Source: Fulvitalea axinellae (lineage in GTDB: Bacteria > Bacteroidota > Bacteroidia > Cytophagales > Cyclobacteriaceae). Taken from it: a stretch of DNA of 64,000 nt. Below, piece by piece: positions 1-64,000 of this stretch (positions are counted from its first letter, which is position 1; each line of letters begins with the position of its first letter). The stretch lies in assembly GCF_036492835.1 (NCBI RefSeq), contig NZ_AP025314.1, positions 124,001 through 188,000 on the forward strand, given 5' to 3'. The translations under genes and the position numbers were made by a program. Below the pieces are notes generated by a model that saw only the letters and a list, made by a program, of their open reading frames with translations, was not told where the DNA came from and ran no database searches.

Positions 1-367
1 GTTGGTAAGTGCCGATGTCTTTTGCGATCACTTTGAGGAGAAAATCCCCCGATCCCGTGATGTGATGGCACTCGATCACATTGTCGATCTTGTTGATCTT
101 GTCAAGGAATGTCTTGATGTTGTCCTTGTTGTGACCTTTTAGGGTCACTAACACGAAGGTGGACACCCCCAAGCCGACTTTGTCGCTGTCAAGCAGAGCG
201 TGGTAGCTTTTGATGAGTCCTGTCTGCTCAAGCTTTTTCACCCGTTCCAAAGTAGGAGCCGGCGAAAGCCCGATTTCCTTCGACAGTTGGGCGTTAGTTA
301 TCTTTGCACTCCTCTGCAAGATATCCAAGATCTTACGATCTATTTTATCTAGCCTATTAGTAGCCAT
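1..367 (-). CDS. Lrp/AsnC family transcriptional regulator (3' part cut by window edge)
   Basis: The reading frame starts at the ATG complementary to 365-367 (MATNRLDKIDRKILDIL) and runs off the left edge after 122 codons. The N-terminal third is an AsnC-type winged helix-turn-helix (ILQRSAKITNAQLSKEIGLS followed by a recognition helix around residues 30-48). After it comes the start of the RAM/AsnC ligand-binding domain (VLVTLKGHNK). Family members are DNA-binding feast/famine regulators that respond to amino acids. The effector and targets are unknown here, and no regulated neighbour is visible because the gene is at the border. Confidence 0.9.
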   Translation of the reverse strand, partial: MATNRLDKIDRKILDILQRSAKITNAQLSKEIGLSPAPTLERVKKLEQTGLIKSYHALLDSDKVGLGVSTFVLVTLKGHNKDNIKTFLDKINKIDNVIECHHITGSGDFLLKVIAKDIGTYQ

Positions 368-521
368 TTTTTACAACGAATTTGAAAACGGTCATTAATC
401 ATCCAACTTCACTACGCCCGGGGTATCCAGGCTACAAAATTTTTAACTTGTATTTGCGCTAGGCAGTTAAAAAAAATTCTGTCCCGCACAAAGTAAGCAA
501 ATTTGGATCAATAGGTAAATA

Positions 522-551
522 AAAAAGCAACAATCGTACTACGAATGTTGC
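522..551 (-). terminator. Rho-independent terminator of the outer-membrane protein gene
   Basis: A near-perfect hairpin at 527-551 (GCAACAATCGTA paired with TACGAATGTTGC) is followed on the minus strand by a T run. It lies about 40 nt past the stop codon of the gene ending at 589. Confidence 0.7.
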
Positions 552-588
552 CTTTCTTATATCCTAAAAGGTTTTTTTCGATTTTTCC

Positions 589-1356
589 TTAGAACAGGTC
601 AAAACTCAAGCCTACTTGCGATGTGGTAGCGTCCGTTTCGCTAGGACCTTTGCCACTCTCAAACATTGAAGAGAGGTTCTGGTAGTAGTAAAGGTTGATC
701 CACCCGAATCCCACTCGGCCGTAAACGCCATAGCGGAACTTTTCGAGGTTGAAATCCTCTTTGTATTTTACGGTTTTTGTTTCCCCGTCTTTTTTATACT
801 TGATCTTCGTCTTAGAGTCGATCAAATAACCCACTTTTCCACCTAAAGCCATCTTGAAGCCTTTTCTTGAGTTTGGCCCCAAGGACGAATAGCGGAATTC
901 CAGCGGAATATCGAGGTAAGTCATCTGGAGGTTTGTCTTATTAATTGACGCGCCTTCAAACGGTTTAACGGGTACTGGAGATTTGTCTACCGGAGTGTAC
1001 GTCTCCGTGATACTCTGGATGGTTACGATCTCGGTCTGTCCGTTATTGTTTTTCAACGTAACGTCTTCGCTGAAGCTGTAGTTCTCAACCCCAATCCCGA
1101 TTCCCGGGTTGAAAGAGAACTTGGATTTCCCTATAGGAATCCCATACGTATAGTAGACGTTGAACGCTCTGGAGCTAAACCACTTCGTTCCCATGTTGCT
1201 GGGTGTGGAGTTGATCCAGTTCCAACCGAATTCTACAAACAGGTCACCGGGCAGATCTGGCATCCCCCTCTTCTTCTCAGTGTTTTCTCCCTGAGCGAAA
1301 CCAAAATTTACGCCCATGACCAATATTGCCACGGCTGATAATAAAATCCTTCTCAT
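589..1356 (-). CDS. Probable outer-membrane beta-barrel protein
   Basis: 255 residues. I take the ATG at 1356 as start because it opens a clean signal peptide (MRRILLSAVAILVMG, then AFAQ-like cleavage at FAQ/GEN); the longer frame upstream needs a TTG. The mature part alternates short amphipathic strands with turns and ends in SFDLF, a terminal aromatic typical of outer-membrane barrels. It resembles the Bacteroidota 'outer membrane protein beta-barrel domain' group (PF13568-like). Substrate and partners are unknown. It is a single-gene unit with its own terminator. The barrel assignment rests on pattern, not on a distinctive motif. Confidence 0.65.
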   Translation of the reverse strand: MRRILLSAVAILVMGVNFGFAQGENTEKKRGMPDLPGDLFVEFGWNWINSTPSNMGTKWFSSRAFNVYYTYGIPIGKSKFSFNPGIGIGVENYSFSEDVTLKNNNGQTEIVTIQSITETYTPVDKSPVPVKPFEGASINKTNLQMTYLDIPLEFRYSSLGPNSRKGFKMALGGKVGYLIDSKTKIKYKKDGETKTVKYKEDFNLEKFRYGVYGRVGFGWINLYYYQNLSSMFESGKGPSETDATTSQVGLSFDLF

Positions 1357-1524
1357 ATACTTTGCGGAAAAAGAAAAGTCAGGCACTTCGGACAAAGATA
1401 ATTATTTTATTGAGACGCACATACTAAAATTCAAAGGTACCTGCGTTCAAGACGAGTCTACATGGCCTGAATGGCCTTCGACTTCATAGATAACGTTTGC
1501 CCTAATACTTTATTGTCCAAAAAA

Positions 1525-2136
1525 TCAACAACAACGTTCATAGACCTCCACTTTTCCCGTTTCGGGGTAAAAGACGATTTTGATGCGAAGATCCAACTCT
1601 ATAAGATAATAGAAGCTCACGCTGTCCTTTCGCTTGGCGGTTTCCTGCCATATTCCGTCAACGCTGACGTCCTCGACAAAAGTCTGTCCTGAGGGAATGG
1701 CGGGCGACCGGAACCTGTCTTTGTCAAAAAAATGCTTCAGGCGGTTTATTATGGCCTCTTCCCTTTCCTGTATCGACGGGTTCGGCAGGTTCAGCTCCGT
1801 TTGGCCCAGTAGCTGGAATGCCCGGAAAGAGTCTCGGTAAAGGGAATTTCCCGTCGTTCCGAAAATTTCGAAAACGACCGTGCTTTCCAGAAAGTTCGGT
1901 CCCATGACTCGAATCACAAAATGGTCCTTAGACCCTTTTCGGACAAAATCCACGGTTTTGTAATCCATAAAAAGCAATTCGCCCTTGGCCGGGGGCAACA
2001 TGTTATGGACAGAATCCGGCAAATCGTAGATATAGGGATCCTTTTTTTCCTTTTCCGTACAGCCGGACAACCCTGCGAGAATAACCAACGAGAGGAAAGC
2101 GCAAAGCAGAAGAGTGTTGTGATGGAAAGTTCCCAT
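1525..2136 (-). CDS. Putative lipoprotein of unknown function
   Basis: 203 residues starting at the ATG complementary to 2134-2136. A hydrophobic N-terminus (LLLCAFLSLVILAGL) ends in a lipobox LSGC, so the protein should be processed by signal peptidase II and anchored by its Cys in the outer or inner membrane. The rest is soluble, with no motif I recognise. The C-terminus is CC. The gene stands alone between the outer-membrane protein gene and the divergent thioredoxin-like gene. Function unknown; the gene call is supported by the lipobox. Confidence 0.6.
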   Translation of the reverse strand: MGTFHHNTLLLCAFLSLVILAGLSGCTEKEKKDPYIYDLPDSVHNMLPPAKGELLFMDYKTVDFVRKGSKDHFVIRVMGPNFLESTVVFEIFGTTGNSLYRDSFRAFQLLGQTELNLPNPSIQEREEAIINRLKHFFDKDRFRSPAIPSGQTFVEDVSVDGIWQETAKRKDSVSFYYLIELDLRIKIVFYPETGKVEVYERCC

Positions 2137-2299
2137 AGTTTTCGAAAGATTGCCTTTATTGAGAATCCCTTTCGGGAAAAAAAGTTCGCCAAACAGGGCA
2201 AGAGCGCCGTTTGAACTTCTTCATAAAACGTTAATCAGATAACTTTACGTCGCCTGAGAGGGTATTTATATGTAAAGAACACCACTTAAACCTTACATC

Positions 2300-2797
2300 A
2301 TGAGACAGAGAATAGCCTTGTTGCTGTTGGTTGGCGCTTTGTTCGCGTCATCGGCTTTTGCTCAAAAGAAAAAGATTTACGATCCTTCATTGAACGGAAA
2401 AAAGCAACTGCTTGAGGCGGTAACCAAAGCGCAAGCGACGGGAAAAAACGTCTTTGTGCAAGTTGGCGGAAACTGGTGCAGTTGGTGTATCAAGTTTGAG
2501 AAGTTCGTAAACTTCAATAACGATCTCGGCGAAATTCTGGAAAAGAACTACATCACGGTTCACCTGAATTACAGCAAGTCGAACAAAAACTGGGACGCTT
2601 TGGAGCAGTTGGGTTTTCCGCAACGTTTCGGGTTTCCGGTATTTGTGATTTTGGATAAAAACGGAAACAGAATCCATACGCAGGATTCAGGTTATCTGGA
2701 AAAAGACGGAGGCTACGACCACGACAAGGTAAAACGCTTTTTGGAGAATTGGACTCCGAAAGCTCTCAGCGCCGAGAGTTATAAGGATAAGAAATAA
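2300..2797 (+). CDS. Exported thioredoxin-family protein
   Basis: 165 residues with a signal peptide (MRQRIALLLLVGALFASSAFA, cleavage before Q22). The mature protein has the thioredoxin-fold redox centre WCSWC (Cys60, Cys63) followed by a helix KFEKF, then VFVILDKNGN, as in the thioredoxin_7/DUF255-like group. It is probably a periplasmic thiol-disulfide oxidoreductase or reductant carrier. The CSWC dipeptide differs from the CGPC of cytoplasmic TrxA (12373-12693), which suggests a different redox potential. A strong terminator follows directly, so it is monocistronic. Confidence 0.85.
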   Translation: MRQRIALLLLVGALFASSAFAQKKKIYDPSLNGKKQLLEAVTKAQATGKNVFVQVGGNWCSWCIKFEKFVNFNNDLGEILEKNYITVHLNYSKSNKNWDALEQLGFPQRFGFPVFVILDKNGNRIHTQDSGYLEKDGGYDHDKVKRFLENWTPKALSAESYKDKK

Positions 2798-2805
2798 GTT
2801 TAAGA

Positions 2806-2838
2806 AAGCCGTGGTCGCAAACCTCCACGGCTTTTTTT
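2806..2838 (+). terminator. Terminator of the exported thioredoxin gene
   Basis: Perfect 9-bp stem AAGCCGTGG / CCACGGCTT (2806-2832) followed by a run of seven T residues. Confidence 0.85.
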
Positions 2839-3016
2839 CATGTCCTCGCTATTTTATTTTTTGGCATTCAGTTTTCTGAAAAAGGCGTATGCTTTCCTGC
2901 CAGTCTTTTTAAATCTGGGAGAATCTCCCGTTTCATTTTTTGTCACCCATCACCGTTTATACTTTTCCTGAGAATGATTATTGCGCCAATAAAAGTGAAA
3001 ATTAAACGGAACGCGT

Positions 3017-4606
3017 ATGGACAGGGAGAACATGCTTTGCGGGCTCCGGAAACGGGGAGCCAAACCATGGGACATGATAATAATCGGCGGTGGTGCTACG
3101 GGCTTGGGCATCGCCGTGGATTCTGCGTCGCGGGGGTATGACACACTATTGCTCGAACGCACCGATTTTGCGAAAGGCACATCCAGCCGTAGCACAAAGC
3201 TGGTGCACGGTGGCGTGCGTTACTTGGCCCAAGGCGACGTGGGAATGGTAAAAGAAGCCTTGGCCGAACGCGCTTTGATGATGAAAAACGCCCCGCATTT
3301 AGTCCGAAATATGTCTTTTGTGGTGCCCGCTTATAGTTTCTGGGATGGCTTGCGTTATACCGCCGGGCTTAAACTTTATGATCTGATGGCGGGGAAAGCG
3401 AGTTTCGGAGCATCCGTACATCTGGGCAAGGAAGCGATACTTAAGCGTATTCCGACTTTAAACAGAAAGGGTCTGAAAGGAGGAATTCGCTATCAAGACG
3501 GTCAGTTTGACGATAGCCGGATGGCGGTTAATCTTGCCCAAACGGCGCACGAACACGGCGGTGTTCCGCTGAATTACATGGAAGTAAAAGGATTGCGTAA
3601 AAACGAAAACGGGAAGATAGAAGGCGTCTTTGCGCAGGATTTGGAGACGGGCGAAGAATTTGAGTTACCGGCAAAGGCGGTGGTAAATGCCACGGGCGTA
3701 TTTACGGACGAGATTCATCAATTGGACAAGCCGGGAGTGGAGCCCACGGTAATGCCGAGCCAAGGCGTTCATATCGTTTTGGATTCGTCTTTCTTGGGAA
3801 ACTCGCAACAAGCGCTGATGATACCGGAAACCTCGGACGGGCGGATACTTTTCGCTGTGCCTTGGCATGGCGTATTGGTAGTGGGAACCACCGATACGGC
3901 CGTGAGGCATGCGGACATTGAACCAAAAGCGCTGGACGAAGAGGTGGATTTTATTCTGGACACCGCAGGGTTTTATTTGGATAAAAAGCCAAAACGAGAA
4001 GACGTTTTGAGTGTGTTCGCTGGACTGAGGCCTTTGGTGAAATCTGGCGATAAAGAAAACCCCACTAAAAATCTGTCACGCGGACATAAAGTGAGTGTTT
4101 CAGCTTCGGGTTTGGTAAGTGTGTCGGGCGGAAAGTGGACCACTTATCGCAAGATGGCCGAGGACGCTGTGAATGTCGCCTCCCGATCGGCGGGTTTGAA
4201 TTCGGAAAAGTGTCGAACCAAGGACTTGAAAATTCACGGTTATTCCACTGAATCGTCATTTTTTGATCATCTCGGAACTTACGGAGCCGATAATCAAAGT
4301 GTGCTGGATTTGGCGAAAACGGAACCTGGCTTGGGCGATCCGCTGATAGCCGGGAAACCGTACCTGAAAGCGCAGGTGGTTTGGGCTGTGCGGAATGAGA
4401 TGGCCCGCACGGTCGAGGATGTTTTGGCTCGGCGGCTAAGGTTCCTTTTTTTGGATGCGAAATCGGCGGTGGAAGCGGCGCCAGCCACGGCTAAACTTAT
4501 GGCTGATGAAATGGGGAAAGACAGGGCTTGGGAGCTCGCCCAATGCGAAGATTTCGCCGTTTTGGCTTCCTCGTATAAGTTTGACTGCCCTTCCAAGGAG
4601 CGTTAA
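3017..4606 (+). CDS. glpD: FAD-dependent glycerol-3-phosphate dehydrogenase
   Basis: 529 residues, in the usual 500-560 range of the GlpD/GlpA family. The N-terminal dinucleotide fold IIIGGGATGLGIA (residues about 20-33) binds FAD, and the family block GTSSRSTKLVHGGVRYL follows. The C-terminal half carries SGGKWTTYRKMAEDAV, the second family signature. The enzyme oxidises sn-glycerol 3-phosphate to dihydroxyacetone phosphate at the inner face of the cytoplasmic membrane and passes electrons to quinone. Start at ATG 3017; a second Met at 3032 is also possible. No glpK or glpF is adjacent. Confidence 0.93.
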   Translation: MDRENMLCGLRKRGAKPWDMIIIGGGATGLGIAVDSASRGYDTLLLERTDFAKGTSSRSTKLVHGGVRYLAQGDVGMVKEALAERALMMKNAPHLVRNMSFVVPAYSFWDGLRYTAGLKLYDLMAGKASFGASVHLGKEAILKRIPTLNRKGLKGGIRYQDGQFDDSRMAVNLAQTAHEHGGVPLNYMEVKGLRKNENGKIEGVFAQDLETGEEFELPAKAVVNATGVFTDEIHQLDKPGVEPTVMPSQGVHIVLDSSFLGNSQQALMIPETSDGRILFAVPWHGVLVVGTTDTAVRHADIEPKALDEEVDFILDTAGFYLDKKPKREDVLSVFAGLRPLVKSGDKENPTKNLSRGHKVSVSASGLVSVSGGKWTTYRKMAEDAVNVASRSAGLNSEKCRTKDLKIHGYSTESSFFDHLGTYGADNQSVLDLAKTEPGLGDPLIAGKPYLKAQVVWAVRNEMARTVEDVLARRLRFLFLDAKSAVEAAPATAKLMADEMGKDRAWELAQCEDFAVLASSYKFDCPSKER

Positions 4607-4771
4607 GGCTGTCTTTAATTCATAAATAAATAATATAAAAATTAATTTATTGGAATAATTCAATTAAAGATCCTCCCAAAAGATTGTTTTACGCTTTAGG
4701 TTACGGAACTCTTTTTTACTTTTCAGCCCTGAAACCTTTCGTCATATGTTCTGCCTGAGACCAAAATAACG

Positions 4772-4779
4772 TAGCTTTG
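4772..4779 (+). promoter_or_regulatory. Bacteroidota-type -7 box (TAGCTTTG) for purK
   Basis: TAGCTTTG fits the TAnnTTTG consensus of the Bacteroidota housekeeping sigma factor and lies 35 nt before the purK ATG. No clear -33 TTG is seen at the usual distance. Confidence 0.5.
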
Positions 4780-4813
4780 CAAGCCAATCCAACATGTAAA
4801 TTTTGAACGAATC

Positions 4814-5959
4814 ATGTCTCAGGCATTTTACCAAAACTACAGGTTAGGTGTAGTGGGCGGAGGCCAGTTAGGGCGGATGTTGATACAGTCGGCGATTGAC
4901 TATAATATCGATATTTCCGTACTCGACCCCGATCCGAACGCACCTTGCCGTAGCTTAGCCTCGGAGTTCACACAAGGAAAACTCACTGATTTCGAAACCC
5001 TCTATGAATTCGGGAAGCGATGCGACCTGGTTACCATCGAAATCGAGAACGTGAACACCGATGCCCTGAAAAAGCTCCGCGACGAGGGAGTGAAAGTGTT
5101 TCCCCAGCCGGAAATCATCGAACTCATTCAGGACAAACGGATCCAAAAGCAATTCTACGCCGACAACGACATCCCTACGGCGGATTTTATCTTGACGGAA
5201 GACGCCACCGAAGTACGGGAAAACGCGTCGTTTCTGCCAGCTGTAAATAAGCTTGGCAAAGAAGGCTATGATGGCCGTGGAGTGCAGATTATCCGTGAGG
5301 AAAAAGATCTGGAAAAGGCGTTTGACGCTCCTGGATTACTGGAAAAATTGGTGGATTTTGACACTGAAATCTCAGTAATCGTAGCCAGAAACGAGAAGGG
5401 CGAAACAAAAGCTTTTCCGGCGGTAGAACTCAGTTACCACCCGGAACATAATCTGGTGGAGTTTCTGTTCGCCCCTGCGAAAATCTCTGCGGAAGTGGAG
5501 AGAAAAGCCGAAGAATTGGCTCTCAGAGTGATCGACACTTTGGGAATGGTCGGGCTGTTGGCTGTAGAAATGTTCGTAACCAAAGACGGTGACGTATTGG
5601 TAAACGAAGTGGCGCCGAGACCGCATAATAGCGGACACCAAACCATCGAGGCGAATGTCACTTCGCAATACGAGCAACACCTGAGCGCCATCGTGGGAGC
5701 GCCTTTGGGAGATACCAAAGCGATTACCCCTTCGGTAATGGTCAATCTATTGGGCGAAGACGGACATCAAGGCCTTGCCAAGTGCGAAGGCTTGGATAGC
5801 GTTATGGCTATGGACGGCGTAAAAACCCACCTTTACGGCAAAAAGATCACTAAGCCTTTCCGGAAAATGGGCCACGTTACGCTGATCGGTTCCGATACGG
5901 AAGCGCTGAAAAGCGACGCCCGCCGGGTTAAGGAGACCTTGAAGATTGTTTCGGAATAA
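4814..5959 (+). CDS. purK: 5-(carboxyamino)imidazole ribonucleotide synthase
   Basis: 381 residues, typical for PurK. The N-terminal LGVVGGGQLGRMLIQSA loop and the central ATP-grasp domain (KLGKEGYDGRGVQI for nucleotide binding, VNEVAPRPHNSGH for metal and substrate) are intact. It uses ATP and bicarbonate to carboxylate AIR to N5-CAIR in purine biosynthesis. purE follows 73 nt downstream in the same direction, so the two steps that replace class II PurE are coexpressed. A weak hairpin (about 5972-6003) in the spacer could tune purE expression. Confidence 0.95.
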   Translation: MSQAFYQNYRLGVVGGGQLGRMLIQSAIDYNIDISVLDPDPNAPCRSLASEFTQGKLTDFETLYEFGKRCDLVTIEIENVNTDALKKLRDEGVKVFPQPEIIELIQDKRIQKQFYADNDIPTADFILTEDATEVRENASFLPAVNKLGKEGYDGRGVQIIREEKDLEKAFDAPGLLEKLVDFDTEISVIVARNEKGETKAFPAVELSYHPEHNLVEFLFAPAKISAEVERKAEELALRVIDTLGMVGLLAVEMFVTKDGDVLVNEVAPRPHNSGHQTIEANVTSQYEQHLSAIVGAPLGDTKAITPSVMVNLLGEDGHQGLAKCEGLDSVMAMDGVKTHLYGKKITKPFRKMGHVTLIGSDTEALKSDARRVKETLKIVSE

Positions 5960-6032
5960 TTTCCGCAACCCTTTTGACGGAGGCGACTTGTCGCTTCCGT
6001 TGTCGTTTTGAACAACCTGAACAAAATCCTTT

Positions 6033-6545
6033 ATGAGTACACCTTTGGTAGGAATAATCATGGGTAGCCAGTCCGATATGGGCGTAATGGCTCCCGCCGC
6101 CGAAATGTTGGAACAGCTCGGCGTTCCGTTTGAAGTAACAGTGGTTTCGGCTCACCGCACACCCGTCAGAATGGTGGAATACGCCCAAAGCGCGGCCAAG
6201 CGTGGCCTGAAGGCGATTATAGCCGGTGCTGGTGGCGCGGCGCACTTGCCGGGAATGGTGGCTTCCCTGACCACTTTGCCCGTAATCGGCGTGCCGGTGA
6301 AGTCCAGAAACTCCATCGACGGCTGGGATTCCGTATTGTCAATCCTTCAGATGCCGGGTGGAATTCCCGTAGCCACCATGGCCCTTGATGGCGCTCAGAA
6401 CGCCGGGCTTATGGCCGCGCGTATTGTGGGGGCGTTTAGCCCTGAGGTTAGCGAAAAGCTTGAGGCTTATCAGGAAAGTTTGGAAACCAAAGTGATGGAT
6501 TCCGTAAAGAATATCGAAGAGAACGGATACAAAAGCGTTCTGTAA
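6033..6545 (+). CDS. purE: 5-(carboxyamino)imidazole ribonucleotide mutase
   Basis: 170 residues, the size of class I PurE. Signature segments are [13 protein letters not shown] near the N-terminus, VSAHRTP (the catalytic His region) and [14 protein letters not shown]. The enzyme rearranges N5-CAIR to CAIR in de novo purine synthesis, completing the PurK reaction encoded immediately upstream. The catalytic Ser-Asp-His set appears complete. Confidence 0.95.
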
Positions 6546-6876
6546 AATAGGTCTATTTTGCCCGGAGGCTGTTCCCCGTAATTTCATATTCAGGGAATCG
6601 TTTCCGGGCGAAATTGGTCTTATGGTTTGCGTTCCGGTCAAAATTCGGACACAGGCTTATGAATATTTTTTGTATCTTAACGTTTTATTAATACGCCAAA
6701 AAGGCCTCTCCGCTTGGCTTAGTTTCGTATACGAGATACCGGAGGCGGCAAAACAACGGGAAAGCTTGAAAACTTTCTCGGTAGCCGGCAAAAATAACGT
6801 CGGCAAGCCTTTGGGACAATCAGTAAACCGGTTCCCGGCCGGAAGTTCAAGGATACGATATTATCGCACATAAACT
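6546..6876 (+). other. 331-nt intergenic region upstream of recJ
   Basis: No convincing gene. It is GC-mixed and holds small inverted repeats, such as TCGTATACGA at about 6725, and an AT-rich stretch near 6660-6690 that may hold the recJ promoter. A short plus-strand frame here lacks coding features. Confidence 0.5.
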
Positions 6877-8583
6877 ATGGTCAAAAGGTGGGTACAGAAG
6901 GAATTGCCGGACGAAGAAGACGTCCAGAGGCTATCCCAAGAGATCAACGTCAACGAAGTGCTTGCTACCGTGCTCTTGCAACGGGGCGTAAAGGATTTTG
7001 ACCAAGCCAAACAATATTTCAGGCCGTCGCTCGACGATCTGCACGACCCGTTCCTGATGAAGGATATGGACGTGGCCGTAGACCGGATTCTCAAAGCGTT
7101 CAAACAGCGCGAGAAGATTTTGATCTACGGAGACTACGACGTGGATGGAACCACGTCCGTGGCTACGCTCTACCGTTTTATCAAGAGCATGTATCCCAAT
7201 TGCGATTTTTACATTCCGGACCGCTACAAGGAAGGTTACGGAATCTCGGAAAAAGGGATAGAATGGGCCAAGGAAAGTAACATTAAGCTTATCATCAGCC
7301 TCGACTGCGGTATCAAAGCCGTAAACCTTGTCGGCAAGGCGAAAAGCTACGGAATAGATTTTATTATCTGCGACCATCACCTGCCGGGCGATGAATTGCC
7401 TCCGGCGGTGGCCGTTCTGGACCCGAAGCGCAAAGACTGCGAGTATCCGTTCAAGGAACTTTCGGGCTGCGGCGTGGGGTTCAAGCTGGCGCAGGCCTTG
7501 GCCAAAGTGTCAAGCGAGGCGGACGAGAAACTGCTCTGGCAGTCGCTGGATTTTGTGGCGGTGAGTATCGCCGCCGATATCGTCCCTATCACGGGCGAAA
7601 ACAGGATTTTGGCCCACTTCGGGCTTGAGGTGTTGAACAAGCACCCGTCCGCTGGCCTGAAAGCCCTGATTGATCTGGGCTCCTACAAAGGCAAGCTGGC
7701 GATAATGAATATCGTGTTCGGGATCGGCCCGCGGATCAACGCCGCCGGCCGGATGGAGCACGCGCATTCCGCCGTAAGGCTGTTGTTGGCCGAAGACGAG
7801 GCGGAGACTTACCGCTTGGCCAAGCTGATAAACGAAAGCAATACCCGCCGAAAGGATTTCGATTCGCAGATTACGAACGAAGCCATCAATATGATCGAGG
7901 CCAACGACCGTACGCTCAGTTCCAAATCAACGGTGCTGTTCAAGAGCGATTGGCACAAAGGCGTAATCGGTATTGTGGCTTCGCGTTGTATCGACAAATA
8001 CTATCGCCCTACGGTTATCCTTACCGAATCGAACAGAAAGGCAACAGGATCGGCGAGGTCGGTGAATGGTTTTGACATTTACGAAGCCCTTTGCGAATGC
8101 GAGGATCTGCTCGACCAGTTTGGCGGGCATATGTACGCTGCGGGCCTTACTTTGGAAATTGACAAAGTGGAGGAATTCCGCACCAGGTTCGAGAAGACGG
8201 TAAGCGAGAAAATCACAGAGGAGCAACTGATTCCGCGTATTGACGTGGATTATCAGATTGACTTGGATGTGATCGATACGAAATTCTATAATATTCTGAG
8301 GCAAATGGCTCCGTTTGGCCCGCAGAATATGCAACCGATTTTTGTGACCGAAAACCTCCGTGTGCATGACCGTCCGCGATTGCTCAAGGGCGAACACCTC
8401 AAGTTTAAGGTTGTTCAGGGAGAAGGCGGAAAGATTATGGAAGCCATCGGTTTCGGTTTTGGCCAATATTACGATTTGGTAAACAGCGGCATGCGATTCA
8501 AAATGGCTTATACCATTGAGGAAAACACCTATATGGGCAACAAGAGCCTTCAGCTTTATGTGAAGGACATTAAGTTCGACTAA
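6877..8583 (+). CDS. recJ: Single-stranded-DNA-specific exonuclease RecJ
   Basis: 568 residues, as in typical bacterial RecJ. The DHH-phosphodiesterase motifs are in order: DYDVDGTTSVA, SLDCGI, CDHHLPG (the DHH motif) and GCGVGFKLAQAL. The DHHA1 region GGHMYAAGLTL and a C-terminal OB-like part follow. It degrades single-stranded DNA 5' to 3' in recombination and mismatch repair with metal ions. The DUF6122 gene begins 27 nt after its stop, so the two probably form an operon closed by the hairpin at 9089-9135. Confidence 0.95.
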   Translation: MVKRWVQKELPDEEDVQRLSQEINVNEVLATVLLQRGVKDFDQAKQYFRPSLDDLHDPFLMKDMDVAVDRILKAFKQREKILIYGDYDVDGTTSVATLYRFIKSMYPNCDFYIPDRYKEGYGISEKGIEWAKESNIKLIISLDCGIKAVNLVGKAKSYGIDFIICDHHLPGDELPPAVAVLDPKRKDCEYPFKELSGCGVGFKLAQALAKVSSEADEKLLWQSLDFVAVSIAADIVPITGENRILAHFGLEVLNKHPSAGLKALIDLGSYKGKLAIMNIVFGIGPRINAAGRMEHAHSAVRLLLAEDEAETYRLAKLINESNTRRKDFDSQITNEAINMIEANDRTLSSKSTVLFKSDWHKGVIGIVASRCIDKYYRPTVILTESNRKATGSARSVNGFDIYEALCECEDLLDQFGGHMYAAGLTLEIDKVEEFRTRFEKTVSEKITEEQLIPRIDVDYQIDLDVIDTKFYNILRQMAPFGPQNMQPIFVTENLRVHDRPRLLKGEHLKFKVVQGEGGKIMEAIGFGFGQYYDLVNSGMRFKMAYTIEENTYMGNKSLQLYVKDIKFD

Positions 8584-8610
8584 TATCATCGGCAATATTG
8601 TAGGGAAGGA

Positions 8611-9030
8611 ATGATGGAGACGATAGTCCATTACGGGCTTCATTTTATCGCGCCGGCGGGAATTGCGTGGCTGATTGACAAAAAGCGTTGGAAAAAGCTT
8701 TACGTCGTACTTTTGCTGACTATGCTCGTGGACGCCGACCATCTGTTGGCCGATCCGATATTCAAGGCCAACCGGTGCAGTGTCGGTTTTCATCCGTTGC
8801 ATAGCTACCCGGCCATTTTGGCGTATATCGTAGGCTTGGTTGTCTTTTGGCGCAAGGTGATTGTCCGCACCGTGTTTATCGGCTTGTTGTTCCACATGTT
8901 TACCGATTTTGTGGACTGTATCTGGATGTGGGAAGCCTGCGGAAGCTGTTTCGACGAATACAAACTTGCCCATCCCGGCTTTGCCAAAGTGATTGACTTT
9001 CTGAAAAAGGTAATCGGCCTTAAGTCTTAA
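8611..9030 (+). CDS. DUF6122-type small membrane protein
   Basis: 139 residues. It has a short hydrophobic N-terminal helix, a central segment WKKLYVVLLLTMLVDADHLL, then AILAYIVGLVVFW and TVFIGLLFHMFTDFVDCIWM, giving about three to four membrane spans. Conserved polar residues (DADHLLADP, HPLHSYP, HMFTDFVD) lie at membrane edges, reminiscent of the His/Asp pattern of YdjM-type metal-dependent membrane hydrolases, but that is inference. The family occurs in Bacteroidota and has no proven role. It follows recJ closely. Two ATGs in a row (8611, 8614) leave the exact start open. Confidence 0.75.
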   Translation: MMETIVHYGLHFIAPAGIAWLIDKKRWKKLYVVLLLTMLVDADHLLADPIFKANRCSVGFHPLHSYPAILAYIVGLVVFWRKVIVRTVFIGLLFHMFTDFVDCIWMWEACGSCFDEYKLAHPGFAKVIDFLKKVIGLKS

Positions 9031-9416
9031 GTATGAGGCCATTTCCGGCGGTGTCTACCTAAGACCAAATGCCTAATACTAAATACCCAACGGACGATGT
9101 CCCGCCATTTGGCGAGGCGTCGTCCGTTTTGTTTAGGTTTGTTTTTTTACGAAAAGCCAAACTTATTCCCCTTGGAATATTGAAAAGGCCATGGCATTTT
9201 TTATTTTTCAATTTCAAATCCCGGCCAACAGGATCTTTTCCTGACGCTTGGGACTTTATCGGGAGATTTCGTCGTTATAAATTAAAGGCTCTTCCTGATT
9301 TTTAGAAATTTACCCGCCCTCGCACATCCGCGGTGGCGGAGAGCCGTCCGACGTATTTTGACGGTTTGCGGAACAATTTGCCGTGAGCCGAGTAACCGAA
9401 AGGAAAACCGAAATCC
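9031..9416 (+). other. 386-nt intergenic region between the recJ operon and lptB
   Basis: The first part holds a strong terminator (9089-9135). The remainder is T/A-rich then GC-rich with no supported gene; the lptB promoter must lie here, and the closest match is TATTTTG near 9354, one base short of the consensus. Confidence 0.5.
9089..9135 (+). terminator. Terminator of the recJ-DUF6122 unit
   Basis: Outer stem AACGGACGA / TCGTCCGTT (9089-9097 with 9120-9128) encloses an inner CGCC/GGCG stem and is followed by a T-rich tail. Confidence 0.8.
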
Positions 9417-10154
9417 ATGATTCTAAAGGCTGATAACTTAGTAAAGAAATATAAGGAGAGAACCGTAGTGGACAATGTGTCCGTGGAGGTGAATCAAGGG
9501 GAGATTGTTGGTTTGCTGGGCCCGAACGGAGCCGGAAAAACCACGTCTTTCTATATGATTGTGGGGCTGATTAAGCCGAACGGAGGAACGATTACGCTGG
9601 AAAACGAAGACATCACCGCTTTGCCGATGTACAAGCGGGCGCAAATGGGTGTCGGATACCTTCCTCAGGAAGCTTCGGTATTCCGCGACCTTTCCGTGGA
9701 GGAAAACCTGCTTGCCGTATTGGAGATGACCGGAAAAACCAAAGCCGAACAAAAAGAAAAGGCCGAGGCGCTTCTGGAAGAGTTCAGTTTAACGCACGTG
9801 AGGAAAAACCTCGGAAAGGTACTTTCCGGTGGCGAGCGTCGCCGTACCGAGATCGCCAGGGCGCTGGCCGTGGACCCGAGCTTCGTTTTGCTCGACGAAC
9901 CTTTCGCCGGTGTGGACCCGATCGCCGTGGAGGAAATCCAGGGTATTGTGGCCAAGCTCAAAAACAAGAATATCGGAATCCTGATCACCGATCACAACGT
10001 AAACGAGACGCTTTCCATTACTGACCGGGCTTATATGATGTACTCCGGCAAGCTTTTCAGGTCCGGCACGGCCGAGGAGCTGGCCAATGATCCGCTGGTG
10101 CGCGAGCGTTATCTTGGGCAACATTTTGAACTGAAGCGGAAATCTTTCGACTGA
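9417..10154 (+). CDS. lptB: LPS export ABC transporter ATP-binding protein
   Basis: 245 residues, LptB size. Walker A GPNGAGKT (35-42), Q-loop around [10 protein letters not shown], signature [16 protein letters not shown] and Walker B FVLLDEP are all present. The LSGGERRR variant and the following DPIAVEEIQ are characteristic of LptB rather than of amino-acid importers. It powers the LptBFGC complex that extracts lipopolysaccharide from the inner membrane. The lptF/G/C genes are not in this window. The GH3-like gene starts 22 nt downstream and is probably cotranscribed. Confidence 0.93.
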
Positions 10155-10176
10155 TCAACTTTTTAACCGTTACCGT

Positions 10177-11706
10177 ATGCCGATCCTCAACTCGATAATC
10201 ACCTGGGTACTGAAACAACGTATCAGCCAAATCGAGGAGTTTTGTGAAAAACCCTTCGAAACGCAACAAGAGACATTTGAGTATTTGGTGAAAACGGCCA
10301 AAGACACCGAGTTCGGCAAGGCTAACGGTTTTGAATCGATCAAAAGCGTCAGGGAGTTCCGGGAGCGTATTCCCGTCATGAGTTATGAGGGAATATCGCC
10401 TTATATAGAACGGCAGATGAAAGGCGAGCGGAATATCCTCTGGCCTTCTGAGGTTCGTTGGTTTTCCAAATCGTCGGGCACTACGAATGCCCGGAGCAAG
10501 TTTATTCCGGTATCGGAAGAGGCTTTGGAAGAATGCCACTACAAAGGCGGGAAAGATATGCTGTCCGTGTATTTGAACCAATATCCGGACAGCAAGATGT
10601 TCACCGGAAAAGGCTTGGGTATAGGCGGTAGCTACCAGCCCAATCCGTTTGATCCTTCGGGTGGCACCAATTGCGGCGATGTATCGGCTCTTATTATCCA
10701 GAACCTGCCGTTTTGGGCGCAGTTGAGCCGTACGCCGGATATCGATATCGCCCTGATGGACGAGTGGGAAGCCAAGATAGAGAAAATGGCCAAGGCTACG
10801 GTCGAGGAGAACGTGACTAGCATAGCGGGCGTCCCGACTTGGACTTTGGTGCTTTTGCAACGGATTCTGGAAATGACTGGCAAGAACGACATTTCCGAAG
10901 TCTGGCCGAATCTGGAAGTTTTTGTGCATGGCGCCGTGGCGTTCGGGCCGTACCGTAGCGTATTTCGCGAATTGATCTCACGTCCGGATATGCGGTACCT
11001 GGAAACCTATAACGCTTCCGAGGGATTTTTCGGGATCCAAGACCGTTCCGACCACGACGACATGTTGCTGATGTTGGATTACGGTATTTTCTATGAGTTT
11101 ATTCCTCTGGAAAATCTGGAAGACGAATATCCTCAGGCTGTAGGCTTGGAAGACGTGGAACTTGGGAAAAACTACGCGATGGTGATCAGCACCAACGCCG
11201 GCCTGTGGCGCTACCTGATCGGCGATACGGTCAAGTTTACGACCAAAAGCCCGTATCGGATCAAGATATCGGGACGGACAAAACACTTTATAAACGCCTT
11301 TGGCGAGGAAGTAATCGTGGAAAACGCCGAACGGGCGATAACCGAGGCCTGTACCCAAACCGGCGCTTCGATCGCCAATTTTACCGCCGGCCCCAGATAT
11401 TTGGGTAAAGGTGAAAAGGGCGGGCATGAGTGGATCGTGGAATTCAAGCGCCTCCCCTCTTCTGTCGAGGTTTTTACCAGAGCCTTGGACGGCGAACTTC
11501 GCAGGTTGAATTCGGATTACGACGCCAAGCGTTACGCCGATATCGCATTGGAAATGCCGGTGGTCCATGCCGTGGAGGAGAATACTTTTTATAATTGGAT
11601 GAAAAGCCGGGGCAAACTTGGTGGCCAGCACAAAGTGCCGCGTTTGTCGAACAACCGGGTCTATCTGGATGATATTTTGGGAATGATCGGGCGGTCTACG
11701 GGCTAA
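10177..11706 (+). CDS. GH3 (auxin-responsive) family acyl-adenylate ligase
   Basis: 509 residues covering the whole GH3 fold. The ATP/AMP-binding segment SSGTTNARSKFIPV (about residues 105-118), the EGFFGIQ block and LWRYLIGDTVKF near the domain hinge match the family. Plant GH3 enzymes adenylate acids such as indole-3-acetate or jasmonate and join them to amino acids. Bacterial homologues are widespread in Bacteroidota with no settled substrate, so only acyl-adenylate/amide ligase chemistry can be inferred. It sits directly after lptB, which could point to envelope metabolism, but this is only positional. Confidence 0.88.
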   Translation: MPILNSIITWVLKQRISQIEEFCEKPFETQQETFEYLVKTAKDTEFGKANGFESIKSVREFRERIPVMSYEGISPYIERQMKGERNILWPSEVRWFSKSSGTTNARSKFIPVSEEALEECHYKGGKDMLSVYLNQYPDSKMFTGKGLGIGGSYQPNPFDPSGGTNCGDVSALIIQNLPFWAQLSRTPDIDIALMDEWEAKIEKMAKATVEENVTSIAGVPTWTLVLLQRILEMTGKNDISEVWPNLEVFVHGAVAFGPYRSVFRELISRPDMRYLETYNASEGFFGIQDRSDHDDMLLMLDYGIFYEFIPLENLEDEYPQAVGLEDVELGKNYAMVISTNAGLWRYLIGDTVKFTTKSPYRIKISGRTKHFINAFGEEVIVENAERAITEACTQTGASIANFTAGPRYLGKGEKGGHEWIVEFKRLPSSVEVFTRALDGELRRLNSDYDAKRYADIALEMPVVHAVEENTFYNWMKSRGKLGGQHKVPRLSNNRVYLDDILGMIGRSTG

Positions 11707-11817
11707 CCGAAAAAATGCTCGTGCTTCCACGCGTAGCGGCGAATAGCCAGTCTTGTATTTTTTCTGACAAAACGAATTCGGATTGCGTTAATAAGCAAAG
11801 ACAAGACAATTTTGCTT

Positions 11818-12306
11818 ATGGAAACTTCAGTACCAAGCGGAGACGAACGCACCTGGGCCATGTTCAGTCACTTGAGTAGCCTCAGCGTATTCGCAATTCC
11901 TTTCGGCAATATCATCATCCCGATGGTGATTTGGCTTAGCAAGAAAAAAGAGTCCGCTTTTGTGGACGAGCACGGCAAAGCCAGTCTTAATTTTCAACTA
12001 TCCGTAATCATTTATATGATGATCATCGGGGTGTTTGCGTTAGTCTTGTTCGGCTTGGGTTTGGTTAATCTGGGGCTTTCGGGAACGGAGGATATGTACT
12101 GGAGGACTTTCCCTTGGGAATTCCACTTTGAGGGTGACGGGTTTATTCCGTTTTTTTTGGCGCCCGGCTTCGGGCTGATTTTCCTCTTGGGCTTGTTCTG
12201 GCTGGCTTTGGTCGGGATTTATATATTTCTTGTCGTGAAAGCCTCGCTTGACGCCAGTTCTGGCAGGCAACCAAAGTATTTCTTAGCGCTTCCGCTCATC
12301 AAATAA
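11818..12306 (+). CDS. DUF4870 (Tic20-like) membrane protein
   Basis: 162 residues from the ATG at 11818; a TTG two codons earlier is a less likely start. The DUF4870 pattern is clear: ERTWAMFSHLSSL, then GNIIIPMVIWLSKKKES and VDEHGKASLNFQLS, with three to four membrane helices. The family is related to Tic20/YccF-like small membrane proteins and has no established biochemical role. It forms a single-gene unit that converges on trxA, sharing the hairpin at 12318-12350. Confidence 0.85.
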   Translation: METSVPSGDERTWAMFSHLSSLSVFAIPFGNIIIPMVIWLSKKKESAFVDEHGKASLNFQLSVIIYMMIIGVFALVLFGLGLVNLGLSGTEDMYWRTFPWEFHFEGDGFIPFFLAPGFGLIFLLGLFWLALVGIYIFLVVKASLDASSGRQPKYFLALPLIK

Positions 12307-12317
12307 TAGTTCATAAA

Positions 12318-12350
12318 AAAACCGCTTCCATTGTGGAGCGGTTCTTTTAT
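12318..12350. terminator. Bidirectional terminator between DUF4870 gene and trxA
   Basis: AACCGCTTCCA / TGGAGCGGTT stem (12319-12342) with A residues on the left and T residues on the right, so it can end transcription from both sides. Confidence 0.8.
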
Positions 12351-12372
12351 ATTTTTCGAAAACGGACCTTTA

Positions 12373-12693
12373 TTACAGGTGCGCGTCGATTTTTTCTGCC
12401 AAAACAGACTTAGCTACGGCGCCAACTTGCTTGTCAACGATTTCGCCACCTTTGAAAACCAACAAAGTAGGAATGCTGCGGATGCCGAACTTAGCTGAGA
12501 TGCTTGGGTTGTCGTCAACGTTCACTTTTGCGATAACGGCTTTTCCGTCATAGTCGCTGGCCAACTCGTCGAGAATCGGTGAGATCATCTTACAAGGTCC
12601 GCACCATTCTGCCCAGAAGTCTACCAATACCGGAGTTTCCGATCCGATGATTTCCTCAAAATTCTCTTCCGTGATTTTTACAGTAGCACTCAT
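12373..12693 (-). CDS. trxA: Thioredoxin 1
   Basis: 106 residues with the canonical active site WCGPC (Cys31 and Cys34), the buried Asp of VLVDFWAEW and the cis-proline in IRSIPTLLVFKGG. It is the cytoplasmic dithiol reductant for ribonucleotide reductase and other enzymes, recycled by thioredoxin reductase. There is no signal peptide, unlike the family member at 2300. The nearest upstream gene on the same strand ends 154 nt away, so it probably has its own promoter. Confidence 0.97.
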   Translation of the reverse strand: MSATVKITEENFEEIIGSETPVLVDFWAEWCGPCKMISPILDELASDYDGKAVIAKVNVDDNPSISAKFGIRSIPTLLVFKGGEIVDKQVGAVAKSVLAEKIDAHL

Positions 12694-12846
12694 GTTATTA
12701 CTAAAGTTTATCTGATTGAATTCTCTTGCTCTATTCCGATACGTAAATATAAACGATTAGTTCCGAAGGAAACCCTAACAAAGGTCAAATACGGGGACTT
12801 TCGGGATAGAATTTATTTATGTTATTATCGACTTAATCCCTATGGA

Positions 12847-13728
12847 TCAGTCGTGTACGTGGCAAAGTCCTTTCGGATTCTTGGTCATGTTTTTACACCT
12901 GTTTCCCGTTTTTTTAGTTTTGGCTTTGCACCGTACGCTTCCCGCGCGCTTTGCGGGCGTTGTTTTTTTCGACGAAGAAAAGGTTGTGCTAGTGGTCCAG
13001 CCTGACATTGTCGACTGGGCTTCCATACGGTTTTCGACGGCGTCGGGCAAGGCCGGAAAAAAGTCGATGCCGGTCAAAGCTTCCAATTTGTCTATCGATA
13101 CAACGTAGCTACTGCGGGGTTTGGCACACTTGCCGTTCGGCATCAGGAAGGCTACGCACTTTGGCGTGTTGGTGAGGTCGTAGACTATTTTGTAATACTT
13201 TGAAGGGACCGTGACGCCGTTTTTACCGATTTTTTTGTTTTGGCCGGAAAGTATGGGGCCGGTAACCACATAGATTTTCCCTTCTTTCTTGGCCCATTTC
13301 CTGACTTGCTCTTCCAGATTTTTCCATGCGCCACGGTTTAGTTCGGGCGCTTGCGGGCTCATATTGCTCATGTAAAATGACTCAGTCATCGCCTGTTTGC
13401 TGAAGCATCCGTCGGCGGCGGGAAAAAGATGTCCGCGGTCGTAGCCTTTACCTTTGTAGTCGGCTAAAGACGCCGAGCCGGTTTTCACGGCGGGGTCGGG
13501 CCGGAAGTCGTCCGTACGGCTGACCCTTTTGGTCAGTTCCGTGCTGGTGAGTTCATAGGCTACCCATTCGGGTTGTTCGTGCTTTTCGGAGTAAGACAGG
13601 ATATAATTGGCGTGTTTTACGATTTGTCCGGTTGTGGACTTGGGCAAGTAGCGGTTATCTTGGGCCGTAGCGGGCTTGGCCATCAGGCAAAGCAAGAGGC
13701 ATGCGGCGATTTTTGGGAGGAAATTCAT
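12847..13728 (-). CDS. Secreted DNA/RNA non-specific endonuclease with a Cys/His tail
   Basis: 293 residues. Signal peptide MNFLPKIAACLLLCLMAKPATA, cleavage before Q23. The NUC1/Serratia-type nuclease core has the ββα-metal motif DRGH (97-100, His100 the general base) and the metal-binding Asn in MSNMSPQ. It hydrolyses both DNA and RNA with Mg2+ outside the cytoplasm. The last 30 residues carry Cys267, Cys278, Cys289 and His292 in a CX10CX10CX2H spacing, like the small Cys/His modules appended to other Bacteroidota proteins. That tail is not part of the nuclease family core and may bind zinc. Confidence 0.88.
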   Translation of the reverse strand: MNFLPKIAACLLLCLMAKPATAQDNRYLPKSTTGQIVKHANYILSYSEKHEQPEWVAYELTSTELTKRVSRTDDFRPDPAVKTGSASLADYKGKGYDRGHLFPAADGCFSKQAMTESFYMSNMSPQAPELNRGAWKNLEEQVRKWAKKEGKIYVVTGPILSGQNKKIGKNGVTVPSKYYKIVYDLTNTPKCVAFLMPNGKCAKPRSSYVVSIDKLEALTGIDFFPALPDAVENRMEAQSTMSGWTTSTTFSSSKKTTPAKRAGSVRCKAKTKKTGNRCKNMTKNPKGLCHVHD

Positions 13729-13860
13729 ATTCGCTGAAGAAAAATTTGGGATGGTTTATCCAAAAGAAATTTATTGATGATTGTATGTAAATTAGTGAAT
13801 GAAAATTATCAAGTGAAGCTTTCCTCTATGTTTGCGGAATTATTTTCAGCTCCGAATTTA

Positions 13861-15318
13861 TTAAAGTATCAAAATATAGGTGCCCTCTCCCGCTTTCCTA
13901 TAACGTTGCTGGAATTCCGGGATTTTCTCCAGCAGTTTAGGCATCACGTTTTCCTGATCGATGATTTTCTTTGGAGGGTCGTTTTCGAAGGCTTGGTGAA
14001 TCAGCAAAAGGTTGCCGTAATCGTCTAGTTCCTCGAAAATCGGCTTTGTGAATCTCCAGTCCAGAAAAGGTGTTGCTAATTCGCCGTTGCCGTAAAGTCG
14101 GAAGTTCGGGCCAAGGACAAGTGTTTTTTCCGCTTCGCCGTTTTCCAAGCCTGTGGGCTTTGGAATTGTGAGTTGGCTTAGGTCAACATATTCGGCCCAA
14201 ATATTTGGCGTGAGCGCGACGGTGTAATTAAAACCGAGGATCAGGACTATGAAAAATCCGAAGACGATCTCGGTGACAAAGCGTTTGCGTATTTCCAATA
14301 AGTAATGCGTAATAAAGAACGCTGCCGGACCGATTACAAATATCAGGTTGGAGGGCGACCTGTAAGGACTGATAAAGTAAACCGCTAGAGCCGTGGCCGC
14401 CGTGATAAGCATCGCGTAGCCGTAACTCATGTGGCGATAGTTGAATCCGCGTCCGCCCCATAGTGCGGGCAAGGCGCGGAAAAAGAGTAACAGCGGAATT
14501 GCGCAGACAGCCCAAACGGAGGTGTGGTTAACCAAAGGAGCTGTCCGGTTGTGCAGAATGGAAAGAATGCCTTGGTTCAGTAAATTATGGAGCCCGTCGT
14601 GCCAGAGGTAGTATACGGCGCAAAAACCCAGAGGCAACGCTGCGCCGGCGATGAGAAGGACGTATCTTCTGAACACGGAGTTTGTCAAAAAGACCATAAC
14701 GATTTCCAATCCCGCCAAAAATAGTAACGCTGGCCAATAAAAAAGAGAGGCCAAGCCGGCCATTATGCCAACCGTGAGGATTTGGGAATCTTCGCCTTGC
14801 CGGCTCATCACGTGGTTCATACTGAAGTGGGTGGCCAATATCAGGAATGTGTTGGCCATCAGCATCGGTGTTAGGCTCATGTATTGGAAAAAGGAGCAAA
14901 ACAGCGTCATCATGACTAAGCCGGAGGCGTAGTTGTTTTCCTTGTAGGCTTTGTTGAGCACTCCGGAGATGGCGAAGATGCAACACTGCGTAAACACTAG
15001 CGCTATGGCCAAAACCCTGTAGGCCGTAACCGACCTGCCGAAAAGCGAATCCAGAATTCCGTAGACTCCAGCCGACAGCGGACCCATTCCGTCGTAGAGG
15101 TCACGGTACATGGTGGCGCCTTCGGCCATTTTTCCTCCTATCAGCATATATCTCAATTCAGTGACCGTGAACGGATAAGCGTCCAAAAAGAAGGGTAATT
15201 GGGTCAAAAGTAGCAGTGCCAGAAGGCCGACCAGGCGAAACGGGGCGTTTAATCTGAAATATCTGAACAATGAATCTGAATTTAAATTACTTTTGTGAAT
15301 TGCAGGTGTGCCGGCCAA
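13861..15318 (-). CDS. Polytopic membrane protein, possibly GT-C glycosyltransferase-like
   Basis: About 485 residues with ten or more hydrophobic spans. The segment between the first two spans (YRDLYDGMGPLSAGVYGIL) resembles the first periplasmic loop of GT-C/PMT-like enzymes, where acidic residues follow the first helix, but no diagnostic motif is decisive. The C-terminal 100 residues are soluble. The start is uncertain: no ATG fits, and the frame opens at TTG 15318 or TTG 15270, in a spacer shared with the divergent rbfA. Role in envelope glycan assembly is only inferred. Confidence 0.6.
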   Translation of the reverse strand: MAGTPAIHKSNLNSDSLFRYFRLNAPFRLVGLLALLLLTQLPFFLDAYPFTVTELRYMLIGGKMAEGATMYRDLYDGMGPLSAGVYGILDSLFGRSVTAYRVLAIALVFTQCCIFAISGVLNKAYKENNYASGLVMMTLFCSFFQYMSLTPMLMANTFLILATHFSMNHVMSRQGEDSQILTVGIMAGLASLFYWPALLFLAGLEIVMVFLTNSVFRRYVLLIAGAALPLGFCAVYYLWHDGLHNLLNQGILSILHNRTAPLVNHTSVWAVCAIPLLLFFRALPALWGGRGFNYRHMSYGYAMLITAATALAVYFISPYRSPSNLIFVIGPAAFFITHYLLEIRKRFVTEIVFGFFIVLILGFNYTVALTPNIWAEYVDLSQLTIPKPTGLENGEAEKTLVLGPNFRLYGNGELATPFLDWRFTKPIFEELDDYGNLLLIHQAFENDPPKKIIDQENVMPKLLEKIPEFQQRYRKAGEGTYILIL

Positions 15319-15363
15319 CGATCCGGAATATGCAAAAATATCATATTATTCGTAATAGCGAAC

Positions 15364-15771
15364 ATGGAGAGCAAGAGACAACAGAAATTCTCAAGACTGA
15401 TACAGAAAGATTTGGGCCATATATTCCAACACGAGGTGAAAGGCCTGCTCAACGGAGCTTGGGTTACCGTAACCGAAGTGAAGATGAGCCCGGACTTGGG
15501 CGTGGCCAAAGCTTACCTGAGCATCATGATTGCGGACAAGGACGCCACCATGGCTTTGGTGAACGAGCATAAGTCCGAAATCCGTAAGCGTTTGGGAATG
15601 AAGATCGGAAAACAAGTGCGGATTGTTCCGGAATTGGTTTTTCAGGTGGACAACACTTTGGAAAACGCTTCGAGGATCAACGAGCTTTTGGGACAGATCG
15701 AGATTCCGGACGAGGACAAGGTGGATATGAACGATTATCCGGAAGGGTTGCCCGAAGACGAGGAAGACTGA
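15364..15771 (+). CDS. rbfA: 30S ribosome-binding factor A
   Basis: 135 residues, starting MESKRQQKFSRLIQKDLGHI. The KH-like fold is marked by VTEVKMSPDLGVAKAYLS and a C-terminal LDNTL-like strand (VFQVDNTLENASRINELL). RbfA binds the 30S subunit and helps process the 5' end of 16S rRNA during maturation and cold adaptation. The longer upstream extension of the frame is not conserved and lacks plausible coding character. The LolC/E-like permease gene follows 88 nt downstream, a pairing often seen in Bacteroidota. Confidence 0.93.
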   Translation: MESKRQQKFSRLIQKDLGHIFQHEVKGLLNGAWVTVTEVKMSPDLGVAKAYLSIMIADKDATMALVNEHKSEIRKRLGMKIGKQVRIVPELVFQVDNTLENASRINELLGQIEIPDEDKVDMNDYPEGLPEDEED

Positions 15772-15859
15772 TTCCGCGGACGATATAACTTCCCTCCGCC
15801 GAAAGGTGTAGGGAAGACGTTTTCTTTACACTTTTTCGTACCCAGCCGATTTTCGCCTT

Positions 15860-17098
15860 ATGAACCTTTCGTTTTTCATCGCGCGCCGGTATTTCAAGGC
15901 CAAACACAAGCAGAGTTTTTCCAATATCATTACCAGAATAGCCATGGTGGGCATTGCCGTAGGCACAATGGCCTTGGTAGTAGTGCTGTCGGTGTATAAC
16001 GGAATGGGCGATTTGGTAAGGAGCCTTTACAACAGCTTCGATCCGGAGATAAAGATAGCTCCGGCCCAAGGGAAAACTTTCGCCGCCGATACGGCTTTGT
16101 TGCGTTTGGTCAGAGGCACGGAAGGCGTGGCGATAGTGAGCGAAGTGTTGGAGGATAACGCTTACGCTAAATACAAAAACGCCGAAATGGTGGTGACGGT
16201 AAAAGGCGTGAGTCCGAATTACATACGGCAGAGCGGTGTCCGGGACCGGATCACGAACGGCGAGTTTTTGTTGGAAAACAAAGAAAACGGTCAGGAATTC
16301 ACGGTGATCGGGGCAGGTGTGCGCTATGAGCTGTCGGTGAATCTGCGCAATGATTTTTACCCTGTTCGACTTTATTATCCCAAAAAAGGAAAGATAAAAG
16401 GGAGCCTTAACCCTACGAAAAACCTGAACAGCCGATCGTTGATGGTTTCGGGCGTGTTCGAGAGCAGTAAGGGCTATAACCTCAATTACGTATACGTGCC
16501 TCTGGAAACGGCCACGAAGCTGATGCAGAAAGAAGGCAGGCTGTCGGCGTTGGAGGTGAAAGTGTTGCCCGACGCGGATGTGGACAAAGTCCAGCGCCGT
16601 CTGAAAAAGGCGTTGGGCAAAAGCTTTACCGTTAAGAACCGGGAAGAGCAACAGGCGCTTTTGTCCAAAGTGTTGAGAATCGAAAAGCTGTTCTTCTTCG
16701 TGGCTTTAAGTTTTATTCTTTTTATCGCTTCGTTCAATATATTCTTCTCCTTGAGTATGTTGGTTATCGAAAAGAAAAAAGACATCGCCGTGCTGTTTTC
16801 TATCGGCGCTACGAGAAGTTTGGTCCGAAAGATTTTTATGTTCGAAGGATTTCTCGTTGCCATGAGCGGAGCGGTTACCGGATTGCTTACGGGACTTCTT
16901 ATCTGTATTCTCCAAGAGAAATACGGCTGGGTAAAAATGGGTATTATGGGTCCGCAAGGCGACTATTGGGCCTATCCGGTGTCGTTGGATCCAGTGGATA
17001 TCAGCGCTACGGTTCTCGTAGTTATTCTTTTGACGATATTGGCTACCGTGCGCCCGGCCCGTTTGGCTTCGAAATACAAAGTCACGGAACACCTGTAA
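15860..17098 (+). CDS. LolC/LolE-family ABC transporter permease
   Basis: 412 residues. The N-terminus FIARRYFKAKHKQSFSNIITRIA leads into membrane span 1 (about 30-50). A long periplasmic domain follows (about 50-270), then three spans with FtsX-type features: LSMLVIEKKKDIAVLFSIGAT and RPARLASKYKVTEHL at the end. This is the layout of LolC/LolE, which release lipoproteins from the inner membrane with the ATPase LolD. LolD is not in this window. MacB-type exporters share the fold, so LolC/E is likely but not certain. Confidence 0.85.
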   Translation: MNLSFFIARRYFKAKHKQSFSNIITRIAMVGIAVGTMALVVVLSVYNGMGDLVRSLYNSFDPEIKIAPAQGKTFAADTALLRLVRGTEGVAIVSEVLEDNAYAKYKNAEMVVTVKGVSPNYIRQSGVRDRITNGEFLLENKENGQEFTVIGAGVRYELSVNLRNDFYPVRLYYPKKGKIKGSLNPTKNLNSRSLMVSGVFESSKGYNLNYVYVPLETATKLMQKEGRLSALEVKVLPDADVDKVQRRLKKALGKSFTVKNREEQQALLSKVLRIEKLFFFVALSFILFIASFNIFFSLSMLVIEKKKDIAVLFSIGATRSLVRKIFMFEGFLVAMSGAVTGLLTGLLICILQEKYGWVKMGIMGPQGDYWAYPVSLDPVDISATVLVVILLTILATVRPARLASKYKVTEHL

Positions 17099-17157
17099 AA
17101 CACTTGCGTGAATTGCCGGGTTAGGGCTTTGATTGAAAGCCTTTTTATAACCGGAGC

Positions 17158-17541
17158 ATGCGAACAGAAAATATAGAGATAGGCAAGGCCAAGGCCAAGC
17201 TTACCGAAGAGGTACAGGATAGGAAACATTATGTGACCGTCGAGCTGGAAAGTCGATTGCCGGCTACGGAAGTGCGGGCGTATTTGACGGAGCGTTTCGA
17301 CAAGAGATTTTTTTACCACACGATTACCGATAAGCCCGAGCACGGAAAAATCAGCTTCTTTACTTCGTTCTGGCGAGAATTTAATTCAAATGAAGACATT
17401 CAGGCGAGTTTGAGAAATATTTCGGAATCTCCATCCACTTCGGACGAGGCCCATGAGGTTTTGAAAGAGGCGATAGGAAAACTGGAAGGCGACGACTTGG
17501 CTAAGGTGGCTTTGTTTCTGGCCGAAGTTCTGAAAAAATAA
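17158..17541 (+). CDS. Conserved-looking small cytoplasmic protein, function unknown
   Basis: 127 residues, no signal peptide or membrane span, rich in charged residues, with predicted α/β character. It begins ATG 17158, 59 nt after the permease gene, and is followed by a strong terminator, so it is probably the last gene of the rbfA-permease unit. I do not recognise a family. Codon use and the position before a terminator argue that it is a real gene. Confidence 0.6.
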   Translation: MRTENIEIGKAKAKLTEEVQDRKHYVTVELESRLPATEVRAYLTERFDKRFFYHTITDKPEHGKISFFTSFWREFNSNEDIQASLRNISESPSTSDEAHEVLKEAIGKLEGDDLAKVALFLAEVLKK

Positions 17542-17542
17542 A

Positions 17543-17573
17543 AAACGGCCTCGTGTGCTGAGGCCGTTTCCGT
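17543..17573. terminator. Bidirectional terminator before asnS
   Basis: Perfect 10-bp stem AAACGGCCTC / GAGGCCGTTT (17543-17569) between the convergent small gene and asnS. Confidence 0.85.
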
Positions 17574-17604
17574 GTTTTATTGTCTAAGCTCTGAATTTCA
17601 AATT

Positions 17605-19056
17605 CTAGAATTCCGCGCTACCCGGAGTACGTGGGAAAGGAATTACGTCGCGGATGTTGGTCATGCCCGTGATGAAGAGCAAGATACGCTCAAAGCCCAA
17701 CCCGAAACCACTGTGTGGAGCCGAACCGAAACGGCGGGTGTCAAGATACCACCACATTTCCTCTTCCGAGATACCGACTTCGCTCATACGCTCCACCAAA
17801 AGTTCCAGACGCTCTTCACGCTGTGATCCGCCCACAACTTCGCCGATGCCCGGGAACAGGATGTCCATGGCCCTTACGGTTTTGTCGTCGTCGTTCTGGC
17901 GCATGTAGAATGCCTTGATGGCTTTCGGGTAGTCTGTCAGGATAACAGGCTTTTTGAAGTGCTTCTCCACCAAGAAACGCTCGTGCTCCGACTGAAGGTC
18001 CGCCCCCCATTCCTCGATAAGGAATTGGAACTTCTTCTTCTTGTTCGGTTTCGAGTTTTTCAAGATCTCGATAGCTTCTGTATAAGTAAGTCTTTCGAAG
18101 TCGTTGTCGATAACGAAACGCAGGCGCTCGATCAGGCCGAGTTCCTGACGCTGGTTCGCCGGTTTGGATTTTTCTTCGTCCGCAGCTCTTTTGGCCAAGA
18201 ACTCCAAATCGTCGGCGCAGTGCTCCAAGGCGTAACCTACCAAGTACTTGAGCAGGTCTTCGGCCAAGTCCATGTTGTCGTCCAAGTCATAGAACGCCAT
18301 CTCCGGCTCGATCATCCAGAACTCCGCAAGGTGACGGGTGGTGTTTGAGTTCTCGGCGCGGAAAGTAGGCCCGAAGGTGTAAACGTCGCCCATTGCCATG
18401 GCTGCGAGCTCGCCCTCAAGCTGTCCGGTTACGGTAAGGTTTACTTCCCTTCCGAAGAAATCCTGCTTGAAGTCCACTTCCCCGTCCTCGTTTTTCGGAG
18501 GGTTGGCCGGGTCGAGCGTACTTACGCGGAACGTTTCGCCGGCGCCTTCGCCGTCAGAGGCGGTTACCAACGGTGTGTGGACGTTAAGGAATCCCCTTTC
18601 GTTGAAAAAGTTGTGCACGGCGAAAATCATCGCGTGACGGATTCGGTAAATGGCCGAAAACGTGTTGGTGCGCGGACGCAGGTGAGCGATTTCGCGAAGG
18701 AATTCCAGTGAGTGACGCTTAGGCTGTAGCGGGTATTTTTCCACGTCCGACTCGCCGAGGATCTCGATAGACTCCGCGATAAGCTCAACGGTTTGGCCTC
18801 CGCCTTGTGAGGCGGCCAATTTGCCGATGACCGAAAGGCTGGCTCCCGTGGTCACTTTTTTCATCACGTCCTCACCGAAAACGGCAGGATCCGCAACCAC
18901 TTGCAAATTATGGATAGTGGAGCCGTCGTTCAGGTTGATGAAATTGACATTCTTGTTTCCTCGCTTGGTTCTTACCCAACCTTTGGCGCATACCGCCTGA
19001 TCGCCCGGTTCACTGCCCAGCAATGCCTTGATCTTGGTTCTTTTCAACTCTGCCAC
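17605..19056 (-). CDS. asnS: Asparaginyl-tRNA synthetase
   Basis: 483 residues. An N-terminal OB-fold anticodon-binding domain ([20 protein letters not shown]) precedes the class II catalytic core with motif 2 ([20 protein letters not shown]) and motif 3 ([15 protein letters not shown], then [11 protein letters not shown]). These are the AsnRS/AspRS signatures, and the N-terminal block is of AsnRS type. It charges tRNA-Asn with asparagine, so the organism does not depend solely on the indirect amidotransferase route. The start is the GTG at 19056; a TTG four codons later is an alternative. Confidence 0.92.
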
Positions 19057-19619
19057 TTTTCAGATATTTTATATAGAAACGTATTGCCCGGATATCTCTA
19101 AACGGATACCCTAGCGAATTTCATCAGGATAAGCGAAAAAAAATCACATAGGCGTAAATTTTTGCCCGTAGCGTAAGTTTTTCCGCTTATTTCAAAACGG
19201 GGCGTCGATTTCCGGCCCGGAAAGAGCCGTGTACTTGTCGCTCCGCCTAGGGTTTTGAGCTTAAATTTAGTGCTTTTCGCCTCATTCGTACTAAAACCCT
19301 CTCTATCACAAAAATAAGCACTTTGCGGAAGCTTTCTCAATATCGGCTGAATATCTATGTATGAAATAGGTCCAAAGAGAATAATTGCGCTCGCTCTTAT
19401 AAGCAAAAATCGATCTAAACTTGATTTTCAGGAAATATACTTTTTCTTTTTTTTAGTATTTTTGTTTTGCCGGGTCAACGAATGGTGCCGGTTTCCGTAA
19501 ATTCAGATGAGGAGCATGCTTTTCGGATAAGTTATGAAAATCGGCTCCTGTGTCGGTGTTAAGCCCGTCTGTCTCAAAACCATCGTCGACTTTATCGAAC
19601 CCGTTTTTTGAAGTTCGCT
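19057..19619 (+). other. 563-nt divergent spacer between asnS and rpoN
   Basis: Holds promoters for both genes. The right side has a TATTTTTG box (19457-19464) in an AT-rich stretch. A 102-codon minus-strand frame (19098-19406) has no recognisable domain and I do not call it. Confidence 0.5.
19457..19464 (+). promoter_or_regulatory. Bacteroidota-type -7 box (TATTTTTG) for rpoN
   Basis: Matches TAnnTTTG within a T-rich tract, 155 nt before the rpoN ATG. The distance implies a long leader, so the assignment is tentative. Confidence 0.35.
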
Positions 19620-21071
19620 ATGCAGAAATTAGAATTAACCCAAAGTCTAGGCCAGAAGCTGTCGCCACAACAGATCCAGTTTATCAAGCTGCTACAGGTG
19701 CCGACCGCCGAGCTCGAAACAAGAATTGAAGAGGAGCTGGAAGTAAACCCCGCGCTTGAGGAAGGGCGAGAGGAAGAAAAAGCCGAAGCCAAGGAAGAAA
19801 AAACCGAGGAATACGAGGAAACGCCGAAAGACGAGGACTTGGAGCTCGGTGATTATCTGCATGACGATTTCAGCGGATACAAAATGTACGGCGACGGAAA
19901 CGGCTCCTCGATGGAGGAAGAGGACCGGGAGATGCCGATAGCCACCAGCGTATCGCTCAACGACCAGATGAAAGACCAGCTTGGCTACCTTAGGCTAAGC
20001 GACAGGGACAACATCTTAGCGGAACAACTGATCGGAAGTATCGAGGGCGACGGCTATATCCGCAGGGATTTGGGCGCTATTGCCAACGATCTGATGTTTG
20101 CTCAGGGCGTGGAAGCCACCGAAGACGAGCTTGCGGTGATTTTGGACAAGATCCAGCAGTTTGACCCGCCGGGTATCGCCGCCCGTGACTTGAGGGAGTG
20201 TCTGTTGTTGCAGTTGGAGCGCAAAGGCAGTGACGATCCGATGGTGGCGAACGCAATCAGGATTGTCAGGGATTGCTACAATGATTTTACGAAGAAGCAT
20301 TACGAAAAGATAAGCAAGAAGCTGGGCTTGGATGTGGAAGATGAGCTGAAGCCGGCCTTTGAGCTAATCACGAAGTTGAATCCGAAGCCGGGCGGAACGG
20401 CCGAAGGTTTGGTGAAGACTCAGTTTTTGGTTCCGGATTTTATCCTGCATAATAATAACGGAAGGCTTGAGCTGACACTGAATTCCAGAAACGCTCCGGA
20501 GTTGAGGGTAAACCGTACCTACTCCGAGATGATGGACACTTACGATAAAAGTAAGCGCAAGGACAAAAAACTGCGGGAGACGGTGAGCTTCGTGAAGCAG
20601 AAGCTTGACGCGGCCAAGTGGTTTATCGACGCCATCAAACAAAGGCAACAGACTTTGCTCAATACGATGAACGCCATTGTTCAGTATCAATACGATTTCT
20701 TCTTGGAAGGTGACGAGAGCAAGTTGCGTCCGATGATTTTGAAAGATATCGCCAACGAGATTGGAATGGATATTTCCACGGTATCGAGGGTAGCGAACAG
20801 CAAGGCGGTGCAGACGGAATTTGGGATTTATCTGCTGAAATACTTCTTCAGCGAAGGTATAGCCACCGATTCCGGTCAAGACGTAAGTAGCCGGGAGGTG
20901 AAGTATACGCTCCGAAGGCTGATAGAGCATGAAGATAAGCGTAAGCCTCTGTCTGACGATAAATTGGAAAAACTATTGCGGGCCAAGGGCTATAACATCG
21001 CCCGGCGTACCGTGGCCAAATACCGGGAACAGATGAATATTCCCGTGGCCAGACTGCGGAAAGAGCTTTAG
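19620..21071 (+). CDS. rpoN: RNA polymerase sigma-54 factor
   Basis: 483 residues from ATG 19620; the frame extends only four codons further, to a TTG. Region I is glutamine/leucine-rich (LELTQSLGQKLSPQQIQFIKLL), region II is strongly acidic (residues about 45-90), and region III has the core-binding and helix-turn-helix parts (IANEIGMDISTVSRVANSKA). The RpoN box ARRTVAKYRE lies at about 461-470. Sigma-54 directs transcription from -24/-12 promoters and needs AAA+ activators. None of its activators is encoded here. Confidence 0.96.
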   Translation: MQKLELTQSLGQKLSPQQIQFIKLLQVPTAELETRIEEELEVNPALEEGREEEKAEAKEEKTEEYEETPKDEDLELGDYLHDDFSGYKMYGDGNGSSMEEEDREMPIATSVSLNDQMKDQLGYLRLSDRDNILAEQLIGSIEGDGYIRRDLGAIANDLMFAQGVEATEDELAVILDKIQQFDPPGIAARDLRECLLLQLERKGSDDPMVANAIRIVRDCYNDFTKKHYEKISKKLGLDVEDELKPAFELITKLNPKPGGTAEGLVKTQFLVPDFILHNNNGRLELTLNSRNAPELRVNRTYSEMMDTYDKSKRKDKKLRETVSFVKQKLDAAKWFIDAIKQRQQTLLNTMNAIVQYQYDFFLEGDESKLRPMILKDIANEIGMDISTVSRVANSKAVQTEFGIYLLKYFFSEGIATDSGQDVSSREVKYTLRRLIEHEDKRKPLSDDKLEKLLRAKGYNIARRTVAKYREQMNIPVARLRKEL

Positions 21072-21090
21072 GCTCTTTCCGCTTTTTTTT
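21056..21090 (+). terminator. Terminator overlapping the 3' end of rpoN
   Basis: Perfect 11-bp stem GCGGAAAGAGC / GCTCTTTCCGC followed by eight T. The rpoN stop codon (21069-21071) lies in the 5-nt loop, so the stem's left arm is coding. Confidence 0.9.
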
Positions 21091-21171
21091 AAATTGGGCA
21101 AATTTTCGTACAATTGCTCCGCCTTTAGCGTTTTTGCGGGGTGTATCTAGTCCTCATCCAAACGGCTAAGA

Positions 21172-21876
21172 ATGTTTAGAATCGGCGCGAAAGTTATCTC
21201 TTTCGTATTTCATCCACTGTTGTTGGCCACGTATATGGCTATAGTCATTGGCGTGTTCCGGCCTTCGGGCGTCGGACCGCAGTTTAGTGACCCCAAAGCT
21301 TTGTCTTTCACCACATCACTGATTTTCGTGACCACTTTTCTTATTCCGGCACTGAGCGTAGGCATACTGTTGTCGTTGCGTCCGTTTTTCGGAAAGAAAA
21401 AAGAGGAAGGGGCGCTTGATGATACTGTGGGCAGGAAGAAAAACGAATGGTCTAATTTCTTCAGCCAGTTGACGATGAAAAAACGGGAAGACAGGCTTTT
21501 GCCGTTCGCGTTTATCTCGGCGTTTTATATGCTGACCACTTATATGTTTCAGTCCAAAGGTTTCTTTGAGCCGAAAGTGATTGTGGTGCTGATGGCCGTT
21601 TCCGGGTTGATTATCCTTTTGACATTCATTACCTATTTTTGGCAAATAAGCGTGCATAGCGCTGGCGTGGCGGGTCTTGCGGGTATTCTGGGTTTTCTTT
21701 CTTTTCAAGATCTTACGGGAAGCTTGATCTGGCCTACGGCGGTTTGCATTTTTTTGGCTGGTATCGTAATGTCGGCCCGGCTATATCTTAATTGCCATAC
21801 TCCGGCCCAAGTTTACGCTGGCGGTTTGTTGGGCTTTATGGCCACTTATTTGCCTTTGGCCCTTCTATTCGGCTGA
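21172..21876 (+). CDS. PAP2-like integral membrane protein
   Basis: 234 residues with about six membrane spans. The C-terminal part keeps the spacing of the PAP2 phosphatase core: SVHSAG in place of PSGH, and ARLYLNCHTPAQVYAGGLLG matching the SR-x5-H-x3-D block with Gln for Asp. The family dephosphorylates lipid phosphates such as undecaprenyl pyrophosphate. The altered PSGH block and the missing Asp make catalysis doubtful. It lies between rpoN and the SDR gene, 53 nt from the latter. Confidence 0.6.
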   Translation: MFRIGAKVISFVFHPLLLATYMAIVIGVFRPSGVGPQFSDPKALSFTTSLIFVTTFLIPALSVGILLSLRPFFGKKKEEGALDDTVGRKKNEWSNFFSQLTMKKREDRLLPFAFISAFYMLTTYMFQSKGFFEPKVIVVLMAVSGLIILLTFITYFWQISVHSAGVAGLAGILGFLSFQDLTGSLIWPTAVCIFLAGIVMSARLYLNCHTPAQVYAGGLLGFMATYLPLALLFG

Positions 21877-21929
21877 CACCGTTTTCGCTACGGTGGGAAA
21901 TGATTTATTTTCAGAAAGATTCTTGATTT

Positions 21930-22730
21930 ATGGGCAGAAAAGTAAGCATAATCGGTTGCGGTTGGCTGGGCCTTCCGTTGGCGAAATCGCTTTCGGACCA
22001 AGGGTATTCGGTGAAAGGCTCCACTACCAGAACTGAAAAGCTGGAAGCTGTTAAGGCTACGGGTGCCGAACCGTTTTTGATCCGTTTGGGGGAGAAAGAA
22101 GGCGATTTGGCCAAAATGCTGGACACGGAAATCCTTATAGTTACGATTCCGCCGTCGAAGCAGGGCGGTTTGTATATGGAACAAATGGAAGTTCTGGCTA
22201 AGGCTGCGGACGGCTCCAATGTTTCGAAAGTCATTTATATCAGCGCCACTTCCGCTTATCCGTTAAACGGAAAAGAGGTTCGTGAGGAAGACGCTGAGCG
22301 GGTTATTTCCAGATTTTCGGATATCGTTTGGCTGGATGTGGAGGCTTTGTTTATGGAAAACCGGAGCTTTGACGCTACTGTGGTGCGTTTTTCCGGCCTT
22401 ATGGGCGACTACTATCAGCCGGGGCGTTATTTTTCGGGCAAAGAAATCAAAGGCGCCGAGAATCCCGTGAACATGATTCACCAAGACGACTGTGTGGCGA
22501 TCTTGAGCGAAATCATCAGACAAGATGCCTGGAATGAGGTCTTTAACGCTAGCGCTGACGAGCACCCGACAAAAAGGGAATTTTATGGAAAGGCTTGCGA
22601 GGCTATTGGCGTGGAGCCTCCTGTATTTGTGGAAGGGAGGCAGCCTTTCAGGATTGTGAATTCCGAAAAGATGAAAAAGCGTCTCGATTATAAGTTTATC
22701 CACCCAAATCCAGCGGAAGCTTTTGATTAA
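21930..22730 (+). CDS. NAD(P)-dependent SDR-type oxidoreductase/epimerase-like protein
   Basis: 266 residues. The N-terminal Rossmann loop is VSIIGCGWLGLPLAKSL, close to the GxGxxG of the YeeZ-like atypical SDR group. SATSAYPLNG replaces the usual Ser-Tyr-Lys segment, so the catalytic Lys is not obvious. It is cytoplasmic. The substrate is unknown; members of this group are often annotated only as NAD-dependent epimerases. It probably shares a transcript with the PAP2-like gene and ends at the hairpin at 22758-22792. Confidence 0.75.
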   Translation: MGRKVSIIGCGWLGLPLAKSLSDQGYSVKGSTTRTEKLEAVKATGAEPFLIRLGEKEGDLAKMLDTEILIVTIPPSKQGGLYMEQMEVLAKAADGSNVSKVIYISATSAYPLNGKEVREEDAERVISRFSDIVWLDVEALFMENRSFDATVVRFSGLMGDYYQPGRYFSGKEIKGAENPVNMIHQDDCVAILSEIIRQDAWNEVFNASADEHPTKREFYGKACEAIGVEPPVFVEGRQPFRIVNSEKMKKRLDYKFIHPNPAEAFD

Positions 22731-22757
22731 GGTTTTGGACGAAATAAGAATAAAAAG

Positions 22758-22792
22758 CAACAGCTTGACCGGTTAAGGCCAAGCTGTTTTTG
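22758..22792. terminator. Bidirectional terminator between SDR and GH18 genes
   Basis: ACAGCTTG / CAAGCTGT stem (22760-22767 with 22780-22787), A-rich on the left and T-rich on the right, between convergent genes. Confidence 0.8.
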
Positions 22793-22831
22793 GTTATGGA
22801 TCAAGCGTTTTTCTTGATACGTATTTGGAGT

Positions 22832-24427
22832 TTAGCCTCCGAATTCGCTGACAATTTTTTCAACCAACGGCGATCTGTTAGAGCCAGTTTGTCTTAGTTT
22901 TCCGTCATAAACGGATTGTACCGGGCCGTAATCTATGTCACTGAAGACTTCCCAGAAAATTACGCCTCCCAGATTGTGGTCTTTGACATATTGGGCTTTG
23001 AGCGCAACGGATTTCTCATTTTCATAACTGAGGAAATATTTGCCGTTGGTTTTGTAGGGAACTTTGGCTTCGTCGTCCCAATGTTCCGTCCAGTTTGCCG
23101 TATTTGACCTGATGTAGGAGTTGAAAGGCGTGCCGTCGAATTGACCGAAGTTGTCGTAGTCCGCGGCGGTTTGGATGGCGCCGTCGGGTTGTATGGTTTT
23201 CGATATTTTCACCGTCGGGGCATTGAGTTTGGCTGAGCCGGTAGTCACTACCGATCTGCCGTACAAGGCCACTCCCATATTGACTTTGCTCATATCTACG
23301 CCAGCGGCCTCCAGGGCTTTTCTTGAAGTGTCCCAGGCCAAATCTCCACCTTCTTCTCCTGTGTACGGATACAGCGGAGAGTTATGGCCGGCGATATTGG
23401 ACCATCCACCTTGTATGTCGTATGACATGATGTTGAAAAAGTCCATCGTAGCGTTAAGCTTATTCCAGTTGAAACCTTGGAGTTTCGTCGGGGAGCAGTT
23501 GAAGGCGGCCGTCAGCAGGCGGTTTGGCCCGATGGCTTCGCGTAGTTCTTCCATCAGCGTAGTGAAGTTAGCGAAGTCAGCCTGTGATCCCGTAAAGTTC
23601 ATTCCGGCGTATGGCCCCGGGTACTCCCAGTCGATATCGATGCCGTCAAAGCCCATGCGAATAAGCGTTTTGCAGTCTTCGATAAAGCGTTCGCGCTTTG
23701 AGGCCGAACGGGCCATTTCTGGGAAGTGCCTACACATACTCCAGCCACCTATCGAGGCCATTACCCTGACGTTATTTTCTTTAGCGAGTTCGAATAGGCC
23801 TTTGGCTCCGCCTTGTTTTGGTAGCGGAATGGGGAATTCGCCCGTGAGTCCGGTAGGAGTATGAATCCAACCGTCGGCGTGGGACTTGTATTCACCCTTT
23901 AGTTTGTCTTGGTTCCATTCGGAAATGTCGTGAACCAATTCCAAGTCGCCGTAAAGCAACCAGTGATCCCAGCTGTCGTATACGTTACCCAATAATGGTT
24001 TCGGGTCCTGTACGGTGCCTTCCATCCAGATATTCTTGTTCCGGTAATCGCCAGAGTGCAACGAGCCGTCTTTGGCTACGCCGAAAAACGAATAGTTGAG
24101 TATAGTGTACTTGGAGTAGTCAATATTGAGCTGGTTAGCTACCCCGGCCTGTGGCATGCCGTGTTCTGTACCTTTCCAGGCGTCCCACTGCGTTAGGTAT
24201 CCTATTACTTGTTTTCCTCCTTTTGTTCCGGGTGCAGAGGGATCGCCGGGCTCCAATGGTTCGTCTTCGTCGGGCCCTTTGTCGTCCTCGTTGCCGTCTC
24301 CGGGTTTGTCCGGGTTTTCGGTATTTGGTGTTCCCGGTTCGTCATCGTTTTCTGAGCAGGCTGAAACGCCGTATAATCCTACTATGAGCACAATGGCCCA
24401 TATCCAATTCCATTTACATCTTTTCAT
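22832..24427 (-). CDS. GH18 family chitinase-like lipoprotein
   Basis: 531 residues from the ATG at 24427; the upstream GTG is less likely. Signal with lipobox VSAC, then a low-complexity acidic/proline linker (residues about 24-65), then a (βα)8 GH18 domain. The catalytic signature DGIDIDWEYPG (DxxDxDxE with the acid Glu) and the SIGGWS segment are present. It should hydrolyse chitin or related N-acetylglucosamine polymers at the cell surface. Acidic linkers after the Cys are compatible with surface export of lipoproteins in Bacteroidota. It stands alone, outside any visible polysaccharide-utilisation locus. Confidence 0.92.
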   Translation of the reverse strand: MKRCKWNWIWAIVLIVGLYGVSACSENDDEPGTPNTENPDKPGDGNEDDKGPDEDEPLEPGDPSAPGTKGGKQVIGYLTQWDAWKGTEHGMPQAGVANQLNIDYSKYTILNYSFFGVAKDGSLHSGDYRNKNIWMEGTVQDPKPLLGNVYDSWDHWLLYGDLELVHDISEWNQDKLKGEYKSHADGWIHTPTGLTGEFPIPLPKQGGAKGLFELAKENNVRVMASIGGWSMCRHFPEMARSASKRERFIEDCKTLIRMGFDGIDIDWEYPGPYAGMNFTGSQADFANFTTLMEELREAIGPNRLLTAAFNCSPTKLQGFNWNKLNATMDFFNIMSYDIQGGWSNIAGHNSPLYPYTGEEGGDLAWDTSRKALEAAGVDMSKVNMGVALYGRSVVTTGSAKLNAPTVKISKTIQPDGAIQTAADYDNFGQFDGTPFNSYIRSNTANWTEHWDDEAKVPYKTNGKYFLSYENEKSVALKAQYVKDHNLGGVIFWEVFSDIDYGPVQSVYDGKLRQTGSNRSPLVEKIVSEFGG

Positions 24428-24807
24428 GTCCGTCTCCACTTAAAGGTTGGGCGCGGGATTGCGCATATCGTTTTGGCGGGTAGTCTAGTTCTTTTTTCGC
24501 GAAGTCGCTTGCGGGCGTTCCGGCAACGATCCAGAACCGGAAATAAATCGCCCGCAAGCGGAAAGAACTATGCGAATCTTCGCCTGAGAACCTTGTGAAA
24601 ACAAGGCCGTCGGCGCTTTCGCAAGACTGTACTAATATCAACGCCAACCGGAAAAACGATATTGCCCATAGTCTTCGGACAGAGGCTTTTTATGAGATAT
24701 GATCAATTTTGTGAGAAGGATTGATATCGTGCCGATAATTTAAAAATATGACAGTTAAATCATTATTTTTGAATGAATAACAATCCTGATTAAACCAAAA
24801 ACAAGGT
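24428..24807. other. 380-nt structured spacer between GH18 and nitroreductase genes
   Basis: The spacer separates divergent genes and is dense in inverted repeats: an 84-nt compound hairpin (24487-24570), a GAAA-capped hairpin CCTTGT/ACAAGG (24593-24608), and nested stems AAGACT/AGTCTT and AATATC/GATATT (24623-24675). No gene is supported. The structures could be parts of a leader or a small RNA. Confidence 0.55.
24487..24570. repeat. 84-nt compound inverted repeat
   Basis: Three nested stems: TAGTTCTTT / AAAGAACTA (9 bp), CGCTTGCGGGCG / CGCCCGCAAGCG (12 bp, no mismatch) and TTCCGG / CCGGAA (6 bp), closing a 13-nt loop. Small asymmetric bulges separate them. There is no T run on either side, so it is not an ordinary terminator. 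Confidence 0.85.
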
Positions 24808-25383
24808 ATGGCACCAGAATATATTGATGAAATCATTAAGAAAAGAAGGTCAATTTTCCCGGCAATGTACACGGGGGAAACTGTAAGTGACGAGGTCGTT
24901 TCCAAGATGATTGAGAACGCGCATTGGGCTCCGGTGCACAAAAGGACCTATCCGTGGCGCTTTGTGGTGTTTAAAGGAGACAGCCTGAAAGAGCTTGCCG
25001 AATACCAAGCCAACATCTATAAAGAGAAGGCCGAAAAGGCCGGCGATTTCGATGAGGCGAAGTACAAGATGTTTTTGGAAAAGCCTTTGTTGGCTTCGCA
25101 TATTGTGGCCATCGGGATGAAACGCGACGAAAAAGAGCGCGTGCCTGAGATTGAGGAAGTGGAAGCGGTGGCTTGCGCCGTTCAGAATATGTATTTGACG
25201 GCCGCGGCGCACGGTGTGGGCGTGTATTGGGGAACTGGCGGAATGACTTATTCGGAAGAAGCGAAGCCTTTCCTGAATCTGGGAGAGAAAGATAAATTTT
25301 TGGGTTACCTGTTTGTGGGTATGCCCAAGTCATGGCCGGAAGGCAACCGCCCGGATGTGGCGGACTTTGTGGAATGGCGCTAA
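24808..25383 (+). CDS. Nitroreductase family FMN oxidoreductase
   Basis: 191 residues, the size of the NfsB-like and smaller YdjA-like groups. The FMN-binding start RRSIFPAMYTGETVS, the WAPVHKRTYPWRFVVF segment and the C-terminal GYLFVGMP are recognisable. Such enzymes reduce quinones or nitro compounds with NAD(P)H via FMN as dimers. The YdjA-like WAPxHxxTxPWRF motif suggests the YdjA subgroup, whose true substrate is unknown. Start at ATG 24808. It ends at a hairpin shared with the convergent rfaE2. Confidence 0.88.
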   Translation: MAPEYIDEIIKKRRSIFPAMYTGETVSDEVVSKMIENAHWAPVHKRTYPWRFVVFKGDSLKELAEYQANIYKEKAEKAGDFDEAKYKMFLEKPLLASHIVAIGMKRDEKERVPEIEEVEAVACAVQNMYLTAAAHGVGVYWGTGGMTYSEEAKPFLNLGEKDKFLGYLFVGMPKSWPEGNRPDVADFVEWR

Positions 25384-25406
25384 AAGTAGCGGGTATTGAT
25401 ATGAAG

Positions 25407-25441
25407 AAACGGAGCGTTAATCAGCGCTCCGTTTTATTTTT
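25407..25441. terminator. Bidirectional terminator between nitroreductase and rfaE2
   Basis: Perfect 10-bp stem AAACGGAGCG / CGCTCCGTTT (25407-25434) followed by a T-rich tail. The rfaE2 stop codon lies in its loop. Confidence 0.85.
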
Positions 25442-25911
25442 TCGATAACGTTGGTGGACGAGTACCCGGCCACAAGTTCCACGGTTTCGACCGAGCCCCC
25501 ATTAGCCAAAACCTCCTTGGCCCCTACGATAGTATCGACGGTGTAATCATTGCCTTTTACCAATACGTCCGGCATCAGAGCCGTGATCAATTCCAATGGC
25601 GTGTCTTCGTCAAAGAGTACTACGGCGTCCACAAATTCGAAAGCCGCCATGATGCGTGAGCGGGTCAGCTCGTTGTTGATCGGGCGCTCCTCCCCTTTCA
25701 GTCGTTTTACCGAAGCGTCGGTGTTGAGGCCGACGATGAGGCGATCGCCGAGATTGCGGGCTTTTTCAAGATAATCGACATGGCCGAGATGGACCAAATC
25801 GAAGCATCCGTTTGAGAATACCACCCGTTCACCGTTCTCTTTCCAGCTGGCTACGGTTTGTTTGGCGTTTTCCCTGTTATGTATTTTCGACGGTGTGTTT
25901 GTCTTGCTCAT
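25417..25911 (-). CDS. rfaE2: D-glycero-beta-D-manno-heptose 1-phosphate adenylyltransferase
   Basis: 164 residues from ATG 25911, a stand-alone nucleotidyltransferase domain. FSNGCFDLVHLGHVDYLEKA contains the HxGH motif (HLGH) of the cytidylyltransferase superfamily, and GNDYTVDTIVG fits the HldE C-terminal domain. It activates heptose 1-phosphate to ADP-heptose for lipopolysaccharide core. The kinase half of HldE is absent here, as usual in lineages with split RfaE1/RfaE2. The start overlaps the last 35 nt of the upstream flippase-like gene, indicating cotranscription. Confidence 0.9.
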   Translation of the reverse strand: MSKTNTPSKIHNRENAKQTVASWKENGERVVFSNGCFDLVHLGHVDYLEKARNLGDRLIVGLNTDASVKRLKGEERPINNELTRSRIMAAFEFVDAVVLFDEDTPLELITALMPDVLVKGNDYTVDTIVGAKEVLANGGSVETVELVAGYSSTNVIEKIKRSAD

Positions 25912-26911
25912 GTTTTTTTCTTTTGGAAATAAAAATGCTCCCGAACAGGCCGATGCCACCGAAGAATATGGTCATTACGGTTTGGGCGGCGTGCATCACG
26001 GTGGCGTATAGCAAAGCCGATTGATGGTTTACTCCATAAAGCATCAAAATAGCGGACACTATGAGATGGTAAGTGCCGATGCCACCCGACACAGGCGCTG
26101 TCATGGCGATTCCGCCAAAAGCGAAGGCCGCTAGCCCGGCTCCCCAAGAGAGCGATGAGGTTTCGGGTATTGCGAAGAACACCACGTATGTCATCAGGAA
26201 ATATAAGACCCAGATTAATGTGGTGGAAATAAGGAATCCAGGCACGTTTTTCATTTTCCTGAAACTCAATAGCCCGTCCACCACTTGTCGGACAATGTGT
26301 TCGGCTTTGCCGAATAGCGGATACTTCCTTAGCTTCTTTTTGTTTTTCCAAAAAAAGAACAAGCCTCCGAGTGCGACTACAAATCCGATGGCCGCTATCC
26401 AATACAGATAAGGTAACAGCGGTGCTAATCCCGACATTTTTTCACGGATAAAATTTTCCGAGAAATCCTTAAGCCTGTTTCTTTCCACCAAGAAAGTGAG
26501 CGTTAGGGATATCAGCAGGCAGATCAAATCTATAAACCTTTCGGTGACTACGCTGCCCAGGGAAGTTGTCATGGGAACCTCGTCGGTTTTTCGCAAGGCG
26601 CCGCATTTGGTCACTTCGCCCATTCTCGGGACGGCCAGATTGGCCAAATAGCCGGACATAACACAAAGCAATGTCCTGAAAGAGTTCAGATTTTGGTAAC
26701 CGAGCGGGCGGAGCAGGATATTCCACCTGTAGGCCCTTAGCCAGTGGCTGGTCATAGCCAAGGCTATCGACAAGAGAATCCAGCGGTAATCGACCGCGCC
26801 CATATCGTGAAGGAGGGATTCCAGTGGATAGCCTTTCAGTGCGTAGGTTAGCAAAAAAACGGCTACGCCAAGCATGGCGAGGTATTTTAGGACGGATGTC
26901 GCTTTTTTCAA
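25877..26911 (-). CDS. Lysylphosphatidylglycerol-synthase-type (UPF0104) flippase-like membrane protein
   Basis: 344 residues with about eight membrane spans, including the family blocks RWILLSIALAMTSHWLRAYR, SGYLANLAVPRMGEVTKCG and PVSGGIGTYHLIVSA. The AglD2/MprF transmembrane domain is present without the MprF synthase domain, so it is probably a lipid or lipid-linked-sugar translocator. No ATG fits the conserved N-terminus (KKATSVLKYL), so a TTG start at 26911 is likely. It overlaps rfaE2, which is consistent with a role in envelope glycan or lipid assembly. Confidence 0.82.
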   Translation of the reverse strand: MKKATSVLKYLAMLGVAVFLLTYALKGYPLESLLHDMGAVDYRWILLSIALAMTSHWLRAYRWNILLRPLGYQNLNSFRTLLCVMSGYLANLAVPRMGEVTKCGALRKTDEVPMTTSLGSVVTERFIDLICLLISLTLTFLVERNRLKDFSENFIREKMSGLAPLLPYLYWIAAIGFVVALGGLFFFWKNKKKLRKYPLFGKAEHIVRQVVDGLLSFRKMKNVPGFLISTTLIWVLYFLMTYVVFFAIPETSSLSWGAGLAAFAFGGIAMTAPVSGGIGTYHLIVSAILMLYGVNHQSALLYATVMHAAQTVMTIFFGGIGLFGSIFISKRKKHEQDKHTVENT

Positions 26912-26947
26912 TGCTTCGGTTTTTTGTGAAAAACGTGCGCGCGTTCG

Positions 26948-26986
26948 TAAAAAAAAGAGCGTGAAAGGTTTTTTCCAATCACGCTC
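26948..26986 (-). terminator. Terminator downstream of panD
   Basis: GAGCGTGA / TCACGCTC stem (26957-26964 with 26979-26986) followed on the minus strand by eight or nine T. Confidence 0.8.
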
Positions 26987-27026
26987 CGGAGTTATGTTTT
27001 GAAAGCGTTTCTCCGAACGCCGGTGT

Positions 27027-27374
27027 TTAGGTCAGCTTATTGTTTTCGTCTGGGAAGATAACGGTTGGCTCGAAGCTTTTCGCTTCTTCGAAATCCATGG
27101 ACGCGTATGAGATGACGATAACCACATCGCCTACCTGTACGCGACGGGCGGCCGGGCCGTTGAGGCAGATGGTGCCGGTTCCCCGTTCTCCTTTTATGAC
27201 GTAGGTTTCGATACGTTCACCGTTGTTGATGTTAACGATCTGAACCTTTTCGTTTTCGATAATGTTCGCCGCGTCCATCAGGTCTTCATCGATAGTGATG
27301 CTGCCTACGTAATGCAACTCGGCCTGCGTTACCTTTACCCTGTGAATCTTGGACTTAAAGACTTCGATATTCAT
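27027..27374 (-). CDS. panD: Aspartate 1-decarboxylase precursor
   Basis: 115 residues. The self-cleavage site Gly24-Ser25 sits in [10 protein letters not shown] at exactly the position known for E. coli PanD; cleavage yields the pyruvoyl cofactor on Ser25. Downstream [17 protein letters not shown] and [12 protein letters not shown] match the family. It makes beta-alanine from aspartate for pantothenate synthesis. panC, which uses beta-alanine, lies 136 nt upstream on the same strand, so the two form the pantothenate cluster. Confidence 0.97.
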
Positions 27375-27510
27375 GGTACTGTCCCTGATATTTTTCGCAA
27401 AGATACAATAATTCGGTTTTGGGGCATGTTCGGACCGGAGAAAATCGGTTCCGGCCCGGAGCCTTACGGAACATGAACGCTGAAAACGTCGTGTTCGTGT
27501 ACCTTGCCAT

Positions 27511-28362
27511 TTACTTAAGGTTGATGTTATCGATCAATCTCACTTGGCCCAAAAACGCCGCCACACAGGCTTGGGCACGCTCGGCGTCGCACCAATTTTC
27601 GATCGGTTGTAGACTGTCTGCGTTCACTATTTCGAAATATTCGAGATCTAAGGCTTCTGATTTCGCAAATTTTCTCAAGACGGATTCTTTCACATCTTTG
27701 AGAGAGGCGCCTTCTTTGGCATCTTTTTTCGCTTCAGTCAGAATTTTGTAGATATCCGGCGCTATTTGGCGTTCCTCGTCGGTGAGGCGCCTGTTACGTG
27801 ACGACATCGCTAAGCCGTCAGTTTCCCTGACTGTAGGCACGCCGATAATATCGATTCCGAAACACAGTTCTTTGGCCAATATGCGGATAATGGCTAGTTG
27901 CTGGAAGTCTTTTTCTCCGAAATAGGCTTTATCCGGCGAAACCATATTGAACAGTTTGGAAACAATAATTCCGACTCCGTTGAAGTGTCCGGGCCGGAAC
28001 CTGCCCTCCATTACCCGTTCAGCTTGGCCGAAATCAAAACCCAATGTAGGTTTTTCTTGGGGGTACATATCTTGGGCGGAAGGGATGAAAACGGCGTCGC
28101 AACCGACTTTGCCTAACATGTCCGTGTCATTTTTTTCCGTCCGAGGATAATTTTTCAGGTCGTCGGCGTTATTAAATTGGGCGGGATTCACGAAAACGCT
28201 ACAAACGGTAACGTCATTTTCCCGCTTTGAGGCTCTGGCGAGCGTCAAGTGCCCCTCATGTAGGGCGCCCATAGTCGGGACAAAGCCTATGCTTTGGCCT
28301 TGGCTTTTCCGGGCCTTGATGAACGCTTTTAGCTCATCGGGAGATCTGAGAACGAAAGTCAT
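27511..28362 (-). CDS. panC: Pantothenate synthetase
   Basis: 283 residues from the ATG at 28362; a TTG two codons earlier was not chosen. [18 protein letters not shown] carries the HIGH-like motif (HEGH), VNPAQF binds pantoate, [13 protein letters not shown] binds ATP and SSRNRRLT is the KMSKS equivalent. It joins pantoate and beta-alanine with ATP. It is divergent from the GT5-like gene, an arrangement frequent in Bacteroidota. Confidence 0.96.
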
Positions 28363-28421
28363 AGTCAATTATTTAGAACAGGGCTATGGGCTTGAGTCAG
28401 TTGAGTTTTCGGACTGTTTGA

Positions 28422-28452
28422 TTGAGAAAGGGGAAAAAAAGGCGTAACTTTG
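28422..28452 (+). promoter_or_regulatory. Bacteroidota-type promoter of the GT5-like gene
   Basis: A -33 TTG (28422-28424) and a -7 TAACTTTG (28445-28452) are separated by 20 nt, a good fit to the TTG-N19-21-TAnnTTTG consensus; the ATG is 41 nt further on. Confidence 0.7.
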
Positions 28453-28492
28453 TAAGCCCGTTTATTTTACATAATAAAACAGGACGATTTGT

Positions 28493-29302
28493 ATGTCAAA
28501 GCTTCGAATTCTGTACGTAGCCAGCGAAATTAATCCTTTCCTTCAAACAACACAAGTTGCGGACTTTGTTCGGAAACTTCCACAGGCCATGCAAGAGCGT
28601 GGTATGGAAATCCGGATTCTGGTGCCGCGCTTTGGTCTGATCAACGAGCGCAAAAACCGTTTGCACGAGGTGGTCCGCCTGTCAGGAATCAACATTGCCG
28701 TGGGCGATGAGGAGAAACCTTTGGTGATCAAAGTGGCGTCTATCCCAAATGCGAAACTCCAGGTTTACTTCATCGATAACGAGGATTATTTCCACCGCAA
28801 GTCGATGTTTTATGATGCGGACGAAAACTTCCACGCCGACAACGACGAACGCGCCATTTTCTTCTGCAAAGGCGTTTTGGAAACTGTCAGGAAATTGGGC
28901 TGGAAGCCGGATATCGTCCACTGTAACGACTGGGTTACTAGCATGATTCCGCTTTACCTGAAGACGACCTACAAGAACGACCCGGTGTTTAAGGACGCTA
29001 AGTCGGTGTTTACGGTCTACAATAACTACTTCTCTCATAAGTTCGAAGGCGACATCGCCGAGAAGGTCAAAATGCTTGATATTGATGACAAGATGCTCGA
29101 GCCGCTTAAGTCCGCGGATTTTGAGGGGTTCATCAAACTTGCCGCTGGCTTCTCTGACGTTGTGCTGACTTCCGGTGAGGAATACAGCGAGGATTTGGGA
29201 CGCGTGCTTGGCGAAATCCAGGATCACGAGGTCAAGTCTATCGAGGAAGGCGAAAATTATTTGGATGAATACTTCAACTTGTATAATGAGATTGCAGGGT
29301 AA
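28493..29302 (+). CDS. GT5 glycogen/starch-synthase-like N-terminal domain protein
   Basis: 269 residues, only the N-terminal Rossmann domain of GlgA, whose full length is about 480. The family frame is visible in RILYVASEINPF, MEIRILVPRFG and PDIVHCNDWVTSMIPLYLK. The ADP-glucose-binding KxGGL loop expected after ASEINPF is replaced by LQTTQVADFV, and the C-terminal transferase domain is missing. It is therefore unlikely to be a working glycogen synthase. Similar short proteins sit beside panC in many Bacteroidota. The next gene overlaps its 3' end by 17 nt. Confidence 0.82.
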   Translation: MSKLRILYVASEINPFLQTTQVADFVRKLPQAMQERGMEIRILVPRFGLINERKNRLHEVVRLSGINIAVGDEEKPLVIKVASIPNAKLQVYFIDNEDYFHRKSMFYDADENFHADNDERAIFFCKGVLETVRKLGWKPDIVHCNDWVTSMIPLYLKTTYKNDPVFKDAKSVFTVYNNYFSHKFEGDIAEKVKMLDIDDKMLEPLKSADFEGFIKLAAGFSDVVLTSGEEYSEDLGRVLGEIQDHEVKSIEEGENYLDEYFNLYNEIAG

Positions 29303-30797
29303 GATTTTTGGAGCCGTAGGCGGGCTGATGCTTGCGTTGGCCTTTTTTTTGTCATCATGCGAGACTTCTGACGAATTGACACTGTCGTTGGGCGATGAAG
29401 ACCCCACGATTGGTTTAAAGTTTAAGGAAGTTCCGGTAAAAACCACTTTGGTACTCTACGATTCCGTAGAGACCGACCGATTGTCCACCTGGTTGATAGG
29501 CGAGTTTCAGGACAACAACATCGGTAAAATAGGTGGAGAGGTGTTTACCATGGTGAGGAAAAACACGGATTCCTTAAAAACCCATGATACTTATAGCCCG
29601 ACAGCGGACTCTTTAGTGCTTCGATTGATCCTGAACGGTTATGCCTTTGGTGATCAAATCGGATCCGCTCAGAGTGTTACCGTTAACGAGTTGGGCGAAA
29701 TTCTGAAATACAAGGATTACTATTCCAAAGACACTAGCCCAAAAGCAGGTTTTTTGGGGGAGGGAGAGTTTACTCCTAGAAAGTCATCTAAAGATACGGT
29801 CTATCATGATACTCTGTTCGTAAAGCTTGATAATTCCCTTCGGGACAGGCTTTTCGAAAAGGTTGATTATTTTGCGGATACGATAAACAAGCAGAAAGAA
29901 TTCAACGAATTCTTCCATGGCTTGACCATTTCTCCGCAAAATATGGATGCGGTCTTCGGTTTCGGCGTGGGTAATGCTTCCCTGAGACTTCATTATCACC
30001 TGCATCCTGATACGGCTTACGTTATCCGTTATAGTTTGTCTGCCATAGGCGATTATAATGAGGATAAGGAAAATATAAGTGCCGAAACCGGAAACTATAC
30101 GCTTGGATATAGCCATTACAGTTATGACCGTAGCGGTTCGCCTTTGGCAAATGTGATTTGGAACGAGACGGCTCCTGGAGTGAGCGAATCTGAAGGGCTT
30201 CCATCAGGCAAAATTTATACACAATCCGCTTTCGGTTTGCGTCTGGCTTTTGACTTTGAAGAAAGTGTGAAGAGCCTTGATAAGGAAATCGTGATCAATA
30301 ATGCCGATATACGGTTCCCTGTAGAGCGTACGCTTGGAAACGTTTTGCCACCTTCTGGACTGTACTTTGATTTTGTGAATGACAAAAACAAGGTACTTTA
30401 TGCTACTAACGATGATGGAGATACGTTAGTGAACCAGAGTAACGGCCGTCCATTAGTTTACGGTTTGCAAAAGGAACCTTTTAATCCGTCTGGGCTTGGG
30501 CAAGACTTTGCTGCAACATTTGACAGGAATTATCTTATATACCAGGCGCCTTCTTCAAGTCCGAAAAACACTGGCGTGCCGTTGAGCTTCTATCTGAGAA
30601 CGCTCCACCGAACGTATAACGGCACGGCGACCCCGGACAGTGAGCTAAAGAATGACGACGGAGTTATATATAAAAAGATGGTAATTGCTCCGATAGGCGA
30701 CCAAACGACAATGAATTACTTTATTGGAAGTGAGGAAGACTTGATGTTGAGAGTTTATTATACTGAGGAATTAACCGAGACCGGAGAATCTGATTGA
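29286..30797 (+). CDS. DUF4270 lipoprotein
   Basis: 503 residues from ATG 29286. Signal sequence with lipobox FLSSC (Cys near residue 21), followed directly by the family hallmark SLGDEDPTIGLKF. DUF4270 proteins are large cell-envelope lipoproteins confined to Bacteroidota, of unknown role. The start lies inside the end of the GT5-like gene in another frame, implying translational coupling. A terminator follows at 30824. The linkage of GT5-like protein and DUF4270 suggests a shared function in envelope polysaccharide, which is inference. Confidence 0.88.
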   Translation: MRLQGKIFGAVGGLMLALAFFLSSCETSDELTLSLGDEDPTIGLKFKEVPVKTTLVLYDSVETDRLSTWLIGEFQDNNIGKIGGEVFTMVRKNTDSLKTHDTYSPTADSLVLRLILNGYAFGDQIGSAQSVTVNELGEILKYKDYYSKDTSPKAGFLGEGEFTPRKSSKDTVYHDTLFVKLDNSLRDRLFEKVDYFADTINKQKEFNEFFHGLTISPQNMDAVFGFGVGNASLRLHYHLHPDTAYVIRYSLSAIGDYNEDKENISAETGNYTLGYSHYSYDRSGSPLANVIWNETAPGVSESEGLPSGKIYTQSAFGLRLAFDFEESVKSLDKEIVINNADIRFPVERTLGNVLPPSGLYFDFVNDKNKVLYATNDDGDTLVNQSNGRPLVYGLQKEPFNPSGLGQDFAATFDRNYLIYQAPSSSPKNTGVPLSFYLRTLHRTYNGTATPDSELKNDDGVIYKKMVIAPIGDQTTMNYFIGSEEDLMLRVYYTEELTETGESD

Positions 30798-31193
30798 CAA
30801 TTGGTTTTCGGAAGAAATAGAGCTCCTGTCATGTACTTGGCAGGGGTTTTTTTCTTTAAAATATCACCATACAAGAAAGTTTAAATAGAGGATTATCGAG
30901 ATTATTTGTTAACATTGCGATTGTAACTCAGAATTGATAAACTGGGAACTTTGCGGTGAAGTTAAAACTGTTTTGGATATGTGAGAATTGACACTCCCCA
31001 CATACCGTTTCACATCAGTTTTGTTTTGCGCATTTGCCCCGTTCATACTCAATAAAATACTTATTGTTTTGCCCGAAATCCGGATCGGAATACGGTCGTG
31101 TATGCGGTTACGCACCCGTTTACTATGGCTTCCTGTTTTCGAGCTTCAGGCAAGACGCGATTTACTCAGCTTACACTCAAACAGTTTATTTTT
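30798..31193 (+). other. 396-nt spacer between the DUF4270 gene and glmS
   Basis: After the terminator the spacer is AT-rich, then mixed. It presumably contains the glmS promoter, but no box matches TAnnTTTG exactly. There is no sign of a glmS ribozyme. No gene is supported. Confidence 0.5.
30824..30855 (+). terminator. Terminator of the GT5-DUF4270 unit
   Basis: CCTGTCA / TGGCAGG stem with one mismatch (30825-30844) followed by a run of seven T. Confidence 0.75.
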
Positions 31194-33035
31194 ATGTGTG
31201 GAATTGTAGCTTATGTTGGTCACCGTCCTTCAGCGGATGTTGTGATCAAAGGATTGCGCCGTCTCGAATACCGAGGTTATGACAGCGCCGGTTTGGCTGT
31301 TTATGAAAATGACCGATTGGAAGTTTTCAAGAAAAAAGGTAAGGTAGCCGATTTGGAAGCTCATATCGGTTCCGAAAAGCCGAAGAGCACTATTGGTATT
31401 GGCCATACTCGTTGGGCCACGCACGGCGCTCCAACTGACGGTAACGCCCACCCCCATTTCTCTGGCGACGGAAAACTCGTAATGATTCACAACGGAATTA
31501 TCGAGAACTACGCCGCGCTCAAGAAAGAACTTTCGGGCAAAGGTCACGAGTTTCAGTCCGAAACCGACTCCGAAGTTCTGATTCACTTTATTCAGGATGT
31601 GAAAAACAATCTCGATTGTGGTTTGGCCGAGGCCGTTCGAGTGGCCTTGACGAAAGTGGTTGGCGCTTACGCTATCGTGATTATGGATGAAGAGAATCCG
31701 GGAACGCTTATCGCGGCGCGGAAAGGTAGCCCATTGGTGATTGGCGTTGGCGAAGGCGAGTATTTCTTGGCTTCTGACGCTACGCCTATCGTTGAGTATA
31801 CGAACGAGGTCGTGTACTTGAACGATATGGAAATGGCTGTTATCACCCGTGAGAATCTTTCGGTTCGCCATATTGAAGAAGACGAGGAGCAGGAGCCGTA
31901 TATCCAGACTTTGGATTTGGAACTTGAGGCAATCGAAAAAGGAGGCTTTGAGCATTTTATGCTTAAGGAGATCTATGAGCAGGAACGCTCAATTTTCGAT
32001 TGTATGAGAGGTCGCCTAAACGCCGAGGCCGGTACATTGACCTTGGGCGGGATCCATCACTATCAGGAGCATTTGATCAATGCCAACCGGATAATCATTG
32101 TGGCTTGCGGAACTTCGTGGCACGCTGGTTTGGTGGCGGAATATATGTTTGAGGAGTTCGCTAGAATTCCGGTAGAAGTGGAATACGCTTCGGAATTCCG
32201 TTATAGAAATCCGGTAATCAATAAAGGTGATGTGGTAATCGCCATTTCCCAGTCTGGAGAGACCGCCGATACTTTGGCTGCGATGGAGCTTGCGAAGTCG
32301 CAGGGAGCTATTGTATTGGGCGTGTGTAACGTGGTTGGTTCATCTATCGCTCGTTTGTCTCACGAAGGCGTTTATACGCACGCTGGCCCTGAGATTGGTG
32401 TGGCGAGTACGAAGGCCTTTACAGCGCAGTTGACCGTTTTGGCGATGATCGCTTTGAAGACGGCTTGGCACCGCAAGACGCTTTCGGAGGCCCGTTTCCT
32501 CGAATACCTTTGTGAGTTGGAGCGTATTCCGGCAAAAGTAGCCAAGTGCTTTGAGTTGAATGACAAGATTACGGTGATCAGCGAGCTGTTCAAAGATGCC
32601 AGAAACTTCCTGTATTTGGGACGCGGATATAACTTCCCGGTAGCTTTGGAAGGAGCGTTGAAGCTTAAAGAGATCTCGTATATCCATGCCGAAGGTTATC
32701 CGGCGGCTGAAATGAAGCACGGCCCTATCGCTTTGATCGATGAGGAAATGCCGGTAGTGTTTATCGCTACCCGTGATAGCTCTTATGACAAAGTGGTGTC
32801 AAACATTCAGGAGGTAAAAGCCCGTGGCGGACGCGTGATAGTGGTGGTGACCAAAGGCGACGCTTTGATTCCGAAGATGGCCGATTTTGTGGTGGAAGTG
32901 CCGAAGACCTGCGACGCTTTCATGCCGATGGTGTCGGTGGTGCCGTTGCAGTTGTTGTCGTACCATATTGCGGTAATGCGTGGTTGTAATGTCGATCAAC
33001 CTAGGAATTTGGCTAAGTCCGTAACCGTGGAATAA
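31194..33035 (+). CDS. glmS: Glutamine-fructose-6-phosphate aminotransferase
   Basis: 613 residues from ATG 31194, the only start that places the N-terminal nucleophile Cys2 (MCGIVAYVG) correctly. The glutaminase domain has GIGHTRWATHG and HNGIIENY; two SIS domains follow, with ACGTSWHAG, SQSGETADTLAA and the C-terminal end VDQPRNLAKSVTVE. It makes glucosamine 6-phosphate for peptidoglycan and lipopolysaccharide and is essential in most bacteria. The extra codons upstream are not conserved coding sequence. Confidence 0.97.
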   Translation: MCGIVAYVGHRPSADVVIKGLRRLEYRGYDSAGLAVYENDRLEVFKKKGKVADLEAHIGSEKPKSTIGIGHTRWATHGAPTDGNAHPHFSGDGKLVMIHNGIIENYAALKKELSGKGHEFQSETDSEVLIHFIQDVKNNLDCGLAEAVRVALTKVVGAYAIVIMDEENPGTLIAARKGSPLVIGVGEGEYFLASDATPIVEYTNEVVYLNDMEMAVITRENLSVRHIEEDEEQEPYIQTLDLELEAIEKGGFEHFMLKEIYEQERSIFDCMRGRLNAEAGTLTLGGIHHYQEHLINANRIIIVACGTSWHAGLVAEYMFEEFARIPVEVEYASEFRYRNPVINKGDVVIAISQSGETADTLAAMELAKSQGAIVLGVCNVVGSSIARLSHEGVYTHAGPEIGVASTKAFTAQLTVLAMIALKTAWHRKTLSEARFLEYLCELERIPAKVAKCFELNDKITVISELFKDARNFLYLGRGYNFPVALEGALKLKEISYIHAEGYPAAEMKHGPIALIDEEMPVVFIATRDSSYDKVVSNIQEVKARGGRVIVVVTKGDALIPKMADFVVEVPKTCDAFMPMVSVVPLQLLSYHIAVMRGCNVDQPRNLAKSVTVE

Positions 33036-33060
33036 TCGATTTTCAAATTTTGGAAATAAG

Positions 33061-33090
33061 AAAAAAGCGACCTGATGGGGTCGCTTTTTT
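33061..33090. terminator. Bidirectional terminator between glmS and the HisA-like gene
   Basis: Perfect 12-bp stem AAAAAAGCGACC / GGTCGCTTTTTT between convergent genes. Confidence 0.9.
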
Positions 33091-33125
33091 GTCTTCCTGT
33101 CTTTCTGGCCGGTTTTAGATTGGCC

Positions 33126-33860
33126 TTAGGGGTTATCCGTTACGCAGAACTGCTCCATTTCCTTGAGCGTAATCTTGTCTTCGTAAAGGGCTTTGCCGAT
33201 GATAACTCCTTTAACGCCGATGTCCGACAGTTTTTTAATATCGTCAGTAGATCTCACACCTCCGCTGGAATAAATGTATATATCGGGAAACTCTTTGAGT
33301 ATCTTTTTATACATCTCGAAATTTGGACCTTCCAGCAAACCGTCCTTACAAATGTCTGTGGACTTGACATACTTGAGCCCTCGGTCATAAAAGTGCCTGA
33401 TGTGCTCAATCATATCGATATCGGTTTCTTTTTGCCAACCTCTCGTATATATTTTTCCGTTGGCTGAGTCGGCCGCCAAACATACCCGTTCGCGGCCGTA
33501 GCTCATGAGCCATCCTTCAAAAAGCTTTGGCTGAACGATGGCCGCTTGGCCTACGGTAATGGACGAAGCGCCACATTCGAAAGCTTTTGCGGCGGCGCCG
33601 TCGGTGAGGATTCCGCCAGCGGAATTGATTTCGAGCGAGGAATATGCCTTGAGAGTCAGAATACTGTTTTCGTTTTTAGGCTCCCCTTCCCTAGCGCCAT
33701 CCAAATCGACCAAATGGATCTTGTGGATTCCATGGTCTTCGAAGATTTTCCCCAAGTCAATTATACTGTGGTTATAGACTTTGGCTTTTTCATAATCTCC
33801 TTGGGTCAGCCTGACGACCTTGCCGTCGAGTACCGAAATTGAAGGGATAATTTCTATCAT
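33126..33860 (-). CDS. HisA-like (βα)8 isomerase with altered active site
   Basis: 244 residues from ATG 33860. The fold is clearly HisA: VRLTQGDYEKAKVY, LVDLDGA, TDICKDGLLEGPN and YSSGGVRSTDD. However, the catalytic Asp of the usual IPAIDL start is Ser9 (IIPSISV), and the phosphate loop QVGGG is NSAGG. In true HisA that first Asp is the general base, so ProFAR isomerisation is doubtful. It is a lone gene with no other his genes nearby. It may be a paralogue with another substrate, or a diverged HisA using another residue. Confidence 0.85.
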   Translation of the reverse strand: MIEIIPSISVLDGKVVRLTQGDYEKAKVYNHSIIDLGKIFEDHGIHKIHLVDLDGAREGEPKNENSILTLKAYSSLEINSAGGILTDGAAAKAFECGASSITVGQAAIVQPKLFEGWLMSYGRERVCLAADSANGKIYTRGWQKETDIDMIEHIRHFYDRGLKYVKSTDICKDGLLEGPNFEMYKKILKEFPDIYIYSSGGVRSTDDIKKLSDIGVKGVIIGKALYEDKITLKEMEQFCVTDNP

Positions 33861-34331
33861 ATGAGTTCTGTTTTGTTGTCTTAGGTTGAGCTTGATTCGC
33901 CAGCTTGTGTGCAAAAGGCTTGGCTTCAAGTATTGTGTTCTGCCTTTTGGCGGAAGTGGTTTCTCGCTTACGAATCTGGTTTTTGGCCCGTGGCCCTTTT
34001 AGTATGTACGGAAAAAGGCCTCATAAGAGCCGGCCTTCCTGAGCGGAAAAGGAGGCTGGGTAGACGAAACGGCGGAATGCCAGCTTTGAAAACGATGATG
34101 GGAATATCGATTTCCGCAGTTACGAAAAATTAAACGAATCTTGACTTGCGTTGCTTCAATATAAGCATTTTAGCTCATTTTATCACTATATAATAGATGT
34201 TAGGAGTTTTTTTGGAGAAATGATATTTGTAAGCATTAAGCTGATTTTGCATTCTTGTTTGAATATTTTAAACAAAAACTAGTGCGCTGTGAGTTCTAAT
34301 TTCGTCAAGTCATTTTAATGTCAGAAGAAAG
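33861..34331 (+). other. 471-nt divergent spacer between HisA-like and FadL genes
   Basis: No gene is supported; short frames have no domain features. The last 190 nt are AT-rich and include GATATTTG near 34223, one mismatch from the -7 consensus, which may serve the FadL operon. Confidence 0.5.
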
Positions 34332-35660
34332 ATGAACATGCGGAATATTACGAAGGCGTTTTTTTTAATGCTTTTGGCTATCTGTCCTACGGCTGTATGG
34401 GCTAGTGGTTACCAAGTGTTATTGCAAGGCAATCGGCAAGTGGGGCTCGGGAATATGGGGGTTGGGCTTAGGCCAGACGCCGCTTCCGTATTCTGGAATC
34501 CCGGGGGAATGTCTTTTATCAACGGAGGAAGCGTAATGCTGGGAATGAACCTAGTTGATTCTAGAAATGCTTTCTGGGACTCTTCCAACCCTAACAGCAG
34601 GTATGCCACGCATACTGACAATCCCTTGTCTACTCCTTTTCACCTTTATGGAGTTTGGAGCCCGGAGGGTGCGAGATGGAAAGCCGGGTTGGGAGTGTAT
34701 ACGCCCTACGGAAGTTCGGTGACATGGGATGACCGTTGGCTTGGTCAAGGGCTGTTGCAGGAAATCGTGTTGCAGTCTTTTTGCTTTCAGCCCACACTTA
34801 GTTACAAAATAAGTGATCGGTTCAGTATCGGGGGCGGTGTCGTGATCGCTTTCGGTGACGTGAAGCTGAAGAAAGCACTTCCTATCTATGTGCCTGACGG
34901 AACGGCAACGGCTACGATAGAAGACTACAGTAAAGTGTCGTTGGGAGTGAATGTCGGGATGCTTTTCAAAGCCAGCGAAAAGTTATTGCTTGGAGCCAGT
35001 TACAGGTCGAATATAGAACTGTCGGTGGAAGATGGCAGTACGGACTTTGATATTCCCGAGTCGTTTGCGCCTTTGCTTTTCGGTCCCGGAGTTGACTACA
35101 AAAGTATTACGTTTGACGCAAGCCTTCCCATGCCTGCGGTTACGTCGATAGGAGTGTCTTATCATCCAGATGAAAAGGTGACTGTCGGAGTAGAGGCGAG
35201 TTTGACGCACTGGTCCGTTTACGAAGCGTTGCAACTCGACTATTCAAGCCCTGTGGCCGGTGTGCAGAGAAGCCGATCGCCCAGAGAATACGAAAATTCT
35301 TGGGCGGTAAAAGTGGGCGCTGCTTACCGCTTTCTTTTCGGTCTTGAGCTTAGGGCCGGGGCTTATTATGACGAGAGTCCCGTAAAGACTGGTTTTCTGA
35401 CTCCGGAGACGCCCGACCAAGATAGATTTAATTATACAGTTGGGCTTGGGTATGAGGTTTCGGATCATTTTGATATAGATTTCTCGTTTCTCTGGATCCT
35501 TGGACAGCGCCGTACTCAAACACGCCTTGACGGAATCAATGCGGGTACTATCATAGCTCCCGATTTGCCTAACGGGATTGCGGGAGAGCAGAATGTCTTG
35601 CCCGGCACTTATAAATCTACAGGGTATATCGCCGGCCTTTCACTTACGTATAACTTCTGA
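34332..35660 (+). CDS. OmpP1/FadL family outer-membrane transporter
   Basis: 442 residues with signal peptide (cleavage after AVWA, before SGYQ). The mature N-terminus SGYQVLLQGNRQVGLGNMGVG and the NPGGMSF motif are FadL hallmarks, and the protein ends in SLTYNF, a C-terminal aromatic of barrels. FadL proteins carry hydrophobic compounds such as fatty acids across the outer membrane. The SGNH lipoprotein gene starts 11 nt after its stop, so the pair is an operon: the hydrolase may free lipids that the channel takes up. Confidence 0.93.
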   Translation: MNMRNITKAFFLMLLAICPTAVWASGYQVLLQGNRQVGLGNMGVGLRPDAASVFWNPGGMSFINGGSVMLGMNLVDSRNAFWDSSNPNSRYATHTDNPLSTPFHLYGVWSPEGARWKAGLGVYTPYGSSVTWDDRWLGQGLLQEIVLQSFCFQPTLSYKISDRFSIGGGVVIAFGDVKLKKALPIYVPDGTATATIEDYSKVSLGVNVGMLFKASEKLLLGASYRSNIELSVEDGSTDFDIPESFAPLLFGPGVDYKSITFDASLPMPAVTSIGVSYHPDEKVTVGVEASLTHWSVYEALQLDYSSPVAGVQRSRSPREYENSWAVKVGAAYRFLFGLELRAGAYYDESPVKTGFLTPETPDQDRFNYTVGLGYEVSDHFDIDFSFLWILGQRRTQTRLDGINAGTIIAPDLPNGIAGEQNVLPGTYKSTGYIAGLSLTYNF

Positions 35661-35670
35661 ATCTGGTCTT

Positions 35671-37455
35671 ATGAAAGCATTTGGTAAGGTATTTATCGCA
35701 TGTGTGGCTTCATTGGTGACTATGGCCGTTTTAGGAGCTTGCGAAAGAGATATTCAGGATATTCCTTCGGCTTCGGGTGGAGAGGTGGACTTCTCGAAAT
35801 TTGTAGTTGTTGGGAATTCGCTATCTGCCGGATATCGTAATGGAGGCTTGACCAGACCGTCTCAGATTAATTCGTTTCCGGCGCTTATCGCCCGTCAGCT
35901 TAAAAGCTTTGGTGTCGATGAATTTCGTCAGCCTTTGTTGGCCGAAGGACAGACCACGGGCGTTATGGTCTTGAAAGGCTTTAAGAATGGTTCGCCGGTT
36001 ATTGAGAATATTCCCCCTACTCCCGGCGCCTTCGATAATGTTTCCGACCAAGGCCCTTTTAACAATTTGGGAATTCCCGCCATTAGAGTGGCGGAAATGA
36101 GCTTGCCGATCTCCACCGTAAAGACTTGGAATCCGTATGCGGGGCGTCTGTTCCCGCCGGCCGAAGAAGGAAAAACGTATTTGGATTTTGTGGCCGAGAG
36201 CGAAGCTACGTTTACGATAATTTGGGAAGGAAACAATGATGTGCTTTTGTACGCCACCTCTGGCGGGGAAGCTGGTGTGAATGGAATCGGGCCTTACCGG
36301 ATAAATGGGATTACTCCCCTTCCGGAATTTGAAAGGCTTTACGGAGCTTTACTGGACTCTATGGTTAATCGGAATGCCAAGCTGAAAGGTGTGCTGGCCA
36401 CTATTCCAGAAATATCCCTCCTGCCGTACTTTCAGACTGTTGGTGGATTATTGTCAGCCAACAAGGCTTTGCCTAAAGTGTTGACATCGGAACAGGCTAT
36501 GTTTATGAATCAGGTTTACGCCATGGCGGGCTATATTCCGGAAGGTGGGGACGATTTGTTTGTGGCTGGAGCGAATTATCCGGCTATAGTTTTGGGTGCG
36601 TCAGGCTCGAAATCCGTACGCCGGGTTGTCTTGGACGAGGCCGATTATATGCTGTTGTCTTTTATTCCTGAGATTCCAAAAATAGCGAGCGAGGGTCTGG
36701 GCTTTATCAATACTAACGCAACGGAACCGATGGGGCTGTTGCAAAGCAATTGGCCTGCGTATGCGCAGATGTTGGAGCAGAAGAGAACATGGGAAGAGCA
36801 ACGGACTCAATATCTAGTGGACTTGGAGGCTAAACAGCAACAAGTACAAGCAACTTGGGACGCTTGGGCTTTGGCAAATAAAAGAGCGGAAGACTTTGAA
36901 GCGACTGGCGATACGGAAAATGCGGAAGCTCAAAAAGCGTTGGCTGAGCAAAAAAGTAACGAAGCACGAGACTTGGAGGCCGATTTAGGAGCATTGCGGG
37001 AGCAGATAGCCGATGTGGAAGTCCAACTCGGAGCCTTGGCTTCGGATATTGATGAGAAAGAAAGCGAGATGAGAGTATGGGCGCAAGCCGTTGCGAATCC
37101 GATTCCTACACAATATGTTCTCGATGAGAACGAATACAATCTGGCGGAGCAAGCCAGAGTAGCGTATAATGATTTTATAAAATCCAGAGCCAAAGCTTAC
37201 GGCTTTGGGTTGATGGATGGGGAAGCGTTGATTCGGGAATTTTATGAAGGAGAAATAGTTGGAGGGATTCCGGCAAATACTAATTATATAACGGGTAACG
37301 CAATCTCGCTAGACGGTATTCACCCAACCGAACGTGGTTACGCCATTGTAGCGAACCGTTTTATTGAAGCAATGAATAATGCCGGTTACAGTTTGCACGT
37401 GTCGCCGATAAACCCGAATGAGTACCAGGGTGTTGTTGTCGATGAGACGGACTGA
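35671..37455 (+). CDS. SGNH/GDSL hydrolase lipoprotein with coiled-coil insert
   Basis: 594 residues. Lipobox VLGAC (Cys24). Block I is VVVGNSLSAGY (Ser50 the nucleophile in a GNSL variant of GDSL), block III is GNND (187-190), and block V is DGIHP with Asp548 and His551, completing the catalytic triad. Between blocks III and V, residues about 364-472 form a charged heptad-rich segment that reads as a long coiled coil and is not part of the fold. It probably hydrolyses esters at the cell envelope. A strong terminator follows. Confidence 0.88.
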   Translation: MKAFGKVFIACVASLVTMAVLGACERDIQDIPSASGGEVDFSKFVVVGNSLSAGYRNGGLTRPSQINSFPALIARQLKSFGVDEFRQPLLAEGQTTGVMVLKGFKNGSPVIENIPPTPGAFDNVSDQGPFNNLGIPAIRVAEMSLPISTVKTWNPYAGRLFPPAEEGKTYLDFVAESEATFTIIWEGNNDVLLYATSGGEAGVNGIGPYRINGITPLPEFERLYGALLDSMVNRNAKLKGVLATIPEISLLPYFQTVGGLLSANKALPKVLTSEQAMFMNQVYAMAGYIPEGGDDLFVAGANYPAIVLGASGSKSVRRVVLDEADYMLLSFIPEIPKIASEGLGFINTNATEPMGLLQSNWPAYAQMLEQKRTWEEQRTQYLVDLEAKQQQVQATWDAWALANKRAEDFEATGDTENAEAQKALAEQKSNEARDLEADLGALREQIADVEVQLGALASDIDEKESEMRVWAQAVANPIPTQYVLDENEYNLAEQARVAYNDFIKSRAKAYGFGLMDGEALIREFYEGEIVGGIPANTNYITGNAISLDGIHPTERGYAIVANRFIEAMNNAGYSLHVSPINPNEYQGVVVDETD

Positions 37456-37472
37456 TTTGTTTGGAGAATAAA

Positions 37473-37508
37473 AAAGGGTTGCCGATGATCGTTCGTCGGC
37501 AACCCTTT
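37473..37508. terminator. Bidirectional terminator between the SGNH gene and tdh
   Basis: Perfect 13-bp stem AAAGGGTTGCCGA / TCGGCAACCCTTT between convergent genes. Confidence 0.9.
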
Positions 37509-37528
37509 GTGTTCTTTATTGAAAAGCC

Positions 37529-38488
37529 TTAGGCTTCTTTTTGGGCGTAATATATCTCACGGAGGTTTTTGATGATGTCCTCTGACATTCTGTCAAGGTC
37601 AAACTCCGGAGTCCAGCCCCAGTCTTTGCGGGCGTGGTCGTCGGCGATGGATTGTGGCCAAGACTCAGCGATGCCCTGACGATGGTCCGGGTTGTGAGTC
37701 ATTTCCAATTCCGGAACGATCTTCTGGATTGAGGCGAGGATTTCTTCCGGAGTGAAGCTGATAGCCGAGAAGTTGTAGCTAGTCCGTACTTTGATCTTTT
37801 CGGCGGGAGCTTCCATCAGTTCGATTGTTCCCCTTACGGCGTCGTCCATATACATCATCGGCAGGGCGGTGCCTTTGGCGAGGAAGCATTCAAACGGCTC
37901 GTTGTTTACAGCTTTGTGGTAAATGTCTACCGCATAATCGGTGGTGCCTCCGCCCGGCAAGGCTTTCCAACCGATAAGGCCCGGATAGCGGATGCTTCGT
38001 ACGTCTACGCCGAACTTGGCGTGGTAATATTCGCAAAGCTTCTCGCCCGCGAGTTTGCTGATCCCGTACATGGTCGTCGGGTTCATGATAGTGTTTTGTG
38101 GCGTATCCTGTTTCGGCGAATCAGGACCGAACACTGCGATGGAACTTGGCCAGTACACTTTGTCCAAGTTTCTTTTTCTGGCAATTTCCAACACGTTGAC
38201 CAAGCCGTTCATGTTGATGTCCCAAGCCATTTGGGGCTTGCTCTCGCCAACCGAAGAAAGTAAAGCCGCAAGGTGGTAGATTTGTGTGATTCCGTGTTTT
38301 TCCACGATCTCCTCCAATCTTTCCGCATCGGTTACGTCCAGATATTCGAAAATACCTTCCTTCGCTTTCGGGTGATCTTTCGAAATATCCGATGCTACGA
38401 CGTTGCTTTCTCCGTATTTTGTTCTGAGTTCATCCGTGATCTCGGAACCTAATTGCCCGAAGGCGCCAGTTATCAAAATCCTATTCAT
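37529..38488 (-). CDS. SDR-type L-threonine 3-dehydrogenase
   Basis: 319 residues from ATG 38488. Rossmann loop ITGAFGQLGSEI, SSIAVFG, and the catalytic Tyr141 and Lys145 (YGISK) of extended SDRs. The sequence TMYGISKLAGEKLCEYY and RYPGLIGWKALPGGGTTDYA is that of the short-chain threonine dehydrogenases, distinct from the zinc-dependent Tdh. It oxidises L-threonine to 2-amino-3-ketobutyrate with NAD. The next enzyme, Kbl, is encoded divergently 381 nt away, so the locus carries both steps of threonine-to-glycine conversion. Confidence 0.9.
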   Translation of the reverse strand: MNRILITGAFGQLGSEITDELRTKYGESNVVASDISKDHPKAKEGIFEYLDVTDAERLEEIVEKHGITQIYHLAALLSSVGESKPQMAWDINMNGLVNVLEIARKRNLDKVYWPSSIAVFGPDSPKQDTPQNTIMNPTTMYGISKLAGEKLCEYYHAKFGVDVRSIRYPGLIGWKALPGGGTTDYAVDIYHKAVNNEPFECFLAKGTALPMMYMDDAVRGTIELMEAPAEKIKVRTSYNFSAISFTPEEILASIQKIVPELEMTHNPDHRQGIAESWPQSIADDHARKDWGWTPEFDLDRMSEDIIKNLREIYYAQKEA

Positions 38489-38612
38489 TATCAGGGAGTT
38501 GTGTACATTACAATTATACGAAATTTCGCATGAGACGCCAGTCGATTTTTTTCTGCGCTTCACCTGCTTAACGAGCGATCATTTTTCGTATTTTTAAAGC
38601 AAAAATATTCTT

Positions 38613-38870
38613 ATGGACTTTGCCGAGTTTTTACGATCAAAGAAGATCGATCCCGATGCGTTTCGTCGGAATGAGGAGAATTTGTACTTGTCTTATGAAC
38701 GGGAGTACAAAGTGTGCAGTCCGGAGAGCTTTGTTGCCCGTAAATTGTACAACATCAACCCGCTTCGGAGAAAGTATCTTTTTGTTGAGGCCGAAGGGAA
38801 GGAAGAAACGAAGGCGAAACCGGCAAGACCCAAAGTCCAAGTAAGACGACCCACAAAACCGAGTGAATAA
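38613..38870 (+). CDS. Small unknown protein coupled to kbl
   Basis: 85 residues, highly basic at the C-terminus ([16 protein letters not shown]). It starts at ATG 38613, and its TAA stop overlaps the kbl ATG at 38870 (TAATG), a sign of translational coupling. The N-terminal part ([19 protein letters not shown]) is probably helical. I do not recognise a family. The overlap with a firm gene is the main support that it is translated. Confidence 0.7.
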
Positions 38871-40066
38871 TGTACGAAACATTGAAACCTGAGCTTGAAA
38901 AGGAGCTGAAGGCAATTGACGAGGCCGGCTTGTACAAGCGCGAGCGGATTATCGCCAGCCCGCAGGCGGCGGATATTAAGTTGGAAGACGGAAGCGAAGT
39001 GATCAACTTCTGCGCTAATAATTACTTGGGGCTTTCGTCGCACCCGGAAGTGATCAAAGCCGCCAAGGCGACTATGGATACGCACGGTTACGGCATGTCT
39101 TCGGTACGCTTCATTTGCGGAACCCAGGACATCCACAAGAAATTGGAGCGTCGTATTTCCGAGTTTTTCAAAACCGAAGACACTATCCTTTACGCCGCGG
39201 CTTTTGATGCCAATGGCGGTGTGTTCGAGCCTTTGTTGGGCGCCGATAGCGCTATTATCTCGGATCAGCTGAACCACGCTTCGATCATTGACGGCGTGCG
39301 TTTGTGCAAAGCCAAAAGATTCCGTTATCTGCACAACGATATGGCGGATCTTGAGAAGCAATTGCAAGCGGCCGTAGAGGCGGACACCACGCACAGAATC
39401 ATCGTTACGGACTCTGTGTTCTCAATGGACGGCACGATCGCCCAGCTTGACAAAATCTGTGACTTGGCCGACAAGTACAAGGCTTTGGTGATGATTGACG
39501 AAAGCCATTCTTCAGGCTTTATGGGCCCGAACGGCCGTGGCGTTCACGAGCTTTTCGGTGTTGAAGACCGTATCGATATCATCACAAGTACGCTTGGCAA
39601 AGCCTTGGGCGGAGCTTCTGGCGGATTTACTTCCGGCCGTAAGGAGATCATCGACATGTTGCGCCAGCGTTCGCGCCCTTACTTGTTTTCGAATACTTTG
39701 GCTCCGGCTATTGTTGGCGCATCTATCCGGGTGTTGGATATGCTGTCGGAGACTGGCGAGTTGCGTGAGCGCCTTTGGGAAAATACGGAGTTGTTCCGTA
39801 CGAAGATGACCGAAGCCGGTTTCGATATCAAGCCGGGTACGCATCCTATCGTACCGGTGATGTTGTATGACGCGAAGCTTTCTCAGGAATTCGCAGCCAA
39901 AATGTTGGAGCGCGGAATCTACGTGATCGGGTTCTATTATCCGGTAGTACCGCAAGGGCAGGCCAGAATTCGTGTTCAGATCTCAGCGGGCCACAGTACG
40001 GAGCATATCGAAAAAGCTATCGCGGCCTTTATCGAAGTAGGGAAAGAGCTTGGCGTGATCAAGTAA
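38870..40066 (+). CDS. kbl: Glycine C-acetyltransferase (2-amino-3-ketobutyrate CoA ligase)
   Basis: 398 residues, equal in length to E. coli Kbl. PLP Lys is K244 in [10 protein letters not shown], matching the E. coli position, and [16 protein letters not shown] and [12 protein letters not shown] are alpha-oxoamine synthase signatures. With CoA it splits 2-amino-3-ketobutyrate into glycine and acetyl-CoA. The tdh gene lies divergently upstream. A terminator at 40118 ends the transcript. Confidence 0.95.
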
Positions 40067-40117
40067 TCTTTTTGAAATAGAAATAACCGTTTGCCGGATT
40101 TGGTGGGCGGGCATAGG

Positions 40118-40149
40118 AAAAGCCGGGCGTTATTCGTCTGGCTTTTTTG
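40118..40149 (+). terminator. Terminator of kbl
   Basis: AAAAGCC / GGCTTTT stem (40118-40124 with 40140-40146), extended inward by G-U and G-C pairs and followed by T. Confidence 0.75.
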
Positions 40150-40160
40150 TTTGCATAGAA

Positions 40161-40189
40161 AAAGGCTCTCCGGGGGATGGAGAGCCTTT
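40161..40189 (-). terminator. Terminator downstream of amt
   Basis: Perfect 11-bp stem AAAGGCTCTCC / GGAGAGCCTTT with a T-rich flank on the minus strand. Confidence 0.8.
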
Positions 40190-40245
40190 GGTAAGTTCGG
40201 GTTTGCGTTAGATAGCGCAAGAGTAATGGTAGGGTATGTTTGTTT

Positions 40246-41574
40246 TTATTCGTCGAATACGATGGTGTAACCCCTCATTCCGTGCTCGTGGCTGTCGAGT
40301 CCCACTTTTTCGTGTTCCGGAGATACGCGGATACCGCGGAGAGCGTCCATAACTTTGAAGATGGCGAATGAGGAACCGAAAGCGGCTACAGCGACAACGC
40401 CTGTGCCGGTAAGCTGAACGAGAAGCTGGGAAAGTCCGGCTTTGTCGCCCAAGAGGCCTACGGCCAATGTTCCGATAATACCGCCCACCAAGTGTACCGA
40501 GATGGCGCCCACGCAGTCGTCAAGTTTCAGCTTGCGGTCGATGAAGATAGCGGCGGCTACAACAGCTACGCCAGCGAATAATCCGATAACGATAGCTTCG
40601 TAAGGATTCATCAAGTCGGCTCCGGCTGTGATACCTACGAGTCCGGCCAAGATTCCGTTCAATACCATGCCCAAGTCAAGCTTGTGCAACATGAAAGAAG
40701 TGGCTGCGAAGGCTCCGATAGCTCCGGCCGCGGCCGCCAATGATGTAGTAACGAGAACAAGCGAAGTGCTGGCGGGATTAGCCGAGAGTACGCTGCCGCC
40801 GTTGAATCCGAACCATCCGAACCAAAGGAGGAACACGCCGATTACTGTCAATGGAACCGAAGCGCCGGCGAAGTCTTTTACTTTTCCTTCGGTGTATTTG
40901 CCCATCCGGGGCCCGAGGACGATTACGCCGGCCAATGCGCCCCAACCGCCAACGGCGTGAACGAGCGTGGATCCGGCGAAGTCATAGAATCCCAATTCGG
41001 CGAGAAAACCGCCTCCCCAGTGCCATGAACCGATAATCGGATAGATAAAACTCACGTAGATGGCGGTGAATATCATATATGAGGTTAGTTTGATCCTTTC
41101 GGCTACAGCGCCCGAAACGATGGTGGCCGTAGTGGCAGCGAACATGGCCTGGAACAAGAAGTCTGTCCAGTAGGTGTAACCCTCGTTATAAGCTAAGTTC
41201 AAAGAGCCGTTGCTCTCCGGGGCTTGTAAACCTACGCCAAATCCGAAAATCCCCTCCATAATCCACTCCGAAGGATACATGATCATGAAGCCTACAACCG
41301 CATAGCTGAGGATACCAACAGCAGGGGTTATAGTGTTCTTAAATAGGATGTTAACCGTGTTTTTGGCTTGGGTGAAACCCGCTTCCACACAAGCGAATCC
41401 GAGGTGCATGACAAAGACCATTGCTATGGCAATCATCATCCAAACATTGTTGATTGTCAGTGCAAGTACTCCTGAGTTTTCTACAATTTCCGAGGCGGTT
41501 CCGGCCGCTTCTGTCGGAAGACTGGTTGAGGCTAGACTGAGGGCCATGTGCCCGAGAAAGGAGATGGATTCCAT
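40246..41574 (-). CDS. amt: Ammonium transporter
   Basis: 442 residues with eleven membrane spans. Family blocks are MIAIAMVFVMHLGFACVEAG at the N-terminus, GSWHWGGGFLAELGFYDFAG, STLVHAVGGWGALAG (the signature with the pore His) and ISVHLVGGIIGTLAVG. It conducts ammonium into the cell as a trimer. A short hydrophilic tail follows the last span, where PII proteins act in other bacteria, but no glnB is adjacent. It is divergent from gltB, which assimilates the nitrogen it imports. Confidence 0.95.
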   Translation of the reverse strand: MESISFLGHMALSLASTSLPTEAAGTASEIVENSGVLALTINNVWMMIAIAMVFVMHLGFACVEAGFTQAKNTVNILFKNTITPAVGILSYAVVGFMIMYPSEWIMEGIFGFGVGLQAPESNGSLNLAYNEGYTYWTDFLFQAMFAATTATIVSGAVAERIKLTSYMIFTAIYVSFIYPIIGSWHWGGGFLAELGFYDFAGSTLVHAVGGWGALAGVIVLGPRMGKYTEGKVKDFAGASVPLTVIGVFLLWFGWFGFNGGSVLSANPASTSLVLVTTSLAAAAGAIGAFAATSFMLHKLDLGMVLNGILAGLVGITAGADLMNPYEAIVIGLFAGVAVVAAAIFIDRKLKLDDCVGAISVHLVGGIIGTLAVGLLGDKAGLSQLLVQLTGTGVVAVAAFGSSFAIFKVMDALRGIRVSPEHEKVGLDSHEHGMRGYTIVFDE

Positions 41575-42202
41575 AAGACTTTCAATTTATAACGTATCTA
41601 AATAGTTGCTGTGTTGTGCCCCGGTTTCTGCCTTCAGATTGTTGCCGTAACCCGCTGTTTGTGTTCGCTGGGATTTCTCCCGTTTAGGCTTTTTTGAAAA
41701 ATCACCGTTTTTTGACTGGTAATTTTCAGAGATTACTAATCTGGGCCTTTCCCTCTTGGGGCCGTTTCAAAAGCTTTTCCCCCTCAATTCTACCTTTCCT
41801 CGATATCGAACTTTCGAATAATCCAAAAATATTCCTAGTTGCGAAATTGATCCTTTATTATCCTGTTTCACGCCTTTTATCGCCTAAAAGGATTTTAAAG
41901 AACCGCAAAAGGCATTTAAATCTGTTTTTATTATTGAAATAGGGTTTTAAAATACCCTAAAATTAATTTATAATCGAATTTAGCGATTGTTTTGGGTTAA
42001 AAGCAAGCCTTCGTTATATAAAATTTCCATTTACGTATTACATTGCATGAAAATTTGCTGATAAGGCAAAAAATCAGTATAATATTTTTGAAAATTCAAC
42101 GAAACAGTCTCTTGTGTAGAATAATTACAATTGGTTGGCTTAAGGGGATGAAGAGATGTTTTATGGATTTGTGACTGGGAAAAAACATAAATAGTAATAT
42201 TG
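41575..42202. other. 628-nt divergent spacer between amt and gltB
   Basis: Strongly AT-rich in its right half. It contains an inverted repeat TAGGGT / ACCCTA (41940-41959), a possible operator. No TAnnTTTG box is in a convincing position and no gene is supported; an 82-codon frame at 41694 is basic and low in complexity. Control of both nitrogen genes must lie here. Confidence 0.5.
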
Positions 42203-45200
42203 ATGAGAGAAGAATTGACTCGATCGCTGTACACCCCGTCGTTGGAGCATGACGCTTGCGGGATCGGTTTTGTCGCGAACCTGAAAAACAGGCCCTCTTC
42301 GCGGACCATCACCGACGCGCTCTTGATGTTGACCAACATGGAGCACAGGGGCGGGTGTGGTTGCGACCCGCAGTCTGGAGACGGAGCGGGGATTTTGTTC
42401 CAGTTGCCATACACGTTTTTTGAATCTTACGCCAAAGGGGCGGGTTTTGAATTGCCGGAGCCGGGTAAATACGGTGCCGGAATGATCTTTTTCCCTAGTG
42501 ACGACGAAGCCCGAAAAGATTGCAAGAAGGTGTTGGAGACCAAAGCCAAGTATTTAGGCTTTGAAGTTTTAGGCTACCGGACGGTACCCACGGACAACTC
42601 CTGCTTGGGTGAAGCTCCGCTTGCGTCGGAGCCCGTTATAGAACAGATGTTCGTGTCGCATGCCGGCGCTGAAGACTCTGACGCCTTAGAGCGCAAGCTT
42701 TACGTGTTGCGCCAAGCGGCCTCGCATACCATTAATAAGGAATATCAGCACGAAGACTTTTACGTTGCCTCTTTCTCTTGCCGAGTGATAACTTACAAGG
42801 GGCAACTTACCACGCACCAAGTACAGCCTTATTATAAGGACTTGTCGAACGAGGCCGTACAGTCGGCTTTCGCTATGGTGCACTCGCGTTTTTCCACTAA
42901 CACTTTCCCGAAGTGGAAACTCGCCCAGCCTTTCCGTTTTATCGCGCACAATGGAGAGATCAACACTATTCGCGGAAACGTGAACTGGATGAGATCCAAC
43001 GAGACTTTGTTGGAATCGACGCTGTTCACCCGCGAGGAGATTGAGATGCTCAAGCCGGTTTGCGATCCGGCCAATTCAGATTCGGCCAACCTCGACAGCA
43101 TGATCGAGCTTTTGATGCTCGGAGGCAGACCTTTGCCGCATGTTATGATGATGTTGGTGCCGGAAGCTTGGCAGGAGCATGAGCAGATGGATCCGGTTCG
43201 TAAGGCTTTCTATCAGTTCCATGCCTCGATTATGGAGCCTTGGGACGGCCCGGCCTCGATCTGTTTTACGGACGGAACCCGTGTGGGCGCTACGCTCGAC
43301 CGTAACGGACTCCGCCCGTCGCGCTACTGCGTAACTGATGACGACCGTGTGATTATGGCTTCCGAAGCCGGAGCATTACCGGTTGATCAGTCAACGATTA
43401 TCAGCAAAGGCCGTCTCCAGCCCGGACGTATGTTCGTGGTGGATTTGGAGAAAGGCCGTATCGTAAGCGACGAGGAAATCAAGGATGAGATTTGCAACAG
43501 CAAACCTTACCACGAGTGGCTCGCCGCCAACGAAGTGCCGCTTCGCGATATTCCGAAACCTCTGAAGCCTACTTATCAGGCCGACGTAGAAAGCCTGTTG
43601 GAGCGTCAGCTCGCTTTCGGGTTCACTTCCGAAGACCAGAAGACGATTTTGGGACCGATGGTGGAGCAGGGCAAAGAACCGTTGGGATCTATGGGCGCCG
43701 ATACGCCTTTGGCCATCCTTTCCCGCAAAAGCCGTCACCTTTCGGATTATTTCAAGCAGTTGTTCGCCCAGGTAAGTAACCCGCCGATTGATCCGTTGCG
43801 CGAGCGATTGGTGATGTCGCTGAACACTGGCCTTGGCCCTACATTTAATATACTGTCTGAAACGCCTCAGCACTGTAAGCAAATCGGACTCGACCAGCCA
43901 GTGTTGACAAACGTTCAGCTCGACAAGATCCGTTGCGTGAAGCACACCAACTTCCGCACGAAAGTGATCGATATCCTTTTCGACGCCGACGGCAAAGAAG
44001 GCCGTATGGAAGAGGCGATTGACGCCATCTGCCAAGCAGCCGACGAAGCGATCGTGAACGAAGGACAAAACATCCTGCTTCTTTCCGATAGAAATATCAC
44101 CGAAGGAAAAGCTGCGATTCCGTCGTTGTTGGCCGTGGGCGCTATTCACCACCACTTGGTGAATTCCGGAACACGTGTTCGCGTAAGCTTGGTGGTAGAA
44201 GCCGGTGACGTTCGCGAAACGCACCACTTCGCTACCCTGATCGGTTACGGAGCCACTGCCGTAAACCCGTATATGGCTTTCGAGACTTTGCACGATATGA
44301 GTCGCAAAGGCTTGCTGAGCAAGACTTATACGGAAAAAGAACTCAACAAGAGTTATATCAAGTCCATCGGATTGGGCTTGCTGAAAATATTCTCGAAAAT
44401 GGGTATCTCGACTTTGCAGTCGTACCACGGAGCCCAGATTTTCGAAGCCTTGGGCGTAAGCTCCAAGGTAGTGGACAAGTGTTTTGCCGGAACGGTAAGC
44501 CGTATCGAAGGCTTGGATTTCGACGGAATCGCCAAGGAAGTTTTGGCCCGTCACAATTACGCTTTCAATGACGAAGCCGGCCGTAAGAAGCTGGATACCG
44601 GCGGTCTTTACCAATGGAAACGCCGTGGCGAGGCTCATTTGTTCAACCCTGAGACGATTTCGTTGTTGCAACGTTCGACAAGGGAAAACAACTACTCTGT
44701 ATATAAGGAGTACGCCTCAAAAATCAACGACCAGTCGAAGCGCAATATCACGCTCCGTAGTTTGTTGGATTTCAAGAAAAGGGAATCTATTCCTTTGGAA
44801 GAAGTTGAGCCTAAAGAGTCGATCTTCAAAAGATTCGCCACAGGAGCGATGTCTTTCGGGTCGATTTCTTACGAAGCGCACAGCACATTGGCCGTTGCCA
44901 TGAACCGCATCGGCGGTAAGAGTAACAGTGGCGAAGGTGGCGAAGACGAAGTACGTTTCGAACGCAAGGAAAACGGCGATTGGGAACGCTCGGCCATCAA
45001 GCAGGTCGCTTCCGGACGTTTTGGCGTAACCAGCCATTACCTTTCCAACGCGGAGGAACTGCAGATCAAAGTAGCCCAAGGCGCCAAGCCGGGCGAAGGC
45101 GGTCAGCTTCCGGGCCACAAAGTGGATGACTGGATCGGACGTGTGCGTAACTCTACTCCGGGCGTGGGACTTATCTCCCCTCCTCCTCACCATGACATCT

Positions 45201-46732
45201 ATTCTATCGAGGACCTGGCCCAGCTGATTTATGATTTGAAAAACGCCAACCGCAAGGCGCGTATCAACGTCAAGCTCGTTTCCGAGGCTGGCGTAGGTAC
45301 AGTGGCCGCCGGAGTGGCCAAAGCCAAAGCCGACGCCATCCTGATTTCGGGATACGACGGCGGAACGGGCGCTTCTCCCCTTAGCTCGATTATGCACGCT
45401 GGCTTGCCGTGGGAACTCGGCTTGGCCGAAGCGCACCAGACATTGGTGAAAAATAAACTGCGTAACCGCATCGTGCTCCAGACCGACGGCCAGATCCGTA
45501 CAGGACGCGACTTGGCGGTAGCGGCGCTTCTCGGTGCCGAAGAATGGGGCGTATCTACGGCCGCTTTGGTTGTGGAAGGCTGTATCATGATGAGAAAATG
45601 TCATCTGAACACTTGCCCGGTGGGTGTTGCCACCCAGCGCAAAGAGCTCCGCAAACTCTTCAGCGGAGATCCGGACCACGTAGTGAACATGTTCTCTTTC
45701 TTGGCCGAAGAACTCAGGGAAGTTATGGCCGAGCTCGGTTTCCGCACTGTTGACGAAATGGTGGGCAAAGCCGGTGACGTGCTTAAAGTAACGGACGAGC
45801 TTGACCACTGGAAGCTGAAGTCGCTTGATCTCTCCCCTGTTCTTTACAAAGAAGAGTCAGACGAACCTGTATATAACACTGTCGAGCAAGCGCACGACAT
45901 TTACGAAATCCTCGACCGCAAGATGATCGAGGCCGTACAGCCGGCTTTGGAAAAAGGCGAAGCTGTAAAAGCCTCTTTCGATATCGTCAACACTAACCGC
46001 TCGGTTGGTGCGATGCTCTCGAACGAAGTGTCGAAAGCTTTCGGTTCGGCCGGATTGCCGGACGGGACTATCAAGCTCGATATTAAAGGATCGGCCGGTC
46101 AGAGTTTCGGGGTGTTCGGAGCCAAAGGAATCGAAATCGACCTTGAGGGCGAAGCGAACGACTACTTTGCGAAAGGCCTCTCGGGAGCCCGCATAATTGT
46201 CCGTCCGGACGATTCGTCGATGTTCCGCGCCCGCGAGAATATAATCGTAGGTAACGTAGCCCTTTACGGAGCCACTTCCGGCGAAGTGTTTATCCGTGGA
46301 CGTGCCGGCGAGCGTTTCTGCGTGCGTAACTCAGGAGCCACGGCGGTAGTTGAGGGCGTGGGCGACCACGGTTGCGAGTACATGACCGGCGGAACGGCCG
46401 TAGTGCTTGGCGCTACGGGCAGAAACTTTGCTGCGGGTATGAGCGGCGGCGTGGCTTACGTGTACGACAAGGAGAACAAGCTGGCCGAGAACTGCAACAT
46501 GGAGCTCGTGAACTTCGACCCGATGGAGGACGAGGATATCGAACGGGTAAATGACTTGATCACCCACCACGCCCAGTTGACTGGCAGCGGAACGGCCAAG
46601 CGCATTATCCGTCAGTGGGAAATGGCCTTGCCTTACTTCAAGAAGGTAATGCCGACCGACTACAAGGCGGTCTTGCTCAAGCGCAAGGCGGCTCTTCAGG
46701 AAAAACCGCAAGGGGAAGAAGCGGTCGCCTGA
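42203..46732 (+). CDS. gltB: Glutamate synthase large subunit
   Basis: 1509 residues from ATG 42203, preceded by an in-frame TTG. An 18-residue propeptide precedes the catalytic Cys19 (EHDACGIGF) of the class II glutaminase. The central and FMN domains carry PPPHHDIYSIEDLAQLI and GYDGGTGASPLSS, with the [3Fe-4S] cysteines in MMRKCHLNTCPVGVATQ. The C-terminal GXGXG β-helix (GEVFIRGRAGERFCVRNSGA) is complete. It transfers the amide N of glutamine to 2-oxoglutarate and receives electrons from GltD, encoded 90 nt downstream. Confidence 0.97.
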   Translation: MREELTRSLYTPSLEHDACGIGFVANLKNRPSSRTITDALLMLTNMEHRGGCGCDPQSGDGAGILFQLPYTFFESYAKGAGFELPEPGKYGAGMIFFPSDDEARKDCKKVLETKAKYLGFEVLGYRTVPTDNSCLGEAPLASEPVIEQMFVSHAGAEDSDALERKLYVLRQAASHTINKEYQHEDFYVASFSCRVITYKGQLTTHQVQPYYKDLSNEAVQSAFAMVHSRFSTNTFPKWKLAQPFRFIAHNGEINTIRGNVNWMRSNETLLESTLFTREEIEMLKPVCDPANSDSANLDSMIELLMLGGRPLPHVMMMLVPEAWQEHEQMDPVRKAFYQFHASIMEPWDGPASICFTDGTRVGATLDRNGLRPSRYCVTDDDRVIMASEAGALPVDQSTIISKGRLQPGRMFVVDLEKGRIVSDEEIKDEICNSKPYHEWLAANEVPLRDIPKPLKPTYQADVESLLERQLAFGFTSEDQKTILGPMVEQGKEPLGSMGADTPLAILSRKSRHLSDYFKQLFAQVSNPPIDPLRERLVMSLNTGLGPTFNILSETPQHCKQIGLDQPVLTNVQLDKIRCVKHTNFRTKVIDILFDADGKEGRMEEAIDAICQAADEAIVNEGQNILLLSDRNITEGKAAIPSLLAVGAIHHHLVNSGTRVRVSLVVEAGDVRETHHFATLIGYGATAVNPYMAFETLHDMSRKGLLSKTYTEKELNKSYIKSIGLGLLKIFSKMGISTLQSYHGAQIFEALGVSSKVVDKCFAGTVSRIEGLDFDGIAKEVLARHNYAFNDEAGRKKLDTGGLYQWKRRGEAHLFNPETISLLQRSTRENNYSVYKEYASKINDQSKRNITLRSLLDFKKRESIPLEEVEPKESIFKRFATGAMSFGSISYEAHSTLAVAMNRIGGKSNSGEGGEDEVRFERKENGDWERSAIKQVASGRFGVTSHYLSNAEELQIKVAQGAKPGEGGQLPGHKVDDWIGRVRNSTPGVGLISPPPHHDIYSIEDLAQLIYDLKNANRKARINVKLVSEAGVGTVAAGVAKAKADAILISGYDGGTGASPLSSIMHAGLPWELGLAEAHQTLVKNKLRNRIVLQTDGQIRTGRDLAVAALLGAEEWGVSTAALVVEGCIMMRKCHLNTCPVGVATQRKELRKLFSGDPDHVVNMFSFLAEELREVMAELGFRTVDEMVGKAGDVLKVTDELDHWKLKSLDLSPVLYKEESDEPVYNTVEQAHDIYEILDRKMIEAVQPALEKGEAVKASFDIVNTNRSVGAMLSNEVSKAFGSAGLPDGTIKLDIKGSAGQSFGVFGAKGIEIDLEGEANDYFAKGLSGARIIVRPDDSSMFRARENIIVGNVALYGATSGEVFIRGRAGERFCVRNSGATAVVEGVGDHGCEYMTGGTAVVLGATGRNFAAGMSGGVAYVYDKENKLAENCNMELVNFDPMEDEDIERVNDLITHHAQLTGSGTAKRIIRQWEMALPYFKKVMPTDYKAVLLKRKAALQEKPQGEEAVA

Positions 46733-46821
46733 TATGGCAAACGCGACGGGCCGGCCGACAAACACCGGCGCGTCGTATAATCTTCCGGTTTTGATTTTGG
46801 AACAGAAAAAGGAATTGAATC

Positions 46822-48291
46822 ATGGGAAAGCCGACGGGATTCTTAGAATTTGATCGTCAGTTGCCAGGCAAGGTTGATCCGCTCACCCGAGTGCAGAATT
46901 ATAAAGAGTTTTATCTCGAATTTTCAGACGAGAACATTAATAATCAGGCAGCCCGCTGTATGGACTGCGGTGTGCCGTTTTGCCATAGCGGCTGTCCTCT
47001 GGGAAATATTATCCCGGAATTTAACGAGGCCGTTTATCAGAAAAACTGGGAAGAGGCCGCGGAGATTTTGCTCTCCACAAACAACTTCCCCGAATTTACC
47101 GGACGTATTTGCCCGGCTCCTTGCGAGTCGGCCTGCGTGTTGGGAATTAACCAGCCTCCGGTAACAATCGAGAATATCGAGAAAACGATTATCGAGAAAG
47201 CCTTTTCGAACGGATTGGTGACTCCTCAGCCTCCGAAAAGCCGGACCGGGAAAAAAGTGGCCGTTGTAGGCTCTGGCCCTGCGGGACTCGCCGCGGCCGC
47301 GCAGCTCAACAAAGCCGGTCATTCGGTGACGGTATTCGAACGTGACGACCGCGTAGGCGGATTGTTGCGCTACGGTATTCCGGATTTCAAACTCGGAAAA
47401 TGGGTAATCGATCGCCGTACGAAGGTGATGGAAGAGGAAGGCATCGTGTTCAAAACCAGCGTAAACGTTGGTGTTGACTTCACTGTAGAGCAACTCCACG
47501 ACGAATTTGACGCCGTGGCGCTTTGCGGAGGATCCACTATTCCGCGTGACTTGCCGATTCCGGGCCGTGAGGCCGAAGGAATTCATTTTGCGATGGACTT
47601 CCTTAAGCAACAGAATAAGAAGGTGGCGGGTGACGATGTGCCGGACCAAATCCGGGCAACGGAGAAGCACGTAATCGTAATCGGTGGTGGCGATACTGGC
47701 GCCGACTGTGTGGGAACGTCAAACCGCCACGGCGCGACGACTATCACGCAATTGGAGCTTATGCCGAAGCCTCCGGCCCAGAGAGCCGAATCAACTCCTT
47801 GGCCGATGTGGCCGATGATGTTGCGGACCTCCACTTCGCATGAGGAAGGTTGCGACCGTAAGTGGGCTGTTTTGACCAAGGAATTTACCAAAGGTGAAAA
47901 CGGCGAGGTTACGGGTCTCAAGATTGCCGAAGTCCGCTGGGATACGCCAAAAGACGGCGGGCGCCCGACATTCGTGGAGGTGGAAGGCACGGAAAAAGTA
48001 CTGAAGTGCGATTTGGCTTTGTTGGCCATCGGTTTCGTGCATCCTCAGAAAGAAGGCTTGGTGGAAGATCTTGGCGTAAGCCTTGACGGCCGTGGAAATG
48101 TAGCCACCGCCACTAGCTCTTACCAGACCGACGTTCCCGGTGTTTTCGCCGCCGGCGATATGCGCCGTGGCCAGTCTTTGGTCGTTTGGGCGATGTCCGA
48201 AGGCCGGGAATGCGCCAAGGAAATGGACGAGTACCTGACTGGCAAAGAGTCGGTGCTTGAGCAGAAAAACGAATCAGTTATCGCTGTATAA
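46822..48291 (+). CDS. gltD: Glutamate synthase small subunit
   Basis: 489 residues. N-terminal cysteine clusters [17 protein letters not shown] and [12 protein letters not shown] bind two [4Fe-4S] centres. The FAD fold [17 protein letters not shown] and the NADPH fold [16 protein letters not shown] follow. It takes electrons from NADPH and passes them to GltB. The gene order gltB-gltD and the 90-nt spacing show an operon, closed by hairpins at 48305 and 48368. Confidence 0.97.
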
Positions 48292-48304
48292 TAAATAGCT
48301 GAAT

Positions 48305-48324
48305 CCCGGGCCTTTGGGTCCGGG
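48305..48324 (+). terminator. First hairpin after gltD
   Basis: CCCGG / CCGGG stem followed by only three T; weaker than the next hairpin downstream. Confidence 0.45.
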
Positions 48325-48367
48325 TTTAAAGAAAACCTTATTCATCAGGTGTTTAGGTACGTTCGCT

Positions 48368-48397
48368 AAGGCGGGGAGAGGTCCCCGCCTTTCTTTT
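48368..48397 (+). terminator. Terminator of gltBD
   Basis: Perfect 10-bp stem AAGGCGGGGA / TCCCCGCCTT with a GAGG loop, followed by TCTTTTT. Confidence 0.9.
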
Positions 48398-48422
48398 TGC
48401 CCAAAAAATCGAGGGCATAAAA

Positions 48423-48454
48423 AAAACGGAAAAGCTGTCGGGCTAATCCGTTTT
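48423..48454 (-). terminator. Terminator of the tRNA-like cluster
   Basis: AAAACGGA / TCCGTTTT stem (48423-48430 with 48447-48454). On the minus strand it is followed by more T, 29 nt past the last tRNA-like gene. Confidence 0.75.
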
Positions 48455-48482
48455 CGAAAGAAGTAAAGACGGTGAGATTATG

Positions 48483-48593
48483 CTGTAGGAGAAGGATTCG
48501 AACCTCCACGGAGCGGTTAGTCGCCGAAACGATTTGTCCCTTACCTCCACCCCCGAGACAGGAGGGCACGTCTGCCAATTTCGTCACCCTACA
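48483..48593 (-). tRNA. Class II-like tRNA with apparent GUC anticodon, copy 1
   Basis: 111 nt read on the minus strand. Acceptor TGTAGGG pairs with TCCTACA (7 bp, one G-U) and the discriminator is G. D arm ACG/CGT holds G18-G19; the anticodon arm is CCCTC-CTGTCTC-GGGGG with anticodon GTC at 48557-48559; the T arm is GGAGG-TTCGAAT-CCTTC. T8, A14, T54, T55, C56 and A58 are in place. The 42-nt variable region (GGAG/CTCC plus a TTCG-capped inner hairpin) is about twice the longest normal one. The loop is like tRNA-Asp except T at 37, and the D arm is like tRNA-Leu. CCA is not encoded. Amino-acid identity is unknown. Confidence 0.7.
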
Positions 48594-48637
48594 GTGTTTT
48601 CGTTTTTTATAAACGAAAGTTCCGTGTAAGAAAATAG

Positions 48638-48748
48638 CTGTAGGAGAAGGATTCGAACCTCCACGGAGCGGTTAGTCGCCGAAGCGATTTATCCCTTACC
48701 TCCACCCCCGAGACAGGAGGGTACGTCTGCCAATTTCGTCACCCTACA
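48638..48748 (-). tRNA. Class II-like tRNA with apparent GUC anticodon, copy 2
   Basis: Same length and fold as copy 1, separated from it by 44 nt. It differs at three bases: position 26 (A for G), the variable-arm hairpin (C-G pair where copy 1 has T-G) and one unpaired base of the variable region. Anticodon GTC is at 48712-48714. The flanking spacers are unrelated to each other, so only the tRNA-like part is duplicated or maintained. Confidence 0.7.
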
Positions 48749-48795
48749 GTATGGCTAAAATAGATGCGGCAAATCGTTCTTTTGCCGGAATATGG

Positions 48796-48906
48796 CTGTA
48801 GGAGAAGGATTCGAACCTCCACGGAGCGGTTAGTCGCCGAAGCGATTTGTCCCTTACCTCCACCCCCGAGACAGGAGGGTACGTCTGCCAATTTCGTCAC
48901 CCTACA
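48796..48906 (-). tRNA. Class II-like tRNA with apparent GUC anticodon, copy 3
   Basis: First copy to be transcribed. It differs from copy 2 by a single base in the variable region and carries the TCGC-TTCG-GCGA variable hairpin. Anticodon GTC is at 48870-48872. It lies 53 nt downstream of a TACATTTG box on the same strand, and all three copies precede one terminator at 48423-48454, so they are probably cut from one transcript. Confidence 0.7.
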
Positions 48907-48959
48907 GTGTTTTCCAGAAGAAATCCGAATTCGTTAATCCTTCTTTGTTTCTGTTAATA

Positions 48960-48967
48960 CAAATGTA
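48960..48967 (-). promoter_or_regulatory. Bacteroidota-type -7 box (TACATTTG) for the tRNA-like cluster
   Basis: Exact TAnnTTTG match on the minus strand in an AT-rich region. The nearest TTG upstream is 29 nt away, longer than the usual 19-21. Confidence 0.5.
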
Positions 48968-49160
48968 AAGAAATGATTTTTTTATTAAAAATATCGCAAT
49001 AAAAATTTATAATTTTTACGACTAGGTCATTAAAGGTGGGCTTTTGATGTGACGGTCATAATTGAGGTCGGTTCGGTGCTTGATATGTTGAGAAAATAAA
49101 AATATTGCACCAAGGAGTATTCATTTTTTACGTATGTTGGAACTAATTGTATGTAACAAA

Positions 49161-49312
49161 GAAAGGGAGCCTTTTGCTCCCTTTCAACCTCAAACAAACA
49201 TACATTAATTAACCAATTGTTCACCCTTATAGGTTGTTCAGGCCTATAAGTTATCTTTAATGCTTTTGATTCTATCTTATGGTGCGTGGCTTGGCCACGC
49301 ATCAATTTTTTT
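49161..49312 (+). ncRNA. Candidate small RNA with three hairpins
   Basis: Hairpin 1 is GAAAGGGAGC / GCTCCCTTTC with a 5-nt loop (49161-49185), hairpin 2 is CTTATAGG / CCTATAAG (49226-49250), and hairpin 3 is TGCGTGGC / GCCACGCA with a 3-nt loop (49283-49301) followed by eight T. All stems are perfect, and the last is a standard intrinsic terminator with no gene to terminate. The 5' end and promoter are not defined. Confidence 0.4.
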
Positions 49313-49582
49313 CTTTCGGATATACGGCCTTTGTTTCCTGTCCGTATTTGTCCGGTTATCGAAAATTTTGTCCTATTTTGGACATGTTATAGTCTGTCTT
49401 TATTTTCTTCAATAGTTGTGCCAATAATACAAGTTGTTGTTTTTGAGGGTGTTGTGTTTTTTTAAGTCAGTATTGTGTGCGGTTTTCGGACACCCGAATG
49501 ACCATTAATGTACAATGCCGATTTTGCCCGAAATTATCATAAGGAATTTCTTCCGATCGCATAACATTGGTTTCCGAAAGCG

Positions 49583-49590
49583 TATATTTG
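49583..49590 (+). promoter_or_regulatory. Bacteroidota-type -7 box (TATATTTG)
   Basis: Exact TAnnTTTG match 30 nt before the ATG at 49621. A TTG lies 13 nt upstream, closer than usual. Confidence 0.6.
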
Positions 49591-49620
49591 CAAATCATTC
49601 CTTATCTAAAATTCACGATC

Positions 49621-50121
49621 ATGATTCAAGTGAGCCAGGAAATTATTGACAAGGTTGCCAGCGAGCTGAGCGGCAAAAGTGAGGCGCAAGCCGAGCAAAT
49701 TATGCAGGCTTTCAGCCAAGAACAGCCGTTTGTGCTGGGATATGGCTTCCTGATGGAGGAGCGGTTGGAAAATCCCGGTGACTTTGAATTGTTGGTGTTT
49801 GTGCTGACGCTGATTTGGGCTTGCTTCAAGGAGCTGAGTCCCGAGTTGCAACCCGTAACGGACGACGTGTTGGCCGACGCCGCTGAGGTGCATATGAACG
49901 AGAGTCAGGCTACGGAGGATTTGGCTGGTAAGACTGACGAGGAAATCGCCAAGATGATGCATGACCGCATCTCGAAAGAGAATCAGGCGCCGTTGTTGGA
50001 GTTCCTTTCGGGCTTTGTTTACAATTCGACTTTCGGTCAGGACAATTTGATGGCCCAAGGGGTCATCCTCTCCGTGGGCACTATAGCCGTGAAGGCTTTT
50101 GACAAATCCGTTAACGGATAA
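49621..50121 (+). CDS. Unknown cytoplasmic protein
   Basis: 166 residues from ATG 49621, placed just after a good -7 box; an upstream in-frame TTG was not chosen because it would overlap the promoter. The protein is acidic and helical, with one moderately hydrophobic segment (FELLVFVLTLIWACF) that could be a buried helix. I recognise no domain. lysA begins 78 nt downstream in the same direction, so they may be cotranscribed. Confidence 0.7.
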   Translation: MIQVSQEIIDKVASELSGKSEAQAEQIMQAFSQEQPFVLGYGFLMEERLENPGDFELLVFVLTLIWACFKELSPELQPVTDDVLADAAEVHMNESQATEDLAGKTDEEIAKMMHDRISKENQAPLLEFLSGFVYNSTFGQDNLMAQGVILSVGTIAVKAFDKSVNG

Positions 50122-50199
50122 CCAGAATAGACTCGCTCCGGAGCGGAGCGCCGCGGAAGGGACCTTTGTTCAGGTCCGTTTGCGGTTTACATATTATAA

Positions 50200-51444
50200 A
50201 TGAGTTTTCTAATGGAACTGAACAACAACGTTTACACGATCCAGGGCTTGAAGCTTACGGATATCGCCGAGCAGTTCGGCACCCCCGTTTACGTGTATGA
50301 CGCGGACAAGATTGCCGGACAAGTACAAAAGCTTAAGGACGGCTTCAAGGGCCTGAACGTTAAGCTGAAGTACGCTGCCAAGGCCTTGACGAACCTTTCC
50401 ATCCTGAAACTCATACGAAAACAGGGCTGCGGCCTGGACGTGGTTTCGATTCAGGAAGCGCATCTGGGTATTAGAGCCGGTTTCAAGCCTTCCGAAATCC
50501 TGTTTACACCAAATTCGGTGGCGTTTTCCGAAATCAGGGAAGCCGTAGAACTGGGATTGCAGATCAATATCGACAATATTTCGATTTTGGAGCAGTTCGG
50601 GAACGAGTACGGGGGAACGAAGTCTTGCTGTATCCGTCTGAATCCGCACATTATGGCGGGCGGTAACAACAAGATTTCTACCGGGCATATTGACTCGAAA
50701 TTTGGAATTTCGGTTTACCAGATGCGCCATATCGAGCGAATCGTTAAGGCGTGTAACATGCGCATTAACGGCCTGCACGTACACACTGGTTCAGATATTC
50801 TGGATCCGGAAGTGTTCTTGCGCGGCGCTGAGATTATTTTCGAATCGGCTACTCATTTCCCTGATCTTGAGTTTATCGATTTCGGTAGCGGCTTCAAGGT
50901 AGCCTATAAGGACGACGACATTACGACCGACCTTCAAGAGCTGGGCAAGAAGTTGGGTTCTGCTTTTAAGGCGTTCTGCAAGGAATACGGGCGTAAGCTG
51001 GAGCTTTGGTTTGAGCCGGGCAAATTTATCGTAAGCGAGTCCGGGTATTTCTTGGTAAGGGCGAATACGCTCAAAACTACGCCGGCTACCGTATTTGTTG
51101 GAGTGGATTCGGGGCAAAACCACCTTATCCGCCCAATGATGTACGGTGCCCACCACGAAATCGTAAACGTGTCGAATACTTCGGGAACCAAGCGCGTGTA
51201 TACCATAGTGGGGTATATTTGCGAAACGGATACGTTTGGTTGGGACAGGCAAATGCACGAAGTGCGCGAAGGCGATATTTTGGCTATTAAGAACGCCGGA
51301 GCGTATGGCTTCAGCATGGCTTCGAACTACAACTCGCGTTTGCGTCCGGCCGAGGTAATGGTATACAAAGGCGAGGCTAAGCTTATCCGCCAGCGTGAAA
51401 CCCTTGACGATCTTTTGAGAAACCAAGTGGAAATCGAACTGTAG
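50200..51444 (+). CDS. lysA: Diaminopimelate decarboxylase
   Basis: 414 residues. The PLP Lys is K61 in LKYAAKALTN, the His/Ser face is GLHVHTGSDI, the phosphate-binding glycines are FIDFGSGF, and the substrate side is WFEPGKFIV and VGYICETDTFG. It decarboxylates meso-diaminopimelate to lysine, the last step of lysine synthesis. lysC, the first step, is 1.6 kb away on the other strand, with a DNA methyltransferase gene in between. A second Met at 50212 is a possible start. Confidence 0.95.
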   Translation: MSFLMELNNNVYTIQGLKLTDIAEQFGTPVYVYDADKIAGQVQKLKDGFKGLNVKLKYAAKALTNLSILKLIRKQGCGLDVVSIQEAHLGIRAGFKPSEILFTPNSVAFSEIREAVELGLQINIDNISILEQFGNEYGGTKSCCIRLNPHIMAGGNNKISTGHIDSKFGISVYQMRHIERIVKACNMRINGLHVHTGSDILDPEVFLRGAEIIFESATHFPDLEFIDFGSGFKVAYKDDDITTDLQELGKKLGSAFKAFCKEYGRKLELWFEPGKFIVSESGYFLVRANTLKTTPATVFVGVDSGQNHLIRPMMYGAHHEIVNVSNTSGTKRVYTIVGYICETDTFGWDRQMHEVREGDILAIKNAGAYGFSMASNYNSRLRPAEVMVYKGEAKLIRQRETLDDLLRNQVEIEL

Positions 51445-51464
51445 AAAGTTCGGTTTTAAGAATA

Positions 51465-51502
51465 AAAAACGGCCGTCGGATGAATTTCCGGTGGCCGTTT
51501 TT
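51465..51502. terminator. Bidirectional terminator between lysA and the methyltransferase gene
   Basis: Perfect 10-bp stem AAAAACGGCC / GGCCGTTTTT, with an inner CGGA/TCCG stem, between convergent genes. Confidence 0.88.
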
Positions 51503-52774
51503 CTATTTAAAAAAGAGATTCCATTTTTCTTCCAGATTCCGGGCGATATGGTAGGCCAAGAACGGTGGCACGGCGTTTCCGATTACTTTGTACCCTTGCG
51601 ATGGGCTGAGGTCCCACCTTTTGCGTGTTTTTCCCGTTGCTGGTATTACGAATTCGAAATCGTCGGGGAAGGTTTGAATCCTTGCGCATTCGCGGAGGGA
51701 AAGTCGGCGTTGCGGTTTTCCGGCCTGGAGTTCTTTAATGTTTTTTCCGCCATTATGAGCATTCAATCTCCGGAATTCGATATTTCCGTGATGCTCGGCT
51801 CTAATGGTGGGACTTATTCCGTTTAGACTTATTTCCCCTTGTCCTTGGCAGTGTTTGCCCATAAATTTCGCTTTGGAATAATGTCGGTGCGAAAGGTCGG
51901 TTACACCGTCCGGTTCCGGCAAATCGCTCAGGATGTCGGAAAGTTTGGTTTCGGAAAGTTCTTCGGGGACATCTTTCTTCACTGGTTTGGTGTGAGTGGC
52001 TTTTGGGTAAGGGTCGAACTCTTTCGGAATGTCTTCCATAGACAAGGCCTCCAAAGCCTCGGGAGTGAGAGCCGACCTTTTGAAGCCGATAAAGATAACG
52101 CGTTCGCGGTTCTGTGGGATACCAAATTTCCAAGCGGCCAAAACTTGTGGAGATACGACTAGATAACCGTCGTTTGAAGTGGCGGAGAAATCTTTTTGTA
52201 TAATGTCCTTAACATCCCCAAGGTTTACCAGCCCTTTTACGTTCTCTGCCACAAACACTTTTGGCTGACAGATCTCGATCACCTCTTTCATCCAGCAGTA
52301 CAGTTGTCCGCGGGTTTCGATAGAGGGAATGTCCTCGTCTCCGATGATTTTTCCAGTATGGTCTTTATGGGAATTCAGCCCGTTCCTTTTGCCCGATAAG
52401 CTGAAATCTTGGCAAGGGAATCCGCCCGTTACTACGTCTACATTTTTAGGCAGGATATTTTCGCCCGCTTTATGACGCTTTACAATATCGACTACGCTTT
52501 CGAGCCTGAATGTTGTGGGGGAATAGCCGAATGACTTTTTGAAAAAATGAGTCCAAGCGGTTTGTGCGTCAGGGTTAATGTCGTTAGCGAAGACGGTTTC
52601 GAACCGATTTTTTTTCAGGAGAACTTGTTCTGAATCGGTGGGGCCTTCAATCCAACCGAAATTGGCTATGGGATTTAGGTTTGCCTTGTGTACGGAAAAT
52701 CCTCCTTCGAAGCCCAGGTCCATTCCGCCGCATCCGGAAAACAGAGACAATACCTTTTTTGTCGGTTGGTTCAT
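51503..52774 (-). CDS. DNA (cytosine-5)-methyltransferase
   Basis: 423 residues. Motif I LFSGCGGMDLGFEGG, motif IV GGFPCQDFSLSG with catalytic Cys121, motif VI ENV (177-179), motif VIII QNRERV and motif X GNAVPPFLAYH are all present, so the enzyme should be active. The target-recognition region between motifs VIII and X (about residues 230-345) gives no readable specificity. No restriction endonuclease or Vsr gene is adjacent; it looks like an orphan methyltransferase placed between lysA and lysC. Confidence 0.94.
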   Translation of the reverse strand: MNQPTKKVLSLFSGCGGMDLGFEGGFSVHKANLNPIANFGWIEGPTDSEQVLLKKNRFETVFANDINPDAQTAWTHFFKKSFGYSPTTFRLESVVDIVKRHKAGENILPKNVDVVTGGFPCQDFSLSGKRNGLNSHKDHTGKIIGDEDIPSIETRGQLYCWMKEVIEICQPKVFVAENVKGLVNLGDVKDIIQKDFSATSNDGYLVVSPQVLAAWKFGIPQNRERVIFIGFKRSALTPEALEALSMEDIPKEFDPYPKATHTKPVKKDVPEELSETKLSDILSDLPEPDGVTDLSHRHYSKAKFMGKHCQGQGEISLNGISPTIRAEHHGNIEFRRLNAHNGGKNIKELQAGKPQRRLSLRECARIQTFPDDFEFVIPATGKTRKRWDLSPSQGYKVIGNAVPPFLAYHIARNLEEKWNLFFK

Positions 52775-52859
52775 TTATGTTATACCGAAAATTATTGAAT
52801 TTGAATAGTTGGCAAAACGCTTTCGGGTATGTCCGGTTCTGTGATAAAGACAAATGTTT

Positions 52860-53039
52860 ATGCAACACAAAACAAGTACGGACAGGTCGGAGCCGTTTCC
52901 GCAAAATTACAAGAATCCCGGATATTCCAACACTTTACTTTTTACGCTCGCAGGTATTTTGCTGGTGGGAGCCTTGGTGGCCGGGGCGGTGTTGTTTGGG
53001 CAAGGCCGGAGCGGAAAAAGAAAAAACCCTCCAAGGTGA
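52860..53039 (+). CDS. Possible small single-span membrane protein
   Basis: 59 residues from ATG 52860 (another ATG two codons earlier). A polar N-terminus, one strong hydrophobic helix (LLFTLAGILLVGALVAGAVLF) and a basic tail (GRSGKRKNPPR) give a coherent Nin-Cout or Nout-Cin small protein. It is divergent from the methyltransferase gene. Its stop codon falls inside the hairpin that terminates lysC, which weakens the case for a maintained gene. Confidence 0.4.
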   Translation: MQHKTSTDRSEPFPQNYKNPGYSNTLLFTLAGILLVGALVAGAVLFGQGRSGKRKNPPR

Positions 53040-53057
53040 TCGCCTTCAGAGGGTTTT
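53023..53057 (-). terminator. Terminator of lysC
   Basis: Perfect 9-bp stem AAAACCCTC / GAGGGTTTT with an inner AAGG/CCTT stem, 28 nt past the lysC stop. T-rich on the minus side. Confidence 0.82.
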
Positions 53058-53084
53058 CGAATGCGGTTTTACCCTTTGTCCGAA

Positions 53085-54413
53085 TTAGTATTCAGGGTTA
53101 AGGAACAAGGCCTCGTTAAGGGTTTTCAGCGCTTTTTGCTTATAGTTCGTGTCTATAAGTACCGATACGTTGTAGTCGCTTCCGCCATAAGAGATCATAC
53201 GGATCGGGTAATCCTTGAGCGAATCCACGATGCGGGCGGCTACGGCCTGGTAGCGACCTTTGAAGTTGCCCACGGCGCAAATAATAGTCTGGCCTTGGTC
53301 AACCTGTACTTTTCCGTAAACGGCCAACTCGCGCACGATTTCGGTAAGTTGCGAGTCATCGTCGATGGTCAATGATACGGCCACTTCCGAAGTTGTGATC
53401 ATATCGATTGGCGTACGGTGTTTTTCGAATACCTCAAACACTTTTCTGAGGAAACCGTAAGCCATCACCATACGGCTGGATTTGATCTTGATGGCGGTGA
53501 TACCGTCTTTGGCCGCGATAGACTTGATGCCGCAAGAATATTCGGTCTCGCTGATGTAAGTGCCGTCAGCGTCCGGGTCCAACGTGTTTTTCAGACGTAC
53601 GGGGATGTTGTACTTCTGGGCCGGAATGATTGAGGTCGGATGAAGGATCTTCGCACCGAAGTAAGCGAGCTCCGAGGCCTCGTGGAACGACAACTCGGCT
53701 ACGGGGAAGGTATTTTCCACGAAGCGCGGGTCGTTGTTGTGCATCCCGTCAATGTCTGTCCAGATCTGGCACTCTTCGGCATTGATTCCCGCCGCTATCA
53801 ATGAGGCCGAATAATCACTGCCACCGCGCTGAAGGTTGTCGATTTCGCCTTCGTGGTTTCGGCAGATGAAACCTTGGGTCACGAATACCTGAACGTCGTC
53901 ATTCTCGTCGAGGATCGGCTGGAGACGCTCGGTAGTGAATTCGATAACAGGCTCCTTGTCCTCGTTGATGAGCATATAGTCCAAAGCCGGCAAAAGGTGA
54001 GCTTTGGCTCCCTGCTCTTTGAGGTATACGGTGAACATCTTGGTGGACATCAACTCGCCCTGCGCCAAGAGTTCGTTATTGAGCCTGTTGTTGAAGAACG
54101 ATCCGACTAAGCTTCTGATGAACTTGAAGTGCTCGTCGATGATCGACTTGATCTCGGTTTTATAGGCTTCTTCGGTCACCAGATTTTCAGGGAAAACCTG
54201 ATAACTTTGATATAATTCTTCGATATGCTTTTTCGCCTCTTCATTTTCCGATGCGAAAAGAGCCTCCCCAATGGCCACCAATGAATTGGTAGTGCCCGAA
54301 ACGGCGGAAAGTACGACGATTTTTTTCTCGGAATCGCGAGTGACGAGCGTGGCTACGTTGTGCATGCGTTCCGGTGATCCCACCGATGTGCCTCCGAATT
54401 TTAGAACTTTCAT
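53085..54413 (-). CDS. lysC: Monofunctional aspartate kinase
   Basis: 442 residues. The kinase domain has KFGGTSVGS at the N-terminus, then LQRGGSDYSASLIAAGI and WTDIDGMHNNDPR. Two C-terminal ACT domains (MVMAYGFLRKVFEVF and VCAVGNFKG-like blocks) allow feedback control by lysine or threonine. No homoserine dehydrogenase domain is fused. It phosphorylates aspartate at the head of the lysine, threonine and methionine pathways. No lysine riboswitch is visible in its leader. Confidence 0.95.
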   Translation of the reverse strand: MKVLKFGGTSVGSPERMHNVATLVTRDSEKKIVVLSAVSGTTNSLVAIGEALFASENEEAKKHIEELYQSYQVFPENLVTEEAYKTEIKSIIDEHFKFIRSLVGSFFNNRLNNELLAQGELMSTKMFTVYLKEQGAKAHLLPALDYMLINEDKEPVIEFTTERLQPILDENDDVQVFVTQGFICRNHEGEIDNLQRGGSDYSASLIAAGINAEECQIWTDIDGMHNNDPRFVENTFPVAELSFHEASELAYFGAKILHPTSIIPAQKYNIPVRLKNTLDPDADGTYISETEYSCGIKSIAAKDGITAIKIKSSRMVMAYGFLRKVFEVFEKHRTPIDMITTSEVAVSLTIDDDSQLTEIVRELAVYGKVQVDQGQTIICAVGNFKGRYQAVAARIVDSLKDYPIRMISYGGSDYNVSVLIDTNYKQKALKTLNEALFLNPEY

Positions 54414-54537
54414 GTTTGCAAACTTAACTAGTGTAGATAATTCCGGTACAGGCAGGTGTTTCAGGTACGTTCGTTCAATCTGCCATGGTCCGGTATCGCT
54501 CCGGTTTGGCGTTCGCTTCCTTACCGTAGCGGGGGAT

Positions 54538-55014
54538 TTAGTATCCCAGCATCTTGACGGCGGTAATGGCCGCTTCGTCTCCCTTGTTGCCGTGCTTGCC
54601 TCCTGCCCTGTCCAGCGCTTGTTGCTGGTTGTCGGGAGTCAGTACGCCGAAGATTACTGGCTTGTTGTATTTGAGCGATACGTTGGTGATTCCGTCTGCT
54701 ACGGCTTGGCAGATGAAATCGAAATGGCGTGTTTCGCCCTGGATTACGCAGCCGAGGCAGATTACGGCGTCAATTTCATCGACTTGGGCCGCCCACTGCG
54801 CCCCGATTGACAATTCGAAACTGCCGGGTACGTCTTTGCGGATTATGTTTTCTTGTTTGGCCCCGTGCTTGAGCAATGTTTCCATCGCTCCGTTGAAGAG
54901 GGCTTCGGTGATTTCCTCGTTCCATTCGGACACGACGATAGCGAATCTTTTGTCCGACATGTCGGTGACATTCTTTGCGGAAAATTCGCTCAGGTTCTTT
55001 TGTGCGCTTGCCAT
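54538..55014 (-). CDS. ribH: 6,7-dimethyl-8-ribityllumazine synthase
   Basis: 158 residues from ATG 55014. VVSEWNEEITEALFNGA binds substrate, VPGSFELSIGAQWAA and CLGCVIQGETRHFDFIC with its active-site His follow, and FGVLTPDNQQQALDRAGG closes the core. It condenses ribitylaminouracil and dihydroxybutanone phosphate in riboflavin synthesis and forms icosahedral or pentameric shells. The TPR gene lies upstream on the same strand, a common Bacteroidota neighbour, but a terminator separates them. Confidence 0.96.
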   Translation of the reverse strand: MASAQKNLSEFSAKNVTDMSDKRFAIVVSEWNEEITEALFNGAMETLLKHGAKQENIIRKDVPGSFELSIGAQWAAQVDEIDAVICLGCVIQGETRHFDFICQAVADGITNVSLKYNKPVIFGVLTPDNQQQALDRAGGKHGNKGDEAAITAVKMLGY

Positions 55015-55155
55015 ATTTGCCTTTACGGTGTGCCCTTTTGGGGCGGTTTCTATTTCTTTTCGGATAAGCCGGCGATGAAAAAAGACACTTTGGGGCACAG
55101 CCCATTGTCTTGTTTCTACAAAATTTGTCAGCTTTCCTGTTTTCTTAAACACAAA

Positions 55156-55188
55156 AAAAGGGATGAAGCCTTTGGCCTCATCCCTTTT
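55156..55188 (-). terminator. Terminator of the TPR gene
   Basis: Perfect 11-bp stem AAAAGGGATGA / TCATCCCTTTT with an inner GCC/GGC stem, T-rich on the minus side. Confidence 0.88.
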
Positions 55189-55217
55189 CTACGCTATAAA
55201 GTTAGCGTTACCGGTAT

Positions 55218-55919
55218 TTATTTTCCGGCTGAGGCCTGAAGTCTGGCCAGCTGTTTTCGAGCGTCGTTGTACTCGCTTGATTTCTTGTATTTGTTGATAA
55301 TGGTCTTGTACGCCTGCTCTGCTTTAGCGGTTTCGCCAGCGGTTTCGTAAGCCAAGGCGGCTTTTACGAGGTAAGCGGGAGTGAAAGACTCGTTAGGCTT
55401 GTAGTTGGCGGCCTTCTCGTAGTAAGAGGCGGCTTCCTTATAATTTCCTAGTTCCAGATAAGCGTCACCGGTTACGGCGTAGGCGCGTCCTTGGAGGATA
55501 AGCTCGCTAGAGCTGAATTGCTTAAGGTTTTCGATGGCTTTTTCGTAATCGCCTTCTTTCAGGTAAGAGATACCGGCGTAGTAGTGCGCCATGTTACCGA
55601 CTTTTGTCGATCCGTAATCCTTGATCACGTCGAGGAATCCGGCGTGGTTTCCGTCGCCGTTCAGGGCTTCGTTGAATTTGCCGTTTTCGAAATAGAAAAT
55701 GGCATGGAAGATTTCTTCCTGAGCTTTCGCCTCACGGCTAGTAGAGAACGTTTGCCATCCGAAAGTGCCGGCTACGGCCAGCATAATAAGGGCTACGGCC
55801 CCCATCAGAACCCACTTGTTTTTCTCGTAAAACTTGGTTCCTTCTTCATGGAGCGCGTCGGCGCTTTCAAAAATCTCGTTTCCTTTATGCTCTTGATTTT
55901 TTTTATCGTTCTTCGACAT
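55218..55919 (-). CDS. TPR protein with one N-terminal membrane span
   Basis: 233 residues from ATG 55919; the GTG further upstream was not chosen. A single span WVLMGAVALIMLAVAGTFGW (about residues 37-56) is followed by four or five TPR units, seen in YYAGISYLKEGDYEKAIENL and GDAYLELGNYKEAASYYEKA. It resembles the YfgM-like, inner-membrane-anchored TPR group, in which the repeats face the periplasm and act in protein interaction. In Bacteroidota it is usually located near ribH and recF, as here. Confidence 0.85.
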   Translation of the reverse strand: MSKNDKKNQEHKGNEIFESADALHEEGTKFYEKNKWVLMGAVALIMLAVAGTFGWQTFSTSREAKAQEEIFHAIFYFENGKFNEALNGDGNHAGFLDVIKDYGSTKVGNMAHYYAGISYLKEGDYEKAIENLKQFSSSELILQGRAYAVTGDAYLELGNYKEAASYYEKAANYKPNESFTPAYLVKAALAYETAGETAKAEQAYKTIINKYKKSSEYNDARKQLARLQASAGK

Positions 55920-56038
55920 CGCTATAAATTTCTGTCTTCTCACTTAGCTCGGTCCGCAATAATAAGGTTTTTTCGGGAGAAACCCATTAAAAATAAAGGG
56001 ACATTGTGAGCCCAAAGGCGTGGTGGTCATAAAAAAAG

Positions 56039-56077
56039 AGCGAAAACCCGGTCTTGGAGTGTGACCGGGTTTTCGCT
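56039..56077 (-). terminator. Terminator of pdhA
   Basis: Perfect 15-bp stem AGCGAAAACCCGGTC / GACCGGGTTTTCGCT; T run on the minus side. It is the strongest hairpin in the window. Confidence 0.92.
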
Positions 56078-56093
56078 TTTCCGTTTTTCGGAA

Positions 56094-57122
56094 TTAATCT
56101 TGCATGATTTCGTAGTCCTCGGCGTATACGTTTTGGAGGGCCTGATCAGCGGTAGGGAACGGCGACTCCTCGGCGAATTTAACGCATTCGAGTACTTCTG
56201 CTTTTATTTTTTTGTCAAGCTCCTTGAGCTCTTCCTCAGTGGCCCAGCCTTCGTTGAGCAAAATGTTTTTCACATGCTCCACTGGGTCTTTGGCGCGGTA
56301 CTCGGCCACTTCCTCTTTTGTACGGTACTTGGCCGGGTCAGACATCGAGTGGCCTTTGTAGCGGTAAGTGCGGAATTCCAACAGGCTTGGACCTTCGCCG
56401 GCGCGGGCGCGCTTGGCGGCTCTTTCCACTGCTCCGTGAACTTCTTCAGGAAGCATGGCGTCCACAGACTCGTTAGGCATGTCGTAAGCTTCGCCGAGTT
56501 GCGAAAGGTTAGTCATATTGGAAGTACGCGACACTGAAGTACCCATGGCGTATCCGTTGTTCTCGATAACGAAGATTACCGGGATTTTCATGGTCATGGC
56601 CATGTTCAGCGCTTCGTGGAAAGCGCCTTGGCGTACGGCTCCGTCACCCATATAAGTGACGCAGAGGTTGTCGTTGCCTTTGTACATGTCGGCGAAAGCG
56701 ATACCCGCTCCCAAAGGAACCTGTCCGCCTACGATGCCGTGTCCGCCGTAGAAATGGTTCTCTTTGTCGAACATGTGCATCGAACCGCCATTACCTTTAG
56801 AAATACCGGTGGCCTTGCCGTAAAGCTCCGCCATGATTTTCTTAGGGTCTGAACCCAACGCCAACGGGTGGGCGTGGTCACGGTAGGCAGTGATATATTT
56901 GTCGCCGCGCTTCAGGGCCGAAACCGCTCCGGCCACGCAAGCTTCCTGTCCAATATATAGGTGACAAAACCCGCGGATTTTCTGCTGGCCGTATAGCTGG
57001 CCGCATTTTTCCTCGAATCTTCTCATCAACAGCATTTGCTCGTACCAAGTCGAGTAAGTCTCTTTCGAGAACTTTTCGTTCGCTTTAGCGGTCGCGTTGG
57101 ATTGGTCCTTTGCGCTAGCCAT
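56094..57122 (-). CDS. pdhA: Pyruvate dehydrogenase E1 component, alpha subunit
   Basis: 342 residues. The thiamine-diphosphate motif is GDGAVRQGAFHEALNMA, ending in NNGYAMGT. The phosphorylation-loop region YRYKGHSMSDP is that of E1-alpha. It decarboxylates pyruvate with E1-beta in the pyruvate dehydrogenase complex. Neither pdhB nor the E2 gene is next to it; the strong terminator after it shows that it is transcribed alone. Branched-chain E1-alpha is less likely because the length and the GQQKIRGFCHLYIGQEA block fit PdhA. Confidence 0.92.
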   Translation of the reverse strand: MASAKDQSNATAKANEKFSKETYSTWYEQMLLMRRFEEKCGQLYGQQKIRGFCHLYIGQEACVAGAVSALKRGDKYITAYRDHAHPLALGSDPKKIMAELYGKATGISKGNGGSMHMFDKENHFYGGHGIVGGQVPLGAGIAFADMYKGNDNLCVTYMGDGAVRQGAFHEALNMAMTMKIPVIFVIENNGYAMGTSVSRTSNMTNLSQLGEAYDMPNESVDAMLPEEVHGAVERAAKRARAGEGPSLLEFRTYRYKGHSMSDPAKYRTKEEVAEYRAKDPVEHVKNILLNEGWATEEELKELDKKIKAEVLECVKFAEESPFPTADQALQNVYAEDYEIMQD

Positions 57123-57164
57123 AATCTATTTGTTTTTAGTTTATAGTGTTGATTCGTAACGTGG

Positions 57165-57196
57165 TTGAGCAATAAAGCCCTAACTTGTTATTTTTG
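57165..57196 (+). promoter_or_regulatory. Bacteroidota-type promoter of recF
   Basis: -33 TTG (57165-57167) and -7 TATTTTTG (57189-57196) spaced by 21 nt, 47 nt before the recF ATG. Confidence 0.65.
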
Positions 57197-57242
57197 CGAA
57201 AATACGTAAAAATGCTTCACATTCAATCTTGGAATCTGCTTA

Positions 57243-58328
57243 ATGTTTATCGAAAATATTGATCTGCTCAACTTTAAGAATTATGAAAATCTTACCTGCG
57301 GTTTCTCGGGGGGCATTAATGCCATCCTCGGGGCGAACGGTTGCGGGAAGACAAATCTTCTGGACGCTATCCATTATTTGTCCGTAGGTAAAAGCGCATT
57401 CAATCTTGTCGATAGCCAAAATATACGCCATGGAGAGCCTTTTTTCATGGTTAAAGGGCGTTTTAGGCACGAAGAGGAAAGCCATGAGGTGATGTGCTCG
57501 CTCAAGCTGAAAGAGAAGAAAATTATTACGTTGGACAAAGTTCCTTACGAAAAACTAAGCGAACACGTGGGCCGGTTTCCGGTTGTGCTCATCGCTCCCG
57601 ACGATTCCGACATTATCAGGGAAGGAAGCGAAATCCGGCGAAGATTTTTTGACAGCGCGATCTCCCAGACCGATATCGAGTATCTGGCAGACCTTATTAT
57701 ATACGGAAGGTATCTCCGCCACCGGAACAATTTGCTGAAGCAGTTTGCCGAAAAATGCTATTTCGACAAAGACCTTCTGGACCACTACGACGACAAGCTT
57801 TCCGCTTTGGGCATGGCCATTTACGCCAAGAGGCAGGTTTTCGCCCAACAGTTTTCTAAAACATGTTCTGACCACTACAGGCATCTTTCAGAAGGCAACG
57901 AGGAAGTGAATATCCGTTATTCCAGCCAGCTTTCCGCCGGTGATATGAAAGCGATGATGTTCGAGGCCCGAGCCAACGATCTTCGCTTGCAACGCACCAC
58001 GGTGGGAATCCATAAAGATGATTTTGTGTTTACCATCGATGATTATCCGTTGAAGAAATTCGGATCGCAAGGCCAGCAGAAATCTTTTCTTGTGGCGTTG
58101 AAATTGGCCCGGTTTGAAATAATCAGGGAGCTGAAAGGCTATAAGCCGATTCTTTTGCTGGACGATATTTTCGACAAACTCGATGATCGCCGTATTTCCC
58201 GGATGATGGATTTGGTTTCTGAAAACGCATTTGGGCAAATATTCGTAACCGACGCCAGGCCCGAGCGGACGAAAGGGCTTTTTGGGGAAATAAACGCCGA
58301 TATCAATTCCGTCAATATTGAACGCTAG
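57243..58328 (+). CDS. recF: DNA replication and repair protein RecF
   Basis: 361 residues. Walker A GANGCGKT (30-37), signature FGSQGQQKSFLVALKLA and Walker B PILLLDDIFDKLD define an SMC-like ABC ATPase. RecF loads RecA at single-strand gaps with RecO and RecR. The radA gene starts 50 nt downstream, so a recombination operon is likely. recF is not next to dnaA/dnaN here, as is usual in this phylum. Confidence 0.95.
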   Translation: MFIENIDLLNFKNYENLTCGFSGGINAILGANGCGKTNLLDAIHYLSVGKSAFNLVDSQNIRHGEPFFMVKGRFRHEEESHEVMCSLKLKEKKIITLDKVPYEKLSEHVGRFPVVLIAPDDSDIIREGSEIRRRFFDSAISQTDIEYLADLIIYGRYLRHRNNLLKQFAEKCYFDKDLLDHYDDKLSALGMAIYAKRQVFAQQFSKTCSDHYRHLSEGNEEVNIRYSSQLSAGDMKAMMFEARANDLRLQRTTVGIHKDDFVFTIDDYPLKKFGSQGQQKSFLVALKLARFEIIRELKGYKPILLLDDIFDKLDDRRISRMMDLVSENAFGQIFVTDARPERTKGLFGEINADINSVNIER

Positions 58329-58377
58329 CCCGCCTAAGTAAGCTTGCGGAGCGGTTTTCATATTCATAACTTTAGCC

Positions 58378-59769
58378 ATGGCCAAAATCAAGACTTCATA
58401 TTTTTGCAATAATTGTGGTAGCCAGTCGCCGAAATGGCTGGGCAAGTGCCCCTCTTGCGGACAGTGGAACACTTACGTGGAAGAGGTGGTGACGAAAGAG
58501 GAAAAAGGCAAAGGCTCGGTGGCTTGGCGTACGGAGGCCGACCGTGGTACGAGTGGGCGGGAGAAAAGCCGGCCACAGCGCATCACTGACATTAGCGCTA
58601 AGGAACAACCCCGCTTCGACAGTTTTGACGAAGAACTTAACCGCGTTTTGGGTGGCGGTATCGTGCCGGGCTCGCTTGTGCTGATCGGTGGCGAGCCGGG
58701 TATTGGAAAGTCTACGCTGATGTTGCAGATTGCGCTTAAGCTCAAGGACAAAAAAGTGCTGTACGTATCCGGTGAGGAAAGCGAACAGCAGATTCGTATG
58801 CGTGCCGAGCGGATGGTCTTTAAGTCTGACGACTGTTATATCTTGACGGAGGTATCGACCCAAAATATTTTCAAGCAGGTTGAGTTGTTGAAGCCCGATG
58901 TTTTGGTTGTGGATTCGATCCAGACTTTGCATTCCAGCTATATGGAATCGGCGGCGGGAAGTATCGGGCAGGTAAAACAATGTACGGCCGAGTTGATGAA
59001 ATTCGCCAAGGAGACGGACACCCCTACTTTCCTGATCGGCCATATTAATAAGGACGGAAACATCGCTGGGCCGAAAGTTTTGGAACATATGGTGGACACT
59101 GTCCTTCAGTTTGAGGGTGACCGGCATATGGCTTATCGCATCTTGCGGACGATCAAAAACCGTTTCGGTTCCACTTCCGAACTCGGTATTTACGAGATGC
59201 GGCATGATGGGTTGCGCGAAGTTTCGAACCCTTCGGAAATCCTGATTACCCAAAAGGAAAGCGAGCTGAGTGGCGTAACGATTGGCGCTACGCTGGAAGG
59301 TCGGCGTCCGTTATTGATTGAGATCCAGTCGTTGGTCAGTACGGCCACTTACGGCACGCCACAGCGCAGTACGACGGGCTTTGACGTGAAAAGGCTGAAT
59401 ATGCTTTTGGCCGTTTTGGAAAAACGTGGAGGCTTTAAACTCGGCGCTCAGGACGTATTTTTGAATATTGCCGGCGGTTTGAAAGTCGAGGATCCGGCCT
59501 TGGACCTTGCGGTGTGCGTATCGCTTATTTCTTCGTATATCGAAAAGTTTGTGTCGGAGAAAGCTTGTTTTGCCGCTGAGGTCGGCTTGGGAGGCGAGAT
59601 TAGGGCCGTGAACCATCTGGAAAGCCGGATAGCCGAAGCCGCCAAGCTTGGTTTCCGTGAGATTTATGTGTCGCGTTACGCCATTAAGGGAATCGACCTG
59701 AAAAAATACGATATAGAAGTGCGCTCGTTCGGAAAACTTAGCGAAGTTTTTCGGGATTTGTTCGCATAG
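58378..59769 (+). CDS. radA: DNA repair protein RadA
   Basis: 463 residues. An N-terminal C4 zinc finger (Cys10, Cys13, Cys24, Cys27), RecA-like ATPase with Walker A GEPGIGKS (105-112), the RadA-specific KNRFG motif (TIKNRFGSTSELG) and a C-terminal Lon-protease-like domain. RadA is a branch-migration helicase that processes recombination intermediates. It is probably cotranscribed with recF and ends at the hairpin at 59791. Confidence 0.95.
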   Translation: MAKIKTSYFCNNCGSQSPKWLGKCPSCGQWNTYVEEVVTKEEKGKGSVAWRTEADRGTSGREKSRPQRITDISAKEQPRFDSFDEELNRVLGGGIVPGSLVLIGGEPGIGKSTLMLQIALKLKDKKVLYVSGEESEQQIRMRAERMVFKSDDCYILTEVSTQNIFKQVELLKPDVLVVDSIQTLHSSYMESAAGSIGQVKQCTAELMKFAKETDTPTFLIGHINKDGNIAGPKVLEHMVDTVLQFEGDRHMAYRILRTIKNRFGSTSELGIYEMRHDGLREVSNPSEILITQKESELSGVTIGATLEGRRPLLIEIQSLVSTATYGTPQRSTTGFDVKRLNMLLAVLEKRGGFKLGAQDVFLNIAGGLKVEDPALDLAVCVSLISSYIEKFVSEKACFAAEVGLGGEIRAVNHLESRIAEAAKLGFREIYVSRYAIKGIDLKKYDIEVRSFGKLSEVFRDLFA

Positions 59770-59790
59770 TTTATCAATTCTTAAGAATAG

Positions 59791-59830
59791 AAAAGCGCCG
59801 TTTTGGACATTTCCAGAACGGCGCTTTTTC
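59791..59830. terminator. Bidirectional terminator between radA and a methyltransferase gene
   Basis: AAAAGCGCCGTT / GAACGGCGCTTTT stem (59791-59828) with a TGGA/TCCA inner stem between convergent genes. Confidence 0.9.
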
Positions 59831-59849
59831 ATTATGCGTCTTAGTGCGT

Positions 59850-60614
59850 TCAGTTTTTCTTTGTAGCCAAAACCCTGATGCGACGATAGTCGGCGTAAAG
59901 TTTTCCTTCTTTCAAAAACTTCGGTAAAGTGCGGTTTTGCGTCGCCTTGCGGATTTCCAGCCATTCGTCAGCGTCGATGCCTGTGGCAAAAGAGTCGGCG
60001 AACATATCCAGCCAATCGATAACGCCCGTTTCCGGATTGGCTAATTCCGTTGGCCGGTCATAGAGCGTGGCCATGTTTACCTCGAATCCGTTAGCTTCAA
60101 GCAACGAGCTGTATTCGCTGATTGACGGAAAATAGAAGACGGCGTTTTGTGCGTTTTTTCCGTAACCCTTTGCCGTAAGCTCCACAGCCAAGGCGTCGAG
60201 GATGGTTTTTACGTTGCCCTTTCCTCCGAATTCGAGCACGATTCTGCCTCCGGGCTTAAGGTTTTTGGCCATACAGCGGACGGCTTGCCCGGCTTCGGGA
60301 ACCCAATGGAGCGTAGCGTTGGAGAAAACAGCATCGAAAGGTTCTTCGAAGAGAAAGTCGGAGGCGTCTTTGACATGAAAATCCAGTTCGGGATAACGGG
60401 CACACGCGTCGGCCACCATTTCCGGCGATTTGTCCGCACCAATGGCCGTGGCTCCGTGGCGGGCTATCATGTCGGTGAGTTGGCCCGAGCCGCAACCCAA
60501 GTCCAGAATCCTCTCACCGGGTTTTGGGGCGAGCAGATCCACCAAGCCCGCACCGAAACGGTACACGAAGGCGTGTTTATTATTGTAAAGAGATGTTTCC
60601 CAGTGGTTTTCCAT
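59850..60614 (-). CDS. Class I SAM-dependent methyltransferase
   Basis: 254 residues. Motif I RILDLGCGSGQLTDMIA binds SAM, GADKSPEMVADA is the acidic post-I loop and FDAVFSNATLHWVPE is motif II, as in the trans-aconitate methyltransferase (Tam)-like group. NLKPGGRIVLEFGGKGN follows. The substrate cannot be read from the sequence; Tam itself is only the closest named relative. It is monocistronic as far as can be seen. Confidence 0.88.
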   Translation of the reverse strand: MENHWETSLYNNKHAFVYRFGAGLVDLLAPKPGERILDLGCGSGQLTDMIARHGATAIGADKSPEMVADACARYPELDFHVKDASDFLFEEPFDAVFSNATLHWVPEAGQAVRCMAKNLKPGGRIVLEFGGKGNVKTILDALAVELTAKGYGKNAQNAVFYFPSISEYSSLLEANGFEVNMATLYDRPTELANPETGVIDWLDMFADSFATGIDADEWLEIRKATQNRTLPKFLKEGKLYADYRRIRVLATKKN

Positions 60615-60746
60615 AGTGGCTTATCGTTTGGTTGGTCGAAAGTCCACTATCACGACGACTCCTAAAGTAAGGTTATCGGTGATTTAAACGCAACGGTACG
60701 CAAGGTCAAGATGTAAATAACTGGGCTTTTGCGGTATGGAAACAGC

Positions 60747-61277
60747 TTAAAGTCTGATTTTTTTGAAAACTTCCCACAAAACGATTCCCATGCTTACCGA
60801 GATATTGAGCGAATGCTTAGACCCGAATTGCGGAATCTCAAGAGCGATATCGGCCGTGTCCACGATCTTCTCGTCAACTCCGAATACCTCGTTGCCGAAT
60901 ACCAAAGCGTATTTTTTACCAGGCTCAGGCTCAAAGCGGTCGAGTTTTACGCTGTTTTCAGCCTGTTCCACCGCCACAATGGTATAGCCTTCTTCTTTAA
61001 GTCTTTCGGCCAAGGCTATGGAATCGGGAGCGTGCTCCCAAGTTACGCTGTCTTGGGCGCCAAGCGCTGTTTTTTGGATGTCGCGGTGTGGTGGGCGACC
61101 CGTGATACCGCAGAGATACAGTTTTTCGATAAGGAAAGCGTCGCCCGTACGGAATGCCGAACCTACGTTGTTGAGGCTTCTTACGTTGTCAAGAACAATG
61201 ACTATCGGAGCCTTTTCGGCTTCTTTAAACTCTTCAACCGAAAGGCGTCCGAGTTCTTCATTTTTGAGTTTTCTCAT
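60747..61277 (-). CDS. TrmH/SpoU-family RNA 2'-O-methyltransferase
   Basis: 176 residues from ATG 61277; the long upstream extension of the frame is AT-rich noncoding sequence. Motif 1 NVRSLNNVGSAFRTGDAF, motif 2 LVFGNEVFGVD and motif 3 IPQFGSKHSLNISVSMGIVLWE form the trefoil-knot SPOUT site. The short length without an N-terminal substrate domain fits the TrmH-like tRNA group rather than RlmB. The nucleotide it modifies is unknown. Confidence 0.9.
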   Translation of the reverse strand: MRKLKNEELGRLSVEEFKEAEKAPIVIVLDNVRSLNNVGSAFRTGDAFLIEKLYLCGITGRPPHRDIQKTALGAQDSVTWEHAPDSIALAERLKEEGYTIVAVEQAENSVKLDRFEPEPGKKYALVFGNEVFGVDEKIVDTADIALEIPQFGSKHSLNISVSMGIVLWEVFKKIRL

Positions 61278-61341
61278 AAGTAAAATCGATACTTCGCACT
61301 TTGTCTCCTGTTGCTTAAGGAAGACGCTAGGCACGGTAGAG

Positions 61342-61349
61342 CAAAAATA
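61342..61349 (-). promoter_or_regulatory. Bacteroidota-type -7 box (TATTTTTG) for the SpoU-type gene
   Basis: Exact TAnnTTTG match on the minus strand, 64 nt before the ATG at 61277. No TTG at the expected spacing. Confidence 0.45.
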
Positions 61350-61917
61350 AAGACTTTTTTCCGAAGCTGTCGACTCTTGTTTTTCACTTTCTGCCAGATC
61401 TCTTCTGCGATCTATGTTACCTGAATGCTCATGTAAGGTTCTTTGTTGTTTTTGTGTAAATATGAATATGTGTCCAGTAAGTAATATGAATGAAATGTGA
61501 AGAAAATAGAGTTTCGGACTGTTAATCGGTGGCGGATTTAGCAACTGGCGATGATTGGTCAGTTTGTATAGCTGGGTTGTTACCTAACTTTTAGAGTGAT
61601 ATTGAAAGATCCGGCCATGGATATACCGCTCGGGCAATAATCGAAAAGGCCCGGAAACACTTAGGTTTCCGGGGGTAAAAGTCTAAAAAAGTGTTTAACC
61701 CTATCAGCAAGAGAGCCTTGTGTGGAGGCTCCCGTTGCTTGTCGCAAGTTATATAATCGCTTGTTTTTGAAAAAGGGTAACGATTTGGGTGTAATGGAAT
61801 TCCATTTTTCGGTTACTTTTGGCTTGTGCCTTACATGGTGATTTCCGTGTGATTTTTATCAGAAAAGCTTTGTTTTTCACCTTTGGAACTAGATTTCACT
61901 TAGGCTTAAATAAAGCA

Positions 61918-61945
61918 AAAGCCCGCCATGGTGGAGGCGGGCTTT
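61918..61945 (-). terminator. Terminator of gpmI
   Basis: Perfect 10-bp stem AAAGCCCGCC / GGCGGGCTTT, 50 nt past the gpmI stop, with T-rich sequence on the minus side. Confidence 0.85.
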
Positions 61946-61994
61946 CGTCGGTTTGTATAAAAGATGCCCTTGCGGGGCTTACAGTCTGGATGAT

Positions 61995-63515
61995 TTAGAT
62001 CAATACGTCGCCAGTCATTTCCTCTGGCTGAGCTACGCCCATAAGCTTGAGGATAGTCGGAGCAACGTCGCCGAGCTTACCATCTTTCACGTCGCCGTCG
62101 AACTTGTCGTCAACCACGATGAAAGGCACCAAGTTAGTGGTGTGGGCGGTGTTCGGAGTTCCGTCTTCGTTGATCATGTAGTCCGAGTTGCCGTGGTCTG
62201 CGAGTACCAATACGGTGTATCCGTTTTCTTTGGCAGTCTCGATCACCTCTTTGGCGCAAGAGTCAACAGTTTCGGCGGCTTTAACGGCGGCTTCGAATAC
62301 GCCGGTGTGGCCCACCATATCGGTGTTGGCGAAGTTGAGGCATACGAAGTCCACGTCGCCTTCCTTAAGCTCAGGAACGATCTTGTCACGGATATCTCCG
62401 GCGCTCATTTCAGGCTGAAGGTCGTAAGTGGCCACTTTCGGTGACGGGCAAAGCAAACGCTTCTCTCCGCCGAACTCCACTTCGCGTCCGCCAGAGAAGA
62501 AGAACGTTACGTGAGGGTATTTTTCAGTCTCCGCAATACGGATCTGCTTTTTCATGGCGTCGGCCAACACTTCGCCCAAGGTGTTCTTGAGGTTGTCTTT
62601 GTCGAATACCACGTTCACCTCGTTGAAGGTGTCGTCGTAATTCGTCATAGTCACATAGTGGAGGTCGAGCTTCTTCATGTCCTGCTCAGGGAAGTCACGC
62701 TGGTTGAGGGCCTGCGTGATTTCGCGTCCGCGGTCCGTACGGTAGTTGTAGCAGATTACCACATCGTGCTCTTCGATTTTGGCGAGCGGATTTCCGTCAG
62801 CATCGGTGTTTACGATCGGCTTGATGAACTCGTCGGTCACGTCTTCGGCGTAAGAGTCCTTGATCGACTGCAATACGTCAGTGGTCTTCTTGCCTTCGGC
62901 TTTCACCATTACGTCATAGGCGAGCTTAACGCGCTCCCAACGGTTATCGCGGTCCATGGCGTAGTAACGTCCAACTACAGAGGCGATTTTGCCGGCAGTC
63001 TTGTCCATGTGCTCCTGAAGGCCCTTGAGGTAGTCGTAACCGCCTTTAGGGTCAGTGTCACGGCCATCAGTGAAGGCGTGAACGAATACGTCTTCGAGAC
63101 CTGAGCCTTGCGCCAAAGTGAGGAGACCTTTGAGGTGATCGATGTGGGCGTGTACGCCGCCGTCAGAGGCGAGTCCGATGAAGTGAACTTTCTTTCCTTT
63201 CGATTTCGCGTATTCGAAAGCCTCGATCAGGGCGGTGTTTTCGCCGATAGTGTTTTCTTCGAAAGCCTTGTTGATTTTCACAAGGTCCTGATAAACCACG
63301 CGTCCGGCTCCAAGGTTCATGTGTCCTACTTCCGAGTTGCCCATTTGCCCGTCAGGCAAGCCCACGTGCAGGCCTGAGGCGTGCAGCTTAGAGTGCTTGT
63401 AGTTGGCGAAGAGCGAGTCGACGTAAGGCGTGTTGGCTTTGTCGATGGCCGAAACTTCAGGGTTTGTGGCCAATCCCCAGCCGTCCAGAATCATGAGGAT
63501 AACTTTCTTGTCCAT
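61995..63515 (-). CDS. gpmI: 2,3-bisphosphoglycerate-independent phosphoglycerate mutase
   Basis: 506 residues, the normal length. MILDGWGLA supplies the first metal-binding Asp, the phosphorylated nucleophile is Ser61 in GQMGNSEVGHMNLGAGR, and LADHGNSDYM and NTAHTTNLVPF complete the alkaline-phosphatase-like di-manganese site. It interconverts 3- and 2-phosphoglycerate in glycolysis and gluconeogenesis. It is transcribed alone, with its own terminator. Confidence 0.96.
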   Translation of the reverse strand: MDKKVILMILDGWGLATNPEVSAIDKANTPYVDSLFANYKHSKLHASGLHVGLPDGQMGNSEVGHMNLGAGRVVYQDLVKINKAFEENTIGENTALIEAFEYAKSKGKKVHFIGLASDGGVHAHIDHLKGLLTLAQGSGLEDVFVHAFTDGRDTDPKGGYDYLKGLQEHMDKTAGKIASVVGRYYAMDRDNRWERVKLAYDVMVKAEGKKTTDVLQSIKDSYAEDVTDEFIKPIVNTDADGNPLAKIEEHDVVICYNYRTDRGREITQALNQRDFPEQDMKKLDLHYVTMTNYDDTFNEVNVVFDKDNLKNTLGEVLADAMKKQIRIAETEKYPHVTFFFSGGREVEFGGEKRLLCPSPKVATYDLQPEMSAGDIRDKIVPELKEGDVDFVCLNFANTDMVGHTGVFEAAVKAAETVDSCAKEVIETAKENGYTVLVLADHGNSDYMINEDGTPNTAHTTNLVPFIVVDDKFDGDVKDGKLGDVAPTILKLMGVAQPEEMTGDVLI

Positions 63516-63888
63516 GATCAGTGTGGTTTATTACTTTCTCCTTGATTTCAAATCCTTAAAGGCCTCTGCCCCACCTTGCGGGTGGCCGGCCTTATTTGCG
63601 CGTAAAAATAGCACATTGAGGTTCATATTACATTGACCTGTATCATGGTAGGCGAATTTGTGGCGATGCCTGAGTTTCGCCTCCCCGACAGGTTTAGCTT
63701 CAACCTTTCGAAAGGGCGCTGGGATACGCTGAGGGGGAGTTTAGTCCCATTATTGGGAAATAATGAATCGTTTTGTTGAAAAAATTTAATCAATGAGGTA
63801 ATTTTCAGCAAAATATTACCCCGTTACATTGTCGGAAGAACACTTTTCCCGTTGTTTATATTTTGGGGTCAATCAAAAGTTCGCAGCT
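63516..63888. other. 373-nt divergent spacer at the right end
   Basis: Separates gpmI from a new plus-strand gene. The right end is AT-rich with TATTTTGG at about 63859, one mismatch from the -7 consensus, and a small TCCCA/TGGGA hairpin lies near 63745. No gene seen. Confidence 0.45.
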
Positions 63889-64000
63889 ATGGCGGTACGT
63901 AAAACAATCGGTTCGGGATACGCAGGGACGATCCTCGCCGGCTTTCTGGTCATCTTGTTCGGAGTCAACGCTTTCGCCTCCGAGAATTCTTTGAAGGAGG
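63889..64000 (+). CDS. N-terminus of a membrane or exported protein (cut by window edge)
   Basis: ATG at 63889 opens a frame of 37 codons to the border: a basic start (MAVRKTIGSGYAG) followed by one hydrophobic segment (TILAGFLVILFGVNAFA) and a polar part. This could be a signal peptide or the first span of a sensor protein. Too little is present to name a family. Confidence 0.55.
   Translation, partial: MAVRKTIGSGYAGTILAGFLVILFGVNAFASENSLKE

Follow-up and report, generated by a model that had tools for sequence, protein, structure and literature searches.

A tRNA-like RNA family of Bacteroidota with a predicted hybrid of aspartate and GatCAB identity is a probable carrier for asparagine synthesis

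The array studied here lies in a window of 64,000 nucleotides (the whole stretch of DNA that was analysed) from Fulvitalea axinellae, and it raises the question of what is done by an RNA that has the arms and anticodon of an aspartate tRNA together with an oversized variable arm. The original prediction proposed an unusual tRNA that might carry serine to aspartate codons, serve a non-ribosomal role or be a specialised tRNA-Asp. Three tandem tRNA-like genes were located head-to-tail on the minus strand, each with a 111-nt body. The features are given below, where the coordinates of the copies include base -1 and the encoded C at position 74 (C74).

48482..48594, minus strand, tRNA-like RNA copy 3 in transcription order (body 48593-48483, base -1 at 48594, C74 at 48482), 123.7 bits
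48637..48749, minus strand, tRNA-like RNA copy 2, 124 bits
48795..48907, minus strand, tRNA-like RNA copy 1, promoter-proximal, 123 bits
48960..48967, minus strand, promoter-like TACATTTG upstream of the array
48422..48455, minus strand, terminator-like end of the array, a hairpin followed by a T run (from the fold of 48396-48482)
48767..48787, minus strand, terminator-like hairpin in the spacer between copies 1 and 2, weak (the scan found 2 in the region against 1.5 expected)
17608..19008, minus strand, asnS, the asparaginyl-tRNA synthetase gene (C1:141608-143008 of the genome), 598 bits

The scores of 123-124 bits were obtained with model R1, whose alignment already included two copies of this locus. 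The copies were 97-98% alike and the spacers between them were unlike. Each copy had an acceptor arm of 7 bp, a D arm of 3 bp, an anticodon arm of 5 bp with the loop CTGTCTC, a T arm of 5 bp and a structured variable region of about 42 nt. All of this had been described in the original prediction and was confirmed, with the fold backed by covariation in relatives. Single-sequence folding of the copies was similar to that of shuffles (z values of -1.05, 1.05 and 0.44, the copy 2 stretch being shifted by 2-3 bases). The sequence TACATTTG was presumably a promoter of the Bacteroidota type TAnnTTTG, and the hairpin at the array end was missed by a simple terminator scan of the region. The asnS gene belongs to the same pathway and lies 30 kb from the array; no link between them is claimed. 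An adjacency to gltBD was seen in this genome only. ARAGORN called no tRNA in the window, and membership of an Rfam family was rejected, as the window gave no match at gathering score. This lack of a match also bears on bacterial Y RNA, a kind of RNA in which a stem bound by Ro/Rsr accompanies a tRNA-like module.

The relatives of the RNA were collected by BLAST, which gave 41 distinct sequences, and by an exact-pattern scan of named genomes, which gave at least 119 stretches; the BLAST tally of 55/59 contains chance short matches and is unfit as a count of RNA-bearing genomes. The taxa among the matches listed were Cytophagales, Hymenobacter, Dyadobacter, Spirosoma, Algoriphagus, Saprospiraceae, Chitinophagaceae, Flavobacteriales MAGs, Ignavibacteriales and others. 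The pooled sets contained 176 distinct copies of 110-201 nt. Changes on both sides of a pair were observed at 14 of 32 pairs in alignment A1 (28 of the 41 BLAST sequences) and at 23 of 32 pairs in alignment A2 (130 distinct rows among 137 rows fitted to the model from 100 loci, which include two 31-bit fragments and repeated places). Paired cells amounted to 96.8% in A1, against 52-58% when the partners were slid; over the two alignments the slid controls gave 52-62%. Homologues with compensatory changes, whose lack would have told against the original prediction, were thus abundant. The family is a cloverleaf with acceptor and T stems of 7 and 5 bp, in which the acceptor, D, anticodon and T arms are backed by covariation. 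In the variable region, the outer stem GGAG/CTCC was accompanied by a stem of 3 bp (CGG/CCG, for which relatives have CAG/CTG or TAG/CTA), by an internal loop that is conserved (N-AYAAA opposite CTAA) and by a hairpin of hypervariable sequence. The hairpin loops of six loci (L044, L048, L050, L052, L056 and L059) contained the self-complementary GAGCTC, which could permit kissing dimers, and the variable arms of five loci from distant genomes (L043, L046, L231, L226 and L270) shared a similar insert, GGGTTGACCACTAA and its variants.

The flanks of the gene were also conserved in part. A promoter motif was found in 46/65 and 49/60 regions upstream of relatives, where 10.4 and 8.6 would be expected. 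A palindrome, AAATATTT, occurred 50-100 nt upstream of RNA copies in 20/65 and 21/60 regions (about 5 expected) and was enriched both where a regulator gene is adjacent and where it is not; either a regulator site or an UP element is conceivable. A conserved trailer, TTTTGGGTTWATG, with a terminator followed 41 of 190 copies, a few of them loose matches (e.g., L044, L047 and L101). The same trailer was seen upstream of the regulator gene in L238, and the F. axinellae genome retains it, without the RNA, at the site of the RNA in relatives. Base -1 was C, T or A in the 176 copies. C74 was encoded in all of 96 distinct model-aligned sequences from 74 loci, which were fetched without a loop pattern and are the basis of the loop and identity counts below. 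The host tRNA genes listed likewise encode the discriminator followed by C or CCA, with the exception of an odd cluster on C3, and hence the encoded C74 suggests maturation of the tRNA type.

Several other origins were rejected. The conserved structure, the promoters and the presence in many genomes ruled out pseudogenes; an origin in phages or plasmids was ruled out by the lack of any match in 50,697 phage and 72,556 plasmid records (E 0.01); and tRNA-Sec was rejected, as the RNA has neither its 8-bp acceptor stem nor its UCA anticodon. In sequence, the D and T arms strongly resembled their counterparts in the host tRNA-Leu(GAG), which differs in having A73, G1-C72, a normal variable arm and a decoding loop; judged from this similarity, tRNA-Leu(GAG) is likely the ancestor of the RNA. 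No description of the family was found in the accessible portion of the open-licence literature. The analysis thus adds a widespread RNA family that was overlooked by the annotation tools used here (ARAGORN and Rfam).

The identity elements of the RNA were then compared with those of aspartate and asparagine tRNAs. U1-A72, G2-C71, G73, U35, C36 and C38 were each present in 96/96 sequences, and G34 was present in 89/96, with C, A or U in the other seven. C34 was seen in G222 and G442, the latter without AsnA and AsnB. G10, a minor aspartate determinant, was not conserved. The identity of bacterial tRNA-Asp is described as G73, G34, U35, C36 and C38 with conserved G1-C72 and G2-C71 in the available part of PMC9976931. 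According to the parts consulted of this source and of PMC4206432, amidation by GatCAB requires U1-A72, and G1-C72 (with U20a) is an antideterminant that blocks it. The G1-C72 pair of tRNA-Asp was absent from the family, and the host tRNA-Asn also has U1-A72. By its conserved positions, the RNA reads as a hybrid of the Asp identity set (with G34 in most copies) and the GatCAB determinant U1-A72 of tRNA-Asn.

The distribution of the RNA was surveyed in 395 genomes of the phylum. A threshold of 78 bits with R1 was chosen because R1 matches of up to about 61 bits include tRNA-Leu genes (e.g., C1:1631 kb of F. axinellae); diverged copies may be missed, since the filters were strict and eight candidates were scored per genome. 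The RNA reached 78 bits in 39 of the 395 genomes. To these were added manually G148 (67.3 bits; 102.6 when taken whole) and G048, whose relative has no variable arm (67.3 bits). The resulting 41 genomes comprised 38 of the 98 of the class of F. axinellae and three of family f66. GatCAB was scored by GatB (PF02934) alone. All 41 genomes with the RNA also had GatB; of the 60 class members that lack the RNA, three had it (G099, G210 and G257). Outside the class and f66, GatB was found in 278 of 294 genomes and the RNA at 78 bits or more in none, which indicates that GatCAB does not require the RNA.

The enzymes of the asparagine pathway were examined in 72 genomes: the 41 with the RNA, and 31 from among the 60 class members without it. 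AsnB (NF006949 above its cut-off) was found in 0/41 RNA-bearing genomes versus 22/31 RNA-less ones, in which two further matches, at 491 and 494 bits, fell just short of the 499 required. AsnA was found in 5/41 (F. axinellae, G048, G218, G222 and G328) versus 7/31. AsnRS was present in 72/72, and hence 36 of the 41 RNA-bearing genomes had AsnRS but neither AsnA nor AsnB. GlnRS was above its cut-off in 34/41 and 30/31; in those 34 genomes GatCAB is not needed for glutamine, because GlnRS is present. The lack of both AsnA and AsnB does not by itself imply the RNA, since it was also observed in six of the 31 RNA-less genomes (G075, G099, G103, G172, G210 and G257, three of which have GatB). Moreover, the two RNA-less genomes of family f23 had neither GatB nor a close regulator match, and AsnA and AsnB were likewise missing from them. 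Seven genomes of family f22 had the RNA and GatB without AsnB, and three (G060, G179 and G414) had AsnB without GatB or detected RNA, where the lack of GatB in G414 was read from its absence among the matches; the RNA was not found beside the regulator gene of these three either. Within f22, AsnB and the combination of the RNA with GatB replace each other. The Fisher values for the associations, 6e-17 and 1e-11, ignore kinship and overstate independence, as the RNA-bearing genomes are related. Since the RNA always occurred with GatB and never with AsnB in the sampled genomes, it is likely a dedicated carrier of asparagine rather than a reader of codons.

The gene most closely tied to the RNA encoded an AsnC-like regulator. 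Its orthologue was present in 77 of 147 RNA loci, some of which were fetched twice from one place or cut short, and in 76 of the 77 it was divergent from the RNA at a distance of 111-344 bp. By coordinates, the RNA adjoined the regulator in 29 of 39 genomes. Matches to the regulator of at least 179 bits were found among the 395 genomes in 41/41 RNA-bearing ones and in four others (G060, G179, G414 and G238). In F. axinellae the regulator gene was at C1:3473015, between genes for an acyl-CoA ligase and sufB, away from the array. A role in Fe-S metabolism via sufB was rejected, as sufB is missing from many linked loci in which the regulator is retained. The best NCBIfam match of the linked regulator was AsnC with 161-181 bits (four proteins), and the name AsnC-like is used because these scores lie under the equivalog cut-off of 227 for NF008384. 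An AT-rich element with a terminator-like hairpin at 49157-49240 of the window (minus strand, AATTGGTTAATT) resembled elements beside the regulator in L263, L266 and L267. In G111 and G410, an AsnC-like gene was divergent, at about 120 bp, from an asnB-type gene (the two hits just under the cut-off), and the slot beside the regulator is thus held there by a synthetase gene. In Escherichia coli, AsnC activates asnA and asparagine abolishes the activation, according to the consulted part of PMC4482635. Both arrangements tie an AsnC-type regulator to the making of asparagine, but the partner of the regulator here is an RNA gene and not a synthetase gene.

The main AspRS of 15 RNA-bearing genomes was similar to that of 15 RNA-less genomes. 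A His at a given position of AspRS is what we take to be the mark of a non-discriminating enzyme that charges tRNA-Asn, and it was present in none of these 30 proteins. In two genomes of family f25, which have neither the RNA nor AsnB, the GatA gene was followed by a gene for a GatB-AspRS fusion of about 1110 residues (L307 3326-6676 in G257; L308 3296-6628 in G210). The AspRS part of the fusion had an RDHG motif with this His, and the fusion is likely a second solution to the same problem.

The RNA could serve in translation as a minor tRNA, reading GAN codons as Asp, Asn or Ser. Such a role would fit the complete cloverleaf, G73 and the majority loop, which is one base off the CTGTCAC of the host tRNA-Asp. 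The original prediction was borne out in its view of an unusual tRNA with an Asp-like anticodon loop including C38, a Leu-like D arm and G73, and the pyrimidine that it noted at position 37 holds in F. axinellae. However, loop positions 32-38 of the 96 sequences read Y-N-N-U-C-N-C. A purine at 37 occurred in four of the 96, all G and all from f22 genomes (G269, G418 and G434). In the f22 copies, a U-U mismatch interrupts the anticodon stem at its centre (CCTCC/GGTGG). U33 was present in 69 and replaced in 27; the combination of U33 and purine 37 that marks an elongator was not a feature of the family. Position 34 was G in 147, A in 15, C in 12 and T in 2 of the 176 copies, a set with pattern-fetched loci in which the extraction patterns favour some loop letters, and it varies while the gene is conserved. 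The length reaches about 200 nt. Furthermore, the standard tRNA-Asp(GUC) whose presence was in question exists in six ordinary genes at C1:497.8-499.6 kb, in addition to an odd one on C3. The RNA hence does not look able to decode codons, as far as its sequence tells, and a translating role is hardly credible. The transfer of serine to Asp codons found no support either: the G048 relative without a variable arm, in which the anticodon stem is altered, keeps the loop (CTATCTC, with its UCUC), U1-A72 and G73, and hence what the family conserves is something other than a variable-arm identity of the SerRS type. The RNA is also unlikely to be simply a specialised tRNA-Asp, given that U1-A72 replaces G1-C72 and the genome has normal tRNA-Asp genes. 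The suggested likeness to allo-tRNAs did not hold. These share the long variable arm, G73 and non-Ser anticodons including GUC, but their acceptor and T stems are 8/4 or 9/3 in the part of PMC7609411 consulted, whereas the RNA has 7/5 stems, U1-A72 and a fixed UC.C loop. Two further places of the genome were recorded: the odd C3 cluster (C3:31814-32058) contained three short tRNA genes of 72-76 nt (Gly GCC, Asp GUC and a UCA gene called tRNA-SeC), and C1:2166792-2166924 gave two tRNA-model matches of 38 and 19 bits, neither of which ARAGORN calls.

The non-ribosomal role, which the original prediction had offered as an option, was thereby supported, and it can take other forms. One is a regulator or scaffold, a tRNA mimic that would bind AspRS and GatCAB to hold a transamidosome or sense Asp/Asn, with asparagine made on ordinary tRNA-Asn. 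The U1-A72 of the host tRNA-Asn, the large variable arm with an internal loop resembling a protein- or ligand-binding site, and the pairing of the RNA with an AsnC-like gene suit this reading. However, the AspRS of the 15 RNA-bearing genomes lacks the His that we assume to mark tRNA-Asn charging, so that tRNA-Asn should escape aspartylation; the relative without a variable arm retains the loop and acceptor; and the full U1-A72 pair, the Asp identity and the encoded C74 indicate a substrate. A regulator or scaffold is therefore considered unlikely. A tRNA-shaped RNA without a translation function is known from Bacillus cereus (tRNA-Other, PMC3399842), but it is embedded in a longer regulatory RNA next to a genomic island, and its abstract describes no link to GatCAB. 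The RNA might also donate Asp or Asn to some other product (for example, a lipid or peptide), in which case GatCAB would take part for a purpose other than free asparagine. Its non-decoding features and the acyl-CoA ligase gene near 28 of 147 RNA loci would agree with this. The mutual replacement with AsnB, together with the AsnC-like regulator, indicates a supply of asparagine instead, and no recognised aminoacyl transferase was among the commonest neighbour families examined, most of which are unannotated; a donor of this kind is very unlikely.

The carrier for asparagine synthesis, in which AspRS would attach Asp to the RNA for amidation to Asn by GatCAB, is accordingly the probable role. 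The RNA would be transcribed from its own promoter, in many relatives divergent from the AsnC-like gene and perhaps under the control of asparagine. Maturation of the tRNA type and completion of CCA would follow. Ordinary AspRS would aspartylate the RNA through G73, U35, C36, C38, G2-C71 and usually G34, and GatCAB, as suggested by U1-A72 and the co-occurrence with GatB, would recognise this pair and turn Asp into Asn. Free Asn would then be released for AsnRS. If admitted to the ribosome, Asn-RNA would place Asn at Asp codons; such entry would be prevented by a loop in which purine 37 is rare and U33 is not fixed, and by the great length of the variable arm. The reading is opposed by the non-universal G34, by AsnA in F. 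axinellae and four other RNA-bearing genomes, and by the location of the F. axinellae array away from the regulator.

The proposed pathway resembles tRNA-dependent asparagine synthesis, in which non-discriminating AspRS and GatCAB act on tRNA-Asn (Deinococcus, Thermus and Bdellovibrio; PMC4206432, available in part). Both convert Asp to Asn on a U1-A72 RNA, and both occur in organisms that have AsnRS and in many cases lack AsnA/AsnB, among which the consulted text of PMC4206432 counts Bacteroidetes. The carrier described there is the decoding tRNA-Asn, whereas the RNA here has Asp identity, a giant variable arm and apparently no decoding function. We consider it reasonably likely, at a lower confidence than the carrier role, that in a large part of Bacteroidota the protein asparagine synthetases have given way to AspRS, GatCAB and a non-decoding RNA, controlled by a switch of the AsnC type, with the RNA as the working part of the synthetase. 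If true, this would explain the source of asparagine in many Bacteroidota that have AsnRS but neither AsnA nor AsnB. It would also mean that a tRNA-derived RNA has been kept solely as a cofactor of amino acid synthesis, its altered loop and giant variable arm having released it from decoding. The synthetic and decoding roles of tRNA would be separated in a directly testable way, and the RNA would be a modern RNA cofactor in metabolism, a tRNA that carries a reaction and not a codon.
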